Below are positions 1 through 64,000 of a DNA stretch of 64,000 nt, in pieces; the stretch's first letter is position 1, and each line of letters begins with the position of its first letter. The notes beneath the pieces were generated by a model. That model was not told the DNA's origin and made no database searches. It saw only the letters and a list, made by a program, of their open reading frames with translations. Position numbers and translations under genes: made by a program. Source of the DNA: Agrococcus carbonis (GTDB lineage: Bacteria > Actinomycetota > Actinomycetes > Actinomycetales > Microbacteriaceae); assembly GCF_900104705.1 (NCBI RefSeq), contig NZ_LT629734.1, positions 1,984,001-2,048,000 of the forward strand. The letters run 5' to 3'.

Positions 1-1
1 G

Positions 2-742
2 CTCGCGGCGAGCACGCCCGCCCCGGGGATGCCGGGCGTCGCGCACCCGATCCGCGGCCGCGTCGCGATGGATCAGGTGGTGCTCGACGTGGGCGACCGC
101 GCTGTGGCGCTCGGCGACGTCGCCGCGCTGCCCCACGCATCCGCCCCCGAGCTCACCGGCATGGTCGGTCCCCGCGTCGCGGTCGAGCTCGCCGGAGCCG
201 TGCCCGACGCCGACGCGATGGAGGCGTTCGGCGAGCGGCTCGGCGCGCAGCTGCGCGCGGGCGACGCGGTGCTGCTCATCGGGCCGCTCGGCGCGGGCAA
301 GACGACCCTCACGCGCGGCATCGGCCGGGCGCTCGGCGCGCGCGGCACCGTGCAGAGCCCGACGTTCGTGCTCGCCCGCACCCACCGCACGGCCGCCGGG
401 CCCGACCTGCAGCACGTCGACGCCTACCGCCTGCTCGGCGACGCCGACGAGGCGGCCGAGCTCGATGACCTCGACCTCGACCTCGAGGGCGCGATCACCG
501 TCGCCGAGTGGGGCGCGCCGCTCGAGCACGCGCTCGAGTCGTGGCTGCGCGTCGAGATCGCGCGCCCCGCGGTCGCCGACGAGCGCGACGACGACGACGG
601 CAGCGCGCCGCGCGCGGTGCGCATCAGCGGCCACGGCCCCGCGTGGCCCTCGGCGCGGCTGCGCGCGATCGTCGCGCGCGACTGCGACGGCGTCGAGGGG
701 CGCGCCGAGGAGCGGCGCGACGAGACCGGAGGCACCGCATGA
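2..742 (+). CDS. tsaE: Alanine racemase C-terminus fused to TsaE (5'-truncated by window edge)
   Basis: The C-terminal part is TsaE, the P-loop ATPase of the threonylcarbamoyl-adenosine (t6A) tRNA-modification complex: Walker A GPLGAGKTTL, the SPTF segment, HVDAYRL, and EWG near the end. The frame is open back to base 2. About 20 residues after the first in-frame ATG (29) it reads GRVAMDQVVLDVGD, the hallmark of the C-terminal domain of PLP-dependent alanine racemase, followed by VALGD and a GPRV segment resembling the end of Alr. The usual 20-30 residues between these Alr motifs look shortened. The natural reading is a bifunctional Alr-TsaE protein whose start lies upstream; a start at 29 would cut the Alr motif in half. 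Its stop overlaps tsaB (ATGA). TsaE is certain; the Alr fusion is likely. Confidence 0.82.
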   Translation, partial: LAASTPAPGMPGVAHPIRGRVAMDQVVLDVGDRAVALGDVAALPHASAPELTGMVGPRVAVELAGAVPDADAMEAFGERLGAQLRAGDAVLLIGPLGAGKTTLTRGIGRALGARGTVQSPTFVLARTHRTAAGPDLQHVDAYRLLGDADEAAELDDLDLDLEGAITVAEWGAPLEHALESWLRVEIARPAVADERDDDDGSAPRAVRISGHGPAWPSARLRAIVARDCDGVEGRAEERRDETGGTA

Positions 743-1305
743 TCCTCGCGATCGACACCTCGCTCGGCACCTCGGTGGCCGTCGTCGACGGCGACCGCGT
801 CGTCTTCCGCGAGCAGGCCGCCGACACCCGCCGGCACGCCGAGCACCTCGGCGGCATGCTCGCCCGCGCGCTCGACGGCAGGCGCGGCGCGATCGAGCTC
901 GTCGTCGCCGGCATGGGGCCGGGCGCCTTCACGGGCCTCCGCGTCGGCATCGCCGCGGCGCGCGCGACCGCGCTCGGGCTCGGCGTGCCGTGCCGCGGCG
1001 TCGCGAGCCACGCCGGCGTCACCGACGGCAGCGCCCAGGTCACGACCGACGTGCGCCGGCGGGAGCGCGCCTGGAGCGTCGTCGTCGACGGCCTCGTCGC
1101 CGACGGCCCGCACCTCGCGCCGGCGGATGCGGTGCCCGCGCCGACAGGGGAGCACGCGGCCCTGCGCCGCATCGACGCCGAGGGGATCGATGCGGCGCTC
1201 CTCGCGCTCGCGGTCGCGCGCGGCGCCGCGGAGGTGCGCGAGGCGCTCTACCTGCGGGAGGCCGACGCGACGCCGTCGGCCGGGCCGAAGCGGGTGAGCC
1301 AGTGA
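739..1305 (+). CDS. tsaB: TsaB, t6A complex dimerisation subunit
   Basis: TsaB is the inactive ASKHA-fold partner that dimerises with TsaD and, with TsaE, makes t6A37 on ANN-decoding tRNAs in the cytoplasm. The protein begins [15 protein letters not shown] and carries the family segment [14 protein letters not shown] (about residues 58-71). At 188 residues it is short; family members are often 200-230, and the shortened part is the C-terminal half. The ATG is chosen because it overlaps the tsaE stop (ATGA) and gives the canonical N-terminus; an open stretch extends further 5' in this frame but has no family similarity. The next gene starts inside its stop codon, so translation is probably coupled. 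Confidence 0.9.
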
Positions 1306-1796
1306 GGGGCGACGCAGTGACGGGCGACGCGGTCGCGCCCACCGGCGGCGCCCGCATCCGCACCGCCACCGCATCCGACCTCGACGCGATCATGGCGATC
1401 GAGCACGCGTCGTTCGGCGCGAGCGCGTGGGAGCGCGCCACGATGCAGGCCGAGGTCGCCAGCGAGTGGGGCCGCTACGTCCTCGCCGAGGACGAGGCCG
1501 GCCGCGCGGTCGGCTACGCGGGCCTGCGCGCCGTCGGCGTCGAGGGCGACGTGCAGACGATCGCGGTCGATGCGGGCGCCCGCGGCCGCGGCATCGGCCG
1601 CGCCTTGCTCGCCGAGCTGCTCGCCGAGGCCGCGCGGCGCGGCGTGCGCGAGCTCTTCCTCGAGGTGCGCGCCGACAACCCCGTCGCGCGAGCGCTCTAC
1701 GCGTCGGTCGGGTTCCGCGAGATCGGCGTGCGGCCGCGCTACTACCAGCCGGAGGACGTGGACGCCGTGGTGATGAAGCGCGAGGAGGAGCGATGA
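1302..1796 (+). CDS. rimI: RimI-type GNAT N-acetyltransferase
   Basis: GNAT-fold acetyltransferase related to RimI, which N-terminally acetylates ribosomal protein S18 and, in several bacteria, other proteins. The acetyl-CoA pyrophosphate-binding motif is visible as [12 protein letters not shown] (about residues 91-102), followed by the typical [15 protein letters not shown] and GF strands. About 164 residues, normal for the family. GTG 1302 overlaps the tsaB stop (GTGA); a second in-frame GTG at 1317 is possible. Position between tsaB and tsaD is standard in actinobacteria and is the main reason for the specific name. Confidence 0.88.
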
Positions 1797-2896
1797 GCGC
1801 GCCCGTGGTGCTCGGGATCGAGACGAGCTGCGACGAGACGGGCGTCGGCATCGTGCGCGGCACCGAGCTGCTCGCGAACCGCATCGCTTCGTCGATGGAG
1901 CTGCACGCCCGCTTCGGCGGCGTCGTGCCCGAGATCGCCGCGCGCGCCCACCTCGAGGCGATGGAGCCGACGATTCGCGCGGCGCTCGACGACGCATCGC
2001 TCACGCTCGACGACGTCGACGCGATCGCCGTGACCGCCGGCCCCGGCCTCGCGGGTGCGCTCATGGTCGGCATCGGCGCCGCGAAGGGCCTCGCGACCGC
2101 GCGCGAGCTGCCGCTCTACGGGGTCAACCACCTCGTCGGCCATGTCGCCGCCGACGTGCTCTCGGGCGAGCCGCTCGAGCTGCCGACGGTCGCGCTCCTC
2201 GTCTCGGGCGGCCACACGTCGCTGCTGCTCGTGCGCGACCTCGCGGGCGACGTCGAGCTGCTCGGCGAGACGATCGACGACGCCGCGGGCGAGGCGTTCG
2301 ACAAGACGGCGCGGCTGCTGGGGCTCAGCTACCCCGGCGGCCCCTCGATCGACGCGGCCGCCGTCGGCGGCGACCCGGCGGCCATCGCCTTCCCCCGCGG
2401 GCTGACGGCGCCGAAGGACCGCGAGCGGCACCGCTGGAACTTCTCGTTCTCGGGACTCAAGACCGCCGTGGCGCGGCACGTCGAGCGCGCCGAGGCGGCG
2501 GGCGAGACGCTCCCGATCGCGGACGTCGCGGCGAGCTTCCGCGAGGCCGTCGTCGACGTGCTCGTCGCGAAGGCGCTCGATGCGTGCGCGGAGCACGGCA
2601 TCCCGCGGCTCCTCCTCGGCGGGGGCGTCGTCGCCAACCGCCGGCTGCGCGAGGTCGCCTTGGAGCGCTGCGCCGCAGCCGGCGTGACCCTGCGCATCCC
2701 GCCGCTCGACCTCTGCACCGACAACGGCGCGATGATCGCGGCGGTGGGCGCGATGCTCGTCGCGCGCGGCGATGCGCCGAGCGAGCCGGGCTTCGCCGCG
2801 GAGTCGACCCTCGACGCGAGCACGGTGCAGGTCGGCGGCGTGGAGGTCGGCGTGCAGGCCGGTGCCCGGCAGGCCGGCGCCGAGGCCGAGCGGTGA
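1793..2896 (+). CDS. tsaD: TsaD, tRNA N6-adenosine threonylcarbamoyltransferase
   Basis: Catalytic subunit that transfers threonylcarbamoyl from TC-AMP to A37 of tRNA. The sequence starts [14 protein letters not shown], has the metal-binding pair in [10 protein letters not shown], the [10 protein letters not shown] motif, [10 protein letters not shown], and the C-terminal [15 protein letters not shown] and CTDNGAMIA. At 367 residues it is slightly long because of a Gly/Ala/Gln-rich tail of about 30 residues. ATG 1793 overlaps the rimI stop (ATGA), completing a tightly coupled tsaE-tsaB-rimI-tsaD operon. Confidence 0.96.
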
Positions 2897-2966
2897 GGCG
2901 GATGCCCAGGTCGGGCTGGCAGGATCGGAGGGCGTCCGTGGGCGCGATGGCGACGGGAGGCAGGCG

Positions 2967-3326
2967 ATGAGCGCGACAGGCTGGACCCAGCAGGGCTGGG
3001 GCGCGCCCGCCGCACCGCCCGCTCCGCCCGCGCCGGCGGCGTGGAGTGCGCCGACGCATCCGGGCCCCCGCACGAGCACGATGGCCGTCATGGCGATCCT
3101 CGCCGCAGCGGCCGGCACGACGGTGCTCGTCGGGCTCGGCTCGGTCGCGGCGATCGTGCTCGGCGCGATCGCGCTCTCGCAGATCCGCCGCACCGGCGAG
3201 GACGGCAGGCTGCTGGCGATCTGGGCCATCGTGCTCGGCGCCGTGACGCTCGTGGCGCTGACGATCGCCACGATCGTCGGCATCGGCATGGTGGTCTCGC
3301 TCGTGGAGCAGATGCCGAGCTTCTGA
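2967..3326 (+). CDS. DUF4190-type small membrane protein
   Basis: 119 residues. A Pro/Ala-rich cytoplasmic head (about 1-36) is followed by two hydrophobic segments (about 38-65 and 80-112) linked by a loop reading [13 protein letters not shown]. That hydrophobic-loop-hydrophobic arrangement, with [15 protein letters not shown], is typical of DUF4190. The function is unknown. The start is ATG 2967 after GGAGG-like bases at 2956-2960; the longer upstream open frame is a shadow of the tsaD tail. It is the first of three consecutive small membrane-protein genes. Confidence 0.75.
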
Positions 3327-3396
3327 GCGCAGGTCGACCCGCGGCGGGAGCGATACGGTATGCACGCGCGATCGCGCCACTGCTGAGGAGGTTCCC

Positions 3397-4395
3397 GTGA
3401 GCGACCAGCTCCCCCCGGCCGACGACCGCTTCCGTCGACCCGACCAGGACGCCGAGCAGGCGGGCGCGCCCGCCGCCGACTTCGGCCAGCAGTCGGCGCC
3501 CGCCCCCGGCCAGCAGCCGGAGGCACCCGCGTACGGCCAGCAAGCCGAGGCGCCCGCGTACGGCCAGCCGGCGGCGCCCGCCTATGGCGAGCAGGCCGAG
3601 CCCGCCGCCTACGGCCAGCAGCCTGCCGAGGCACCGGGCTACGGTGCGAGCGCGCCGACCTACGGCCAGCAGCCCTACGGTCAGCAGCCGCAGGGCCAGG
3701 AGCAGTACGGCCAGGAGCAGTACGGCCAGAGCGCCCCCGGCTATGGGCAGAGCGCCCCCGCGTACGGGCAGAGCGCTCCCGCGCACGGGCAGCAGCCGTA
3801 TGGGCAGCAGCCGTACGGGCAGCAGCCGTACGGCCAGGATCAGTTCGGCCAGGAGCAGTACGGCCAGCCGCAGTACGGCCAGAGCGCGCCCGCGCACGAC
3901 CAGGGCTACGCGCAGCAGCAGCCGTCGTACGGCGACGCCGGCTACGGCCAGCAGACCGGCTACGGGCAGCCCGGCTCGGATCAGGCGGCCTACGGCCAGC
4001 AGGCCGGGTACGACCAGCAGACCGGGTACGGCCAGCAGAGCACCTACGGGCAGACCGGCTACGGCGACCCGGCCGCAGCTGCGGCGTACGGCCAGCCGGG
4101 CTTCGGGCAGCAGTCGTACGGCCAGCCCGCGGCCAAGCGGCTGCAGCCCATCACCGTCTGGTCGATCGTGCTCGTCGGCGTCGGCGTGCTGTTCACGTTC
4201 CTGTTCGGTCTCGGCTTCCTGCCGGCCGCGATCGGCTCGATCCTCGGGTTCGTCGCGATGCGCAAGAACCCCGAGGCGAAGCCGTGGCCGCTCGTGATGG
4301 GCATCGTGGGCGCGATCGCCGCGATCGCGTCGCTCGCGCTGTTCATCTTCAACGTCTCGAGCCTGATCGCCTGGATGCAGTACTACGGGGTCTGA
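3397..4395 (+). CDS. Membrane protein with long YGQ-rich disordered N-terminus
   Basis: 332 residues. Roughly residues 25-245 are low-complexity, built from [15 protein letters not shown] and similar blocks rich in Gln, Tyr, Gly, Pro and Ala. The C-terminal 80 residues hold two predicted transmembrane segments (about 252-276 and 293-320) separated by [12 protein letters not shown]. This small membrane module resembles the neighbours on both sides and DUF4190 proteins. GTG 3397 follows GAGGAG (3385-3390). Function unknown. The head resembles prion-like or condensate-forming sequences, but that is a composition argument only. The YccA-like protein at 31 kb has a shorter head of the same kind. 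Confidence 0.8.
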
Positions 4396-4399
4396 TCGC

Positions 4400-4708
4400 A
4401 TGACCGGCACGGGCAGGCCGCCCGCGGCGGATGCGCCCGGCACGAGGCGCTGGAGCACGCTCACCGCTTCGGCGGTGCTGCTCTCCGCCCTCGGCGCGGT
4501 CTTCGCGTTCGCGAGCGGCATCGGCCTGCCGCTCGCGCTCGCAGGCGCCATCTGCGGCGGTCTCGCGCTCCGGCGCGATCCCGGGGCGCGCCCGTGGCCG
4601 CTCGTGGCGATGCTCGTCGGCATCGTCGGTGCGCTCATCGGCGCGGTGCTCGTGGTGATCGCGACGGCCGTGTGGGCGCCGCTCGTGCCGGGGATGCTCT
4701 TCGGCTGA
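4400..4708 (+). CDS. Small two-helix membrane protein
   Basis: 102 residues with hydrophobic segments around 22-53 and 66-95 and the linker LRRDPGARPWPLV. The linker matches the corresponding loop of the preceding gene, so the two C-terminal membrane modules look like a tandem duplication with the Gln/Tyr-rich head lost here. The start lies 4 bases after the upstream stop, so they are co-transcribed and probably translationally coupled. No function can be assigned. Confidence 0.7.
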   Translation: MTGTGRPPAADAPGTRRWSTLTASAVLLSALGAVFAFASGIGLPLALAGAICGGLALRRDPGARPWPLVAMLVGIVGALIGAVLVVIATAVWAPLVPGMLFG

Positions 4709-4711
4709 GCG

Positions 4712-5890
4712 CTACGCGCGGTCGGCGAGGATCGCGCGGTGGCGCCCGCCCACGCGCGTCGCGAAGAGCGTCGCGCGCTCGTCGCCCGCGAGCTTCAGGC
4801 GCTTGCGCAGCGCATGCGGGTCGATGTCGGCGCCGCGCTTCTTGATCTCGAGCTCGCCGATGCCGAGCTCGCGCAGCCGCTGGCCGATGCGGCGCTCGTC
4901 GAGCGGCATGGTCTCCCGCACCCGGAACGCCTGCGCGAGCGGCGTCCGCACCTCCGACGGGCCGGAGAGGTACGCGATGCCCGGGCTCACGGCGGCCGCG
5001 CCGAGCCCCTCTGCGAGCGCCCCGATGAGCTCGGCCCGGATGACCGCGCCCGCCGGCTCGTAGAGCCACTCCTGCAGCTCGCCCGGCTCGGGGTGCGACG
5101 CGTCGCCCGTGAGCTCCGCGGCAGCGCCGTCGCCGAGCACGAGGGCGCTGCGGGCGACGCCCGGGCGCGCGAGCGCGCCGGTCCACACGACCGCCTCGAC
5201 GGTCTCGAGCCCGTCGGTCACCCACTGGTGCTCCGCATCCGCCGGCAGCAGGGCGCGGTCGATCCCGGGTGCGAGCTTGACGCCCGCGGGACGCTCGGCG
5301 GCGCGCGCGAAGACGGCGTCGAGCGCGGGTGACCAGTCGGCCGGGTCGCTCAAGCGACGCCGGTCGTCGCGGCGGGCGGGGTCGAACCACAGCGCCTCCG
5401 CGTCGACGGGGGTCTCGAGGGCGTCGCCGTGCACGACGGATGCGTGCCAGTCGGCGAGGTTGTAGGTCGCGACCGCGGCGGTCACCTCGTCGCGCTCGAC
5501 CGCCGTGACCTCGAGGCCGAGCGTCGCGAACGCGAGCGAGTCGGCACCGATGCCGCACCCGAGGTCGGCGACCGACACGATGCCGGCCGAGCGCATCCGC
5601 CCCGCGTGGTGCGCGGCGACGCGCAGCCGCGTGGCCTGCTCGAGCCCCGCCTCGGTGAAGAGCATCGCGCGTGCGAACTCGCCGAACTTCGCCCGTGCGC
5701 GCCGGCGCAGCCGCGCCTGCGTGAGCACCGCGGCGACGAGCCGCCGGTCGTGCCCCTCGCCGCGCAGCCGGGCGACCTCCTGCACGAGATCGTCGCGGCG
5801 CTCGCCGCGCGCTTCGAGCGTCGCCTCGGTGCGCTCGAGCAGGGCGAGCCCCTCGCGCGACAGCAGCAGTCGCAGCTCCTCGGCCTCCAT
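4712..5890 (-). CDS. THUMP-like-domain class I SAM methyltransferase
   Basis: 392 residues. SAM-binding motif I is VADLGCGIGADSLA (about residues 104-117), followed by the acidic strand VTAVERD and a DPAR motif (LWFDPARRDD). The C-terminal part (ELGIGELEIKKRGADID and HRAILADR) matches the THUMP-like domain of actinobacterial methyltransferases. Such proteins are probably nucleic-acid methylases, but the substrate is unknown. The ATG at 5890 gives MEAEELRLLLSREG, the usual N-terminus; the longer frame to 5941 would run into the groES CIRCE element. It converges with the small membrane-protein cluster (stops 4 bp apart). Confidence 0.85.
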   Translation of the reverse strand: MEAEELRLLLSREGLALLERTEATLEARGERRDDLVQEVARLRGEGHDRRLVAAVLTQARLRRRARAKFGEFARAMLFTEAGLEQATRLRVAAHHAGRMRSAGIVSVADLGCGIGADSLAFATLGLEVTAVERDEVTAAVATYNLADWHASVVHGDALETPVDAEALWFDPARRDDRRRLSDPADWSPALDAVFARAAERPAGVKLAPGIDRALLPADAEHQWVTDGLETVEAVVWTGALARPGVARSALVLGDGAAAELTGDASHPEPGELQEWLYEPAGAVIRAELIGALAEGLGAAAVSPGIAYLSGPSEVRTPLAQAFRVRETMPLDERRIGQRLRELGIGELEIKKRGADIDPHALRKRLKLAGDERATLFATRVGGRHRAILADRA

Positions 5891-5934
5891 GCCTTCAGTC
5901 AAGCACTGCCACGGCGCCGCCCGTGCCCGCGCGA

Positions 5935-5961
5935 TTGGCACTCATGTTGACCGAGTGCCAA
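5935..5961 (+). promoter_or_regulatory. CIRCE element (HrcA operator) of groES
   Basis: TTGGCACTC (5935-5943), a 9-base spacer, then GAGTGCCAA (5953-5961) form a perfect 9-9-9 inverted repeat; the flanking A/T extends it to 10 bp. The CIRCE consensus is TTAGCACTC-N9-GAGTGCTAA, with one compensated change per arm here. It overlaps the -35 region of the groES promoter, as expected for HrcA repression under non-stress conditions. Confidence 0.95.
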
Positions 5962-5976
5962 TCGACGGCTTAGGCT
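5947..5976 (+). promoter_or_regulatory. Housekeeping-type promoter of groES
   Basis: TTGACC (5947-5952) and TAGGCT (5971-5976) are 18 bp apart and lie inside and just downstream of the CIRCE element. This leaves a leader of about 50 nt before the GTG start. Confidence 0.7.
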
Positions 5977-6034
5977 TGGAGCGTTGTCCGGCGAGTCCGG
6001 ACAGACCCCAGAGTCTGACAAGAAAGAGGCAACC

Positions 6035-6331
6035 GTGTCGGTTTCCATCAAGCCGCTCGAGGACCGCATCGTCATCCAGCAGGTCGAGGCAGAGACGACC
6101 ACTGCGAGCGGTCTCGTCATCCCTGACACCGCCAAGGAGAAGCCCCAGGAGGGCGAGGTCGTCGCCGTGGGCCCCGGCCGCATCGACGACAACGGCAACC
6201 GCGTCCCGATGGACGTCTCCGTGGGCGACCGCGTGCTGTACTCGAAGTACGGCGGCACCGAGGTCAAGTACGGCGCCGACGAGTACCTGGTGCTCTCGGC
6301 GCGCGACGTGCTCGCGATCGTCGAGCGCTGA
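6035..6331 (+). CDS. groES: GroES (Hsp10) co-chaperonin
   Basis: 98 residues, the normal Hsp10 length. The protein starts [14 protein letters not shown], has the mobile loop region around [19 protein letters not shown], the roof-loop region, and ends [15 protein letters not shown]. It caps the GroEL ring during folding. GTG 6035 follows AAAGAGG (6023-6029) with normal spacing; an upstream ATG at 5984 would place the start between promoter and SD and adds residues foreign to the family. groEL is not next to it, so the gene stands alone between a terminator and its own promoter. Confidence 0.97.
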
Positions 6332-6350
6332 CGCTCAGCGCATCCGCTGC

Positions 6351-6376
6351 GGCGGCTCCCCTGCGGGGGAGCCGCC
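6351..6376 (+). terminator. Intrinsic-type terminator after groES
   Basis: Perfect 11-bp stem (6351-6361 / 6366-6376) with a TGCG loop, followed by TTCGCGTCTTCTC. It isolates groES from rarD, which starts 30 bp later. Confidence 0.7.
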
Positions 6377-6406
6377 TTCGCGTCTTCTCGGGGAGGTGAG
6401 GGGCTG

Positions 6407-7318
6407 ATGGCCGACCAGGCCAGAGCGGGGCTGTGGTACGCGCTCTTCGCGTACGTCTTCTGGGCGTTCGTGCCGGTGTACCTGCAGCTGACGAAGGGCG
6501 TCGACGGCTTCGAGCTCATCGGCTGGCGCGTGCTCTCCTCGATCGTCGTCGCACTCGCGCTCGTGGCGATGACGCGCGGCTGGCTGCGCCTCCGCACGGT
6601 GCTGCGCAGCCGCCGCGACACGTGGACGCTCGTGCTCGCCGGCCACGCGGTGCTCATCAACTGGACGACGTTCGTCATCGGCGTGCTCACCGACCGCGTG
6701 CTCGAGACGAGCCTCGGCTACTTCCTCAACCCGCTCGTGAGCGTCGTGTTCGCGGTGCTCTTCCTGGGGGAGCGGCTGCGGCCCCTCCAGTGGGTCGCCG
6801 TCGTGCTCGGCGCCGTCGGGGTCGGCGTCATGGTCGTCGCCTACGGCGAGGTGCCGTGGATCGGCCTCATCATCGCGCTCTCGTTCGGCACCTACGGGCT
6901 CATCAAGAAGCGCGTCGGGGGGTCGGTGGATGCGCTCTCGGGCTTCACGATCGAGACCGTCGCGGCGCTCCCCGCGTCGATGGCGATGCTCGCCTTCGCC
7001 CTCGTCACCGGCGGCCTGACCGTGGCCGCGAACGGCGCCGCGAGCGTGCTGGGCGCCGCGGGATTCGGCGTCGTGACCGCCGTGCCGCTCCTCGCGTTCG
7101 CGGCCGCGACCCGACGCATCCCGCTGTCGTGGATCGCCTTCGCGCAGTACCTCACGCCGACGCTCACCTTCCTGTTCGGCGCCTTCGTGATGCACGAGCC
7201 GATGCCGTCGGGGCGCTGGGTCGGGTTCATCCTCGTGTGGCTCTCGCTCGTGCTGTTCTCGGCGGATCTCCTCGGCCGCCGCGTGCGACGCGTGCAGCCC
7301 GCCCCGCCGCTCGGCTAG
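6407..7318 (+). CDS. rarD: RarD, EamA-family permease
   Basis: 303 residues with about ten hydrophobic segments in two EamA halves. The protein opens GLWYALFAYVFWAFVPVYLQ and contains WRVLSS, NWTTFVIGV and ETSLGYFLNPLV, all typical of RarD. RarD proteins are drug/metabolite-superfamily membrane proteins often annotated as chloramphenicol-sensitive; the substrate is not established. ATG 6407 follows GGGGAGG. The C-terminus carries a short Arg-rich cytoplasmic tail. Confidence 0.93.
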   Translation: MADQARAGLWYALFAYVFWAFVPVYLQLTKGVDGFELIGWRVLSSIVVALALVAMTRGWLRLRTVLRSRRDTWTLVLAGHAVLINWTTFVIGVLTDRVLETSLGYFLNPLVSVVFAVLFLGERLRPLQWVAVVLGAVGVGVMVVAYGEVPWIGLIIALSFGTYGLIKKRVGGSVDALSGFTIETVAALPASMAMLAFALVTGGLTVAANGAASVLGAAGFGVVTAVPLLAFAAATRRIPLSWIAFAQYLTPTLTFLFGAFVMHEPMPSGRWVGFILVWLSLVLFSADLLGRRVRRVQPAPPLG

Positions 7319-7458
7319 CGTCGGCGGCCTTCGAAGTGGGGTACACAGTCGCCAAGACCGTTACAAGGTCGTGACGCGCGACGGCGGAAGAACGGCCGGA
7401 TCTCGCCTACTGTTGCACCAACGCCCACACGGGCGACTCCATGTCATTGAGGAGCACG

Positions 7459-8736
7459 ATGAAGTCCTTCCTTCGCACCCAGGGGCGCAGCCCCCGCCGG
7501 TACGCAGCGCTCGGCGCCGCGACCGCGGGCGTGCTGCTGCTCGCAGCCTGTGCCGGTGGCGGCAGCCCAGCGCCGTCCGGCTCGGAGGGCGCCGACCCCG
7601 GCGCCGCTCCGTCCGACGACACCCTGCTCGTCGGCACGATCCTGCCCCAGACCGGCAACCTCGAGTTCCTCGGGCCGCCCGAGTTCGCGGGCGTCGACCT
7701 GGCCAAGGCCGACCTCGAGGACGCCGGCTACGAGTGGACGGTCGACGTGCAGCACCGCGACTCCGGTGACACGACGACCGACATCGCGACCCAGTCGGCG
7801 GGCGAGCTCGTCTCCGCTGGAGCCGACGTCGTCATCGGCGCCGCGTCGTCGGGTGTGTCGTTCACCTTCATCGACCAGCTCATCGACGCGCAGGTCGTGC
7901 AGATCTCGCCGGCCAACACGTCGCCCGACTTCTCGGACTACGAGGACGACGGCTTCTACTGGCGCACCGCCCCCAGCGACGTGCTCCAGGGCCGCGTGCT
8001 CGGCAACCTGATGGTCTCGGACGGCGCCGCCTCGGTCGGCTTCATCACGATCAACGACCCGTACGGCACGGGCCTGCAGGAGAACGCGGCGATGGCGGTC
8101 GAGGCCGCCGGCGGCACGGTCACCGGCAACGTGCTCTACAACCCGGGCGACACGAACTTCAGCACCCAGGTGCAGGAGATCCTGCAGGGCAGCCCCGACG
8201 CGATCGGCATCATCGCCTTCGCCGAGACCGCCCAGATCGTGCCCGAGCTCGTGACGAACGGCTTCCCGGCCACCGGCATGTACTTCGTCGACGGCAACCT
8301 CTCGAACTCGTACGAGTTCCCCGAGGGCACCCTCGAGGGCGCGAAGGGCACGCTGCCCGGCAACCCCGCCGACGACACGTTCCAGGATCGCCTGCTCGAG
8401 ATCGACCCCGACCTCGGCGACTTCTCGTACGGCCCCGAGTCGTACGACGCGGTCATCCTCGCGGCGCTCGCCGCGGCCCAGGGCGGCAGCCCCGACGCCG
8501 TGACGATCCGCGACAACCTGCAGTCGGTCTCCGAGGGCGGCACGAAGTGCACCGAGGTCGCCGAGTGCCTGCAGCTGATCGCCGACGGCGAGGACATCGA
8601 CTACGACGGTCCCTCCGGCCCGATCACGTTCGATGAGAACGGCGACCCGACCGAGGCGTACGTGGGCATCTACCAGTACGGTGCCGACAACCAGTACACC
8701 TTCCTCAACGCGGAGTTCGGCTCGCTCAACGAGTGA
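7459..8736 (+). CDS. Branched-chain amino-acid-type ABC substrate-binding lipoprotein
   Basis: 425 residues. The N-terminus has Arg-rich residues, a hydrophobic core and the lipobox LLLAAC, so it is a lipidated extracellular binding protein. The mature part is a type I periplasmic-binding fold (LVGTILPQTGNLEFLGPPEF, GAASSGVSFTFIDQL, TSYDAV-like region), as in LivJ/LivK. ATG 7459 is preferred because GAGGAG (7449-7454) precedes it by 4 bases; an in-frame ATG at 7441 lies upstream of that site. Its natural partners livHMGF are on the opposite strand just beyond, facing it; this is unusual, since the binding protein is normally in the same operon. Confidence 0.92.
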   Translation: MKSFLRTQGRSPRRYAALGAATAGVLLLAACAGGGSPAPSGSEGADPGAAPSDDTLLVGTILPQTGNLEFLGPPEFAGVDLAKADLEDAGYEWTVDVQHRDSGDTTTDIATQSAGELVSAGADVVIGAASSGVSFTFIDQLIDAQVVQISPANTSPDFSDYEDDGFYWRTAPSDVLQGRVLGNLMVSDGAASVGFITINDPYGTGLQENAAMAVEAAGGTVTGNVLYNPGDTNFSTQVQEILQGSPDAIGIIAFAETAQIVPELVTNGFPATGMYFVDGNLSNSYEFPEGTLEGAKGTLPGNPADDTFQDRLLEIDPDLGDFSYGPESYDAVILAALAAAQGGSPDAVTIRDNLQSVSEGGTKCTEVAECLQLIADGEDIDYDGPSGPITFDENGDPTEAYVGIYQYGADNQYTFLNAEFGSLNE

Positions 8737-8750
8737 CCTGACTCCCACCG

Positions 8751-8778
8751 CGAGGGCCCCGCTGCGGCGGGGCCCTCG
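8751..8778 (+). terminator. Terminator hairpin after the binding-protein gene
   Basis: Perfect 12-bp stem (8751-8762 / 8767-8778) with a TGCG loop, 15 bp after the stop codon. There is only a weak T-tail. Confidence 0.7.
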
Positions 8779-8798
8779 TGCTGTGTCCGCGCACCGCC

Positions 8799-9065
8799 CC
8801 CTCGCCGGTCGAGGAGCGCGCGGCGCCTCCGCGCTGTCCCCTCGCTGGTCGAGGAGCGCGCGGCCTCCGGCCGCTCGCGTCACGAGACCAGCCGTCCCCT
8901 CGCTGGTCGAGGAGCGCGCGGCCTCCGGCCGCTCGCGTCACGAGACCCGCCGTCCCCTCGCTGGTCGAGGAGCGCGCGGCCTCCGGCCGCTCGCGTCACG
9001 AGACCCAGCCGTTCCCTCGCTGGTCGAGGAGCGCGCGGCCTCCGGCCGCACGCGTCACGAGACCA
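8799..9065. repeat. Tandem REP-like array (five copies)
   Basis: This holds most of the 395-bp gap between the convergent binding-protein and livF genes. The motif GGTCGAGGAGCGCGCGG recurs at 8807, 8847, 8905, 8963 and 9022 (periods 40, 58, 58, 59). Copies 2-5 also share a small internal palindrome (CGGCCTCCGGCCG, last base varying) and end CGCGTCACGAGACC. The ends GGTC...GACC make each unit an imperfect inverted repeat. A diverged copy sits downstream of pcrA (35487-35570). No coding capacity is credible. Confidence 0.88.
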
Positions 9066-9082
9066 TCCGCCGACACAGCGAA

Positions 9083-9112
9083 GGGCCGCCCCGCGCTCTC
9101 GCGGGACGGCCC
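9083..9112 (-). terminator. Terminator hairpin for the liv operon
   Basis: 13-bp stem (9083-9095 / 9100-9112) with one G-T wobble pair and a 4-base loop, 20 bp past the livF stop as read on the - strand. Confidence 0.6.
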
Positions 9113-9132
9113 CGTGCTCTGATGCTGGTCGC

Positions 9133-9957
9133 CTACGGCTGCTCGGCCCGAGGCTCCGCAGCGCGCGCCGCACCGGGCTCCGCCACCGGCTGCGAGGCCG
9201 TACGCGCCTTCTCCTCGACGTCCGTCGCGAGCGTGCCGAGGTAGAGCTGGATGACCTTCGGGTCGTTGAGCATCTCGCGGCCCGTGCCCGTGTACGCATC
9301 CTTGCCCTGGTCGAGCACGTACGCGCGGTGGGCGATCTGCAGGCAGCGGCGCGCGTTCTGCTCGACCATCACGATGGTCACGCCGTGGCTGTTGATCTCG
9401 GCCACGCGCAGGAACGTCTCGTCCTGGCGCACGGGGCTCAGGCCAGCGCTCGGCTCGTCGAGCAGCAGCACCGCGGGGTCCATCATGAGCGCGCGTCCCA
9501 TGGCGACCATCTGCCGCTCGCCGCCCGAGAGGCTGCCGGCGCGCTGCCGGCGGCGCTTCACGAGCTCGGGGAAGAGCGCGGCGACGAACTCGAAGCGCTC
9601 CTTGAACATCTTGGGCTGCTGGAAGAGCCCCATCTCGAGGTTCTCCTCGATCGTGAGCGAGGGGAACACGTTGTTGTTCTGCGGCACCATGCCGACGCCC
9701 TTGGCGACGAGCCTGTCGGCCTTCAGGCCGGTGATGTCCTCGCCGCGCAGCTGCACGCCGCCGCCGCGGATGTTCACCTGGCCGAAGACGGCCTTCAGCA
9801 GCGTCGACTTGCCGGCGCCGTTCGGACCGATGATGCCGATCAGGTCGCCCTGCCGCGCGACGATCGAGCAGCCGTTGAGGATGTTGACCCCCGGCAGGTA
9901 GCCCGCGACGAGATCCGTCGTCTCGAGCACCGTGGTGGCCGTCGTGGTGTCGGTCAT
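9133..9957 (-). CDS. livF: LivF-type ABC transporter ATPase
   Basis: 274 residues, the second ATPase of a branched-chain amino-acid (HAAT) importer. Walker A is GPNGAGKST (about residues 43-51), the Q-loop lies at MVPQNNNVFPSLT, the signature is LSGGERQ and Walker B is AVLLLDEPSAGLSP. The start ATG (9957) overlaps the livG stop (ATGA); a much longer open frame 5' is a shadow of livG. The C-terminus carries an Ala/Glu-rich extension of about 25 residues. Confidence 0.93.
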   Translation of the reverse strand: MTDTTTATTVLETTDLVAGYLPGVNILNGCSIVARQGDLIGIIGPNGAGKSTLLKAVFGQVNIRGGGVQLRGEDITGLKADRLVAKGVGMVPQNNNVFPSLTIEENLEMGLFQQPKMFKERFEFVAALFPELVKRRRQRAGSLSGGERQMVAMGRALMMDPAVLLLDEPSAGLSPVRQDETFLRVAEINSHGVTIVMVEQNARRCLQIAHRAYVLDQGKDAYTGTGREMLNDPKVIQLYLGTLATDVEEKARTASQPVAEPGAARAAEPRAEQP

Positions 9958-10940
9958 CGCTCGCCCTCCCGGTCGGCGTCCGTGCGGGCGTCGGCCGACG
10001 CATCCGTCGTCGTGCCCTGAGCGTCGGAAGGCTCGGGCTCGACCTCGGACGCGGCCTCCTCGTGGATCTGCGCGACCTGCTGGCCCGTGAGCGTGCCGAG
10101 GTCGGTGTCGTGGTGGGCGCCGAGGTAGGCGTCGACGACGGCCTGGTTCTGCATGATCGTCTCGGGCGGGCCCTCGGCGACGATGCGGCCCTCGGCCATG
10201 ACGATCACCCAGTCGGAGATGTGGCGCACCATGTGCATGTCGTGCTCGACGAAGAGCACCGTCATGCCCTCCTCCTTGAGGCCGAGCACGTGGTCGAGCA
10301 GCGACTGCGTGAGCGCCGGGTTGACGCCGGCCATCGGCTCGTCGAGCATCACGAGCGTGGGGTCGCTCATGAGCGCGCGCGCCATCTCGAGCAGCTTGCG
10401 CTGGCCGCCCGAGAGCGAGGCCGCGTAGTCCTCGCGCTTCGCATCGAGCTTGAAGCGCGCGAGCAGGGTGTCGGCCTTGACGGTGTTCGCCTCCTCCTGG
10501 GCCTTCCACAGCGGCCTGAGGATCGCGGCGAAGATGCCCTCGCCGCGCTGATCGCGGGCGCCGAGCAGCATGTTCTGCAGCACGGTGAGGCGGCCGAGCG
10601 ACTTCGTCAGCTGGAACGTGCGCACCATGCCGCGGCGGGCCACCTTGTGGCTCGGCATGTGGGCGAGCGACTGCCCCTCGAACGACCAGCGGCCCTTGTT
10701 GGGCCGGTCGAAGCCGGTGAGCAGGTTGAAGAACGTCGTCTTGCCGGCGCCGTTCGGGCCGATGAGGGCCGTGATCGCACCGCGCGGGATCTCGACGTGC
10801 TCGACGTCGACGGCCGTGAGGCCGCCGAACTGCCGCACGACGCCGTCGGCCACGACGATCGGGTCGACCTTCTTGCAGCCGGGGCCGACGGTGCCGTCGA
10901 CGAGCGGGTGCGTCTGGGGAGGCGTGGTCGTCTCAGACAT
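9954..10940 (-). CDS. livG: LivG-type ABC transporter ATPase
   Basis: 328 residues. The LivG signs are GPNGAGKTTFFNLLTGF, RTFQLTKSL (Q-loop region), SLSGGQRKLLEMARAL and VMLDEPMAGVNP, plus the D-loop and H-switch FVEHDMH. An N-terminal extension of about 28 residues and an acidic C-terminal tail of about 50 residues lie outside the ATPase core. It overlaps livM by 8 bp upstream and livF by 4 bp downstream. Confidence 0.94.
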   Translation of the reverse strand: MSETTTPPQTHPLVDGTVGPGCKKVDPIVVADGVVRQFGGLTAVDVEHVEIPRGAITALIGPNGAGKTTFFNLLTGFDRPNKGRWSFEGQSLAHMPSHKVARRGMVRTFQLTKSLGRLTVLQNMLLGARDQRGEGIFAAILRPLWKAQEEANTVKADTLLARFKLDAKREDYAASLSGGQRKLLEMARALMSDPTLVMLDEPMAGVNPALTQSLLDHVLGLKEEGMTVLFVEHDMHMVRHISDWVIVMAEGRIVAEGPPETIMQNQAVVDAYLGAHHDTDLGTLTGQQVAQIHEEAASEVEPEPSDAQGTTTDASADARTDADREGER

Positions 10941-11949
10941 TGAACGACAGCTCCTTCTTGTTGCCGAGGATGCCCTGTGGTCTGAAGATCACGAGGGCCA
11001 TGAGGGCGAGGCCGACGAGCACGAAGCGGATCTGCCCCGCCTGCGACCCGGACATGTCGCCGAAGATGCCGGTCTGGTGCAGCAGGTTGATGATGCCGCC
11101 GGTGAAGGCGAGCAGCACCCAGAAGAGCACCGAGCCGAGCAGCGGGCCGAAGACCGTCGCCGCGCCGCCGAGCAGCAGCGCCGTCCAGATGTAGAAGGTC
11201 ATCGTGGTGGCGAAGTTGTCGGGCTGCACCGCGCGGGGGAGCACGAACATCACGCCGGCGAGTCCGCCCATGACGCCGCCGAGCACGAGCGCCTGCATCT
11301 TGTAGCCGTAGACGTTCTTGCCGAGCGAGCGCACCGCGTCCTCGTCCTCGCGGATGCCCTTGATGACGCGCCCCCACGGGCTGCGCATGAGGAGCCAGAC
11401 GAGCAGGAGCGCGACGATCACGAGCGACCACGCGACGATGCGCACCCACGTGTCGTACGCTGTCGCCGTCCACGGGCCGAAGCCGTACGTGCCGCCCGAG
11501 AGCGGGTTCATCGCGGTGAAGTCGCCCTTGAAGTCCTGCCCTCGCAGGCCCTGCGATCCGCCCGTGACGGCCGTGAGATCCTGCGTGCGCACCGTGAAGC
11601 GGATGATCTCCGCCGCCGCGATCGTCACGATCGCGAGGTAGTCGCCCCGCAGGCGCAGGGTCGGGATGCCGAGCACGAGGCCGAAGGCGACCGCGGCCGC
11701 GACCGCGACGAGGATCGCGACGAGGAACGACAGCCACGCCGGCCAGCCGAGCGTCGCCGTCGGGTCGGCCTGCATGGTGAAGATCGCGAACGCGTAGGCG
11801 CCCACGGCCATGAAGGCCGCCTGCCCGAAGTTGAGCAGGCCCGAGTAGCCGAAGTGCACGTTGAGGCCGATGGTCGCGAGCGCGAACGCGGCGGTCGTCG
11901 GCGAGAGGATCTCCGCTGCCGAGGAGTTGAGCACGCTGAGGAAGTCCAT
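10933..11949 (-). CDS. livM: LivM-type ABC transporter permease
   Basis: 338 residues, polytopic membrane protein. The LivM hallmarks are GLNVHFGYSGLLNFGQAAFMAVGAY near the N-terminus and GRVIKGIREDEDAVRSLG, the cytoplasmic coupling loop that contacts the ATPases. It ends IFRPQGILG. ATG 11949 lies 1 base after the livH stop, with AAAGGA inside the end of livH as SD. An upstream in-frame ATG at 11970 would extend into livH and adds non-family residues. Confidence 0.93.
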   Translation of the reverse strand: MDFLSVLNSSAAEILSPTTAAFALATIGLNVHFGYSGLLNFGQAAFMAVGAYAFAIFTMQADPTATLGWPAWLSFLVAILVAVAAAVAFGLVLGIPTLRLRGDYLAIVTIAAAEIIRFTVRTQDLTAVTGGSQGLRGQDFKGDFTAMNPLSGGTYGFGPWTATAYDTWVRIVAWSLVIVALLLVWLLMRSPWGRVIKGIREDEDAVRSLGKNVYGYKMQALVLGGVMGGLAGVMFVLPRAVQPDNFATTMTFYIWTALLLGGAATVFGPLLGSVLFWVLLAFTGGIINLLHQTGIFGDMSGSQAGQIRFVLVGLALMALVIFRPQGILGNKKELSFNV

Positions 11950-11950
11950 G

Positions 11951-13393
11951 TCAGCCGATCCTTTCCGCACGTCCGAGGATGCCCTGCGGTCGGAACAGCA
12001 GCACCAGGATGAGCACCAGCAGCGCCACCGCGTAGCGGAGGTCGGGTGCGAGGAAGAGCGTCGACAGCTCGGTCGTGAGGCCGATGAGCACGGCGCCGAC
12101 GAGCGCGCCGAACGCGCTGCCGAGGCCGCCGAGCGTCACGCCCGCGAACAGCAGCAGCAGGATCGTGAAGCCGACGTCCCACTTGATGTTCGCGCCGATG
12201 AAGTAGGTGTAGAGGATGCCGGCGCCGCCGGTGAGGATGCCCGCGAGCACCCAGACGATGCGGATGACGCGGTCGACGTCGATGCCGGATGCGGCGGCGA
12301 GGCCCGCGTTGTCGCTCACGGCGCGCGTGGCCTTGCCGATGCGGGTGCGGGTGAGGAAGTAGCCCACGCCCAGCAGCACCACGATCGCGATGCCGGTCGA
12401 GACGAGGTTCGAGACGGTCATGTTGACCGGCCCGACCTGCACGATGGCGCCGCGGCTCACGGCGAGCTGCTCGGTGCCGCCGCCGATGAGGAACTGGTAG
12501 AAGTACCGCAGCGCGATCGAGAGGCCGATCGTGACGATGAGCACCTGCACGAGGCCCACGCGCCGGCGACGCAGCGGCTTGAAGATCGCCGCGTCGTGGA
12601 ACCAGCCGAAGACCGCGGCCGCGACGAGGGTCAGCGTCGCCGCGATCCACACGGGCCACGCGAGCAGCGTCGTGAAGGCGTAGAAGACGATGCCGCCGAA
12701 GGTCAGCATCTCGCCGTGCGCGAAGTTGTTGACGCCCGTGGTGCCGAAGATCAGCGTGATGCCGATCGCGGCGAGCGCGAGCAGCAGGCCGAAGTTGAGG
12801 CCCGAGATGATGCGGGCGAGCACCTGCGAGCCGAGGTCGTTCGACCGGGCGCCGGTGTCGGCGCCGGGCTCGGTCGAGCCGCCGCCGCCCGTACCGGGGT
12901 CGGTGCCGCCGGTGCCGCCGGTGCCGCCCTCGCCGCCCGTGCCGGTGTTGCCGCCGGTGCCGCCGCCGGTGCCGCCCGACCCGCCGCCGCCCGCGCCGAG
13001 CGGGAAGAGCACGCCCTGCGACGTCGCGCGCGTGAGCTCGAGCTCGCGGCTCTCGAAGGAGGCATCGCGCAGCGAGACCCCCTCGGGGAGCGTCGCGGTG
13101 TCGATCGAGACGGTGTACGTGCCGGCGCCCGGCACCTCGACGGCCCAGCGGCCGTCGGCGCCCGTGGCGACGGTCTCGTCGACCCCTTCGCCGCTCACCG
13201 TGATCTCGACGCCCTCGAGCGGGGTCTGGCCGTCGCGCACGACGCCGTTGAACCCGTAGCCGCTGGGGTCGGTCTGTGGCAGGGGGGTCGCCGCTGCCGA
13301 GGCCGCCCCTCCGGCGGCCAACGCGATCGCGGCGAGAGCGACGGCGATGGCGCGCCGCAGCCCTCTCCGTCGAGGTCTGCTGGACGTCTTCAC
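11951..13393 (-). CDS. livH: LivH-type permease with N-terminal extracellular carboxypeptidase-regulatory-like domain
   Basis: 480 residues against about 290-310 for a plain LivH. Residues 1-35 look like a signal peptide. Residues about 43-125 form a beta-sandwich-like module (GYGFNGVVRDG, LEGVEITVSGEG, GADGRWAVEVPGAGTYTVSID) of the carboxypeptidase-regulatory/SpaA-like type. Residues about 130-188 are a Gly/Thr/Ser linker. The permease follows: GLLLALAAIGITLIFGTTGVNNFAHGE and the C-terminal LFRPQGILG. GTG 13393 is preceded by GGAGGA. The extra domain should face outward, perhaps to contact the binding lipoprotein or the wall; this is inference. Confidence 0.88.
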   Translation of the reverse strand: MKTSSRPRRRGLRRAIAVALAAIALAAGGAASAAATPLPQTDPSGYGFNGVVRDGQTPLEGVEITVSGEGVDETVATGADGRWAVEVPGAGTYTVSIDTATLPEGVSLRDASFESRELELTRATSQGVLFPLGAGGGGSGGTGGGTGGNTGTGGEGGTGGTGGTDPGTGGGGSTEPGADTGARSNDLGSQVLARIISGLNFGLLLALAAIGITLIFGTTGVNNFAHGEMLTFGGIVFYAFTTLLAWPVWIAATLTLVAAAVFGWFHDAAIFKPLRRRRVGLVQVLIVTIGLSIALRYFYQFLIGGGTEQLAVSRGAIVQVGPVNMTVSNLVSTGIAIVVLLGVGYFLTRTRIGKATRAVSDNAGLAAASGIDVDRVIRIVWVLAGILTGGAGILYTYFIGANIKWDVGFTILLLLFAGVTLGGLGSAFGALVGAVLIGLTTELSTLFLAPDLRYAVALLVLILVLLFRPQGILGRAERIG

Positions 13394-13555
13394 ATGTCCT
13401 CCATGTCGGCGGGCATCGTTGCCCTGGGAATGCCGTGTGCAGGTTGCCCGTTACATCGGTGGTGACACAGTAGCGGCCGCTCACGCCCGCTCGCGTCCAA
13501 TTCGATGCCAGCGGTGGCGAGAACGCCAGGATGCCGCGGGACCGTTACCGAATAG

Positions 13556-15079
<1,524 letters not shown>

Positions 15080-15130
15080 CCGCTCGCGCCCCGCGGGCGC
15101 GTCGCGTCGCGCGCTCGCGTGCGCTTCGCT

Positions 15131-15196
15131 GAGGGGTAACCGTGCGCCCGAGGGGTAGCGGCGCGCGGTTCCCTGACGGGCGCTCCGCTACCCCTC
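15131..15196. repeat. Left copy of palindromic direct repeat bracketing the nuclease-like gene
   Basis: A 66-bp element beginning GAGGGGTA (15131-15138) and ending TACCCCTC (15189-15196), an exact 8-bp terminal inversion. A further 12-bp inverted pair lies at 15149-15160 / 15186-15197. It aligns without gaps to 16238-16303 (52 of 66 columns identical by hand count). It lies 43 bp beyond the stop of the gene it brackets. Confidence 0.8.
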
Positions 15197-15239
15197 GCCG
15201 CGCTTGCCGGGCGTGCGGCGATCGGCGGCGCGCGCTCGC

Positions 15240-16139
15240 TCACCAGCCGGGCAGCAGCGCGGAGCGCACAGGCACGTCGTGCGCGGCGAGCAGCCGGCCG
15301 AGCATCAGCGGACGCTGCGCGGCATCCCACATCCAGTGGAGCGTGTCGATGTGCTCGCGGAGCGCGTCGTCGCGGCGCTTCTCCTCGATGACGGCGTCGA
15401 CCGGCTGCACGCCGTTCGCGTCGGCGATCACGCCGTACTTCCACGCGCCGTCGAACTCCCCGCCCAGTGGCCGTCGCCCCGGCCGCTCCCAGAGGAAGTC
15501 GGGGAAGCGCGCGCCGAGGCGCGTCAGCACCCGCACCTGCAACTGCGGCGGCGGCGCGCCCACCCGATGGATCGCGACCCGGCTCCACGACTCGCCGACC
15601 GACCCGGCGAGCGGGTCGGCGAAGCCGATCGCCCACGCCGCGCGTCGCCGGCCGCGCGGGCCCTGGCGACCGAGCGCATCCGTCACCTCGTCCTTCGTGA
15701 CGACCTCGAGCCGCAGCGCCCAGTCGAGGGCGCTGACCGCGTCGACCTGCCGCCCGACGCGCGCCAGGTGCGCGAGCGCGTACGCCGGGGTGCAGCGCGC
15801 GATCCCGTCCTCGCGCACGATGTCGGCGTCGGCGACGGCCACGTGGGAGTTGCGCACGCCGGCGAGCACGCCCGGCATGTTGGGGTCGCCGATCGTGAAG
15901 ACGTCGGAGGGGCGCCCGTGCGGTGCGCCCGCGAGGGCGAGCGCGGACTCGCGGGCGAAGATCGCGTCCGGCCGCGCGGCCGCGACCGCCCGCACCCGCA
16001 GCACGTGGCGGGCCTCGTGCGTGAGTGCCTCGGCCGCCGCGCGATCGACGTAGATGCCACGGCGGACGCGCAGCAGCGACGGGTCGTGCCGGGCGCGTGC
16101 CGGGTCGGCGTCGCTCGCGGGGATCAGGTCGAGGGCCAT
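15240..16139 (-). CDS. AbiEi-like wHTH / PD-(D/E)XK nuclease-like protein
   Basis: 299 residues. The N-terminal half resembles AbiEi-type antitoxin/transcription-regulator proteins (LLRVRRGIYVD, FARESALALAG, RVGRQVDAVSALD). The C-terminal half has the layout of DUF559/Vsr-like endonucleases: GESWSR, then PDFLWE, GGEFDG, KYG, and later EEKRRDDALREH and LHWMWD, giving candidate catalytic acids E-D-E-D plus K. Large paralogous families of this kind occur in actinobacteria with unknown function. No toxin gene sits beside it. Both sides carry a copy of the same 66-bp palindromic repeat, hinting at mobility. ATG 16139 gives MALDLIPASD. Confidence 0.72.
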   Translation of the reverse strand: MALDLIPASDADPARARHDPSLLRVRRGIYVDRAAAEALTHEARHVLRVRAVAAARPDAIFARESALALAGAPHGRPSDVFTIGDPNMPGVLAGVRNSHVAVADADIVREDGIARCTPAYALAHLARVGRQVDAVSALDWALRLEVVTKDEVTDALGRQGPRGRRRAAWAIGFADPLAGSVGESWSRVAIHRVGAPPPQLQVRVLTRLGARFPDFLWERPGRRPLGGEFDGAWKYGVIADANGVQPVDAVIEEKRRDDALREHIDTLHWMWDAAQRPLMLGRLLAAHDVPVRSALLPGW

Positions 16140-16237
16140 GCGCGCATGATCGGCGATAGCCGGGCGCGATCGCGCGCAGCACCCGACGCGCTGTGGACGG
16201 CCAGGCGGGCGCGCGCCGAGCGGCTCGTCGCGTCGGC

Positions 16238-16303
16238 GAGGGGTAGCCGCGCGCCCGAGGGGGAGCGGCGCGCAGCTACCCCTTGGGCGGAGCGCTACCT
16301 CTC
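16238..16303. repeat. Right copy of palindromic direct repeat bracketing the nuclease-like gene
   Basis: Begins GAGGGGTA (16238-16245) and ends TACCTCTC (16296-16303). Compared with the left copy, several differences are paired: AACCG/CGGTT in the left copy becomes TAGC/GCTA here, so the ability to fold is conserved while the bases change. It lies about 100 bp upstream of the nuclease-like gene start. Confidence 0.8.
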
Positions 16304-16344
16304 GGCTGGAAGGGGCGGGGAACTGGGTGTTGCGGGACGCGAAG

Positions 16345-16384
16345 ACGCGATATATCGTGAGTGCCACAGACGCGATATATCGCG
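16345..16384 (+). promoter_or_regulatory. Twin palindromic operator for the DUF4097-PadR operon
   Basis: CGATATATCG occurs at 16348-16357 and again at 16373-16382, centres 25 bp apart; the second extends to a perfect 14-bp palindrome CGCGATATATCGCG. A -10-like TATCGT overlaps the first box. These are the only AT-rich bases for hundreds of bp and they sit just upstream of an operon encoding a PadR repressor, so they are its probable autoregulatory sites. Confidence 0.72.
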
Positions 16385-16429
16385 AGAGGGCGCCGCCGGG
16401 GCGTCCCGGCAGGAGGCGAGGGAGCCAGC

Positions 16430-17335
16430 ATGGACCAGCAGCGGGACGGCGGCGCGGGCTACGGCGCGCGCGGCGAGGGGTGGCCGGGCGACGAGACGCC
16501 CCGCAGCGCATCCGGGGCGAGCGCCTCGGGCGCCGACAGCATCACCGAGCGGTGGACGGTGCGCGAGGGCGAGAGCCGGGTCATCGACCTGGATGCGGTG
16601 ACGGCGCTGCGCGTCGGCATCGTCGGGGGCTCGGTCGACATCGTCGGCCACGACGAGCCGACCGCGCGCGTCGAGGTGCACCGCGTCGAGGGCCGCGACC
16701 TCACGGTCACGCTCGAGCGCGGGCGCCTCTCGATCGCGCATCCGAGGGTGAGCTGGGACGACGTGTGGGAGTCGGTGAAGGCCCTCGTGGGCGTCCGCGC
16801 CCGCGTCGAGCTGAGCATCGTCGTGCCCCGGCAGGTCGCCCTGTCGCTCGGCCAGGTGAGCGCATCCGCCCTCGTGTCGGGCCTGAGCGCGAGCAGCAGC
16901 CTGAGCACCGTCTCGGGGCCGCTGCAGATCGAGTCGCACCGCGGCGACCTCGACCTCAACACCGTCTCGGGCGACGTGGAGGTCTCCGGCGGCGCCGGCC
17001 GGCTCTCGGTCCACGGCGTCTCGGCGAGCGTGACCGCGTCGGGCGAGCTGCGCGAGATCGGCATCGACACCGTGAGCGGCGAGGTGCTGCTCGACGTGCA
17101 CGGCTCGCCGCGCGCGCTCTCGGCCAACTCGGTCTCGGGCGACATCACCGTGCGGCTCGATGCCGGGCAGGGCGTGCGGGCGACGACGCGCACCGTCTCG
17201 GGCCGCGGCACGATCGCCGGCCGGGCGATGCCCAAGCGCGGCGGCAGCGAGACGATCGACGGCACGAACGCGTTCGCGCTCTCGGCCAACACCGTCTCGG
17301 GCGACGTCACGGTCGTGCGACGGGGCGAGTCATGA
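16430..17335 (+). CDS. DUF4097 beta-helix-type protein
   Basis: 301 residues. A disordered Gly/Ser/Ala head (about 1-40) is followed by short repeating strands with the signature TVSGDV / SVSGDITV / VSGEVLL, typical of the DUF4097 family of putative adhesin-like beta-solenoid proteins. There is no obvious signal peptide or membrane segment. ATG 16430 is preceded by GGAGG (16412-16416) and GGGAG; the longer frame to 16361 would start inside the operator. Its stop overlaps the PadR start (ATGA). Pairing of DUF4097 with PadR is common in actinobacteria and suggests an envelope-stress or sensing role, not proven. Confidence 0.85.
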   Translation: MDQQRDGGAGYGARGEGWPGDETPRSASGASASGADSITERWTVREGESRVIDLDAVTALRVGIVGGSVDIVGHDEPTARVEVHRVEGRDLTVTLERGRLSIAHPRVSWDDVWESVKALVGVRARVELSIVVPRQVALSLGQVSASALVSGLSASSSLSTVSGPLQIESHRGDLDLNTVSGDVEVSGGAGRLSVHGVSASVTASGELREIGIDTVSGEVLLDVHGSPRALSANSVSGDITVRLDAGQGVRATTRTVSGRGTIAGRAMPKRGGSETIDGTNAFALSANTVSGDVTVVRRGES

Positions 17336-18090
17336 CGCCCGTGTTCGGCCACGGCGCGCTGCGCCTCTACCTCCTGAGCCTGCTCGCCGAGGCGCCGCGC
17401 CACGGCTACGAGCTCATGCAGGCGCTCGAGCAGCGCTTCGGCGGCACGTACTCGCCGAGCGCGGGCACGATCTACCCGCGGCTCGCGAAGCTCGAGGAGG
17501 AGGGGCTCGTCACGAAGGCCGTCGAGGGCCGCAAGGCGACGTACGCGATCACCGACGCCGGCCGGGCCGAGCTCGCGGGGCGCGAGGGTGAGCTGCGCGA
17601 CCTCGAGAGCGAGATCACCGACTCGGTGCGGCGGATGGCCTCGGACGTGCGCGCGGGGGTGCGGAGCGCCATGCAGGCGCTGCGGGCCGACCTCGCGGCG
17701 GCCGAGCGCGACGCGCGGCGCACGCCCGCGTCGGCGCCGCATCCGCCCCGGCCATCGACGCCGTCGACGCCGACGCCGTCGGCGCCCGACGCCGCGCGGC
17801 CGAGCGCGACGTCCGGGGCCGCGGTGCCTCCGGCCGAGCCGTGGCCGCACGCCGAGGCCCCGTGGCGCTCGCACGACAGCACGGGGGCGGATGCGCGGCA
17901 TCCGGGCGAGCGGGCCGCGGCGCGCATGGCGGTCCACGACATCGACCTCGCGCTGACCGACTTCCGGCAGCGCGTGCGCGAGGCGGCGCGCGCATCCGGC
18001 GGCGAGCACATGACGACGGCGAAGGCCGCGACCGTGCGCGACGAGCTCGAGGCCGCGCTCCTGCGGATCAAGAGCGTGCTCGGCGGGTGA
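17332..18090 (+). CDS. PadR-family transcriptional regulator
   Basis: 252 residues. The N-terminal winged helix is clear: LRLYLLSLLAEAPRHGYELMQALEQRF, SAGTIYPRLAKLEEEGLV, then the wing KATYAITDAGRAEL. The middle (about 130-190) is a Pro/Ser/Thr-rich linker. The C-terminal 70 residues form charged helices that may serve for dimerisation. ATG 17332 overlaps the DUF4097 stop (ATGA), so the repressor is made with its partner and probably acts at the CGATATATCG boxes upstream. Confidence 0.92.
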   Translation: MTPVFGHGALRLYLLSLLAEAPRHGYELMQALEQRFGGTYSPSAGTIYPRLAKLEEEGLVTKAVEGRKATYAITDAGRAELAGREGELRDLESEITDSVRRMASDVRAGVRSAMQALRADLAAAERDARRTPASAPHPPRPSTPSTPTPSAPDAARPSATSGAAVPPAEPWPHAEAPWRSHDSTGADARHPGERAAARMAVHDIDLALTDFRQRVREAARASGGEHMTTAKAATVRDELEAALLRIKSVLGG

Positions 18091-18206
18091 GCCCGGCGCC
18101 GTCGCCCGCGCGACGTCCGCGCGGCAGCGGCGGCGCCGCGCTCGCGCCCGAGCCCCTCGCAGGAGCTGCCCGCGCCGCCCTGGGCGGTCTCGTGGGAAGG
18201 CGGCGA

Positions 18207-18212
18207 TAGGCT
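18207..18212 (+). promoter_or_regulatory. -10 element TAGGCT, leaderless guaB3 transcript
   Basis: The last T is 7 positions before the G of GTG 18219, so the predicted first transcribed base is the start codon itself. No SD lies in between. Confidence 0.6.
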
Positions 18213-18218
18213 GGCAGC

Positions 18219-19343
18219 GTGACGGAGATCGAGATCGGCCGCGGCAAGCGGGCGCGCACGGGGTACGGGTTCGACGACATCAGCATCGTGCCCTCCCGCC
18301 GCACGCGCGACAGCGACCTGGTCTCGCTCCAGTGGCAGATCGACGCCTTCAAGTTCGACATCCCCGTCATCGGCGCGCCCACCGACTCGGTGATGAGCCC
18401 CGCGACGGCGATCGCGCTCGGGCGCGCTGGCGGCCTCGGCGTGCTCAACCTCGAGGGCGTGTGGACGCGCTACGACGACCCCGAGCCGTTGCTCGCCGAG
18501 ATCGCGGGCCTGCCGGCCGACCTCGCGACGAGCCGCATGCGCGAGATCTACGCCGAGCCGATCAAGCCCGAGCTCATCCGCGACCGGCTCGCACAGGTGC
18601 GCGACGCGGGCGTCGTGGTCTCCGGCAGCCTGAGCCCCCAGGCGGTGCAGGAGCACTACGAGACGGTGCTCGCCGCGGGCGTCGACCTCATGGTCATCCG
18701 GGGCGCGACCGTGAGCGCCGAGCACGTCTCGGCCGACGCATCCGCCCCCCTCAACCTCAAGCAGTTCATCTACGAGCTCGACGTGCCCGTCGTGGTCGGC
18801 GGCGTCGTGACCTATACGGCGGCGCTGCACCTCATGCGCACCGGCGCGGCCGGCGTGCTCGTGGGCTTCGGCGGGGGAGCGGCGTCGACGAGCGAGAAGG
18901 TGCTCGGCGTCGCGGCGCCCATGGCGACCGCCGTGAGCGACGTGGCCGCGGCACGCCGCGACTACCTCGACGAATCGGGCGGGCGCTACGTGCACGTCAT
19001 CGCCGACGGCTCGCTCGGCACCTCCGGCCAGGTCGTCAAGTCGCTCGCGTGCGGCGCCGACGCCGTCATGCTCGGCACGGCGCTCGCACGGGCCACGGAT
19101 GCGCCCGGTCGCGGCTGGCACTGGGGCCCGGAGGCGCACAACCAGAAGCTGCCGCGCGGCAACCGCGTGCAGGTCGACCAGGTCGGCCCGCTCGACGTGG
19201 TGCTGAACGGCCCGTCGCCCGTCGCCGACGGGACGGCGAACATCATGGGAGCGCTGCGCAAGGCCATGTCGACCACGGGATACAAGGACCTCAAGGAGTT
19301 CCAGCGGATCGACGTGGTCGTGGAGGCCAACCCACCGCGCTAG
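18219..19343 (+). CDS. guaB3: GuaB3 family IMP dehydrogenase-related protein
   Basis: 374 residues without CBS domains. The TIM-barrel IMPDH/GMPR fold is visible (GYGFDDISIVPSRRTRD, PVIGAPTDSVMSP, IADGSLGTSGQVVKSLACGADAVMLGTALA). The loop that in true IMPDH carries the catalytic cysteine (GPGSICTTR) reads GFGGGAASTSEKVLG here, so the classic thioimidate chemistry should be missing. The paralogue is widespread in actinobacteria next to guaB and guaA; its role is not well defined. Start GTG 18219. Confidence 0.92.
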   Translation: MTEIEIGRGKRARTGYGFDDISIVPSRRTRDSDLVSLQWQIDAFKFDIPVIGAPTDSVMSPATAIALGRAGGLGVLNLEGVWTRYDDPEPLLAEIAGLPADLATSRMREIYAEPIKPELIRDRLAQVRDAGVVVSGSLSPQAVQEHYETVLAAGVDLMVIRGATVSAEHVSADASAPLNLKQFIYELDVPVVVGGVVTYTAALHLMRTGAAGVLVGFGGGAASTSEKVLGVAAPMATAVSDVAAARRDYLDESGGRYVHVIADGSLGTSGQVVKSLACGADAVMLGTALARATDAPGRGWHWGPEAHNQKLPRGNRVQVDQVGPLDVVLNGPSPVADGTANIMGALRKAMSTTGYKDLKEFQRIDVVVEANPPR

Positions 19344-19377
19344 GCCGCCCGCCGGGCGGCGCACCGAAGGAGGATCC

Positions 19378-21165
19378 ATGGCTGAGACCACCAACAGTGT
19401 GAGTCGGTCGAGGAAGCTCGGCCCCGAGGAGCGCGCCGCCGCGCTGCGCTCGATGCGCGAGCGCGAGGTCGACGTGCTCGTGATCGGCGGCGGCATCGTC
19501 GGCACGGGCGCCGCGCTCGACGCCGTGACGCGCGGCCTGCGCGTCGGGCTCATCGAGGCGCGCGACTTCGCCTCGGGCACGTCGAGCCGCTCGTCGAAGC
19601 TCATCCACGGCGGCATCCGCTACCTCGAGCAGCTCAACTTCGGGCTCGTGCGCGAGGCGCTCATCGAGCGCGGCCTGCTGCTGCAGCGCATCGCCCCGCA
19701 CCTCGCGAAGCCCGTGCGCTTCCTCTACCCGCTCGAGACGCCGCTCGTCGAGCGCGCCTACATCGGCGCGGGCATGGCGCTCTACGACGTCTTCAGCTAC
19801 ACGGGCTTCATGAAGCCGGGCGTGCCGCTGCACCGGCACCTCACCAAGAAGCAGGTGCTCAAGCAGATCCCGTCGCTCGACCCCGACGCCTTCGTCGGCG
19901 GACTCACCTACTACGACGCCCAGGTCGACGACGCCCGCTACGTCGCCGAGCTCGCGCGCACCGCATCCTTCTACGGCGCGCACGTCGCGAGCCGCGTGCG
20001 CGCGGAGGGCTTCCTCAAGGTGGGCGAGCGCGTCGTCGGCGTGCAGGCGCACGACTACGAGACCGGCGAGCAGTTCGAGATCCGCGCGAAGCAGGTCGTG
20101 AACGCGACGGGCGTGTGGACGGGCGAGACGCAGGCGATGGTCGGCGAGCGCGGCGAGTTCAAGGTGCGCGCGTCGAAGGGCGTGCACCTCGTGGTGCCGC
20201 GCGACCGCTTCCACTCCGAGATGGGCCTCATCCTGCGCACCGAGAAGAGCGTGCTCTTCGTCATCCCGTGGGGGCGCCACTGGATCATCGGCACGACCGA
20301 CACCGACTGGGATCTCGACAAGGCGCATCCCGCGGCGACCGCCGCCGACATCGACTACATCCTCGACCACGTCAACTCGGTGCTCGCGACCAAGCTCACG
20401 CGCGCCGACGTCGAGGGCGTCTACGCGGGACTGCGGCCGCTGCTCGCCGCCGGCGACGGCTCGTCGACCGCCAACCTCTCGCGCGAGCACCACGTCTCGC
20501 ACACCGTGCCGGGCCTCGTGCTCGTCGCGGGCGGCAAGTGGACCACCTACCGCGTGATGGCGAAGGATGCGATCGACGAGGCCGTGAGCGCGATGGACGG
20601 CAAGGTGCCCGAGTCGTGCACCGACCAGATCCCGCTGCTCGGAGCCACGGGCTACCGCGCCGCGTGGAACAAGCGCGCGAAGATCGCCCGCGCCTTCGGG
20701 GTGCACAAGGCTCGCGTCGAGCACCTGCTGAACCGCTACGGCGTGCTCACCGACGAGCTGCTCGACATGCTGCGGGCCGACCCGTCGCTCGCCGAGCCGC
20801 TGCCGGGCGCCGATGACTACCTCGGCGTCGAGGTGCGCTACGCGTGCACCCACGAGGGCGCGCTGCACCTCGACGACGTGCTCACGCGGCGCACGCGCAT
20901 CTCGATCGAGTCGTGGGACCGCGGCGTCAAGGCCGCGCCGGTCGCCGCGCGGATCATGGCGGATGCGCTCGGCTGGGACGAGGCGCGGATCGAGAAGGAG
21001 GTCAACCACTACAACAAGCGGGTGGCCGCCGAGCTCGCGAGCCAGGAGCTGCCCGACGACGCCTCCGCCGACCGCGCCCGCCTCGAGGCGCCCGACATCG
21101 TGCCGCTGAGCGCCCTGCCGACGGGCGACACCGTGGGCACGCGCCCCGAGCCGGCCGCGCGGTAG
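19378..21165 (+). CDS. glpD: Glycerol-3-phosphate dehydrogenase (FAD)
   Basis: 595 residues. Membrane-associated flavoenzyme that oxidises glycerol-3-phosphate to DHAP and feeds electrons to quinone. The FAD-binding motif is DVLVIGGGIVGTGAALDA (about residues 33-50), followed by SGTSSRSSKLIHGGIRYLEQ. The domain around FVIPWGRHWIIGTTDT and the C-terminal cap with YACTHEGALHLDDVLTRRTR are typical of GlpD. ATG 19378 follows GAAGGAGG. No other glp gene is nearby. Confidence 0.96.
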   Translation: MAETTNSVSRSRKLGPEERAAALRSMREREVDVLVIGGGIVGTGAALDAVTRGLRVGLIEARDFASGTSSRSSKLIHGGIRYLEQLNFGLVREALIERGLLLQRIAPHLAKPVRFLYPLETPLVERAYIGAGMALYDVFSYTGFMKPGVPLHRHLTKKQVLKQIPSLDPDAFVGGLTYYDAQVDDARYVAELARTASFYGAHVASRVRAEGFLKVGERVVGVQAHDYETGEQFEIRAKQVVNATGVWTGETQAMVGERGEFKVRASKGVHLVVPRDRFHSEMGLILRTEKSVLFVIPWGRHWIIGTTDTDWDLDKAHPAATAADIDYILDHVNSVLATKLTRADVEGVYAGLRPLLAAGDGSSTANLSREHHVSHTVPGLVLVAGGKWTTYRVMAKDAIDEAVSAMDGKVPESCTDQIPLLGATGYRAAWNKRAKIARAFGVHKARVEHLLNRYGVLTDELLDMLRADPSLAEPLPGADDYLGVEVRYACTHEGALHLDDVLTRRTRISIESWDRGVKAAPVAARIMADALGWDEARIEKEVNHYNKRVAAELASQELPDDASADRARLEAPDIVPLSALPTGDTVGTRPEPAAR

Positions 21166-21239
21166 CGCGCTGCCCCTCGGCGACGGTCCGCCTGCCGCGG
21201 CGGTCGTCGAGCGGCCGCCGCCGGGGCGCCTCGCGCCGA

Positions 21240-21245
21240 TAGACT
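21240..21245 (+). promoter_or_regulatory. -10 element TAGACT for SURF1 gene
   Basis: TAGACT lies 10 bases before ATG 21256, with GAGGGGG in between. The expected 5' leader is only a few bases. Confidence 0.45.
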
Positions 21246-21255
21246 GAGGGGGCAC

Positions 21256-22134
21256 ATGAGCACCCCCACCCCCACCTTCAAGGACGTCGCGCGGCGCCCG
21301 CGGTGGATCGGCGTGCTCGTGCTGTGCATCGCCGTCGCGGGCGTGTTCGCGCTGCTCGGCCAGTGGCAGATCGAGCGGGCCGTCGAGCAGGGCCGCGCCG
21401 ACGACCGCGACACCGAGACCGCCGTGCCGCTCGAGACCGTCGCCGAGCCCGCGTCGACGCTCACGACCGAGGCGGGCGGCCGCATGGTCGCCTTCCGCGG
21501 CGCGTGGGTGCCCGAGGACTTCGACACGATCGCGGGCCGCGACCAGCACGGCGACACCGGCACCTGGGTCATCGGCCGGGTGCTCGTCGAGCAGCCGCAG
21601 GGCGAGCCCGCCTCGCTCCCGGTCGCGCTCGCCTGGTACCCCGACGCCGGTGAGGCCGAGCGGGCGGCGGCCGTGCTCGCCGAGACGCACGCGGCGGATG
21701 CGCCCGCAGACCTCGTCGGACGGCTCATGCCGCCCGAGGCGCCCACGATGGGCGACCTCAGGGACGGCACGCGCGAGGCCATGAGCGTCGCGGCGCTCAT
21801 CAACCAGTGGAGCGACTGGAACGGGCTCGTCTACGGGTCGTACGCGATCCTCGACGAGCCGTCGGCAGCCGCATCCGGGGCCCTCGAGGGCGACGCCGAG
21901 CCGATCGTCTCGATGCGGCCCGAGGTCGACACGCAGCTCAACGCGCTCAACATCTTCTACGCGATCGAGTGGGTCGCCTTCATGCTCTTCGCCTTCTACC
22001 TCTGGTACCGCCTCGTGAAGGATGCGGTCGAGCGCGAGGTCGAGGCGATCGAGGATGCGCAAGCGGCGGCCGAAGCCGGCCCCGGCCCCGGCGCCGTCGC
22101 CGGGCCCGCCGATGGCGATCGCCCGCGCCGATAG
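21256..22134 (+). CDS. SURF1-family cytochrome oxidase biogenesis protein
   Basis: 292 residues with one transmembrane helix near each end (about 16-36 and 233-257), the SURF1 layout. Family marks are RPRWIGVLVLCIAVAGVFALLGQWQ, the VAFRGAWVPE strand and ALNIFYAIEWVAFMLFAFYLWYR. SURF1 proteins help insert heme a/copper centres into cytochrome c oxidase. The C-terminal tail is Ala/Pro/Gly-rich. It is followed by a separate promoter for the DUF3817 gene. Confidence 0.88.
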   Translation: MSTPTPTFKDVARRPRWIGVLVLCIAVAGVFALLGQWQIERAVEQGRADDRDTETAVPLETVAEPASTLTTEAGGRMVAFRGAWVPEDFDTIAGRDQHGDTGTWVIGRVLVEQPQGEPASLPVALAWYPDAGEAERAAAVLAETHAADAPADLVGRLMPPEAPTMGDLRDGTREAMSVAALINQWSDWNGLVYGSYAILDEPSAAASGALEGDAEPIVSMRPEVDTQLNALNIFYAIEWVAFMLFAFYLWYRLVKDAVEREVEAIEDAQAAAEAGPGPGAVAGPADGDRPRR

Positions 22135-22137
22135 ACT
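22132..22137 (+). promoter_or_regulatory. -10 element TAGACT, leaderless DUF3817 transcript
   Basis: The hexamer overlaps the SURF1 stop codon and ends 7 bases before GTG 22145, with no SD in between. Confidence 0.55.
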
Positions 22138-22144
22138 GGCACCC

Positions 22145-22677
22145 GTGCCCCGCCCCATCGAACAGCTGCCCCAGATCCGCTCGGCCGTCGGCTTCTACCG
22201 CGTGATGTCGTGGGTGACGGGCGTCTTCCTGCTGCTGCTCGTCGCCGAGATGGTGCTCAAGTACTCGCCGACGCACGTCGAGGTCTTCGCCGGCGGCTCG
22301 CGCGGGCCGCTCGCCCTCGCGCCCGTCGTGCCCGCCGAGGGCTGCCAGTGGTACTCGCTCTTCGTGCCCGGCGGCATGGGCTGCGAGATCGCCTCGCTCG
22401 GCGACGGCTTCAACGTCTCGCTCGCGATCCTCATCGTGCACGGCTGGATCTACGTCGTCTACCTGCTCGCGTGCTTCCGCCTCTGGTCGAAGCTGCGCTG
22501 GCCCTTCGGCCGTCTGCTGGCCATGGCGCTCGGCGGCGTCGTGCCCTTCCTGTCGTTCATCGTCGAGCACCGCATGCACCGCGTCGCGCTCGACGACCTC
22601 GCGCGCCTGGAGGCCGAGAGGGCCCGGCGCGACGACGCATCCGCCACCGCCGCCGCATCCACGCCCCAGGAGGCCTG

Positions 22678-22678
<1 letters not shown>
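22145..22678 (+). CDS. DUF3817 integral membrane protein
   Basis: 177 residues with three hydrophobic segments. The DUF3817 pattern is visible: [19 protein letters not shown] at the start, then [19 protein letters not shown], then [18 protein letters not shown]. Function unknown; the family is found next to guaA in many actinobacteria. The central loop ([12 protein letters not shown]...[11 protein letters not shown]) holds two cysteines and is longer than I would expect. The stop overlaps the guaA start (TGATG). Confidence 0.9.
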
Positions 22679-24249
<1,571 letters not shown>

Positions 24250-24258
24250 GGGGGTAGC

Positions 24259-24371
24259 GCGCTGGTCGCGCGGTCTGCTCCTCAGCTCAGACAATGACGA
24301 AGGCCGGATGCCCGCGAGGGGCATCCGGCCTTCGTCATAACTCGACACCCCGCAGACCGCGCGACCAGCGC
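24259..24371. repeat. Nested palindromes downstream of guaA
   Basis: Two perfect inverted repeats lie one inside the other. The outer arms are 20 bp (24259-24278 / 24352-24371). The inner arms are also 20 bp (24294-24313 / 24319-24338) with a 5-base loop. The inner hairpin probably terminates guaA; the outer pair makes the whole 113 bp able to fold into one long stem with an internal bulge. The rest of the 206-bp gap up to 24455 shows nothing. Confidence 0.85.
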
Positions 24372-24455
24372 CGCGAGGGGGCGGAGGCTGGGGCGCGGGC
24401 GCGAGGGTGGAGGTCGTCGCGTGCGCGGCGGGGCGGGCGCGAGGATGATGGGCGC

Positions 24456-25136
24456 ATGGGGCAGGTGGCGACGCGCGAGCGGGGAGCACGGCGGGCGGCG
24501 CTGTGGACGCTCGGGATCGGCCTCGTCGCGAGCCTGCTCGTGAGCGCCGCACCGGCCGCCTGGCTGCAGGGGCGGCTGCGGCACGGGTGCGCGCTCGTCG
24601 ACGGCGCGTGGGCGTGCGACAGCGGCGTAGCCGTGCTCACCGCCGTCGTCTCGAGCGCCGCAGCCGCCCTCGTCTCGCTCGGCCTCGTCGCGCTCATCGT
24701 GCGCGCCACGTGGGATCAGGTGCGGCTGCGCGCCGAGCGCTTCGGCGTCGTCGCGCTCATCGCCGTGCTGCCGGCGCTCGCGCTGTGCGGCTGGCTGCTC
24801 GTCGAGGCGGTCGTCGCGGATGCCGCGGGCGTCGCCCACGACGACAGCCGGGTCGCGATGTGGGTCGAGCGCGCCATGCTGCCGACCATCGCGATCGGCG
24901 CCGCCGGGCTGCTCGCCGGCTCGGGCCTGCGGATGCGCGCCCGCGGCCGCCCGAGCCGCGTCGCCTTCGTCACGCTGCTGCTCGCCTTCGCGATGCTGCT
25001 CGGCGCGGCGGCGACCACCGCGCTCGGGCTGCTGCCCACCGGCATCGTCGCAGCCGCCGCGATCGGCGCCGCGTGGAACCTCGCGGCCGCCGCGTGGCCG
25101 AACGCGAGCCGCAGCTCGGGCGGCTTCGGCCCCTGA
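24456..25136 (+). CDS. Four- or five-helix membrane protein of unknown function
   Basis: 226 residues. Hydrophobic segments lie at about 15-37, 52-79, 90-112, 132-151 and 164-200. A cysteine pair flanks an Ala/Trp-rich loop (CALVDGAWACDSG) between the first two helices and probably forms an extracytoplasmic disulfide. I recognise no family. ATG 24456 has no convincing SD, and no promoter is obvious. The following gene starts 120 bp later with its own SD. Confidence 0.6.
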   Translation: MGQVATRERGARRAALWTLGIGLVASLLVSAAPAAWLQGRLRHGCALVDGAWACDSGVAVLTAVVSSAAAALVSLGLVALIVRATWDQVRLRAERFGVVALIAVLPALALCGWLLVEAVVADAAGVAHDDSRVAMWVERAMLPTIAIGAAGLLAGSGLRMRARGRPSRVAFVTLLLAFAMLLGAAATTALGLLPTGIVAAAAIGAAWNLAAAAWPNASRSSGGFGP

Positions 25137-25255
25137 GCGAAGCGGTGCGAGCCCGCGCGCAGGAATCCGGGCGGCGATGTCGATCCGGCGCTTCCCCGTT
25201 CGACGTCTGGAGTGAGAGGGTCGAGCAGCGACCCCCACGACAAGGAGTCAGGACC

Positions 25256-25705
25256 ATGCAGTACATGCTCATCATGCGCTCGGACGACGCAGCCGTCGAG
25301 GCGTACAAGGAGATGCCCTTCGAGCAGGTCATCGAGGCCATGGGGAAGTACAACGAGTCGATGATGGAGGCCGGCGTGCTGCTGGCCGGCGAGGGGCTGA
25401 GCGATGCGAGCGAGGGCTTCGTCGTCGACTTCTCGGCCGACCCGCCGCTCGTGACCGACGGCCCCTACGGCGAGACGAAGGAGCTCTTCAACGGCTTCTG
25501 GATCCTCGAGGTCGCCTCGAAGGAGGAGGCCGCCGAGTGGGCGAAGCGCTGCCCGCTGGGCCCGGGCGCCAAGCTCGAGGTGCGCCGCGTCACCGGCCCC
25601 GAGGACTTCCCCGCCGACAACGAGTGGGTCCAGAAGGAGGAGGGCTGGCGCGACGAGCAGGCCGCCCGCAAGGCGGCCGCGAGCCCCGGCGGCAGCGCTG
25701 GCTGA
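25256..25705 (+). CDS. YCII-related (DGPF) protein
   Basis: 149 residues, starting MQYMLIMRSDD and containing VTDGPYGETKELFNGFWIL, the DGPF motif region of the YCII-like family. These small alpha/beta proteins are encoded next to ECF42 sigma factors in many actinobacteria; their biochemical role is unknown. A C-terminal extension of about 30 charged residues (EWVQKEEGWRDEQ...) is unusual. ATG 25256 follows AAGGAG (25242-25247). The sigma factor follows immediately. Confidence 0.9.
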   Translation: MQYMLIMRSDDAAVEAYKEMPFEQVIEAMGKYNESMMEAGVLLAGEGLSDASEGFVVDFSADPPLVTDGPYGETKELFNGFWILEVASKEEAAEWAKRCPLGPGAKLEVRRVTGPEDFPADNEWVQKEEGWRDEQAARKAAASPGGSAG

Positions 25706-25769
25706 CGCAGCCCGCGACGAGCCGGCGCGCCGCGCGGAGGACGACTCCGCCCGGCGCGCCGTCGTCGCG

Positions 25770-27002
25770 GTGTGGCGCATCGAGTCGGCGCGCATCGTCG
25801 CGACGCTCACGCGCTACGCGGGCGACTTCGCGCTCGCCGAGGATCTCGCACAGGAGGCGCTCGCCGACGCGCTCGTGCAGTGGCCGACGACCGGGGTGCC
25901 CCGCAACGGCGCGGCCTGGCTCACGCAGGTCGCCAAGCGCAAGGCGATCGACCTCTGGCGGCGGCAGGAGCGCCTCGCGGAGCGCGTCGCGGCGCTGGGG
26001 CACGACCTCGAGCTCCGGCAGGACGAGGCGGCGGATGCGGTGCCGTGGGACCCGGACGAGATCGACGACGACGTGCTGCGGCTCGTGTTCACGGCGTGCC
26101 ACCCCTCGCTCGGCGAGGCGGCGCGCGTCGCCCTCACGCTCCGCGTCGTCGCGGGCCTCGAGACGACCGAGATCGCCCGCCTGCTGCTGCAGCCCGTCGC
26201 CACGGTGCAGCAGCGCATCGTGCGCGCCAAGCGGGCGCTCGCCGACGCGGGCATGCCCTTCGAAGCGCCGCCGCGCGCGGAGCGGCCGCAGCGGCTGCGC
26301 GCCGTGCTCGGCGTCGTCTACCTCCTCTTCACCGAGGGGCACGCGGCCACAGCCGGCGACGACTGGATGCGGCCGGACCTCAGCCGCGAGGCCATCCGGC
26401 TCGGGCGGATGCTCGCGGCGCTGCAGCCGGATGAGCCGGAGGTGCACGGCCTGCTCGCGCTCATGGAGCTCACGGCCGCGCGCTTCCCAGCGCGCGTCGA
26501 CCGCCATGGCGAGCCGGTCCTGCTGGCCGACCAGGACCGCCGCCGCTGGGATCGCGGCGCGATCCGGCGGGGTCGGGCGGCGCTGCGCCGTGCCGAGTCG
26601 TTCGGCCGCGGCCTCGGCTCCTACGCGCTGCAGGCGGCGATCGCCGAGGCGCACGCCGACGCATCCGCCTTCGACCGCACCGATTGGGCGCGCATCGTCG
26701 CCGCCTACGAGGCGCTCGAGCGCGTCGCCCCGAGCCCGGTCGTCACGCTCAACCGCGCGGTCGCGGTGTCGATGGCCGACGGGCCCGGTCTCGGCCCGCA
26801 GGCGGCGCTCGCGATCGTCGACGGCCTCGCCGGGCAGCGCGCGCTCGCGGACTCGCACCTGCTGCCCTCGGTGTGCGGCGAGCTGCTCGCCCGTCTCGGC
26901 CGTGCCGACGACGCGCGCGCCGCCTTCGCCGAGGCGGCCGAGCGCACCCGGAACGAGCGCGAGCGCGCGGTGCTGCTCGCGAAGGCCGCCGCGGGCGTCT
27001 GA
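25770..27002 (+). CDS. ECF42-type RNA polymerase sigma factor
   Basis: About 410 residues from GTG 25770. Sigma region 2 reads FALAEDLAQEALADALVQWP and region 4 includes LRVVAGLETTEIARLLLQPVATVQQRIVRAKRAL. The long C-terminal part (YLLFTEGHAA, LNRAVAVSMADGP, a TPR-like run to the end) is the extension typical of the ECF42 group, which needs it for activity and has no anti-sigma factor. Family similarity (RRAVVAVWRIES) continues upstream of the GTG, so the true start may be a rare CTG at 25698 overlapping the YCII stop. No -35/-10 pair is evident upstream. Confidence 0.9.
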   Translation: MWRIESARIVATLTRYAGDFALAEDLAQEALADALVQWPTTGVPRNGAAWLTQVAKRKAIDLWRRQERLAERVAALGHDLELRQDEAADAVPWDPDEIDDDVLRLVFTACHPSLGEAARVALTLRVVAGLETTEIARLLLQPVATVQQRIVRAKRALADAGMPFEAPPRAERPQRLRAVLGVVYLLFTEGHAATAGDDWMRPDLSREAIRLGRMLAALQPDEPEVHGLLALMELTAARFPARVDRHGEPVLLADQDRRRWDRGAIRRGRAALRRAESFGRGLGSYALQAAIAEAHADASAFDRTDWARIVAAYEALERVAPSPVVTLNRAVAVSMADGPGLGPQAALAIVDGLAGQRALADSHLLPSVCGELLARLGRADDARAAFAEAAERTRNERERAVLLAKAAAGV

Positions 27003-27049
27003 GCGTCGTCGCGCGACGTCCCGCATATGGGGGAGACAGGCACGGCTAC

Positions 27050-27055
27050 TACCCT
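27050..27055 (+). promoter_or_regulatory. -10 element TACCCT before sufS
   Basis: The hexamer ends 6 bases before GTG 27062, giving a predicted transcript start on the initiation codon. GGAGG in the gap cannot act as an SD at zero leader. Confidence 0.45.
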
Positions 27056-27061
27056 GGAGGC

Positions 27062-28348
27062 GTGACGATCGGAACCCAGCCCGCCCTGACCGAGGAGCGC
27101 ATCGAGCGCCTCCGCCAGGACTTCCCGATCCTCGCCGAGCAGCCCGGCGGGGTGCCGCTCGTCTACCTCGACTCCGGCGCCACGAGCCAGCAGCCGCGGC
27201 AGGTGCTCGAGGCCGAGTGGGCCTTCCGCACGCAGCGGAACGCCGCCGTGCACCGCGGCGCGCACACGCTCGCGGCGCTCGCGACCGACGACTACGAGCA
27301 CGCCCGCGAGCGGATCGCTCGCTTCGTCGGCGCCCGGCCGACCGAGGTCTCGTGGGCCATGAACGCGACGGATGCGCTCAACTCGGTCGCGCTGTCGCTC
27401 GCCGAGGCCAACCGGGCCGCCGTCGTCGACCCGACGCTGCGCATCCGCGAGGGCGACGAGATCCTCGTCACCGAGGCCGAGCACCACGCCAACCTGCTGC
27501 CGTGGCAGCGGCTCGCCGACGAGACGGGCGCGACGCTGCGCTGGGTGGAGGTCGACGACGACGGGGTGTGGACGGCGGATGCGGCGCGCGCGCTCATCAC
27601 CGAGCGCACGCGGGTCGTCGCGTTCGCCCACGTGTCGAACGTCACCGGGCTCATCGCCGACGTGCCCGCGATCGTCGACGCCGCGCGCGCGGTCGGTGCC
27701 CTCACGGTGCTCGACGCGTGCCAGTCGGTGCCCCACCGCCCCGTCGACCTGCGCGCGCTCGGCGTCGACGCCGCCGCCTTCTCGAGCCACAAGATGCTCG
27801 GCCCCGGGGGCGTCGGCGTGCTCTACCTCTCCGAGGCGCTCGGCGCCGCGCTGCCGCCGGCGCGCGTGGGCGGCTCGATGATCACGACCGTCACGATGAC
27901 CGAGCGCGAGTACCTGCCCGCGCCGCAGCGGTTCGAGGCCGGCACGCAGCCCGTCGGCGCGATCGTCGGGCTCGCCGCCGCGGTCGACTACCTCGAGGCC
28001 GTCGGCATGCCGGCGATCGAGGCGCACGAGGTCGCGCTCGGTGAGCGGCTCGCCGCGGGCGCGGCCTCGATCGCGGGCGTGCGGCTCGTCGGCCCGCGCC
28101 CCGGCGAGGAGCGCGCGGGGCTCGCGAGCGTCGTCGTCGACGGCGTGCACGCCCACGACGTCGGCCAGGTGCTCGACGCGGCCGGCATCGCCGCGCGCGT
28201 CGGCCACCACTGCGCCCAGCCCCTGCACCGCCGCCTCGGCATCGCCGCGACGACCCGCGCATCCACCTACCTCACGACGACCGAGGGCGAGGTCGACCGC
28301 TTCCTCGACGTGCTCTCGGGCGTGCGCGCCTACTTCGGGGCGGCGTGA
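27062..28348 (+). CDS. sufS: SufS-type cysteine desulfurase
   Basis: 428 residues, fold-type I PLP enzyme that releases sulfur from cysteine as an enzyme-bound persulfide. Visible are LVYLDSGATSQQP, the PLP-lysine in SSHKMLGP, TEAEHHANLLPW, and the active-site cysteine in VGHHCAQPLHRRL. The length and the HHC context place it in the SufS group. It is translationally coupled to sufU (TGATG), the scaffold/sulfur acceptor, so the two act as a SufS-SufU pair. The rest of the SUF operon is absent from this window. Confidence 0.93.
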   Translation: MTIGTQPALTEERIERLRQDFPILAEQPGGVPLVYLDSGATSQQPRQVLEAEWAFRTQRNAAVHRGAHTLAALATDDYEHARERIARFVGARPTEVSWAMNATDALNSVALSLAEANRAAVVDPTLRIREGDEILVTEAEHHANLLPWQRLADETGATLRWVEVDDDGVWTADAARALITERTRVVAFAHVSNVTGLIADVPAIVDAARAVGALTVLDACQSVPHRPVDLRALGVDAAAFSSHKMLGPGGVGVLYLSEALGAALPPARVGGSMITTVTMTEREYLPAPQRFEAGTQPVGAIVGLAAAVDYLEAVGMPAIEAHEVALGERLAAGAASIAGVRLVGPRPGEERAGLASVVVDGVHAHDVGQVLDAAGIAARVGHHCAQPLHRRLGIAATTRASTYLTTTEGEVDRFLDVLSGVRAYFGAA

Positions 28349-28800
28349 TGGCCGACCCGCTCGCCGGTCTCTACCAGGAGCTCATCCTCGAGCACGCCAA
28401 GCGGCGCGCGGGGGAGGGGCTCATCGAGCCGTTCGACGCCGAGCGCTTCTTGCGCAACCCCACGTGCGGCGACGAGGTGCGGCTGCGCGTGCGCGTCGTC
28501 GACGGGCGGGTGGATGCGCTCGGCTGGGAGGGGCAGGGCTGCTCGATCTCGCAGGCGGCCGCGTCGGTGCTCGCCGAGGAGGCGACCGGGCTCACGGTCG
28601 CCGAGGCGCGCGAGCGGATCGAGGCGCTGCGCGAGCTGCTGCGCTCGCGCGGTGCCGTCGAGCCCGACGAGCAGCTGCTCGGCGACGCGGTCGCGTTCGC
28701 CGGGGTCGCGCGGTTCCCGATGCGGGTGAAGTGCGCGATGCTCGCGTGGGTCGCGCTCGAGGAGGCGCTCGACGAGCTCGCCGCGGCCGGCGCGCGCTGA
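28348..28800 (+). CDS. sufU: SufU, zinc-dependent sulfurtransferase partner of SufS
   Basis: 150 residues. All three conserved cysteines are present, in NPTCGDE, QGCSIS and RVKCAML, with the following aspartate (GDE); these ligate zinc and accept persulfide from SufS. The insertion between the second and third cysteines that separates SufU from IscU is present. ATG 28348 overlaps the sufS stop; a GTG at 28345 is a less likely start. Confidence 0.94.
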   Translation: MADPLAGLYQELILEHAKRRAGEGLIEPFDAERFLRNPTCGDEVRLRVRVVDGRVDALGWEGQGCSISQAAASVLAEEATGLTVAEARERIEALRELLRSRGAVEPDEQLLGDAVAFAGVARFPMRVKCAMLAWVALEEALDELAAAGAR

Positions 28801-28833
28801 GCGGTCGCGCCGGGGTACACGACGTGTGCCACG

Positions 28834-28854
28834 CTGTCTGATACCTACAGACAG
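28834..28854 (+). promoter_or_regulatory. 7-bp inverted repeat before the BASS transporter
   Basis: CTGTCTG (28834-28840), seven bases, CAGACAG (28848-28854), ending 10 bp before ATG 28865. It could be an operator or an RNA hairpin adjoining the ribosome-binding site (AGAGAGG). No regulator gene is adjacent. Confidence 0.4.
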
Positions 28855-28864
28855 AGAGGTCGTC

Positions 28865-29854
28865 ATGTCCCGCACCGCACCTGTCGGCGAGCGCATCGGT
28901 CGCGTCGCCGGCACCTGGTTCCCGCTCGTCGTGCTCGCCGCCGGCGCCGTCGCGATCGCCGTCCCGCAGGTCTTCCTGCCGCTGGGCGCATCGATCAACG
29001 TGCTGCTCGGCATCATCATGCTCGGCATGGGCCTCACCCTGCAGCCGGTCGACTTCACGGTCATCGCCAAGAAGCCCAAGGCGTTCGTCGTCGGCGTCGT
29101 CGCCCAATACGTCATCATGCCGCTCACCGCCATCGGCCTCGCGACCGCGTTCCAGCTGCCGCCCGAGCTGCTCGTCGGCGTCGTGCTGGTCGGCTCCGCG
29201 CCCGGCGGCACCGCATCCAACGTCATGGTCTACCTCGCCAAGGGCGACACCGCGCTCTCAGTCGCGATGACGACCGCCTCGACCCTCATCGCGCCGGTGC
29301 TCACGCCCCTGCTCGTGCTGTGGCTCGCCGGCTCGTACCTGCCGGTCGACGCGTGGGCGCTCTTCCAGTCGATCATCTTCATCGTGCTGCTGCCGGTGAT
29401 CGCCGGCGTCCTGCTGCGGATGCTGCTGCCGCGGGTCGTGCGGGCCATCCTGCCCTGGCTGCCGCTCGTCTCGGTCGTCGGCATCACCCTCGTCGTGCTC
29501 GCGGTCGTCGCGGGCAGCGCCGCCACGATCCTCTCGGTCGGCCTGCTCGTCGCGCTCGTCGTCATCCTGCACAACGGCGTCGGCTACGGCCTCGGCTTCC
29601 TCGCCGCGAAGTCGGTCGGGCTCGACACGAGCGCGCAGCGCGCCGTGGCGATCGAGGTCGGCATGCAGAACTCCGGCCTCGCCGCAGGCCTCGCGAAGAC
29701 GCACTTCTCGCCCGAGGCGGCGCTCCCCGCCGCGATCTTCTCGGTGTGGCACAACGTCTCGGGCGCGCTGCTCGCCTCGTTCTGGTCGCGCCGCCCGCCG
29801 CGCGACGCGGCGCCCGAGGCAGCTTCCGACACTCAGGATGCCGTCGTCAGCTGA
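28865..29854 (+). CDS. Bile acid:sodium symporter family (BASS) transporter
   Basis: 329 residues with 9-10 hydrophobic segments. The family motif GSAPGGTASNVMVYLAKGD forms the first crossover region, and EVGMQNSGLAAGLAKTHF marks the second half. BASS members move organic anions, pantoate, 2-keto acids or bile acids with Na+; the substrate here cannot be told. ATG 28865 follows AGAGAGG; an upstream GTG frame is not supported by similarity. The C-terminal 25 residues are a charged tail. Confidence 0.92.
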   Translation: MSRTAPVGERIGRVAGTWFPLVVLAAGAVAIAVPQVFLPLGASINVLLGIIMLGMGLTLQPVDFTVIAKKPKAFVVGVVAQYVIMPLTAIGLATAFQLPPELLVGVVLVGSAPGGTASNVMVYLAKGDTALSVAMTTASTLIAPVLTPLLVLWLAGSYLPVDAWALFQSIIFIVLLPVIAGVLLRMLLPRVVRAILPWLPLVSVVGITLVVLAVVAGSAATILSVGLLVALVVILHNGVGYGLGFLAAKSVGLDTSAQRAVAIEVGMQNSGLAAGLAKTHFSPEAALPAAIFSVWHNVSGALLASFWSRRPPRDAAPEAASDTQDAVVS

Positions 29855-29952
29855 CGCGCTGCCCCGCTGCGACCCCCGTCCGTGCCGGGCGGGGGTCGTC
29901 CGCGTCGGCGGGCTCGCGTAGCCTGTGCGGCACACCGACCCGGGAGGCTGCG

Positions 29953-30351
29953 ATGGCGCTGCGCTGGTACTCGAACGTGATCGAATCGACCGACCCGGGC
30001 AGGCTCGCCCGCTGGTGGGCGCAGGCGATCGACTGGCAGATCGCCTACGAAGCCGACGACGAGGTGGTCCTCATCCCGAAGTGGGCGGAAGAGCTCATGC
30101 CGAAGCTGGAGTTCCATCAGGTGCCGCCGGGGCTCGTCTTCGTGCGCGTCGACCACGAGAAGCAGTCGAAGAACCGCATCCACATGGATCTCGCCCCGCA
30201 CACGAGCGACGGTCGCGACGCCGAGATCGCGCGGCTCGAAGGGCTCGGCGCTCGTCGCATCGACGTGGGCCAGGGGCCGGACGTCACGTGGACCGTGCTC
30301 GCCGACATCGACGGCAACGAGTTCTGCGTGCTCTCGAGCCGCGAGGACTGA
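29953..30351 (+). CDS. VOC-superfamily glyoxalase-like protein
   Basis: 132 residues. The beta-alpha-beta-beta-beta layout of the vicinal-oxygen-chelate fold is readable: VIESTDPGRLARWWAQAIDW, then RIHMDLAP, LEGLGARRIDVGQG and VLADIDGNEFCVL. The RIHMDL histidine and the EF glutamate sit where metal ligands usually are. Substrate unknown. ATG 29953 follows GGGAGG; a TAGCCT -10 at 29919-29924 would give a short conventional leader. Confidence 0.88.
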   Translation: MALRWYSNVIESTDPGRLARWWAQAIDWQIAYEADDEVVLIPKWAEELMPKLEFHQVPPGLVFVRVDHEKQSKNRIHMDLAPHTSDGRDAEIARLEGLGARRIDVGQGPDVTWTVLADIDGNEFCVLSSRED

Positions 30352-30385
30352 GGCGGCTCACCGGGCGCGCCGCTGGGCTGCGGCG

Positions 30386-30745
30386 TCAGCGCGCGATGCC
30401 CCGCGCAGCGACCACCGCGCGCGCGATCCGCTCGACGAGCGCGATCGGCAGCGGGTCGCGGTGCCGCAGGTTCACCGTGTCCTTCCCCGAGCGCAGCGGC
30501 GCGACCTCGGCCTCGAGGTCCTCGGGCAGCGTCGGCACCGGGTAGAGGCCGATGTGCTGCTTCCATCCCGCGAAGTGCAGCGCGTAGCGGCCGCCGAGCA
30601 TGACGGCGGCGATGCCGTAGCGGATGCGCTCCTCGGGCTCGGGCACGGCGTCGCGGATCGCTCGGCGCACCTGCTGCAGCCGCTCGGCCACCTCGGGCGG
30701 GAAGCCGGCGATGTAGGCGTCGACGGTGGCGGGCTGCTCGCTCAT
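30386..30745 (-). CDS. DUF1801 protein
   Basis: 119 residues. The family pattern is clear: TVDAYIAGFPPEVAERLQQVRRAIRDAVPEPEERIRYGIAAVML, followed by YALHFAGWKQHIGLYP and a C-terminal RSGKDTVNLRHRDPLP. Members are YdhG-like small proteins; a role is not established. The ATG at 30745 begins MSEQPATVD; the longer frame crosses an upstream terminator. It is read in the same direction as the YccA-like gene but separated from it by two hairpins. Confidence 0.88.
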   Translation of the reverse strand: MSEQPATVDAYIAGFPPEVAERLQQVRRAIRDAVPEPEERIRYGIAAVMLGGRYALHFAGWKQHIGLYPVPTLPEDLEAEVAPLRSGKDTVNLRHRDPLPIALVERIARAVVAARGIAR

Positions 30746-30766
30746 GGGAACACTGTCACGCACGCC

Positions 30767-30794
30767 GAAGGCCCCGGCAAGAGCCGGGGCCTTC
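30767..30794 (-). terminator. Terminator hairpin between the YccA-like and DUF1801 genes
   Basis: Perfect 12-bp stem (30767-30778 / 30783-30794) with a 4-base loop, about 100 bp past the YccA-like stop on the - strand. Confidence 0.6.
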
Positions 30795-30845
30795 GCAAGC
30801 TTCGAGATCTCGCGACACGTGCGACTCCGTCGCGCGCTCCTGGAT

Positions 30846-30900
30846 CTAGCGTCCTCCGGGCTCAACGCGGCTGCGCCGCATTGAGTCCTGCGGACGCTAG
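30846..30900 (-). terminator. Long imperfect hairpin at the end of the YccA-like gene
   Basis: Three nested paired blocks: CTAGCGTCC/GGACGCTAG (30846-30854 / 30892-30900), CTCAA/TTGAG, and GCGGC/GCCGC around TGC. The outer arm includes the stop codon of the YccA-like gene. Probably a first transcript-end structure before the hairpin at 30767. Confidence 0.5.
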
Positions 30901-31886
30901 TTGTTGCCCCTGAGGATCGCGAGGATGCGCAGGATCTCGACGTAGAGCCAGATGATCGTCATCGTGATGCCGAACGCGGCCGACCAGCCGTACTTCTTGT
31001 GCACGCCGCGCTTGACGCCCATCTCGATGTTCTCGAAGTCCATCACGAGCGAGTACGCGCCCAGCACCACCGCGAGTACGCCGAGGATCACGCCGAGCGG
31101 GATGCCCATGATCTCGACCGAGCTGCGCCAGCCGAACATGCCGGTGGGGGCCACGAGCATGCCGACGAAGTTCGCGAGCGAGAACAGGCCGTAGCCGATG
31201 ATCACGATGAAGAAGATCTTGTTCATCTTCGGCGAGGTGCGGAAGATGCGGAACGCGTAGCCCGCGAGGGTCACCGCGAACACGCACGCCGTGGCGAGCA
31301 GCGCCTGGAAGATGATGCCGCTCATCGGCTGGCCGAAGCCGCCGAACTCGAGCAGGCCCGAGAACCCGCCGAGGAAGAGCCCCTGCGTCGCGCCGTACGC
31401 GAGCACGAGCGCCGGGCTCGGCTCCTTCTTGAAGATGTTGACGAGCGCCAGCACGAAGCCGACGAGCGCGCCGCCGTAGGTGAGGACGAAGAACGGCACC
31501 GAGGTGCCCATCGTCCACAGCATGCCGAGGGTGATGACGAAGCCCACGGCGGTCGCACCGAGGGTCAGCAGCGTCTTCATGATGACGCCGTCGTAGGTGA
31601 GGCGCTCGGTCTCGACAGGGCCGGCCGCCGGCGCCTGGAACTGCTGGTTCAGCTGCTCGGGCGTGGGCACGGCGGGCTGCTGCCCGTAGGGGGTGCCGCC
31701 GTACTGCGGCTGCCCGTACGGCGCGCCGCCGTACTGCTGCTGGCCGTACTGCGGCTGGCCGTAGGGAGCCTGGCCGTAGGGGGCCTGGCCGTAGGGAGCC
31801 TGCTGCCCACCGGGGATCGCCTGCGCGGCGCGCTGGGGGTTCTCGGTGAACGCGGGCGAGTTGCGGAACGCCGGGTTGCCTGCCAA
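30897..31886 (-). CDS. Bax inhibitor-1/YccA-family membrane protein
   Basis: 329 residues from a TTG start at 31886, which follows AGGAGC and gives the family N-terminus [13 protein letters not shown] longer frame from an ATG at 32003 would cross a likely promoter (TAGTCT on the - strand at 31944-31939) and has no similarity. Residues about 20-75 are a PYGQ/QYG-rich disordered head. The remainder has seven hydrophobic segments and the TMBIM-like end with DFENIE and a Lys-rich loop ([32 protein letters not shown]). Function in bacteria is unclear; membrane-protein quality control or ion leak has been suggested for relatives. Confidence 0.9.
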
Positions 31887-32002
31887 GGGAGTTGCTCCTG
31901 TCGAAGAATCGCGGCCGCCACGGGGGCGGACTGGCCACAGACTACCGATGATCACCAGGTTTTCGCTGTGTGCGGGCGTGGTTCGAGCCCGGCGATCCGC
32001 CA

Positions 32003-32008
32003 TAGCCT
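32003..32008 (+). promoter_or_regulatory. -10 element TAGCCT, leaderless GDPD transcript
   Basis: Ends 6 bases before GTG 32015, so the predicted +1 is the initiation codon. There is no SD. Confidence 0.55.
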
Positions 32009-32014
32009 GGCCAC

Positions 32015-33028
32015 GTGCACTCCACCACCCTCATCGCCCACCGCGGCGCCTCGGGCTGGGCGCCCGAGCACACCGAGACGGCCGTGCGGCTCGCCGCCGC
32101 GCTCGGCGCCGACGCCGTCGAGCCCGACCTCGTCGCGACGCGCGACGGCGTGCTCGTCGTGCGGCACGACAACGAGCTGAGCGAGACGACCGACATCGCG
32201 CACCGACCCGAGCTCGCCGACCGCCGCCGCACGCAGGTCATCGACGGGATCGAGCTCACCGGCTGGTTCGTCGAGGACCTCACGTGGGCTGAGGTCGCGA
32301 CGCTCCGCACCCGCGAGCGGCTGCCGCAGCTGCGCCCCGCGAGCGCCCGCCGCGACGGCATCGACCGCGTGCTGCGCTTCGACGAGCTGCTGCACATCGC
32401 CGAGGAGTGCGGCCTCGGCGTCGTCGCCGAGCTCAAGCACGCGACCCACCACGACGCGATCGGCCTGCCGCTCGGCGCGATGCTCGCGGATGCGGTGGCC
32501 CGCACGCGCTGGAGCGCCCCGGGCGCGCTCGTGGTCGAGTCGTTCGAAGAAGGGGTGCTGCACGAGGTGCGGTCGCTCGGCGTCGACGCGCGGCTCGTCT
32601 ACCTGATGGACGAGCACGGCACCGCCGCCGACCTCGTCGGCCGTGCAGAGGCATCCGCGGGTCGTGATCTGACCCGGGATGTGTCGACCGAGGGCGCGCC
32701 GAGCTACGCGACGCAGCGCACCGACGAGGGGCTCGCTGCGCTCGCGCGGCGGGTGGATGCGATCAGCGTCGCGAAGCAGGTGCTGTTCGACCGCTCGAGC
32801 GGCGAGCTCCGCCCGAGCGACCTCGTCGAGCGCGCCCGCGCCGCGGGCCTCGGCACGATCACGTGGACGCTGCGGCCGGAGAACGCGTTCCTCGAGCCCG
32901 AGCACCGGCTCGGCGACCACCCGGCGGCGTGGGGCGACTGGCAGCGGGAGTGGGCGATGGTCGCGGGCCTCGGGCTCGAGAGCGTCTTCGTCGACCACCC
33001 CGATCTGTGGCGGCGCATCTCTGGGTAG
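32015..33028 (+). CDS. Glycerophosphodiester phosphodiesterase
   Basis: 337 residues, TIM-barrel GDPD enzyme that cleaves glycerophosphodiesters to glycerol-3-phosphate and an alcohol. The catalytic HRG is in [15 protein letters not shown], the metal acids in [10 protein letters not shown], and the second catalytic histidine in VVRHDNEL. There is no signal peptide, so it is cytoplasmic. The product could feed GlpD at 19 kb, though the genes are far apart. Start GTG 32015, translated from a probably leaderless message. Confidence 0.94.
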
Positions 33029-33077
33029 CGGCACGGGCGTGCACTGCCTGCCCGCCCCCGGCCCGGCGCGTCACCGG

Positions 33078-33093
33078 TCGAACGTAGAATCGA
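33078..33093 (+). promoter_or_regulatory. pcrA -10 (TAGAAT 33085-33090) within an imperfect LexA-like box
   Basis: TAGAAT ends 7 bases before ATG 33098, a leaderless arrangement. The 16 bases around it read TCGAAC-GTAG-AATCGA; compared with the actinobacterial LexA consensus TCGAAC-N4-GTTCGA, 10 of 12 positions agree, with both mismatches in the right arm. The promoter call is fair, the LexA call weak. Confidence 0.45.
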
Positions 33094-33097
33094 ACGG

Positions 33098-35485
33098 ATG
33101 AGCGACTTGTGGGGGCTGGGCGACGACGGCTTCGAGGAGGTCCAGCGGCCGACGCCGCTGGGCGCCGGCGGCGGCAGCGCGCACGGCGCGATCCCGGAGG
33201 CGCTGCTCGCCGGGCTCAACCCGCCGCAGCGAGAGGCGGTCGAGCACCGCGGCCCCGCGCTGCTGATCGTCGCGGGCGCGGGCTCGGGCAAGACGCGCGT
33301 GCTCACCCACCGGGTGGCAGGCCTGCTCGCCACTCGTGAGGCGTGGCCGAGCCAGATCCTCGCGATCACGTTCACGAACAAGGCCGCCGCCGAGATGCGC
33401 GAGCGCGTCGAGCAGCTCGTCGGCGAGGAGTCGCGCGGCATGTGGATCCGCACGTTCCACTCCGCGTGCGTGCGCATCCTGCGCCGCGAGGCCGAGGAGT
33501 TCGGCTTCAAGGACTCCTTCACCATCTACGACTCGGGCGACGTGCGCGCGCTCCTCAAGCGGCTCATCAAGGAGCGCGGCGCCGACATCACGGGGCTCAC
33601 GCCCGGCGGGGTCGCCGCCCGCATCTCGAAGGCCAAGAACGAGCTGCACGACGTCGACTCGTGGGCGCGCACCGCGAGCCTCGACAACCCGCTCGACGCG
33701 GCGTTCCTCGAGATCTGGCGCGAGTACGACCGCGAGCTGCGCCGGGCGAACGCCTTCGACTTCGACGACCTCATCTCGCAGACGGTGTTCCTGCTGCGCG
33801 CCTTCCCGCGCGTCGCGGCGCAGTACCGCAAGCGCTTCCGCCACATCCTCGTCGACGAGTACCAGGACACGAACGCCGCGCAGTACGCGCTCATCCGCGA
33901 GCTGACCCAGCCGGTCTCGCGCGGCGAGCTGCCCGACCTGCGCGACGACCTGCCGGGCGCGTCGCTGACCGTGGTGGGCGACTCGGATCAGTCGATCTAC
34001 GCCTTCCGCGGCGCCGACATCCGCAACATCACCGACTTCGAGCGCGACTTCCCTGGTGCCCGCGTCATCATGCTCGAGCAGAACTACCGCTCGACCCAGA
34101 ACATCCTCTCGGCCGCCAACGCCGTGATCGGCAACAACTTCGACCGCCGCGCGAAGAACCTCTGGACCGACTCGGGCGACGGCGCGAAGATCGTCGGCTT
34201 CACCGGCTACTCCGGGCATGACGAGGCGCAGTTCGTCGCCGACGAGATCGTCGAGCTCACCGGCGGCGGCATGGCCTACAGCGACATCGCCGTGTTCTAC
34301 CGCACGAACGCGCAGACGCGCGCGCTCGAGGAGGTGCTCATCCGCACCGCGATCCCGTACCGCGTCATCGGGGGCACGAAGTTCTACGAGCGCGCCGAGA
34401 TCAAGGATGCGATGGCCTACCTCGTGACCGTCGCGAACCCGGCCGACGCGCTCAGCCTGCGCCGCATCATGAACGTGCCCAAGCGCGGCATCGGCCCGGC
34501 GACCGAGGCGGCGCTGCAGGCGTTCGCCGACGAGCACGACATCACGCTGCGGGATGCGATGCGGCGCGTCGACGAGATCGCCCTCGGCCCCAAGGTGGCC
34601 GGGGCCATCAAGGATCTCGCGGCGCTGCTCGACGAGTTCAGCGCGCGGCCGGATGCCGACCCGGGCGAGGTGCTGCGCGAGCTCATGAGCCGCTCGGGCT
34701 ACACCGACCAGCTGCGCCGCTCGCCCGACCCGCAGGATGCCGCGCGGCTCGAGAACGTCGAGGAGCTCATCGCGGTGACGCGCGAGTTCCGGCGGCAGAA
34801 CCCGGGCGGCACGCTCATCGACTTCCTCACCGAGACGTCGCTCGTCGCGGCGGCCGACGAGCTCGACGACTCGGGCGGCCAGGTGTCGCTCATGACGCTG
34901 CACACCGCCAAGGGGCTCGAGTTCGAGGCGGTGTTCATCACGGGCGTCGAGGAGGATCTGCTGCCGCACCGCATGTCGGCGAACGAGCCGGGCGGGCCGG
35001 CCGAGGAGCGCCGCCTCTTCTACGTCGGCATCACCCGCGCGCGGCAGCGGCTGCACCTCTCGCTCGCCATGACGCGCGCGCAGTTCGGGGAGGTCAATCC
35101 CGCGGTGCCGAGCCGCTACCTCGAGGAGATCCCCGCCGACCTCATCGACTGGCGCACGCCGCCCACCACCATGCGCGCGTCCGCGCAGCCGCGCGCGCTC
35201 GGACGCTGGCGCGATGAGCCGCGCGAGCAGTTCGTCACCGGCTATCGCACGCCGCCGCCGCTGCCGAAGGGGCCGAAGAAGGAGTTCGCCAACACGATCA
35301 CCGAGGTGCGCGACAACTCGGGGCTCGAGCTCGCCGCCGGGGACCGCATCCGCCACAAGGACTTCGGCGAGGGCACCGTGCAGGCCGTCACCGGACTCGA
35401 CAAGAAGCGGGTCGCCGAGGTGCGCTTCGACACCGCGGGCCGCAAGCGGCTGCTCGTGAAGATCGCCCCCATCGAGAAACTCTGA
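33098..35485 (+). CDS. pcrA: ATP-dependent DNA helicase PcrA/UvrD
   Basis: 795 residues, superfamily 1A 3'-5' helicase for repair and replication-fork clearing. Motif I is AGAGSGKTRVL (59-69), Ia ILAITFTNKAAAEM, motif II ILVDEYQDTN, III VGDSDQSIYAFRGAD, IV LEQNYRST, V SLMTLHTAKGLEFEAVF and VI EERRLFYVGITRAR. The C-terminus has the PcrA-type RNA-polymerase-interaction domain (IRHKDFGEGTVQAV...RKRLLVKIAPIEKL). An N-terminal extension of about 35 residues is disordered. Confidence 0.97.
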   Translation: MSDLWGLGDDGFEEVQRPTPLGAGGGSAHGAIPEALLAGLNPPQREAVEHRGPALLIVAGAGSGKTRVLTHRVAGLLATREAWPSQILAITFTNKAAAEMRERVEQLVGEESRGMWIRTFHSACVRILRREAEEFGFKDSFTIYDSGDVRALLKRLIKERGADITGLTPGGVAARISKAKNELHDVDSWARTASLDNPLDAAFLEIWREYDRELRRANAFDFDDLISQTVFLLRAFPRVAAQYRKRFRHILVDEYQDTNAAQYALIRELTQPVSRGELPDLRDDLPGASLTVVGDSDQSIYAFRGADIRNITDFERDFPGARVIMLEQNYRSTQNILSAANAVIGNNFDRRAKNLWTDSGDGAKIVGFTGYSGHDEAQFVADEIVELTGGGMAYSDIAVFYRTNAQTRALEEVLIRTAIPYRVIGGTKFYERAEIKDAMAYLVTVANPADALSLRRIMNVPKRGIGPATEAALQAFADEHDITLRDAMRRVDEIALGPKVAGAIKDLAALLDEFSARPDADPGEVLRELMSRSGYTDQLRRSPDPQDAARLENVEELIAVTREFRRQNPGGTLIDFLTETSLVAAADELDDSGGQVSLMTLHTAKGLEFEAVFITGVEEDLLPHRMSANEPGGPAEERRLFYVGITRARQRLHLSLAMTRAQFGEVNPAVPSRYLEEIPADLIDWRTPPTTMRASAQPRALGRWRDEPREQFVTGYRTPPPLPKGPKKEFANTITEVRDNSGLELAAGDRIRHKDFGEGTVQAVTGLDKKRVAEVRFDTAGRKRLLVKIAPIEKL

Positions 35486-35486
35486 C

Positions 35487-35570
35487 TCGCGTCACGAGAC
35501 CACGCGGCGCTCGCCGCGCCCTCCGCCGGTCGAGGAGCGCGCCGGCGCAGCCGGCTCGCGACACGAGACC
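35487..35570. repeat. Dispersed REP-like element downstream of pcrA
   Basis: A half unit (CTCGCGTCACGAGACC) is followed by one full unit: GGTCGAGGAGCGCGC, a different internal palindrome (CCGGCGCAGCCGG), then CTCGCGACACGAGACC. It is the same family as the array at 8.8-9.1 kb, but the palindromic middle has changed while remaining palindromic. Confidence 0.75.
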
Positions 35571-35651
35571 CCGCCCCCGCATCCGTCACGAACCGATCAC
35601 GATCCTCCCGTCCCGCTGGTGCCCCCGCGGGCTCCCGGTCATGATGACCGC

Positions 35652-36110
35652 ATGGAGGCCACCACCCGCAGACCGGATCGCGCGCTGCTCGTCGTGATCA
35701 TCGCGGTCGCCGCGCTCGTCGTGCTCGCGCTCGTCGTCGTGCTCACGCGCGGCGCCGCGGCGCCGCTCGACCCGTCGACGCCCGCCGGCGTCGTGCAGCG
35801 ATACACCGCGGCGGTCATCGAGGGCGACGAGCAGGCCGCGCTCGAGCACCTCGTCGATAAGGCGCGGGACGACTGCGAGCGGCTCGACCCCGGCACGCTC
35901 GACGACGTGCGGGTGACCCTCGCCGACACGGTCGAGCGCGGCGACACCGCCGACGTCGACGTCTCCGTCGTGACGACGAGCGGCGGCGGCCTCTTCGGGC
36001 CCTCCGAGTACCGCGAGGAGGCGACGTTCGAGCTCGAGCGCACCGAGGCGGGCTGGCGCATCGCGACCGCGCCGTGGCAGCTCGCGATCTGCGCGCAAGC
36101 GGCGCCGTGA
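35652..36110 (+). CDS. Membrane-anchored small protein, DUF4878-like
   Basis: 152 residues. One transmembrane segment (about 12-34) near the N-terminus anchors an external domain with the pattern TPAGVVQRYTAAVIEGDEQAALEHL...RTEAGWRIATAPW, like lumazine-binding/NTF2-like DUF4878 proteins. It has two cysteines (DDCERL and AICAQ). The ATG at 35652 is used; ATGs at 35641 and 35644 exist but only 35619 and 35652 are in frame. The stop overlaps the next start (GTGA). Confidence 0.7.
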   Translation: MEATTRRPDRALLVVIIAVAALVVLALVVVLTRGAAAPLDPSTPAGVVQRYTAAVIEGDEQAALEHLVDKARDDCERLDPGTLDDVRVTLADTVERGDTADVDVSVVTTSGGGLFGPSEYREEATFELERTEAGWRIATAPWQLAICAQAAP

Positions 36111-37762
36111 GCATCGCCGAGGCGCCTGCGCCCCAGCCGCCCGCACCGAATCCGCCGCCAGTGGCCCGCGGCGCGCAGGCGACCGTGCGCCGCCTCATCC
36201 TCACGCTGCTGCTGCTCGTGCTCGTCACGATCGCCGCATCGGGCGTCAGCGGGCTCCTCGGTCGGCTGCTGCAGACCGAGGCCGACCTCGGCGATCCGAT
36301 CGCCGGCCTCGCGCTCTCGCTCGCGTTCACGCTCATCGGCGGACCGCTCGCCGTGCTCGTCTGGTGGTGGCTGTGGCGCCGCCTCGACGGAACCGACCGC
36401 TCGTCCGTGGCGTGGGGCCTATACCTCTCGGCCGTCGCGACGATCTCCCTCATCGTCTTCTCCACGTCGCTGCTCGGGGCGATCGCCGACCTCGTGCGCG
36501 GCACGTGGTCCCCGGATGCGGTAGCGACCGGGGTGGCCTGGCTCGCGGTCTGGATCCTGCACCGCATCATGTGGGCGCATCCGACGAAGAGCCCGCTGCG
36601 GCTCGCGCGGGTGCCGATCGCGCTCGGCGCCGGCTACGGGCTCGGCGTCGCGGCGCTCGGAGCGATCCGCGTGCTCGAGGCGGTGTTCGCCGAGGCGACG
36701 CTCCCGAGCGTCGGGAGCGTCGGCGGCGCGTGGTGGCTCAGTCCGCTGCAGGCCGCGATCTGGGCGGTCGGCGGCGCAGGGATCTGGTGGTGGCACTGGC
36801 GGCGCGACGGCGCCGTCGCGATGCGCGGCGGCTTCCCCGACGTCGCCCTCGTGCTCACGGGCGTGCTCGGCGCGGGCGCCGTCGCGCTCGGCGGCTTCGG
36901 CGTCTCGCTCTGGATCGGCCTGCGCGCGGCGCTCGACCGCAGCCTGCCCTGGCGCGACCTGCTCGAGCCGCTGCCGCTCGCGGTCGCCGCGGCCGCCGTC
37001 GGCGTCGTCGTCTGGCTCTCGCACCGGCGCGTCGCGACGGAGCGCTCCGCGGGCACGCGCAGCGCGACCAGGCTCGTGGAGGCCGGGCTCGGCCTCATCG
37101 CCGCCGCCTCGGGCGTCGGCATCATCGCGAACGCCCTGCTCGCATCGCTCACGCCGTCGCTCGCCGGCGGCGACGCACGCGCCCTGCTGCTCGGCGGTCT
37201 CGCGTCGCTCGCCGTCGGCGCGCCCGTGTGGTGGGCGGCATGGCACCCGCTCGACACCGCAGCGCACGCCGCCGATGCGGGCCGCCGCGTCTACCTCGTC
37301 GCCGTCTTCGGCGTCAGCGCGCTCGTCGCGATCGTGGCGCTGCTCGTGGTCGGCTACCGCGTCTTCGAGCTCGTGCTCGACGGCGGCGCGGGCGAGGGGC
37401 TCGTGGAGCGCATCCGTGCTCCCTTCGGGCTGCTGCTCGCGACCGCCGCGGTCGCGGGCTACCACTTCGCGGTGTGGCGGCGCGACCGCGCAGCGGCTCC
37501 GACGACCGGCCGGGTGCGCAGCATCGGCCGCATCATCCTCGTCGCCGGCGGCGACGACACCTCACTCGCGCAGCAGCTCGAGGCGGCGACCGGAGCGCCC
37601 GTCACGCGGTGGACCCGGGCCGACGCACAACGGGCCGACGCACACCGGCCCGACGCATCCGCCGACGCCGTGCTGCGCGCGCTCGAGGGCGTGAGCGGCC
37701 GCCGCGTGCTCGTCGTGACCGGTCGCGACGGCGCGGTCGAGGCCGTGCCGCTCGTCGACTGA
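36107..37762 (+). CDS. DUF5671 multi-pass membrane protein
   Basis: 551 residues with about 12 hydrophobic segments in repeated four-helix-like blocks. Repeats of RRLILTLLLLVLVTIAASGVSGLL and GGPLAVLVWWWLWRRL type, as well as HRRVATER between blocks, fit DUF5671 tandem domains. The last 90 residues are soluble, with GRIILVAGGDDTSLAQQLEAATG, a possible small nucleotide- or ligand-binding domain. Function unknown. GTG 36107 overlaps the upstream stop; the pair is an operon. Confidence 0.82.
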   Translation: MSIAEAPAPQPPAPNPPPVARGAQATVRRLILTLLLLVLVTIAASGVSGLLGRLLQTEADLGDPIAGLALSLAFTLIGGPLAVLVWWWLWRRLDGTDRSSVAWGLYLSAVATISLIVFSTSLLGAIADLVRGTWSPDAVATGVAWLAVWILHRIMWAHPTKSPLRLARVPIALGAGYGLGVAALGAIRVLEAVFAEATLPSVGSVGGAWWLSPLQAAIWAVGGAGIWWWHWRRDGAVAMRGGFPDVALVLTGVLGAGAVALGGFGVSLWIGLRAALDRSLPWRDLLEPLPLAVAAAAVGVVVWLSHRRVATERSAGTRSATRLVEAGLGLIAAASGVGIIANALLASLTPSLAGGDARALLLGGLASLAVGAPVWWAAWHPLDTAAHAADAGRRVYLVAVFGVSALVAIVALLVVGYRVFELVLDGGAGEGLVERIRAPFGLLLATAAVAGYHFAVWRRDRAAAPTTGRVRSIGRIILVAGGDDTSLAQQLEAATGAPVTRWTRADAQRADAHRPDASADAVLRALEGVSGRRVLVVTGRDGAVEAVPLVD

Positions 37763-37766
37763 GCCG

Positions 37767-37946
37767 CTAGAGGCCCGGCGTCACCAGCAGCACCATCGCC
37801 ACGAGCGTGACGGCGCCCACGAGCCAGATGAACGGCTGCAGCCGGCGGCGCAGGGTGCGCGGCGGGCGGGCGTCGTCGTCATGTTCGAAGGCGGGGTCGA
37901 GCTCCGGCGGGATCGCGTCGTGCTCGCGCTGCTCGTGCTCCTGCAT
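37767..37946 (-). CDS. Small single-pass membrane protein (59 residues)
   Basis: Reading the - strand from ATG 37946 gives a 59-residue protein: an acidic/His-rich head (MQEHEQREHDAIPPELDPAF), an Arg-rich stretch (RTLRRRLQPF) and one transmembrane helix (WLVGAVTLVAMVLLV), ending in TAG 37767. An upstream GGAGG (reverse of CCTCC at 37949-37953) spaces correctly, and the Arg-before-helix layout suits an N-in orientation. It converges with DUF5671 (stops 5 bp apart). Unknown function. Confidence 0.65.
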   Translation of the reverse strand: MQEHEQREHDAIPPELDPAFEHDDDARPPRTLRRRLQPFIWLVGAVTLVAMVLLVTPGL

Positions 37947-37983
37947 GCCTCCAGCCTGGCACGGGCGGTGTCATCTCGACACG

Positions 37984-38090
37984 GCCTGCGGCCTACTCGA
38001 CGACCGAGGGGCTGCGGCCTACTCGATGACCGAGCGGCTGCGGCCCGCTCGACGACCGTCGGGGGCTGTGGCCTACGCGATGACTGAGGT
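37984..38090. repeat. Four short tandem repeats overlapping a stop codon
   Basis: A unit of 26-28 bp of the type CTGCGGCCTACTCGACGACCG occurs four times with drift. The last copy contains the stop codon (TAG on the - strand, 38073-38075) and final codons of the VOC gene. Related in style, not in sequence, to the other REP-like elements. Confidence 0.7.
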
Positions 38091-38474
38091 GGTGTCGGGC
38101 GCGGCTGAGGAGTCGGGCAGCTGCTGCAGCGTCCAGCGGTTGCCGTCGGGATCGGCGAAGGTGGCGAAGCGGCCCCACGCGAGGTCGGCGACCTCGCTCG
38201 CGTCGACCCCCGCCTCCACGAGCGCAGCGCGCGCCGCGTCGGCGTCGTCGATCACCACCTGCACGTTGCGCATCGACCCCGGCGCGTCTTCGGAGATGCC
38301 CTCGCCGAACGCGAGCGAGCACGCCGACCCGGGCGGGGTGATCTGCACGAAGCGCAGGCCCGGCCGCACGGTCGTGTCGTGGTCGACGTGCCAGCCCAGC
38401 TGCTGCTCGTAGAACGCCTTCGCGCGATCGGTGTCGCGCACGGGCACGAACACGAGCTCGATGCGGTAGTCCAT
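38073..38474 (-). CDS. VOC-superfamily glyoxalase-like protein
   Basis: 133 residues. The pattern LVFVPVRDTDRAKAFYEQQLGWHVDHDT, VQVVIDDADAARAALVEAGVDASEV and FATFADPDGNRWTLQQLP is the common glyoxalase/bleomycin-resistance fold. The usual metal ligands are only partly present. Its last codons are provided by a tandem repeat, so the extreme C-terminus (TTSVIA) is probably variable. ATG 38474 begins MDYRIELVFVP. Confidence 0.9.
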   Translation of the reverse strand: MDYRIELVFVPVRDTDRAKAFYEQQLGWHVDHDTTVRPGLRFVQITPPGSACSLAFGEGISEDAPGSMRNVQVVIDDADAARAALVEAGVDASEVADLAWGRFATFADPDGNRWTLQQLPDSSAAPDTTSVIA

Positions 38475-38626
38475 GATGTCTCCGGATCCCGCGGTCGCCG
38501 TCGGCCGCGCTGCGCGCGACGCTACGCCGGGCCGCCCACGCCCACCAGGTGCCGGGCCACGACCGGCATCCGCCGTGCGGCGGCCCGCGCCTCGCCGATC
38601 CTCAGGTCTCTGGGGGACACGCGGGC

Positions 38627-38632
38627 TAGCAT
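38627..38632 (+). promoter_or_regulatory. -10 element TAGCAT before the lipoprotein gene
   Basis: Ends 7 bases before ATG 38640. With +1 near 38639 the message is leaderless for 38640, or has a 15-nt leader with SD GGAGG (38642-38646) for ATG 38655. Confidence 0.5.
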
Positions 38633-38639
38633 CCCCGGC

Positions 38640-39134
38640 ATGGAGGTGGGGCGGATGCGTCGGTTCCTGGGGGTGGTGGTGGCCGCACTCGCGGCGGTCG
38701 GGCTCGGAGGGTGCGGCATCAGCATCCCCACCGACCCCGATGGCACGCTCGACCGCGTCACGGGCGGCGTGCTCGAGGTGGGCGTCACGCCGAACCCGCC
38801 GCACACGGACACGTCGGGTGCGCATCCGACCGGCACCGAGCCGGCGCTCGTCACCGCGTTCGCCGAGTCGATCGACGCGCGCGTCGAGTGGACGGAGGGC
38901 AGCGAGCAGTCGCTCGTGCAGCTGCTGGAGATCGGCGAGCTCGACCTCGTGATCGGCGGCATCTCCGAGCAGACCCCGTGGGTCGACCGGGTCGCGGTGA
39001 CCCGGGCCTACGCCGACGCCGAGCTGCCCGACGGCTCGACGAGCGGACTGGTGATGCTCGCGCCGATGGGCGAGAACGCCTTCCTGTCTGCGCTCGAGCG
39101 CCACCTCGACGCCGAGACCGAGGGGCAGCGGTGA
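38640..39134 (+). CDS. Short solute-binding-protein-like lipoprotein
   Basis: 164 residues. Signal peptide [15 protein letters not shown] with lipobox GLGGC. The mature part resembles only one lobe of a family 3 solute-binding protein: [58 protein letters not shown], and [13 protein letters not shown]. Full SBP_3 proteins are about 230-260 residues, so this is a reduced form. The stop overlaps the start of a cation-diffusion-facilitator gene (GTGA), so the two are translationally coupled. Start at 38640 or 38655. Confidence 0.75.
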
Positions 39135-40132
39135 ACCGCATCGGTGGGCGCCCGCTGCCGCGCGAGCAGGCCGAGGCGCTGCGGAAGGCGCGCATCCTCG
39201 AATGGGCGGTGCTCGGCTACACGGCCGTCACGATCACGCTCATCGCCATCGTCATGGGCAGCTCGCAGGCCATGCGCACGGCCTGGGTCGAGGACATCCT
39301 CTCGACCATCCCGCAGATCGCGTTCCTCGTGGCGCTGCCGATCGTGCGCCGGGCCGCGACCGCGAAGCATCCCTACGGCTACCACCGCGCGATGGGTGTC
39401 GGTCACTTAGTAGCAGGCGTCGCGCTGCTCGCCGTCGGCGGCAACCTCTGCGTCGAGGCCATCACCGGCCTCGTGCGGCAGGAGCACCCGCCGATCGGCA
39501 CCATCCAGATCTTCGGCGTCACGATCTGGCAGGGCTGGGCGATGATCGCCGTGATGGCGGTCATCCTCGTGCCGCCGCTCATCTACGGCCGCATGAAGAT
39601 GCGGCTCGCCAAGCAGCTGCACAACAAGCTGCTCTACGCCGACGCCGACATGGCGCAGGCCGACTGGACGACGACCGTCGGCTCGATCGTCGGCGTGCTC
39701 GGCATCGGGCTGGGCCTGTGGTGGCTCGACGGCGCGGCGGCGCTGTTCATCTCGGCGGGCATCCTGTGGGACGGCCTGAAGAACACCCGCGCCTCGGTGC
39801 TCGACCTCATGGACATGCGCGCGACCACCTACGACCAGTCGGAGCCCGACCCCATCCACGACCAGGTCGACCGCATGCTGCGGCGCCGCCCCTGGGTGCG
39901 CGACGCCGCGAGCCGCATCCGCGACGAGGGGCAGGTGCTGCACGTCGAGGCGTTCGTCGTGCCGCGGAGGCGGAAGGTCAAGGTCGACGACGTCGACCGC
40001 GCCGTCGCCGACATCGTCGCGCTCGACTGGCGCGTGCAGGATGCGTCGGTGTCCGTCGTGAACGAGCTCGACCTCCCCGAGGAGGAGGAGGTCGAGCGCG
40101 AGGAGGGCGGTCGACGCCGCCCCCGTTCCTAG
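39131..40132 (+). CDS. Cation diffusion facilitator (CDF) transporter
   Basis: 333 residues. Hydrophobic segments around 26-45, 58-76, 90-110, 128-150, 173-192 and 197-213 give the six-helix CDF core. [20 protein letters not shown] carries the Asp-x3-Asp-type metal site of helix 5; [10 protein letters not shown] occupies helix 2. The C-terminal cytoplasmic domain ([22 protein letters not shown]) and an acidic tail follow. CDFs export Zn2+, Mn2+, Fe2+ or Co2+ by proton exchange; the metal is not predictable. Its stop overlaps that of the convergent VIT gene within CTAG. Confidence 0.9.
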
Positions 40133-40851
40133 TGGACGGGCGTGCCCATCAGGAGACCGATGCCGTAGGTCGCCGCGAGCGCGACGACGCCGCCGACGAG
40201 CACGCGCAGCGACGCGGCGCGCTTGCTCGAGGCGCCGATGCGCGCCGAGACGATGCCGGTCAGCAGCAGCGCGACGACGGTCGCGATGACGATGGGCCAC
40301 GGCATCCACGCGGCCGGGCTCAGCAGCGCCGCGAGCAGCGGGATGAGCGAGCCGAGCGAGAACGACAGAGCGGATGCCGCGGCGGCCGACCACGGGTTGT
40401 TCAGGTCCTCGGGGTCGAGCTTGTACTCGACGTCGAGGTGCGCGCGCAGCGGGTCGGCTCGCGTGAGCTCGACCGCCACCTGGTGCGCGGTGTCGGGCTC
40501 GAGCCCCCGCTCCTCGTACATGTGGGCGAGCTGGTCGACCTGCCCCTCGGGGTCGGCCTCGAGCAGGGCGTTCTCGCGGCGGATCGCGGCGCGCTCGCTG
40601 TCGCGCTGCGACGAGACCGAGACGTACTCGCCGACGGCCATCGAGAACGCGCCGGCGACGAGCGCGGCGACGCCCGCGGTGAGGATGCCTGCGAGCGACG
40701 TGCCCGCGCCGGCGACGCCGACCATGAGGGCCGAGGTCGAGACGATGCCGTCGTTCGCGCCGAGCACCCCGGCGCGCAGCCAGTTGAGCTTCGAGGTCAT
40801 CGACTCGACGGGCGGCGGCAGGTCGGGCCTGCGCTGCAGAGCGGGATCCAT
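40129..40851 (-). CDS. VIT1/CCC1-family Fe/Mn transporter
   Basis: 240 residues. The N-terminal helix pair shows [27 protein letters not shown] and [21 protein letters not shown], the core VIT signature. A cytoplasmic acidic metal-binding segment (about residues 90-145) and three C-terminal helices complete the usual five-helix fold. Family members move Fe2+/Mn2+ out of the cytosol. ATG 40851 follows GGAGG; upstream codons to 40929 have no similarity. Together with the CDF gene it makes a small metal-homeostasis spot. Confidence 0.93.
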
Positions 40852-40991
40852 GGGTGTACCTCCGAGCATCCATCGTCGGCGCCTGCCGCGCGCGCCGCAA
40901 GCAAGGCGAGGCTCGTGGGAAAGCGGCAAGAACCCCGAATCTTCACGCTTCGGGACGCCGAAAGCGGGCGAGGAGGCATCGGGGGCGGGGC

Positions 40992-40997
40992 TAGGCT
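40992..40997 (+). promoter_or_regulatory. -10 element TAGGCT upstream of sucC
   Basis: The hexamer with flanking TTGG matches the groES -10 (TAGGCTTGG) and would give a leader of about 35 nt. No clear -35 is seen. Confidence 0.4.
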
Positions 40998-41038
40998 TGG
41001 CGAGGCGAATCCCCCACCAAACACGGATTGGATGACGC

Positions 41039-42205
41039 GTGGATCTCTACGAGTACCAGGCAAGGGACCTGTTCGAGCAGCACGGCGTGCCCGTGCTGCG
41101 AGGCATCGTCGCCGACACCCCCGAGCAGGCCGAGGCAGCAGCCACGGAGCTCGGCGGCGGTGTCGTCGTCGTGAAGGCACAGGTCAAGACCGGCGGACGA
41201 GGCAAGGCTGGCGGCGTCAAGCTCGCCAAGAGCCCCGCCGAGGCGAAGGACGCGGCGGAGGCCATCCTCGGCCTCGACATCAAGGGGCACACGGTGCACC
41301 GCGTGATGGTGGCCGAGGGCGCCGCCATCAAGGAGGAGTACTACTTCTCGGTGCTGCTCGACCGGGCCAACCGCTCCTACCTCGCGATGTGCTCGTACGA
41401 GGGCGGCATGGAGATCGAGCAGCTCGCCGAGGAGCGCCCGGAGGCGCTCGCGAAGGTCGAGGTCGACCCGGCTGCCGGCATCGACGCCGCGAAGGCCGAG
41501 GAGATCGTGCGCGCCGCGCGCTTCCCCGAGGAGCTCGTCACCAAGGTCGCGCCGGTCATCGTCACGCTCTACGACGTCTTCGTCAAGGAGGACGCCACGC
41601 TCGTCGAGGTGAACCCGCTCGTCCTCACCGAGGCCGGCGACATCATCGCCCTCGACGGCAAGATCTCGCTCGACGAGAACGCCGAGTTCCGCCAGCCCGG
41701 CCACGCCGAGCTCGAGGACAAGGCCGCGACCGACCCGCTCGAGGCGAAGGCCAAGGAGTCGGACCTCAACTACGTCAAGCTCGACGGCCAGGTCGGCATC
41801 ATCGGCAACGGCGCGGGCCTCGTCATGTCGACGCTCGACGTCGTCGCGTACGCGGGGGAGCGCCACGGCGGCGTGAAGCCCGCCAACTTCCTCGACATCG
41901 GCGGCGGCGCCTCTGCGGAGGTCATGGCGGCGGGCCTCGACGTCATCCTGAACGACACGGACGTCAAGAGCGTCTTCGTCAACGTCTTCGGCGGCATCAC
42001 CGCGTGCGACGAGGTCGCCAACGGCATCGTCAAGGCGCTCGAGATCCTCGGCGACGAGGCCTCGAAGCCGCTCGTCGTGCGACTCGACGGCAACAACGTC
42101 GAGGAGGGCCGACGCATCCTCGCCGACGCCGCGCACCCGCTGGTGACGGTGGTCGACACGATGGACGAGGCCGCCGACAAGGCCGCCGAGCTGGCTGCGG
42201 CGTAA
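41039..42205 (+). CDS. sucC: Succinyl-CoA ligase beta subunit
   Basis: 388 residues. TCA-cycle enzyme (succinyl-CoA + NDP + Pi to succinate + NTP). The ATP-grasp N-terminus is [19 protein letters not shown], and the grasp region has [20 protein letters not shown]. The C-terminal domain contains [20 protein letters not shown] and [18 protein letters not shown] 41039. sucD begins 11 bp downstream. Confidence 0.97.
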
Positions 42206-42216
42206 GGGAGCGAAAG

Positions 42217-43116
42217 ATGTCGATCTACCTCAACAAGGACAACAAGGTCATCGTCCAGGGCATCACCGGCGGCGAGGGCTCGAAGCACACCGCCCGCATG
42301 CTCGCGGCCGGCACCCAGATCGTCGGTGGCGTGAACGCGCGCAAGGCCGGCACGACCGTCTCGCACACCGCGCAGGACGGCTCGCAGGTCGAGCTGCCCG
42401 TCTTCGGCTCGGTCGCCGAGGCCATGGAGGCCACGGGCGCCGACACGTCGATCGTGTTCGTGCCGCCGGCCTTCGCGAAGGACGCCGTCATCGAGGCCGT
42501 CGACGCGGGCATCGGCCTGCTCGTCGTGATCACCGAGGGCATCCCCGTGCAGGACTCGGCCGAGTTCTGGGCCCACGCCAAGGCGAAGGGCACCACCCGC
42601 ATCATCGGCCCGAACTGCCCCGGCATCATCACGCCCGAGGAGTCGCTCGTGGGCATCACGCCCGCGAACATCACGGGCAAGGGGCCCATCGGCCTCGTCT
42701 CGAAGTCGGGCACGCTGACGTACCAGATGATGTACGAGCTGCGCGACCTGGGCTTCTCGACCGCCATCGGCATCGGCGGCGACCCCGTGATCGGCACGAC
42801 GCACATCGACGCGCTCGAGGCGTTCGAGGCCGACCCGGAGACGAAGGCGATCGTCATGATCGGCGAGATCGGCGGCGACGCCGAGGAGCGCGCTGCCGAG
42901 TTCATCAAGGCGAACGTCACGAAGCCCGTGGTCGGCTACGTCGCCGGCTTCACGGCGCCCGAGGGCAAGACGATGGGCCACGCCGGCGCGATCGTCTCGG
43001 GCTCGTCGGGCACCGCGGAGGCCAAGAAGGAGGCCCTCGAGGCCGCCGGCGTCAAGGTGGGCAAGACGCCGACCGAGACCGCGCGCCTCATGCGCGAGAT
43101 CATCGAGTCGCTCTGA
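42217..43116 (+). CDS. sucD: Succinyl-CoA ligase alpha subunit
   Basis: 299 residues. CoA-binding Rossmann domain ([19 protein letters not shown]) and the catalytic phosphohistidine in [37 protein letters not shown] is also standard. ATG 42217 follows GGGAG (42205-42209). Forms the alpha2beta2 or alphabeta ligase with SucC. A hairpin terminator follows. Confidence 0.97.
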
Positions 43117-43171
43117 GCGGATGGCTCTGAGCGGATCGCTCCGAGCCGCAGCGCTCGGGGCTGAGCTCCCC

Positions 43172-43203
43172 GGACGGGTCCTGGCTTCGGCCAGGGCCCG
43201 TTC
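43172..43203 (+). terminator. Terminator with TTCG tetraloop after sucCD
   Basis: 14-bp stem (43172-43185 / 43190-43203) with two G-T wobbles, closed by C(TTCG)G, the extra-stable tetraloop. It is followed by TTCGTCGTCC. Confidence 0.7.
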
Positions 43204-43298
43204 GTCGTCCCTGGAGCATGCGTCGTCGCGCCCGCTCGGTGGACGCGCGGGATGCGGGGCTAGGGTGTCGGCACGACCGACCGATGGAGGAGGAAGCG

Positions 43299-43472
43299 AT
43301 GAGCGAGCACGACGAGCGCGAGCACGAGGGCACGCAGAAGCCCGGCGGCCTCGGCGAGGACGGCACGATCCCCGCCGACCCGGACGGCCTCGGCGCGACG
43401 ACGACCGACGAGCAGTCGACCTTCGAGCCCGAGGAGGACGAGGCGGCCGAGCCCGACGTCGACGAGGGCTGA
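43299..43472 (+). CDS. Small acidic hypothetical protein
   Basis: 57 residues, almost all charged or small: MSEHDEREHEGTQKPGGLG, TIPADPDGLG, then a Glu/Asp-rich tail (EPEEDEAAEPDVDEG). No hydrophobic core, so probably disordered. ATG 43299 follows GGAGGAGGAA; a TAGGGT hexamer at 43261-43266 could be its -10. No family recognised. Confidence 0.6.
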   Translation: MSEHDEREHEGTQKPGGLGEDGTIPADPDGLGATTTDEQSTFEPEEDEAAEPDVDEG

Positions 43473-43599
43473 CGCGCCTCAGGGATCCGCGCGGCGCGGG
43501 ACGCACGGCGGTGCTCGCGCCGCGTCCGACCGCGGCGAAGTCGTCGCGCGGACCCGTTGGGGTCTCGCGCCGCGGCGCGCGGACGGGCAGTCTGTCGGC

Positions 43600-44412
43600 A
43601 TGACGATCCTGTGCGCCACCTGCGGTGTCGAGACCGCCGAGCCCCTGCCCGAGACCTGCCCGATCTGCGCCGACGAGCGCCAGTGGGTGCCCAAGAGTGG
43701 CCAGCACTGGACCTCGACCGAGGAGCACGCGGGTGACGGCATGCGCATCGACGTCGTGGAGGACGAGCCGGGGCTGTGGGCGATCACCTCCGAGCCCGCC
43801 GTCGGCATCGGCCAGCGCGCGCTGCTCGTGCAGACGCCGGAGGGCAACCTGCTGTGGGATCCGATCGGCACCATCACGGATGCCGCGGTCGAGCAGGTGC
43901 GCGAGCTCGGCGGACTCGCGCTCGTCGCGACGTCGCACCCGCACATGTTCGGGGTGCAGTGCGCGTGGGCCGAGGCGCTCGACGCGCGCGTGCTCGTGAG
44001 CGAGCGCGACGCGGAGTGGGTGCAGCGGCAGCACGAGCGGATCGAGCTGTGGGACGGTGAGGTGTCGCCCTTGCCGGGCGTGCGGCTCATCCGCTTCGGC
44101 GGGCACTTCCCCGGGTCGGCGATGGTGCTGTGGGAGGCGGGGAGCGACGGCGACGGGTCGCTGCTGTCGGGCGACACGATCCAGCCCAAGCCCGACCGGC
44201 GGAGCGTGTCGTTCATGCGCTCGTTCCCCAACAACATCCCGATGTCGCCGGGCGTCGTGCGGCGGATCGCCGACCAGCTCGCGCCGCTGCGGTACCGCCG
44301 CATCTACGGCAACCTGCCCGGTCAGCTCATCGAGGAGGGACCCGCGGCGGTCGAGCGCTCGGCGGCTCGCCACATCGCGTGGTGCCGCGGGGAGTTCGAC
44401 CACCTGACCTGA
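43600..44412 (+). CDS. MBL-fold metallo-hydrolase-like protein with zinc ribbon
   Basis: 270 residues. The N-terminus holds two cysteine pairs (CATCG and CPICA), a zinc ribbon. The rest is a metallo-beta-lactamase-like fold: GNLLWDPIGTI, TSHPHMFG where HxHxDH is normal, GGHFPGSAMVLWE, and SGDTIQ. Of the usual ligands the second half of HxHxDH is replaced (MFG), so metal binding or catalysis may be altered. A comparable degenerate motif may be normal in this subfamily. ATG 43600; isolated transcription unit. Confidence 0.82.
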   Translation: MTILCATCGVETAEPLPETCPICADERQWVPKSGQHWTSTEEHAGDGMRIDVVEDEPGLWAITSEPAVGIGQRALLVQTPEGNLLWDPIGTITDAAVEQVRELGGLALVATSHPHMFGVQCAWAEALDARVLVSERDAEWVQRQHERIELWDGEVSPLPGVRLIRFGGHFPGSAMVLWEAGSDGDGSLLSGDTIQPKPDRRSVSFMRSFPNNIPMSPGVVRRIADQLAPLRYRRIYGNLPGQLIEEGPAAVERSAARHIAWCRGEFDHLT

Positions 44413-44442
44413 CGCGCGGCGCGCCGGGGATCCAGGCGGTTC

Positions 44443-44517
44443 CCGGAGGATCTCCGGATCCCAGCGCATCCGGGCGGATGATGCGCTCGCATGACCCGTC
44501 ATCCGGACTTCCTCCGG
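44443..44517. repeat. Left copy of CCGG-bounded repeat bracketing second nuclease-like gene
   Basis: 75 bp, starting CCGGAGGA and ending CTTCCTCCGG; the ends are an imperfect 15-bp inversion. An inner hairpin is GCGCATCC-GGGC-GGATG with a second ATGCGC. It aligns without gaps to 45530-45604 (about 50 of 75 columns, blocks of near identity at both ends and at GCGGATGAT). Confidence 0.7.
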
Positions 44518-44653
44518 CGTGCACGAAGCGGCACGACTTCGTCGGCGCGCGAGGCTGCGACGTCCCGGCGAGACGCGTGGCACGGCTCCGCTGATCCACA
44601 AGCCGCGGCGGCAGCGCCACGCGATCGCGCACCGCTCTGGCACGGTGCCGCCC

Positions 44654-45568
44654 ATGGACGTGCTGGTGATGCAGCTGGGGATCCTGACGACTGCGCAGCT
44701 GATGGGGGTGGGCTGGACCAAGTGGCAGATCGAACGGGCCGTCCGCGGCGGCGCGCTCACGCGCGTGCGGCCCGGCTGGTTCGCCCGACCCGGATGCGAC
44801 GCCGCCGCGCTGGCAGCCGTGCGCGCGGGCGGCTGCATCTCGTGCTTCAGCGCCCTCCGGCTGCACGGTGTCTGGGTGCCGGAGCGCAAGGGTCGGCACG
44901 TCCGCCTCCCGGAGCATCGCCGCGTGCGCCGCAAGCGGCGCGGCAGCGCTGTCGCCAAGCCGCGCACATGCCGATTGCGCGCGCCGGAGCCGCCGATCGC
45001 CGCGGCGGTCGACGACCTGCGAACCGCGGTGCGCTGCGTGCTGCGCTGCGGCACCCGCGAGGAGTGCCTGGTGGTGCTCGACTCGATCCTGCACCTGCAG
45101 CTCGCGAGGCGCGACGAGCTGGAGGAGTGGCTGCGCGGCGCACCGCAGCGCGAGCGAGCGCTGCTGGAGCTGGCCGACGCGCGGTCGGAGTCCGGCACCG
45201 AATCGATGGTGCGGTGGCGACTGCGGGCGCTGCAGCTCGCCGTGCGCATCCAGGTGCGCGTGATGGACGGGGTGCGGGTCGACCTGCTCATCGGCGACCG
45301 TCTCATCATCGAGTGCGACAGCCGCGAGCACCACTCGGAGGCCGACGCCTACGAGAGCGACCGGCGTCGCGACCGGCGGCTCGCGGCCCGCGGCTTCATC
45401 GTGCTGCGCCTCAGCTACCGGCAGATCCACGACGAGTGGGCGGCCATCGAGGAGGACATCCTCGCGATCGTGAGGGCCGGTCGGCACCGTCTGCCGCGGC
45501 GCAGGACGGCGCGTCCCTCAGCCGGGCTGCCGGAGGAATTCCGGATTCCCGCTGCTCGGTGCGGATGA
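44654..45568 (+). CDS. AbiEi-like / DUF559 Vsr-type endonuclease-like protein
   Basis: 304 residues. The N-terminal third resembles AbiEi-type winged-helix proteins ([37 protein letters not shown]). The C-terminal third is DUF559: [24 protein letters not shown], and [20 protein letters not shown], giving the E-D-ExD core of Vsr-like nucleases. The middle is Arg-rich. ATG 44654 is preferred; a longer frame from 44519 would begin inside the left repeat. Its last 13 codons and stop lie within the right repeat copy. Same domain layout as the gene at 15.2-16.1 kb. Confidence 0.75.
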
Positions 45569-45604
45569 TCCAGCTCGCGGGCCTGGAACCCGGACATCCG
45601 CCGG
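45530..45604. repeat. Right copy of CCGG-bounded repeat bracketing second nuclease-like gene
   Basis: 75 bp starting CCGGAGGAATTCCGGAT and ending CCGGACATCCGCCGG. It overlaps the 3' end of the nuclease-like gene by 39 bp, so the repeat supplies that gene's stop codon. Confidence 0.7.
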
Positions 45605-45635
45605 CCGCGGCAGACGATGCCCGGCCGCGGGACGA

Positions 45636-45665
45636 CGGAGGGCCCGGCCGAAGCCGGGCCCTCCG
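45636..45665 (-). terminator. Terminator hairpin of icd
   Basis: Perfect 13-bp stem (45636-45648 / 45653-45665) with CGAA loop, 14 bp beyond the icd stop on the - strand. Confidence 0.7.
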
Positions 45666-45678
45666 TGTGCGCAGCGGG

Positions 45679-47898
<2,220 letters not shown>

Positions 47899-48037
47899 GC
47901 GGCTCGAACCCCTCGCGGTGCGGTGATGTGGGGCGGCCGCGATCGCGTGCGCGCGGGCCGCCGTGCGCCTCCAACCTACCGCGCCGCCGCTGAGGGGGCG
48001 CGCGGCGAGGCGGGGCGGGCGGGGGCGGATGCGTCGG

Positions 48038-48043
48038 TACAGT
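48038..48043 (+). promoter_or_regulatory. -10 element TACAGT before perM
   Basis: Ends 8 bases before GTG 48052. There is no SD, so the transcript is probably leaderless or nearly so. Confidence 0.45.
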
Positions 48044-48051
48044 TGCCAGCC

Positions 48052-49593
48052 GTGCGTCGCGTGTGGGCCGGCATCGGCCAGGCAGTCGAGTCCGCCGCCA
48101 TCGCGGCGGCCGGGCTCGTCGTGTGCGCGCTCGTCATGCTCGCCGTCTGGGGCGTCGATCAGGGCTTCGACGGCGACCCGCTGCTGCAGTGGCGCATCGC
48201 CGCCGACGCGTGGCTGCTCGGCCACGGCGTCGACCTCGGCATCACGCCGGGCCGCGAGGCCGTCATCGCGGTCGGCGCCGAGCAGGTCGGTCAGTCGTTC
48301 GTCGTCACGCTCGGCGCGTGGGGCATCGGCCTGCTGACGCTCTGGCTGCATTGGCGCAGCGGTCGCCGGCTCGCGTCCCTCCCGATCCTCGACGCCTCGA
48401 TCGCCGCCGTCCTCGGCGCCGCGGCGACCGGCGCGGTCGGCCTCGTTGCCGGCATGAGCGCCCAGCACGCGACGGCCGCGCCCAACCTCGTGCAGTCGGC
48501 GCTGCTGCCGGCGGCGGTGGCGCTCGTGGGTATGGGTGCTGCGCTGCTCGCGGCGCACGGGCACGACTGGCTCGCGGCGGCCGCGCGCGGCCTCACGCTC
48601 GAGGCGCAGTGGCTGCGCACGATCCGCGCGGCGCTGCGCACCGGGCTCGGCGCGACCGCGGGCGTGCTCGGCGTCGGCGCGCTGCTCGTCGGCGTCGGCC
48701 TCCTGCTGCGCTTCACCGACGGCCTGCTGCTGCTCGAGTCGCTCGGCGTGACGCACGTCGGCGTCGTCGTGGTCTTCCTCGTGCAGCTCGCGCTCGCCCC
48801 CGTCGCGATCGTGTGGGGCGCGTCGTGGGCGATCGGGCCGGGCTTCATGGTTGGTGCGGGATCGAGCGTCTCGCCGCTCGGCACCGACCTCGGGCCCGTG
48901 CCGGCGCTGCCGCTGCTCGCGGCGATCGACCCCGGCGCCGAGCCGTGGATGTCGGTCGTCGTCGCGCTGCCCGTGCTCGCGGCCGTCGTGGTGGGCGCCT
49001 TCGCGCGCCAGAGCACGCTCGCCGGCACCCCCGAGCGGCCCGTGCACTGGTGGGAGCTCGTGGTCGCCGCGCTCGGCGGCGCCGTGCTCGCCGGCGCTCT
49101 CCTCGGCCTCGCGGCGATGCTCTCGACCGGCGCCGCCGGCCCCGGCAGACTCGGCGAGACGGGTCCGGATGCGGTGCTCGTCGCCGCGTGGGGAGCCCTC
49201 GAGATCGGCGTCGGGCTCCTGCTGGGCATGCTCGCGGGTGGCCGGGGGAGCGCGGCGCTCGCGGTCGAGCGCGGCGGCTCGTCGATCCGGGAGGTCTTCG
49301 GCTTCGGCACGAGCCGCGGGGCCGCCGACGCGGCGGGCGGTGCCGGCTCCGGCGAGGCTGCCGATGCGCCCGCCGAGTGGCGGGAGGACGAGGCCGGCAC
49401 GCAGGAGGTGGCGCCGGTCAGTGTCGAGCGCGACGCGGCCGCCCCGTCGGGGGTCGACGAGGACGCATCCGCCGACGCCGACGATGACGCCGCCACCGCC
49501 ACCGCCACCGACGCCGACCGCGACGCCGACACCGACCCCGCGCAGCGCGGGGCCGCGCACCCCGAGCCCGAAGGCGATCACCGCCCTCGGTAG
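48052..49593 (+). CDS. PerM/DUF6350-family cell-division membrane protein
   Basis: 513 residues with about ten hydrophobic segments and a C-terminal soluble tail (from about 420) rich in Asp/Ala/Thr. The pattern [37 protein letters not shown] and [11 protein letters not shown] fits DUF6350. In Mycobacterium tuberculosis the member PerM (Rv0955) lies beside purN-purH near sucCD and is linked to cell division; the same neighbourhood is kept here. GTG 48052 follows a -10 hexamer. The upstream open frame of over 1100 codons is a GC artefact anti-sense to icd. Confidence 0.85.
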
Positions 49594-49596
49594 GAT
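49591..49596 (+). promoter_or_regulatory. -10 element TAGGAT before purN
   Basis: The hexamer starts inside the perM stop codon (TAG) and ends 7 bases before GTG 49604. It suggests purN-purH can be transcribed separately from perM, without a leader. Confidence 0.5.
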
Positions 49597-49603
49597 GGAG
49601 GAC

Positions 49604-50221
49604 GTGCTGCGCCTGGTCGTCCTCGTCTCCGGCGGCGGCAGCAACTTCTCCGATCTGCTGCGCCGAACCCGCGCGGGCCGCGTGCCCGCCGAGGTCATCG
49701 CCGTCGGCGCCGACCGCGAGTGCGGCGGGATCGAGATCGCCCAGGCCGCCGGCATCCCGACCTTCGTCGAGCCCTTCGCGCCGCCGCGCGACGCCTGGTC
49801 GGAGCGCATCGCCGACCGCATCGCCGCCTTCGAGCCCGACGTCGTCGTGCTCTCGGGCTTCATGCGGCTGCTTTCGCCGGCCGCGGTCGCGCGCTTCGAG
49901 CCCGCGATGCTCAACACGCATCCGGCCTTCCTGCCCGAGTTCCCCGGCGCGCACGGGGTGCGCGACGCGCTCGCCGCGGGCGCGACCGAGACGGGCGCAT
50001 CCGTCATCATCGTCGACAGCGGCGTCGACACCGGGCCGATCCTGGCGCAGCGGCGGGTGCCGGTGCTGCCCGACGACACCGAGGCCGACCTCCACGAGCG
50101 CATCAAGCTCGTCGAGCGCGAGCTGCTCGCCGACGTGCTCACGGGCATCGGCGACGGCTCGATCGACCTCGCCGACCACGGCCTCGAGCAGCGGCTCGAC
50201 CGACAGGAGGAAGCACAGTGA
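49604..50221 (+). CDS. purN: Phosphoribosylglycinamide formyltransferase
   Basis: 205 residues from GTG 49604 (208 from ATG 49595). Transfers formyl from N10-formyl-THF to [18 protein letters not shown] binds phosphoribosyl, [10 protein letters not shown] and the catalytic region [22 protein letters not shown] are present, as is [17 protein letters not shown]. The GTG start is preferred because of the -10 spacing. The stop overlaps the purH start (GTGA). Confidence 0.95.
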
Positions 50222-51939
50222 GCGGACCCCAGCACGACCCGAGCCTCTACCGCGACCGCGACCAAGTGCCGTTCCGCCGCGCGCTGCTGTCGGTGAGCGA
50301 CAAGACCGGCATCGTCGAGCTCGGTCGCGCGCTCGCCGCCGCGGGCGTCGAGCTCGTCTCGACCGGCTCGACGGCGAAGATGCTCGCGGATGCGGGCCTC
50401 GCGGTCACCGAGGTCGCCTCCGTCACGGGGTTCCAGGAGGCGCTCGACGGCCGCGTGAAGACGCTCCACCCGGCGATCCACGCGGGCCTCCTCGCCGACC
50501 TCCGGCTCGAGCACCACGAGGCGCAGCTCGCCGACCTCGGCATCGCGCCGTTCGAGCTCGTCGTCGTGAACCTCTACCCCTTCGTCGAGACGGTGCGCTC
50601 AGGCGCCGCCGGCGCGGACGTCGTCGAGCAGATCGACATCGGCGGCCCCGCGATGGTGCGCGCGGCCGCGAAGAACCACGCGAACGTCGCGATCGTCACC
50701 GACCCGCGCGTCTACCCGCTCATCGAGCGGGCGGCGGGGACGGGGCTGTCGCTGCTCCAGCGGCGCGCGCTCGCGCGCGACGCCTTCGCGCACACCGCGG
50801 CGTACGACACCGCGGTCGCGCGCTGGTTCGCGGGCGAGCCGGTCGACGCGCCTGCCGCGACGACGCCGGCCGCGGCGCCCGGCGCCGAGGCCGAGCGGCC
50901 CGAGCTCGTCGAGCCCGGCGCCGGCGCGCCCGCGTTGGCCGACGCATCCGCCACCGAGAGCGCGCCCGACACCGGCAGCGCGACGGGCCTGCTGCGCGCC
51001 GTCGGCGCCGCGACCCTCGTGCAGGGCCTGCGCTACGGCGAGAACAGTCACCAGCAGGCTGGCCTCTTCGGGCTGCCGGGCGGCAAGGGCATCACGCAGG
51101 CCGAGCTGCTCCACGGCAAGCCCATGTCGTTCAACAACTACGTCGACGCCGACGCGGCGCTGCGCGCCGCCTACGACTTCACCGAGCCGGCCGTGGCGAT
51201 CATCAAGCACGCGAACCCGTGCGGCATCGCGGTCGCCGCACCCGGCGCGGCCGACCCGATCGCGTCGGCGCACGAGCGCGCGCACGCGTGCGACCCGGTC
51301 TCGGCCTTCGGCGGCGTGATCGCCGCGAACCGCCCCGTCACGCGGGCGATGGCCGAGACGGTCAAGGACATCTTCACCGAGGTCGTCGTCGCGCCCGACT
51401 TCGAGCCCGAGGCGCTCGAGCTGCTCACGGCGAAGAAGAACCTGCGGCTCCTGCGGCTGCCCGAGGGCTACGCGCGCGAGGGCAGCGAGCTGCGGCAGGT
51501 CTCGGGCGGTGTGCTCGTGCAGCAGCCCGACACGTTCGAGGGCTTCTCGTCGCACACGTGGCGGCGCGTGACGGGCACGCACGTGCCGGATGCGGTGCTC
51601 GCGGACCTCGAGTTCGCGTGGCGGGCCGTGCGGTCGGTGAAGTCGAACGCGATCCTGCTCGCCTCGGGCCTCGCCTCGGTCGGCGTCGGCATGGGCCAGG
51701 TCAACCGCGTCGACTCGTGCCACCTCGCCGTCTCGCGCGCGGGGGAGCGGGCCGCGGGCTCGGTCGCCGCGTCCGACGCCTTCTTCCCGTTCGCCGACGG
51801 CCTCCAGGTGCTGCTCGACGCGGGCGTCACCGCGGTCGTCCAGCCGGGCGGCTCGGTGCGCGACGAGGAGGTCATCGCCGCCGCGAACGCCGCCGGCATC
51901 ACGATGTACTTCACGGGCGAGCGCCACTTCGCCCACTGA
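50218..51939 (+). CDS. purH: Bifunctional AICAR transformylase/IMP cyclohydrolase
   Basis: 573 residues; about 520-530 is usual. The MGS-type cyclohydrolase domain starts [18 protein letters not shown] with TGSTAKML and GRVKTLHP. The transformylase domain has [24 protein letters not shown] and the end [28 protein letters not shown]. Between them (about residues 205-262) an Ala/Pro/Glu-rich insertion accounts for the extra length. Last two steps of IMP synthesis, feeding guaB. Confidence 0.96.
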
Positions 51940-51985
51940 CGCGGCTCCGTCGCCCGCCACGGGTCAGGTCGGGCGCGGCGCGCGC

Positions 51986-51991
51986 TAGCCT
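51986..51991 (+). promoter_or_regulatory. -10 element TAGCCT before the P-loop kinase gene
   Basis: Ends 6 bases before GTG 51998; no SD. Predicted leaderless message. Confidence 0.5.
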
Positions 51992-51997
51992 CGGCGG

Positions 51998-52564
51998 GTG
52001 AGCGCGGGGAGCATCGACGACGTGCGGCGGGCCCGCCGCATCCTCTGCATCGGCGTGACCGGTTCGGGCAAGTCGACGCTCGCGACCGCCCTCGGCGCGC
52101 GCCTCGGGCTGCCCGTGACGCTCGTGGACGAGCTCTGCTGGGAGCCCGGCTGGCAGCAGGCGCCGCGCGAGGAGCAGGATCGGCGCGTGCTGCCGATCCT
52201 CGAGCGCGACGCGTGGGTGCTCGACACCGCGTACTCCGGTCAAGCGGCCCGCGCGCTCGAGCGCGCCGACGCGATCGTCGCGCTCGACTACCCGAGGCTC
52301 GTCTCCCTCGGCCGGCTGCTGCGCCGCACCGCACGACGCATCCGCACCCGCGAGCCCGTCTGCAACGGCAACGTCGAGACGCTGCGCCTCGCGCTCGCGC
52401 GCGACTCGATCATCGTCTGGCACTTCCGCTCGTGGCGGCGGAAGCGGCGGCGCATGCGCGCCTGGCACGCGGATGCGTCGCTGCCGCCCGTGCTGCTGCT
52501 CGCGCGGCCGTCGGACACCGATGCGCTCCTCGCGAGCCTCTCGGCGGACGCGCGGGCCGATTGA
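51998..52564 (+). CDS. Adenylate-kinase-like P-loop protein
   Basis: 188 residues. Walker A is GVTGSGKST (about 19-27), followed by LGLPVTLVDELCWEPGWQ, a DxxxW lid-side motif and VALDYPRLVSLGRLLRRTARR. This is the pattern of small adenylate-kinase-related ATPases sometimes called FlaR or topology-modulation proteins. The substrate is unknown. GTG 51998. Confidence 0.82.
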   Translation: MSAGSIDDVRRARRILCIGVTGSGKSTLATALGARLGLPVTLVDELCWEPGWQQAPREEQDRRVLPILERDAWVLDTAYSGQAARALERADAIVALDYPRLVSLGRLLRRTARRIRTREPVCNGNVETLRLALARDSIIVWHFRSWRRKRRRMRAWHADASLPPVLLLARPSDTDALLASLSADARAD

Positions 52565-52581
52565 GGAAGCTCGATTCGGGG

Positions 52582-52611
52582 TGGACGGCGCGCATCGATC
52601 GTGCATAGACT
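52582..52611 (+). promoter_or_regulatory. Promoter upstream of 25-codon ORF and ABC exporter
   Basis: TGGACG (52582-52587) and TAGACT (52606-52611) are 18 bp apart. Transcription would start near 52618, about 40 nt before the small ORF. Confidence 0.55.
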
Positions 52612-52658
52612 GCAAGGCTGTCCGCACCATCAGGGAGCGGCCGACCGAGGAGGATGCC

Positions 52659-52736
52659 ATGAGCACGACGACGACCGCCCAGATCGCTGCGGCCCGCGCC
52701 CTCCTCGTCCCCGCCGGCCTCCCCGAGGCCGCGTAG
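52659..52736 (+). CDS. 25-codon ORF in the leader of the ABC exporter operon
   Basis: Encodes 25 residues: MSTTTTAQIAAARALLVPAGLPEAA. It has a strong SD (GAGGAGG 52648-52654) spaced 4 bases from ATG 52659 and its own promoter. It is followed by a 174-bp GC-rich stretch with several self-complementary blocks (GGGCC-GCC-GGCCC at 52742-52754, and two GGCGGCCGC-type palindromes), in which I see no gene. It could be a leader peptide regulating the exporter or a genuine micropeptide. Confidence 0.5.
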   Translation: MSTTTTAQIAAARALLVPAGLPEAA

Positions 52737-52910
52737 CAGGAGGGCCGCCGGCCCGCCGCGAGCCCGCCCCGCTCGCACCGTCCTGATCCGCGCCGCGCGA
52801 CCGCGTCGGCGGCCGCCGGGATCATCGACGCCGCACCACCTCCCCGCGACCCACCGGTCGCACCGCTCCCACCGCCGACCCACGACGTCGGCGGCCGCGA
52901 AGGACACCGC

Positions 52911-54791
52911 ATGCCCCCCGCACAGCCCCACCGCCCGTCAGCGCCGCCGCGCCCCAAGATCATCCCGTCGCTGCGACGGCTCATGCCGTTCCTGCGGCCC
53001 GTGCTGCCCCGCTTCATCGGCGGCGTCATCACCGCGCTCGTCGCGGCCGTCGTCGCGCTGCTGATCCCCGTCGCCCTGCGGTGGCTCGTCGACGGCCCGC
53101 TCACGAGCGGCGACCAGGCGCTCATCTGGATCGGCGGCGTCGCGATCCTCCTGCTCGGCCTCACCGAGGCGGTGTTCGTCTTCCTGCGCCGCCTGTTCGT
53201 CACGCTGCCGTCCACCGCCGTCGAGGCGACCATGCGCCAGACGCTCTACGCGAAGCTCCAGCGCCTCCCGATCGCGTTCCACGACCGTTGGCAGTCGGGC
53301 CAGCTGCTCTCGCGCGCCGTCGGCGACCTCGGCATGATGCGCCGCTTCTTCGCGTTCGGCGCCGTCATCTTCATCACCAACCTGCTGACGCTCATCATCG
53401 GCCTCGGCATCCTGCTCGTGTGGAGCCCGCTGCTCGGCGCGCTGTTCATCCTCACGTCGATCCCCATCGTCGTGATCGCCTTCCGCTTCGAGCAGAGCTA
53501 CCACCAGGTGGCGCGCCGCGCGCAGGACCAGCAGGGCGACCTCGCGACCGCCGTCGAGCAGTCGGTGCACGGCATCCGCGTGCTCAAGGCGTTCGGCCGC
53601 GGCCAGACCGCGCTCGCGGGCTTCGAGCAGCAGGCCGAGGCGCTGCGCTCGACCGAGCTCACCAAGGCGCGCAGCGAGGCGATGCTGTGGATGTGGCTGA
53701 CGATCATCCCGTTCGTCAGCTACGCCGTGTGCCTCGTCGTCGGCATCTGGCAGGTCGCCGAGGGGCAGCTGAGCGTCGGCGAGCTCGTCGGCTTCCTGTC
53801 GACCGCCGTCGTGCTCAACTGGCCGATCGAGTCGCTCGGCTTCCTCTTCGCCTTCGCGATCGACGCGGCCAACGCATCCGTCCGCCTGTTCGAGGTGCTC
53901 GACGCCGAGGAGGACATCGTCGATCCGGCCGAGCCGACCACGATCGTCGCGCCGAAGGGGCGGCTCGTCTTAGAGGACGTGCACTTCCGCTACCAGGACG
54001 CGCCGGAGGACGAGCGCGACCTCGTCGACGGCGCGACCCTCGCGATCGAGCCGGGCGAGACGATGGCGCTCGTCGGCGTCACCGGATCCGGCAAGACGAC
54101 CCTGACGGCGCTGCCCGGCAGGCTCTACGACGTGACCGCCGGCCGCGTGACGCTCGACGGCGTCGACGTTCGCGACCTGACGCTCGAGGAGCTGCGCACC
54201 CACGTCGCGATGGCCTTCGAGGACGCCACGCTCTTCTCCGCCTCGGTGCGCGACAACGTGCTCATGGGCGCGCGGGAGAAGTCGGATGCGGTGCTCGACC
54301 GGGCGCTCGAGGTCGCGCAGGCGACGTTCGTGCGCGACCTGCCCGAGGGGCTCGAGACGACGATCGGCGAGGAGGGCATGTCGCTCTCCGGCGGCCAGCG
54401 CCAGCGCCTCGCGCTCGCGCGCGCCGTCGCCGCCGACCCCGCGGTGCTCGTGCTCGACGACCCGCTCTCGGCGCTCGACGTCGAGACGGAGGCGCTCGTC
54501 GAGGACGCGCTGCGGCACGTGCTCGCGTCGACGACGGCGCTCATCGTCGCGCATCGGCCCTCGACCGTGCAGCTCGCCGACCGCGTCGCGCTCATGCGCG
54601 ACGGGCGCATCGACGACGTCGGCACCCACTCCGAGCTGCTCGCGCGGAACGAGCACTACGTGCACGTGATCGCGAGCCTCGAGGAGGCGCAGCGCGACCG
54701 GCAGGACCTCGAGCAGGTCGCGACCGGCGCGTTCCAGGCAATCGACGCATCCGTCATGGATGCGCGCACCGGCGGGGAGGAGGAGCGATGA
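52911..54791 (+). CDS. ABC exporter half-transporter, degenerate-site subunit
   Basis: 626 residues. A six-helix type IV exporter domain (about 20-325) is followed by an ATPase: Walker [10 protein letters not shown], signature LSGGQRQR, Walker [13 protein letters not shown]. The catalytic glutamate after Walker B is Asp (DD), as in the degenerate half of heterodimeric exporters such as TM287/288 or LmrCD. The stop overlaps the next half-transporter (ATGA). The substrate is unknown; multidrug or lipid export is the usual role. ATG 52911 lacks a strong SD. Confidence 0.93.
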
Positions 54792-56593
54792 GCGTGCAGG
54801 GCGTGCAGGGCGAGGAGCGCGACGACTACACCAAGGAGGAGTCGCGCGAGCTGCGGCGGCGCTCGCAGCGGCTGCTGCGCGAGCTCGTGCGGCCGCACCG
54901 CTGGAAGCTCGCCGCGATCGCGGCGCTCGTCGTCGTCGCGACGGGCATGACGGTCGCGGGTCCGGCGATCCTCGCCTTCGGCATCGACACCGCGCTCCCG
55001 GCGCTGCAGGCCGGCGACGCCGTGCCGCTGTGGGCCGCGGGCGCGATCTACATCGTCGCCGCGGTGCTCTCGGGCGTCGCGTTCTACGCGTTCACGATCG
55101 GCACCGCGCGCGTGAGCCAGGCGGTGCTGCTGACGCTCCGGCGGCGGCTGTTCGACCACACGCAGCGCCTGAGCCTCGAGTTCCACGAGCAGTACACGTC
55201 CGGCCGCATCATCGCGCGGCAGACGAGCGACCTCGAGTCGATCCGCGACCTGCTCGACCAGGGGCTCAACGAGCTCGTGCGCGGCGTGCTGTTCATGACG
55301 TTCACGGCGATCGCGATGGTCGCGCTCGACCCCATGAGCGGCGTCGTCATCCTCGTCGCGCTCGTACCGGCGGTGCTGCTGACCCGCTGGTTCCAGTCGC
55401 GCTCGACGGTGCTCTTCCGGGAGACGCGCACGACGAGCGCGCAGATGATCGTCAAGTTCGTCGAGACGATGACGGGCATCCGAGCGGTGAAGGCGTTCCG
55501 CACCGAGCCCGAGAACGAGCGCGACTTCGGTGACAAGGTCGAGGCGTACCGCGACGCGAACTTCCGCACCATCCAGATCTTCGGCATCTACGAGCCGGGC
55601 ATCATGATGATCGGCGGTCTGACGATCGCGGCGGTCGTGACGGTCGGCGCCTTCCGCGTGCTCGCGGGCGACCTCGCCGTCGGCTCGCTGCTCGCGGTCG
55701 CCCTCTACGCCCGCACGTTCTTCCAGCCCATCCAGGGCATCGGGATGTTCTTCAACGGCTACCAGTCGGCGGCCGCGGCGCTCGAGAAGATCTCGGGCGT
55801 GCTCGAGGAGCAGCCGACGGTGCCCGAGCCGGCGCGCCCGAAGTCGCTGCCGAGCGCGCGCGGCGCGATCGAGTTCGACGGCGTCTCGTTCGCCTACAAG
55901 GAGGGCCGCCAGGTGCTGCCCGACTTCGACCTCACGATCCCCGCGGGGCAGACGATCGCGCTCGTCGGCACGACCGGCGCGGGCAAGTCGACCCTTGCGA
56001 AGCTCGTCTCGCGCTTCTACGACCCGAGCGCGGGCGCCGTGCGGCTCGACGGGATCGACCTGCGGGAGCTCGCCGACGACGACCTGCGCCGCGCCGTCGT
56101 GATGGTGACGCAGGAGGCGTACCTCTTCTCGGGCTCCGTGGGCGAGAACATCGCGCTCGGTCGGCCGGAGGCGACGCAGGACGAGATCGAGGCGGCGGCG
56201 CGGGCCGTCGGCGCGCACGACTTCATCGAGGCGCTGCCCGACGGCTACGACACCGACGTCGCCAAGCGCGGCGGCCGGGTGAGCGCGGGGCAGCGGCAGC
56301 TGCTCTCGTTCGCGCGCGCGTTCCTCGCCGACCCGCGCGTGCTCATCCTCGACGAGGCGACGGCGTCGCTCGACATCCCGAGCGAGCGGCTCGTGCAGGA
56401 GGGCCTCACGACCCTGCTGGCCGACCGCACGGCGATCATCATCGCCCATCGCCTCTCGACGGTCGCGATCGCCGATCGCGTGCTCGTGATGGAGCACGGC
56501 CGCATCATCGAGGACGGCAGCCCGACCGAGCTCATCGAGCTCGGTGGGAAGTTCGCCTCGCTGCACCGCGCCTGGCGCGACTCGCTCGTCTAG
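54788..56593 (+). CDS. ABC exporter half-transporter, catalytic-site subunit
   Basis: 601 residues. Six-helix membrane domain (about 40-330), then ATPase with Walker [11 protein letters not shown]-loop [12 protein letters not shown], signature VSAGQRQ (Ala for Gly at the second position), Walker [13 protein letters not shown] with the catalytic Glu, and H-loop IAHRLST. It pairs with the preceding subunit to form one heterodimeric exporter with one consensus and one degenerate ATP site. ATG 54788 is fixed by the overlap. Confidence 0.94.
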
Positions 56594-56605
56594 TCCGGAC
56601 GACGA

Positions 56606-56636
56606 CGAAGGCCGCGGGCATCGCCCGCGGCCTTCG
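56606..56636. terminator. Bidirectional terminator between exporter and GNAT gene
   Basis: Perfect 14-bp stem (56606-56619 / 56623-56636) with a 3-base loop, lying between convergent stops at 56593 and 56651. Confidence 0.75.
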
Positions 56637-56650
56637 CTGCATGCGGCCGA

Positions 56651-57097
56651 TCAGATCGACTTGCGGCCGATGGCCTCGCCGTACTCGTTCTCGCCGATCA
56701 CCTCGAAGCCGACGGCGCGGAAGAACGCGCCGGGGCCCAGCTCGTCCTCCTCCCACACCGCGTAGACGCTGTCGAAGCCGAGCCGCTTGGCCTCCTTCGC
56801 CACCTGCTCGACGGTGAAGCTGCCGACGCCGCGGCGCTGCGCCTCGCCGGCCACGTACATGCGCAGGATGCTCGAGCGGTACTCCTCGCGGTCGACCTCG
56901 GGGTCGAAGTTGGCCATGACGTAGGCGACGGGCTCGTCGCCGTCGAAGATCACGCGCTGCCACGCGCTCTGGGTGTTGACGAACTCCTCGAGCCGCGCGT
57001 TGGCGGCGAGGAAGGCCTCCTGGCCCCGCTTGAGGGTCATGCTGTTGGCTGCGACGACGTTCGCGGCGGACAGCTCTTCGAGGCGCAGGTTCTCCAT
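56651..57097 (-). CDS. GNAT-family acetyltransferase
   Basis: 148 residues. VIFDGDEPVAYVMANFD, the acetyl-CoA motif GEAQRRGVGSFTVEQVAKEAK, and PGAFFRAVGFEVIGENEYGE define the GNAT fold. Substrate unknown. ATG 57097 is chosen because the - strand hexamer TACGGT (57109-57104) ends 6 bases before it, the leaderless spacing seen elsewhere in this window; a GTG at 57103 is the alternative. Confidence 0.88.
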   Translation of the reverse strand: MENLRLEELSAANVVAANSMTLKRGQEAFLAANARLEEFVNTQSAWQRVIFDGDEPVAYVMANFDPEVDREEYRSSILRMYVAGEAQRRGVGSFTVEQVAKEAKRLGFDSVYAVWEEDELGPGAFFRAVGFEVIGENEYGEAIGRKSI

Positions 57098-57103
57098 GGG
57101 CAC

Positions 57104-57109
57104 ACCGTA
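57104..57109 (-). promoter_or_regulatory. -10 element TACGGT of the GNAT gene
   Basis: On the - strand the hexamer ends 6 bases before ATG 57097; no SD. Predicted leaderless. Confidence 0.45.
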
Positions 57110-57154
57110 CCAGCGCGTCGTGACGTGCCGAGTGCGAAGCGGAACCCCTGCGGA

Positions 57155-58138
57155 TCAGCCGATCGGGGTGATGCGGATGCGCGGCACGAGCGGCGCCGGG
57201 TCGTCGATCGCGCCCGCTTGCGCGGCGAGCACCGCAGCCCCCGACCAGGCAGTCGCGCGGGCGAGCTGCTCCTCGAGCGTCGCGCCCTCGGCGATCGCCT
57301 GGGCGAGCGCGGCGACCGCGGCGTCGCCGGCGCCGGTGGGGTTGCCCTCGAGCACGTGGTCGAGCTGCGCGTGCCACGCGCGTCCGTCGGGCAGCACCGC
57401 GAGCATCCCCTCGACGTCGAGCGAGGCGAAGACGGTGCCCGTGCTCTCGGCCGCGAGCCTGCGTGCGGCGTCGAGCGGGTCGGTCCCGCCCATCGCGTCG
57501 AAGAGCTCGTGCCGGTTGGGCTTGACGGCGGTGGCGCCCGCGGCGGCCGCGTGGCGCAGCTGCTCGCCGCCGACGTCGACGATGACGGGCCTGCCGGCCG
57601 CGACCGCGGTCTCGACGATGCTGGCGCACAGCCCCTGCGGTGTCTGGGGCGGGAGCGATCCCGAGGAGACGATGACGCGTGCCCGCGGCGCCTCGTCGCG
57701 CACGATGGCGACGAGCCGCTCCCAGTCGGCCGGCGCGATCGGCTCGCCGGTCTCGTTGAGGTTGGTGGTGCCGGCGCGGGTGACGATCGCGGTGGTGCGC
57801 CGCGTGGGCGCGTCGACCTCGACGAGCCGGTGGGGGATGCCCGCACGGTCGAGGTCGTGCACGAACAGCACCTGCACGGGCCCGCCGATCGGGGCGATGA
57901 CGATCGCCGGCTCGTGCTGCTGGTGCAGCACCCGGGCGACGTTGACGCCCTTGCCGCCGGCGCACGCGAGGCCGGTGGGCACGCGGTGGCTCGTGCCGGG
58001 GCGCAGCTCGTCGATCGCGTAGGTGATGTCGATCGCGGGGTTCGTGGTGACGCAGAGGATCGGCGCGGGCCGGGTCGCGTCAGCGGTCGGTGCGACGCTC
58101 GGGTCGGTGACGGTGGGGTCATCGGCGACGTTCGCCAT
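57155..58138 (-). CDS. PfkB-family 1-phosphofructokinase-type sugar kinase
   Basis: 327 residues. CVTTNPAIDITYAID at the start, AGGKGVNVARVL (PfkB signature 1), and GNPTGAGDAAVAALAQAIAEG (signature 2 with the catalytic Asp) place it in the FruK/LacC branch, which phosphorylates fructose-1-phosphate or tagatose-6-phosphate. About 20 disordered residues precede the fold. No PTS genes are nearby, so the substrate stays open. ATG 58138 follows AGGAGG. Divergent from the SOS-boxed gene. Confidence 0.88.
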   Translation of the reverse strand: MANVADDPTVTDPSVAPTADATRPAPILCVTTNPAIDITYAIDELRPGTSHRVPTGLACAGGKGVNVARVLHQQHEPAIVIAPIGGPVQVLFVHDLDRAGIPHRLVEVDAPTRRTTAIVTRAGTTNLNETGEPIAPADWERLVAIVRDEAPRARVIVSSGSLPPQTPQGLCASIVETAVAAGRPVIVDVGGEQLRHAAAAGATAVKPNRHELFDAMGGTDPLDAARRLAAESTGTVFASLDVEGMLAVLPDGRAWHAQLDHVLEGNPTGAGDAAVAALAQAIAEGATLEEQLARATAWSGAAVLAAQAGAIDDPAPLVPRIRITPIG

Positions 58139-58232
58139 CCGGCCTCCTCGACGTGGATCCCCGCGCGGGGCGGAACGGCTCGATCATCCCACGGGAGGGG
58201 GCGCCCCGACACGCCGCCGGGGCTTGCAGCAT

Positions 58233-58248
58233 TCGAACACACGTTCGA
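58233..58248 (+). promoter_or_regulatory. LexA-binding SOS box
   Basis: TCGAAC-ACAC-GTTCGA is a perfect 6-4-6 palindrome and an exact match to the actinobacterial LexA consensus. It lies in the 126-bp divergent region, 16 bp before the start of the ImuA'-like gene, with TTGCAG (58224-58229) as a possible -35. Confidence 0.88.
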
Positions 58249-58264
58249 GAATGGAGGGATGGCG

Positions 58265-58966
58265 ATGGCATCGACGAGGCTCGAGCGCCGCACGGGGAGC
58301 GACCGCACGGCGACCGTCGAGGCGCTGCGCGCGAGGCTCCGCGGCATGCAGCAGGCCGCTCCGCAGCACGGGGTGCCGTCGCTCGATGCGGCCGCTCCCG
58401 CGGGGCTCGACGACGTGGTGCGGCGGCTGCGCTCGGGTGCCGTGCACAGCATCGACTCGCGCGGCCTCGCGCTCGTGTGCATGGGCGCGGCCATGCCGGC
58501 GGGCTCGTGGGGCGCGATCGTCGGGATGCCCGATCTCGGCATCGAAGCGGCGCGCGACCTCGGGGTGCCGATCGAGCGCATCGCGCTCGTGCCGCATCCG
58601 GGCCGCGCCTGGCTCGATGCCGTCGCGAGCCTCGTGGAGGCGATGCCGGTGGTGCTCGCCGCGTCGCCGGGCCGGGTGGCGCCCACGGATGCCGCGAGGC
58701 TCGTCGCGAGGCTGCGGCAGGCGTCGTCGACGCTGCTGGTCGCTGGGCCGTGGGCCGGCGCCGCCACGACCGTGCGCAGCGTGCGCGCCGAGTGGCAGGG
58801 GCTCGAGGATGGGGACGGGCGCATCGCGTCGGGCGACCTGCTCGTCGAGGTCGGCTCCGGCGGGGCCGCGCAGCTCGCGCGGATCCCGCTGCTCGAGCCT
58901 CGCGCAGCCGCCGCGGCCGCCGGTCATGGGGCACTCGGGCCGACCGCGGCGAGACCCGCCGCCTGA
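58265..58966 (+). CDS. imuA: ImuA'-like SOS mutagenesis protein (RecA-fold remnant)
   Basis: 233 residues. The order LALVCMGAAMPAGSWGAIVGMPDLGIEAARDLGV, IERIALVPHPGRAWLDAV, ARLRQASSTLLVAGPW and WQGLEDGDGRI matches actinobacterial ImuA', a RecA-like protein lacking a working Walker A that assists ImuB and DnaE2 in mutagenic translesion synthesis. No P-loop is visible, as expected. ATG 58265 is spaced 6 bases from GGAGGG; ATG 58259 is an alternative. The normal partners imuB and dnaE2 are not downstream: the next genes encode secreted proteins. Confidence 0.8.
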   Translation: MASTRLERRTGSDRTATVEALRARLRGMQQAAPQHGVPSLDAAAPAGLDDVVRRLRSGAVHSIDSRGLALVCMGAAMPAGSWGAIVGMPDLGIEAARDLGVPIERIALVPHPGRAWLDAVASLVEAMPVVLAASPGRVAPTDAARLVARLRQASSTLLVAGPWAGAATTVRSVRAEWQGLEDGDGRIASGDLLVEVGSGGAAQLARIPLLEPRAAAAAAGHGALGPTAARPAA

Positions 58967-59038
58967 GACACGCCCGACGCGCTCCTCGAGCCTTCGCTCA
59001 GGCATGGCTCAACCCTGTCCAAAGATCAATAACGCCGT

Positions 59039-59067
59039 TTGAATTCGATATGAGCCGGGCGTACTGT
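59039..59067 (+). promoter_or_regulatory. Sigma-A-type promoter of the secreted-protein genes
   Basis: TTGAAT (59039-59044), a 17-bp spacer, TACTGT (59062-59067). The surroundings are locally AT-rich. The leader is about 35 nt and includes GGGGAGG before ATG 59109. Confidence 0.75.
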
Positions 59068-59108
59068 ACCCCACGCAACCACTTCGAAGGCCCTCTGGGG
59101 AGGCGTTC

Positions 59109-60497
59109 ATGGACGCGCGGCGCAGGGAAGCGAGCACTCGCTTCGCCCGACGCGCCCTCGCCGCCGGAGCCGCCTCCCTCGGCGCCGTCGCCCTGTCGCT
59201 GCTGCTCGGCGGCGCGGCCTCGAGCGCCGCGGACGACCCGGCTGCACCCGCCGACACCACCGTGCTCACCGCGACGGAGGACGCGCAGCCCGTGCCGGCG
59301 GCCGAGCCAGCACCCGCTCCCGAAGCTGCGCCGGAACCCGTGATCTCGGAGCCGCTGCCGGTCGTCACCGAGCCTGCGCCAGTGGCCGAGGAGTCGGCGC
59401 CGGTGGCCGAGGAGCCCGCGCCGGGCGACGCCCCGACGGCCGCGCCGCCGATCGCGTCGGGGGAGGCCGAAGCGCCCCCCGCGCAACCCGCGACCGACCC
59501 CGTCGCGGCCACAGCCGATGCGCCGGCCGCCGAGCCGACGGCGACCGCGACCGCTCCTGAGCCGGGTCCCGTCGCGACGACCGTCGCGACGACCGCCGCG
59601 ACGACCGCCGAACCCGTCGCCGAGGCGCAGCCCGCGCCCGAGGGTGCGGCTCCGGTCGCGGCTGTGGCACCCGACGTCGGCACGACCTCCGTCGTCGTGG
59701 CGCAGAGCGACTGGAGCGTCGCCGGCTCGATCGAGGCGCTCGTGGAGCGCCTGCTCGCCGGGGTCGCGCCCGAGGTCGAAGCCCAGCCCGATGACCCGGC
59801 AGCCGCCCCCGCAGAGGCGCTGCTGCCCCCGATGCTGCAGGCGATCGTGCAGGACGCGCTCGCTGACGCGCTCGACCGCTGGATCGACGGCCTCCTCAGC
59901 GAATCGGTGCGACAGTCGCTCGCCGACCTCGTGCGCGATGCGCTCCGCGAGAGCATCGCGGCGGCGCTCACGGATGCGGACGGCTGGCTGTCCTCCATGG
60001 CCGACGTCGTGGCCGATGCGCCGCTGGTCCTCGAGCACGCGGTCACGGATGCGCTGCGGGCGGCGTCACCGACGCAGGCTGCGGCGATCGCGCCCGCGGC
60101 GATGCTCGCGCTGGTCCGCGACCTCGCGCATCCGCCCGGTACTCCGGTCTCGCAGGCAGCGGCCGACGGTGCGATCGGCGCGCCGAGCCCGAGCGCCGCG
60201 GCCGCGCCGTCGCACGCGCAGGCAGACCCGCTCGAGGGAGCGGCGCGCGTCGGTACGAGCACCAAGCTCGACCGCGTCGCGGGGCCGCTCGCGCCCCGGA
60301 AGGTGCCGCTGCCCGCGCCGGCGGGCGTCCCTGCCGGAGCCGTCGGCGGCTCGTCGGGCGGCGTCGGCTCGACGCAGCCGCTCGCCATCACCGAGACCTA
60401 CGTGCTGCCCCGTCCAGGGGACGGCGCGAACGATGCGGACGAAGCGAGCCGCATCCCGGACTCGCTCCCGCAGGACTGCATCGCCCATCCGAACTGA
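59109..60497 (+). CDS. Secreted Ala/Pro-rich protein of unknown function
   Basis: 462 residues. N-terminal RRALAAGAASLGAVALSLLLGGAA is a signal peptide, with cleavage probably after ASSAA near residue 41. Residues about 45-195 are Pro/Ala/Glu/Thr-rich repeats (PAPEAAPEPV, VAEEPAP, TTVATTAATT). Residues about 200-335 are predicted amphipathic helices (IEALVERLLAG, LPPMLQAIVQDALADALDRWIDGLL, DLVRDALRESIAAAL). The C-terminal 80 residues are Gly/Pro-rich and end CIAHPN. No family recognised. It precedes the giant repeat protein by 83 bp and probably shares its promoter. The opposite-strand frame here is rejected for lack of promoter, SD and signal. Confidence 0.75.
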   Translation: MDARRREASTRFARRALAAGAASLGAVALSLLLGGAASSAADDPAAPADTTVLTATEDAQPVPAAEPAPAPEAAPEPVISEPLPVVTEPAPVAEESAPVAEEPAPGDAPTAAPPIASGEAEAPPAQPATDPVAATADAPAAEPTATATAPEPGPVATTVATTAATTAEPVAEAQPAPEGAAPVAAVAPDVGTTSVVVAQSDWSVAGSIEALVERLLAGVAPEVEAQPDDPAAAPAEALLPPMLQAIVQDALADALDRWIDGLLSESVRQSLADLVRDALRESIAAALTDADGWLSSMADVVADAPLVLEHAVTDALRAASPTQAAAIAPAAMLALVRDLAHPPGTPVSQAAADGAIGAPSPSAAAAPSHAQADPLEGAARVGTSTKLDRVAGPLAPRKVPLPAPAGVPAGAVGGSSGGVGSTQPLAITETYVLPRPGDGANDADEASRIPDSLPQDCIAHPN

Positions 60498-60498
60498 G

Positions 60499-60559
60499 TG
60501 GGGTCGTGACCGCGCGACGCGCGGAACGATGTCGGCCGCAACGATGCGGCTCGACCCCA
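60499..60559 (+). other. Self-complementary leader between the two secreted-protein genes
   Basis: TGGGGTCG (60499-60506) pairs with CGACCCCA (60552-60559), enclosing a second hairpin CCGCGC-GAC-GCGCGG (60510-60524). It has no T-tract and lies just before the SD (AAAGGGA) of the repeat-protein gene, so it may stabilise or modulate that message. Confidence 0.4.
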
Positions 60560-60580
60560 TCCACTTGAAAGGGATGAGCC

Positions 60581-63500
60581 ATGAAACAGCTCACCAAGCG
60601 CGCGCTGCTCGTCGTAGCGCTCGCTGGCGGCCTCTGGGCCGCAGGCACTGGCGTGGCCAGTGCCACGGAGGAGGGCTCCTTGAGCCCTGGCTCCGAAAGT
60701 CCACCGGTTGTGGCGACGGAGACCGTCGCTGAACCGGCAGCCGAGGCTCCGGCTACCGAGCCTGCGGCGCCGACTGCTGCGGATCCCGCCCCGGCGGCTC
60801 CGGCGGCTCCGCCCGCTGAGCCTCCGGCCCCGGCGGCTCCGGTCGCTGAGCCTCCGGCCCCGGCACCTCAGCCTGCAGCTCCCGAGGCACCAGCCCCGGC
60901 CCCTGCAGCGCCGGTCACCGAATCGGCAACCGCACCGGCCGCAGGGCCGGAGGCGGAGTCCGCACCGGTCACCACGACCGCGGCACCGACGTCGACGACG
61001 ACGTCGACGCCCACGTCGACCGGTGACGCGACGAGCGTGGGCTCGACCGGGTCGGCGACGGCGACGTCGTCGCCCACGGTCACGACGGGGACGCAGCCCA
61101 CGGGCTCGACCACCGCCGCGCCCACGACGACGCAGAGCGGCGGCGGCAGCGGCGTCCTGTCGGGCAACCAGCAGGTCACGAGCGGTGCCTACGCGTGCAA
61201 CTTCAGCGGCAACGCCATCTCGGTCTTCGGCGACGCGATCTCGGTCGGGTCGACGGGATCGGCGACGGCGACGTCGATGCCCTGGCTGTCGCTCTGGAGC
61301 GGCGGTCTGCTCACGGGCGGCAATATCCTGATCGACAGCTCGACTGGTGCCTGCAACATCAGCGGCATGGCGATCTCGGTGTTCGGCGATGCGAAGAGCA
61401 TCGACTCGACCGGGTCGGCGACGGCGACGTCGTCTCCCACGGCGAGCTCGTCGGGCAGCGGTGGAGGCGGCCTCCTGTCGGGCAACCAGCAGGTGGGCAG
61501 CTCCGCGACGGCATGGAACATCAGCGGCAACGCGATCTCCATCTTCGGCGACGCGAAGAGCATCAACTCGACCGGGTCCGCGACGGCGACGTCGTCCCCC
61601 TCGGCGAGCTCTTCGGGCGCCGGAGGCACGCTGTCGGGCAACCAGCAGGTCGGAAGCTCCGCGAGCGCGTGGAACTTCAGCGGCAACGCGATCTCCGTCT
61701 TCGGCGACGCGAAGAGCATCAACTCGACCGGGTCCGCGACGGCGACGTCGTCCCCCTCGGCGAGCTCTTCGGGCGGCGGAGGGATGCTCTCGGGGAACCA
61801 GCAGGTCGGCAGCTCGGCCGAGGCCTGGAACTTCAGCGGGAACGCGATCTCGGTGTTCGGCGACGCGAAGAGCATCGGCTCTGTCGGGTCGGCGACCGCG
61901 ACGTCGTCCCCGTCGGTCTCGTCCTCGGGCGAGTCGGACTGGGTGGCGTCGTTCATGGGCTGGCTGCTCTTCGGCAACCAGCAGGCTTGGAGCACGGCCG
62001 GCGCATGGAACATCAGCGGCAACGCGATCTCCGTGTTCGGCAGCGCGCTGAGCGAGGGCTCGACGGGTTCGGCGGAGGCGACGTCGTCGCCCGAGGTCGA
62101 GTCGTCGGGCGGCGAGGGTCTCCTGTCGGGCAACCAGCAGGTGACCAGCTCGGCCACGGCCACCAACTGGAGCGGCAACGCCGTCTCCGTGTTCGGTGAC
62201 GCGACGAGCGAGGACTCGACGGGTTCGGCCGAGGCGACGTCGTCGCCGCAGGTGCGCTCGTCGGGCAGTGAGGGGATGCTCTCGGGCAACCAGCAGGTCT
62301 CGTCCGAGGCTGAGGCGACGAACGTCAGCGGCAACGCCGTTGCGGTCTTCGGCGACGCCACGAGCGAGGACTCGACGGGTTCGGCGGAGGCGACGTCGTC
62401 GCCGCGCGTCCACTCGTCGGGCAGCGAGGGTCTCCTGTCGGGCAACCAGCAGGTGACCAGCTCGGCCACGGCCACGAACTGGAGCGGCAACGCTCTTGCG
62501 GTGTTCGGGGACGCGACGAGCGAGGACTCGACGGGTTCGGCGGAGGCGACGTCGTCGCCGCGCGTCGCCTCGTCGGGCAGCGACGGGATGGGCTCGGGCA
62601 ACCAGCAGGTCTCGTCCGAGGCTGAGGCGATGAACGTCAGCGGCAACGCCGTGGCGCTCTTCGGCGACGCCTCGAGCCACCACTCCGACGGCTGGGCGGA
62701 GGCGACCTCGTCGCCGCGCGTCCACTCGTCGGGCAGCGACGGTCTCCTCTCGGGGAACCAGCAGGTGACCAGCACGGCGTCGGCCACGAACTGGAGCGGC
62801 AACGCTCTTGCGGTGTTCGGGGACGCGTCGAGCAGGGGATCCGAAGGATCGGCCACGGCGACCTCGTCGCCGTCCGTCCGCTCGCACGGCAGCGATGGGA
62901 TGCTGTCGGGCAACCAGCACGTCAGCTCCGAGGCTTCGGCGATGAACGTCAGCGGCAATGCCGTTGCGCTCCTCGGCGACGCGCGGAGCTCGTGGTCGGA
63001 GGGCTCGGCCGAGGCGACGTCGTCGCCGCGGGTGCACTCGTCCGGCAGTGAGGGGATGCTCTCGGGCAACCAGCAGGTGATGAGCTCGGCCTCGGCCACC
63101 AACTGGAGCGGCAACGCTCTCGCGGTGCTCGGGGATGCGTCGAGCAGGGGATCCGAAGGATCGGCCACGGCGACCTCGTCGCCCTACGTCCGCTCCCACG
63201 GCAGCGATGGTCTGCTCTCGGGCAACCAGCAGGTCTGGTCCGATGCTGAGGCGATGAACGTCAGCGGCAATGCCGTTGCGCTCCTCGGCGACGCGTCGAG
63301 CCACCACTCCGACGGATGGGCCGAGGCGACCTCGTCGCCGCGGGTGCACTCGTCGGGAAGCGACGGGATGGGCTCGGGCAACCAGCAGGTGATGAGCTCG
63401 GCGTCGGCCACGAACTGGAGCGGCAACGCTCTGGCCGTGCTCGGCGACGCCACCAGCCGCGGCTCGTACGGATCGGCGGAGGCGACCTCGTCGCCCTACG

Positions 63501-64000
63501 TCCGGTCCCACGGCAGCGACGGTGTCCTGTCGGGCAACCAGCAGGTGATGTCCGACGCGTCGGCGATGAACGTCAGCGGCAACGCTGTCGCGCTCCTCGG
63601 CGACGCCCACTCCTCGTGGTCCGAGGGATCGGCCGAGGCGACCTCGTCGCCCCGCGTCCACTCCTCCGGCAGCGACGGCATGGGCTCGGGCAACCAGCAG
63701 GTGATGAGCGCGGCGTCCGCGGAGAACTGGAGCGGCAACGCTCTGGCGGTCCTCGGCGACGCGAGCAGCCGCGGCTCGTACGGATCGGCGGAGGCGACCT
63801 CGTCGCCGTACGTCCGGTCCCACGGCAGCGACGGCCTCCTGTCGGGCAACCAGCAGGTGACCTCGGATGCTGAGGCGATGAACGTCAGCGGCAACGCCGT
63901 GGCGCTCCTCGGCGATGCACGCAGCCACCACTCCGAGGGCTGGGCCGAGGCGACGTCGTCGCCCCGCGTCCACTCCTCGGGCAGCGATGGTGTCCTCTCC
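60581..64000 (+). CDS. Giant secreted tandem-repeat protein, chaplin-like repeats (3'-truncated by window edge)
   Basis: 1140 codons are open to the last base of the window. Residues 1-28 are a signal peptide (LTKRALLVVALAGGLWAAGTGVASA). Residues about 40-190 are Ala/Pro- then Thr/Ser-rich. From residue 192 there are 18 complete repeats and the start of a 19th, each built as LLSGNQQV...SGNA(I/V/L)(S/A)V(F/L)GDA.S..STGSAEATSSP. The SGN...GNAVxVxG core resembles the chaplin domain of Streptomyces surface proteins. Cysteines occur only in repeats 1 and 2. SD AAAGGGA precedes ATG 60581. No anchor is visible before the edge. Likely an extracellular or surface structural protein; function is inferred. 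Confidence 0.85.
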   Translation, partial: MKQLTKRALLVVALAGGLWAAGTGVASATEEGSLSPGSESPPVVATETVAEPAAEAPATEPAAPTAADPAPAAPAAPPAEPPAPAAPVAEPPAPAPQPAAPEAPAPAPAAPVTESATAPAAGPEAESAPVTTTAAPTSTTTSTPTSTGDATSVGSTGSATATSSPTVTTGTQPTGSTTAAPTTTQSGGGSGVLSGNQQVTSGAYACNFSGNAISVFGDAISVGSTGSATATSMPWLSLWSGGLLTGGNILIDSSTGACNISGMAISVFGDAKSIDSTGSATATSSPTASSSGSGGGGLLSGNQQVGSSATAWNISGNAISIFGDAKSINSTGSATATSSPSASSSGAGGTLSGNQQVGSSASAWNFSGNAISVFGDAKSINSTGSATATSSPSASSSGGGGMLSGNQQVGSSAEAWNFSGNAISVFGDAKSIGSVGSATATSSPSVSSSGESDWVASFMGWLLFGNQQAWSTAGAWNISGNAISVFGSALSEGSTGSAEATSSPEVESSGGEGLLSGNQQVTSSATATNWSGNAVSVFGDATSEDSTGSAEATSSPQVRSSGSEGMLSGNQQVSSEAEATNVSGNAVAVFGDATSEDSTGSAEATSSPRVHSSGSEGLLSGNQQVTSSATATNWSGNALAVFGDATSEDSTGSAEATSSPRVASSGSDGMGSGNQQVSSEAEAMNVSGNAVALFGDASSHHSDGWAEATSSPRVHSSGSDGLLSGNQQVTSTASATNWSGNALAVFGDASSRGSEGSATATSSPSVRSHGSDGMLSGNQHVSSEASAMNVSGNAVALLGDARSSWSEGSAEATSSPRVHSSGSEGMLSGNQQVMSSASATNWSGNALAVLGDASSRGSEGSATATSSPYVRSHGSDGLLSGNQQVWSDAEAMNVSGNAVALLGDASSHHSDGWAEATSSPRVHSSGSDGMGSGNQQVMSSASATNWSGNALAVLGDATSRGSYGSAEATSSPYVRSHGSDGVLSGNQQVMSDASAMNVSGNAVALLGDAHSSWSEGSAEATSSPRVHSSGSDGMGSGNQQVMSAASAENWSGNALAVLGDASSRGSYGSAEATSSPYVRSHGSDGLLSGNQQVTSDAEAMNVSGNAVALLGDARSHHSEGWAEATSSPRVHSSGSDGVLS
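61154..64000 (+). repeat. Tandem coding repeats, 156-bp unit in a 312-bp two-subtype register
   Basis: Repeats 1-6 vary in length (50-60 residues). Repeats 7-18 (62120-63991) are twelve units of exactly 52 codons. Within these, TNWSGNA(V/L)-type units and NVSGNAVA-type units alternate without exception, so the true period is 104 residues. The DNA is GC-rich enough to leave long spurious frames on the opposite strand. Confidence 0.9.

Follow-up and report, generated by a model that had tools for sequence, protein, structure and literature searches.

A 27-repeat chaplin-related protein of Agrococcus carbonis with a sortase-type signal and a conserved upstream partner gene

Chaplins are known for coating aerial hyphae with a water-repellent layer. 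Long chaplins are described as proteins of ~225 aa with two domains and an LAXTG signal (PMC5618241, PMC5148588), two Cys are ascribed to each chaplin but ChpE (PMC5618241), and a review raises the possibility that attachment was the earliest chaplin role (PMC4255298). The multi-chaplin protein of Agrococcus carbonis reported here resembles ChpA-C of Streptomyces coelicolor in its PF03777 domains, predicted secretion and C-terminal sortase signal. Unlike ChpA-C (two domains, about 225 aa, LAXTG), it has 1719 aa, 27 repeats and LPVTG, and it further differs in lacking a Cys pair per repeat, in its hydrophilic repeat cores, in that no short chaplins were found in the genome, and in its conserved partner gene. 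Three features that mark Streptomyces chaplins (one or two domains, two Cys in each, a hydrophobic domain) are not found in it. Many times longer chaplin relatives that bear a wall-anchoring signal, mostly have Cys-free repeats and are tied to a partner gene, in bacteria not known for aerial growth, would separate the original role of the domain from its Streptomyces role.

The gene lies at the edge of the window (the whole stretch of DNA analysed, 64,000 nucleotides), where the open reading frame 60581..64000 is still open; the complete genome carries it to G000:C1:2049740. A pseudogene reading was dropped, since the 1719 codons contain 0 internal stops. The protein runs from a signal peptide through a Pro/Ala/Thr linker, the 27 repeats and a Cys/Pro-rich tail to the LPVTG sortase signal, with the following features in the window:

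60581..64000, + strand: first 1140 codons of the multi-chaplin surface protein gene, which ends 1740 bp past the window (L009:2581-7740, 1719 aa)
60581..60664, + strand: 28-aa signal peptide MKQLTKRALLVVALAGGLWAAGTGVASA, with the cleavage site placed by eye
60665..61156, + strand: Pro/Ala/Thr-rich linker, residues 29-192, from the sequence
61157..62122, + strand: units 1-6 (51, 55, 52, 52, 60 and 52 aa), neither A nor B in type, carrying the sole two Cys of the window part
62123..63994, + strand: units 7-18, each of 52 aa, in strict A/B alternation, which units 19-27 continue past the window

The first-pass annotation, which had seen the window only, described a giant secreted repeat protein with a signal peptide, and this description holds for the full-length protein. 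The check that it proposed beyond base 64000 gave the total length, the C-terminal LPVTG signal and an intact frame, and the C-terminal anchor that it proposed to look for is represented by a sorting signal outside its view, LPVTGADASGLALPALVLLALGMMLMRGRRRERTMS, comprising an LPxTG-type motif, a hydrophobic stretch and a positive tail. Its twelve alternating 156-bp units were recovered as units 7-18; their exact length stands, but their start moves from 62120 to 62123. Its statement that Cys occur only in the first two repeats is true inside the window (C206 and C258, in units 1-2) but not of the whole protein, in which six more follow, five of them in the tail and the other in unit 27; units 1, 2 and 27 have one Cys each and the remaining 24 none. 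The genome contains four sortase genes, of which one of class E and two of class C score over the cut-off and one class F-like gene below it. The anchor domain PF00746 was not reported for the multi-chaplin protein at E<=0.01; among its orthologues it is over the cut-off in L056 and L063 and under it in L060.

The chaplin relation suggested by the first-pass annotation was checked against Pfam, and stands for the whole protein (PF03777, ChpA-C: 50.1 bits, 2.4e-13; curated cut-off 21) but not for any lone repeat (best 15.9 bits); the whole-protein score exceeds the cut-off because single-repeat scores add up. At that single-repeat search level, 5/14 control genomes also give a PF03777 match at E<=10, with 0 over the cut-off. 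Single repeats exceed the cut-off in 5/23 congeners, and 0/14 controls give a match at E<=0.001. In the whole-protein scan, the four Agrococcus orthologues included alongside also score over the cut-off. Pfam matches to PAAR, Nepo_coat_N and Crystall were rejected, all being under their own cut-offs. NCBIfam gave no match to the protein, a PDB sequence search nothing useful (best E 0.75), and Rfam no family within 58000-64000.

A classic chaplin role, in which hydrophobic amyloid self-assembly makes the surface water-repellent or lowers surface tension, would be in keeping with the PF03777 match, with the amyloid formation of chaplins and the sortase signal of the long ones, as described in PMC5618241, and with the hydrophobic alternate positions V-x-A-P-V-T-V typical of the wider family. 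It is nevertheless unlikely here: the repeat cores have a GRAVY of -0.28, the lowest among 201 members (median 0.49), the formerly hydrophobic positions are occupied by Ser/Glu/Asp, Ser/Glu/Thr, Thr/Met/Glu, and Trp or Val, and no second chaplin-like gene was found in the genome, all 24 PF03777 matches at E<=10 lying inside the multi-chaplin gene. These least hydrophobic of cores, together with the absence of the Pro found at core position 12 in 904/906 family units, weaken the idea of a hydrophobic poly-chaplin coat.

The protein shares its architecture, homologous repeats and upstream partner with unstudied proteins of Microbacteriaceae and Intrasporangiaceae, named 'chaplin family', 'DUF320' or 'LPXTG cell wall anchor'. 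These carry at most 19 repeats among 201 (in a fragment) and at most 13 among 178 others with an anchor motif, against 27 here, and they usually have LAxTG besides the core Pro. The A. carbonis member ranks first in repeat number and in aromatic residues among the 201 relatives compared, a set that excludes 33 proteins added later, with repeats counted only if >3 bits and >18 model positions by a model whose seed includes window units. Most members (181/201) have Cys-free repeats. The C-terminal ends of 215 records with >=3 repeats are LAxTG in 157, LPxTG in 27, a variant with Ser for Thr in 5, and none of these in 26. In nine congeners the orthologue was read from end to end, and each shares the signal peptide and LPxTG and has 6-13 repeats. 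Several orthologues retain a Cys pair in the last repeat; the motif AGGLWAAGT likewise opens 13 further Agrococcus gene copies, genes listed by that very motif, and the copies of G004, G005 and G019 are incomplete at contig ends or N runs. An initial protein search gave one relative, and a search of genome contigs with the protein alone gave none, while a contig search with an alignment of orthologues did recover relatives; alignment A3 holds 69 of 123 fragments and alignment A6 66 rows. Pseudonocardiales also have long chaplin-like repeat proteins, in some cases labelled 'PE-PGRS family' or 'DUF320', of 945-1817 aa, P0152 being longer than the A. carbonis protein. Unlike it, 31/34 of them lack an LPxTG/LAxTG-type end as judged by motif, and only 0-6 repeats in each match the repeat model. 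That a 27-repeat protein with an anchoring signal and a conserved, unstudied partner gene occurs in a bacterium of a group not known for aerial filaments suggests that such surface proteins are widespread but overlooked.

The reading that we prefer, with a probability of about 0.6, is that the protein is the Agrococcus member of a partner-linked, sortase-signal tandem-chaplin family, whose repeats form a wall-held beta rod with a variable face for contacts; as to function, we infer an anchored beta-structured fibre or adhesin. Stacked on one another, the repeats would make a long beta-structured rod, attached to the cell wall and built by an invariant small-residue face, while the variable face would show Trp/Tyr/Arg/His/Glu ladders that touch adjacent cells, the matrix or surfaces, and the rod would lengthen by duplicating blocks of units. 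An AF2 model of four units is all-beta with a pLDDT of 92. Across 20 regular units, 30/52 columns are invariant and interleaved with variable columns (lag-2 minus lag-1 column autocorrelation 0.70, reached by 13/20,000 column shuffles; within-strand alternation score reached by 2/20,000), and the A/B differences are confined to alternate residues in 4/5 predicted strands (1, 3, 4 and 5). One face of these strands is constant and the other varied, which lends sequence support to the two faces proposed earlier and offers a testable design rule for multi-chaplin proteins. Values of pN/pS between units (A-A 0.45, B-B 0.37; core 0.31 and 0.28) show, at the level of substitutions, that the repeat core is under purifying selection; in A units no other part is as constrained as the core.

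A plain spacer, that is a flexible, partly disordered stalk only lifting the N-terminal region or covering the wall, would suit the Ser/Gly/Ala-rich repeats and the weak fold confidence of one less regular relative, but is quite unlikely given the invariant columns, the constrained core of the A units, and an N-terminal part in which no Pfam domain was found. An antifreeze-type ice- or surface-binding beta-solenoid is very improbable, with a fold-comparison Z in the unspecific range and a varied face that is not a flat Thr array. Predicted tandem beta-repeats would be shared with the functional amyloids curli CsgA and FapC; no sequence relation to either was found, and fold comparison with them gave weak, non-significant matches. 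CsgA and FapC are also encoded with accessory proteins, and they are not known to be sortase-anchored.

Units 7-27 follow the order ABAB...A without exception, 21 units in strict register. Tandem Repeats Finder reports a 312-bp period with 6.2 copies, and the parity contrast of 0.136 is matched by 0/20,000 order shuffles, a test that overstates independence because the units are related copies. The B units alternate in turn (EDS, then HHS and SWS by turns), a 624-bp period overlooked by the first-pass annotation, which gives a nested periodicity of 156/312/624 bp; mean amino-acid identity between units is 0.71 at lag 1, 0.85 at lag 2 and 0.88 at lag 4. Block duplication explains the origin of the alternation, including the exact 631-bp duplication found at a 624-bp shift. 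The alternation is not a genus-wide Agrococcus trait, and its earlier interpretation as inherent in this kind of fibre is not supported: the parity signal is significant in 0/10 congener genes with >=8 repeats (p 0.15 to 0.99). In one of these, L053, two unit types can be seen by eye to alternate over a run of repeats. Among 54 proteins with >=8 repeats, p is <0.05 (uncorrected) only for the A. carbonis protein (0.001) and P0076 (0.042), in which, as more weakly in P0005 (0.075), a two-unit period has arisen independently. The duplication, the congeners and these independent periods favour a functionless alternation, a passive by-product of unequal crossing-over in 312- and 624-bp blocks, against which stand the pN/pS of less than 0.5 among A units and among B units alike, the one-sided differences in four strands and the strict register; we put its chances at about even. 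Within the preferred wall-held rod, the alternation would be a trace of two-unit blocks that alters mainly the outer face.

Upstream of the multi-chaplin gene, the window contains:

58233..58248, + strand: LexA-box-like palindrome TCGAACACACGTTCGA before imuA', by motif search
58259..58966, + strand: imuA', for a DnaE2-dependent mutagenesis factor, bordering the slot on its left, NF058630 8.7e-38
59109..60497, + strand: secreted-looking partner protein, 462 aa, ending in ...IPDSLPQDCIAHPN, with positional relatives in other genera, likewise 5' of the multi-chaplin gene
60510..60524, + strand: hairpin in the gap between the partner and multi-chaplin genes, paired in 15/15 aligned Agrococcus leaders

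The partner gene ends 83 nt upstream of the multi-chaplin gene, and a secreted-looking partner, counted by motif, precedes that gene in 70/73 other loci, 4 of 77 having been excluded for too little upstream DNA. The tail of the window partner fits the motif loosely (HPN for SPD), with 21-36% identity to 11 relatives, and the protein has no Pfam match at E<=1. This conserved, putatively secreted partner is a new finding; it would most likely be required for export, for nucleation or for organising the surface. Of the 6 pairs of the hairpin in the gap, 5 show a compensatory change, in one sequence in each case.

In Agrococcus, the pair lies inside or adjoining the ImuA'-ImuB-DnaE2 cassette, with imuB and dnaE2 after the multi-chaplin gene, outside the window; outside Agrococcus, the flanking DNA covered showed no such position in the remaining 68 of 77 loci. 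In five congeners, the body that occupies the slot is a different one or is truncated. A doubtful extension of the preferred reading is that non-sporulating actinobacteria have a widespread, undescribed two-gene surface-fibre system of an anchored multi-chaplin and a nucleating or organising partner (cf. CsgB-CsgA), and that the Agrococcus SOS-mutagenesis cassette is a surface-diversification locus, where, from species to species, the repeat body would be swapped, extended, altered on one face and lost. Control of the multi-chaplin gene itself by LexA was rejected: no box with fewer than 2 mismatches lies nearby, and the partner gene contains one with 2. The palindrome before imuA', which we take to be LexA-box-like in both form and meaning, has a second perfect counterpart at L009:7842, at imuB.

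The end of the window, which spans G000:C1:1984001-2048000, cuts an open frame begun at 60581. In the source genome (G000, one contig of 2,773,210 bp) the gene continues to 2049740 and encodes a product of 1719 aa. The relevant genes are as follows.

59109 to 60497, + strand: partner gene, encoding a secreted-looking protein of 462 aa, with its stop 83 nt upstream of the multi-chaplin gene
60581 to 64000, + strand: multi-chaplin gene, running past the window end (full gene, L009:2581-7740)

The multi-chaplin protein comprises, in order, a signal peptide, a Pro/Ala/Thr linker that ends at residue 192, the 27 units, a tail with ECPEPP repeats, and LPVTG with a hydrophobic stretch and RGRRR. The first-pass annotation's giant secreted protein is borne out, and past base 64000, where it proposed to look, the total length and a C-terminal anchor signal have been found. 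Units 1 to 6 measure 51, 55, 52, 52, 60 and 52 aa, and from unit 7 onward the unit starts are spaced exactly 52 aa apart. After the six early units, the two repeat types follow as ABAB...A through unit 27, so that the alternation noted within the window is maintained beyond it, with a parity contrast (0.136) reached by 0 of 20,000 shuffles. The B units themselves alternate, with one EDS subtype followed by HHS and SWS in turn, giving a full period of 624 bp. None of the other congeneric genes tested shares the strict A/B alternation. Two-unit alternation is also seen in other multi-chaplin proteins (P0076, P0102 from Paramicrobacterium, and P0005), with unit lengths alternating 62/60 or 54/56 aa; of these, P0076 alone falls below p 0.05 in the parity test.

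An exact 631-bp repeat at a shift of 624 bp, together with the DNA identity of units 17-19 to units 21-23, shows a recent four-unit duplication. By Nei-Gojobori proportions, a rough guide over such related copies, pN/pS between units is 0.45 (A-A), 0.37 (B-B) and 0.62 (A-B). The values for A-A and B-B are 0.31 and 0.28 in the core (residues 1-27), 0.59 and 0.78 in residues 28-41, and 0.57 and 0.19 in residues 42-52, the low within-type core values showing purifying selection on the repeat core.

Of greater interest than the alternation are the rewriting of one face of the repeat, the conserved partner and the variable slot. The 20 regular units (7-26, unit 27 excluded) agree fully at 30 of 52 columns. 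Within the strands, whose limits were taken from the AF2 model, these invariant columns alternate with variable ones.

Variability of even and odd columns in the repeat strands
Strand 5-17: even 1.32 bits, odd 0.00
Strand 27-30: even 1.91 bits, odd 0.00
Strand 33-40: even 0.00, odd 0.86 bits
Strand 43-49: even 0.00, odd 1.02 bits

In strand 20-24 neither face is fully invariant (even 0.55, odd 1.18). A single A/B column, 31, falls in a turn. The alternation score was reached by 2 of 20,000 within-strand shuffles, and in a strand-independent test the lag-2 minus lag-1 autocorrelation (0.70) was reached by 13 of 20,000. The first-strand parity is the same in 65 of 77 other proteins, where the two faces differ far less (0.32 bits). 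Model positions 9, 11, 13 and 15 are mostly V/A/L/I in the family; in the window protein they are S/E/D, S/E/T, T/M/E and W/V, respectively. Pro fills position 12 in 904 of 906 family units; none of the 27 units of the window protein has it, 26 carrying Ala and one Gly.

The proposed chaplin likeness holds for the whole protein, which scores 50.1 bits against the Pfam chaplin model PF03777 (cut-off 21), compared with 38.3 bits when only the window part is scored. No single repeat reaches the cut-off (best 15.9 bits). At a loose E<=10, all 24 PF03777 matches in G000 lie within this gene, and control genomes gave some match in 5/14 and one above the cut-off in 0/14. At E<=0.001, a repeat above the cut-off was found in 11 of 60 relatives (counting G000, itself without a match), of which 5 belong to the 23 congeners, and in 0 of 14 controls. 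Chaplins in the sense of PMC5618241 have one or two hydrophobic, Cys-bearing domains; the window protein departs from that description in three tested features, and is therefore filed as chaplin-related, not as a chaplin. PMC4255298 notes chaplin-like genes outside aerial growers, in Arthrobacter chlorophenolicus, and raises the possibility that a role in attachment is older.

The window's own repeats found matches in 13 of 40 genomes (own included), all in Agrococcus, and the family alignment in 13 of 24 genus genomes. A full-length gene, with an AGGLWAAGT signal peptide, LPxTG and 6-13 repeats, occurs in nine congeners, one of which carries it twice in identical form. A search of genome contigs gave 102 stretches encoding relatives; the 80 retained represent 77 loci, most of them from Microbacteriaceae and Intrasporangiaceae. 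A protein search gave 229 relatives, with names among the 120 matches listed including chaplin family and DUF320. The comparison set of 201 distinct records, each with 4 repeats or more, includes some fragments whose counts are minima. Within it the window protein has the most repeats (27; runners-up 19 in a fragment and 13 among 179 records with an anchor motif). Its core GRAVY is the lowest of the set, and its aromatic content, at 4.5% against a median of 0, is the highest. The gene is real and intact, and its product is an extreme case within a widespread family of chaplin-related wall proteins, on which no study was found among the matches listed. A further search found long chaplin-like proteins, the named ones mostly from Pseudonocardiales, one of which (1817 aa) exceeds the window protein. 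Among such proteins (P0123-P0154), some named PE-PGRS, the signal peptide is uniform and the wall-anchor motif mostly absent. G006 holds two gene copies (L056 and L057) whose proteins are identical. They face opposite ways, ~277 kb from each other on the same contig, and reflect either a real duplication or an assembly artefact (genome rated 8% contaminated).

The gene occupies a slot in or beside the ImuA'-ImuB-DnaE2 cassette. Its left neighbour is imuA' (NF058630, 8.7e-38), preceded by a perfect palindrome, and to its right lie imuB, with a second palindrome, and dnaE2; both palindromes we take to be LexA-like boxes. Among 15 Agrococcus loci, imuB starts at most 200 bp from the gene end in eight (L052, L053, L054, L056, L057, L058, L061, L063), ~0.9 kb in L066, where an N run intervenes, and 2.1 kb in L064; in L055, L059 and L060 the gene precedes imuA', and L062 and L065 stop at contig ends. 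Outside Agrococcus, cassette neighbours were found in 0 of 68 loci within the flanks examined. A strong hairpin after the stop codon (L009:7750-7790; -39.4 kcal/mol, z -3.2, without a U run) is probably a terminator, ending the transcript before imuB.

Slot content was assigned in 19 of 24 genomes (G003, G009, G012, G015 and G020 lie outside the assignment), and 13 of the 24 hold the multi-chaplin gene. In G014, G018 and G022 (cut by the contig end), the slot gene has the same signal peptide and LPxTG with Cys-pair repeats (LIDADVCLDLGLLGS...C) or a related body, as does G011, judged from match positions only. G016 holds a truncated remnant, and G001 is empty, with 192 bp between the likely imuA' stop and the imuB box. 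The Cys-pair body gave no PF03777 match, and by eye resembles the Cys-bearing last repeat of orthologues. Slot genes without multi-chaplin repeats, with the same signal peptide, LPxTG tail and Cys-pair or other repeat body, lie at L202:6029-7978, L199:6676-8007, L200 (contig end) and L201 (truncated).

A partner-type ORF (at least 100 aa, ending SPD/TPD/APD/RPD/RPG/HPN, a list drawn up after examples had been inspected) lies upstream in 70 of 73 other loci. The 73 are those with enough upstream DNA and were picked by the multi-chaplin gene rather than the partner; some are closely related, and one locus among them is duplicated. The ORFs of the three missed loci, ending TDVCPD, DPGSSPA and DPGSSPA, look like the same gene. 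Such tails occur in 88 of 6174 ORFs of these loci, partners included. The window partner had no Pfam match, and none of seven partners scanned exceeded a Pfam or NCBIfam cut-off. The window partner shares 21-36% identity with 11 others in an alignment of low complexity, and tblastn (1e-4, low-complexity masking) found no relative of it in 20 Agrococcus loci, so the main grounds for its membership are its position, the type of its signal peptide and its tail. Partner relatives, of no known family, sit upstream of multi-chaplin genes across genera. Among the matches listed from open-licence papers, nothing was recognised on the partner or on such proteins from Agrococcus or Microbacteriaceae. 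A covarying GC hairpin (60510-60524) separates the partner from the multi-chaplin gene; it is present with either slot type across 15 Agrococcus leaders and may tune expression.

The C-terminal motif among 215 records with at least 3 repeats (duplicates counted) is LAxTG in 157, LPxTG in 27, a form with Ser for Thr in 5 and none in 26. According to PMC5148588, class E sortases recognise LAXTG as their signal. The window protein and the nine full-length Agrococcus orthologues carry LPxTG instead. Of the sortases encoded by G000, one of class E and two of class C pass the NCBIfam cut-offs, and a class F-like one falls below. The two class C sortases (L019, L020) lie ~6 kb apart at G000:C1:1227938-1234270, probably a pilus locus.
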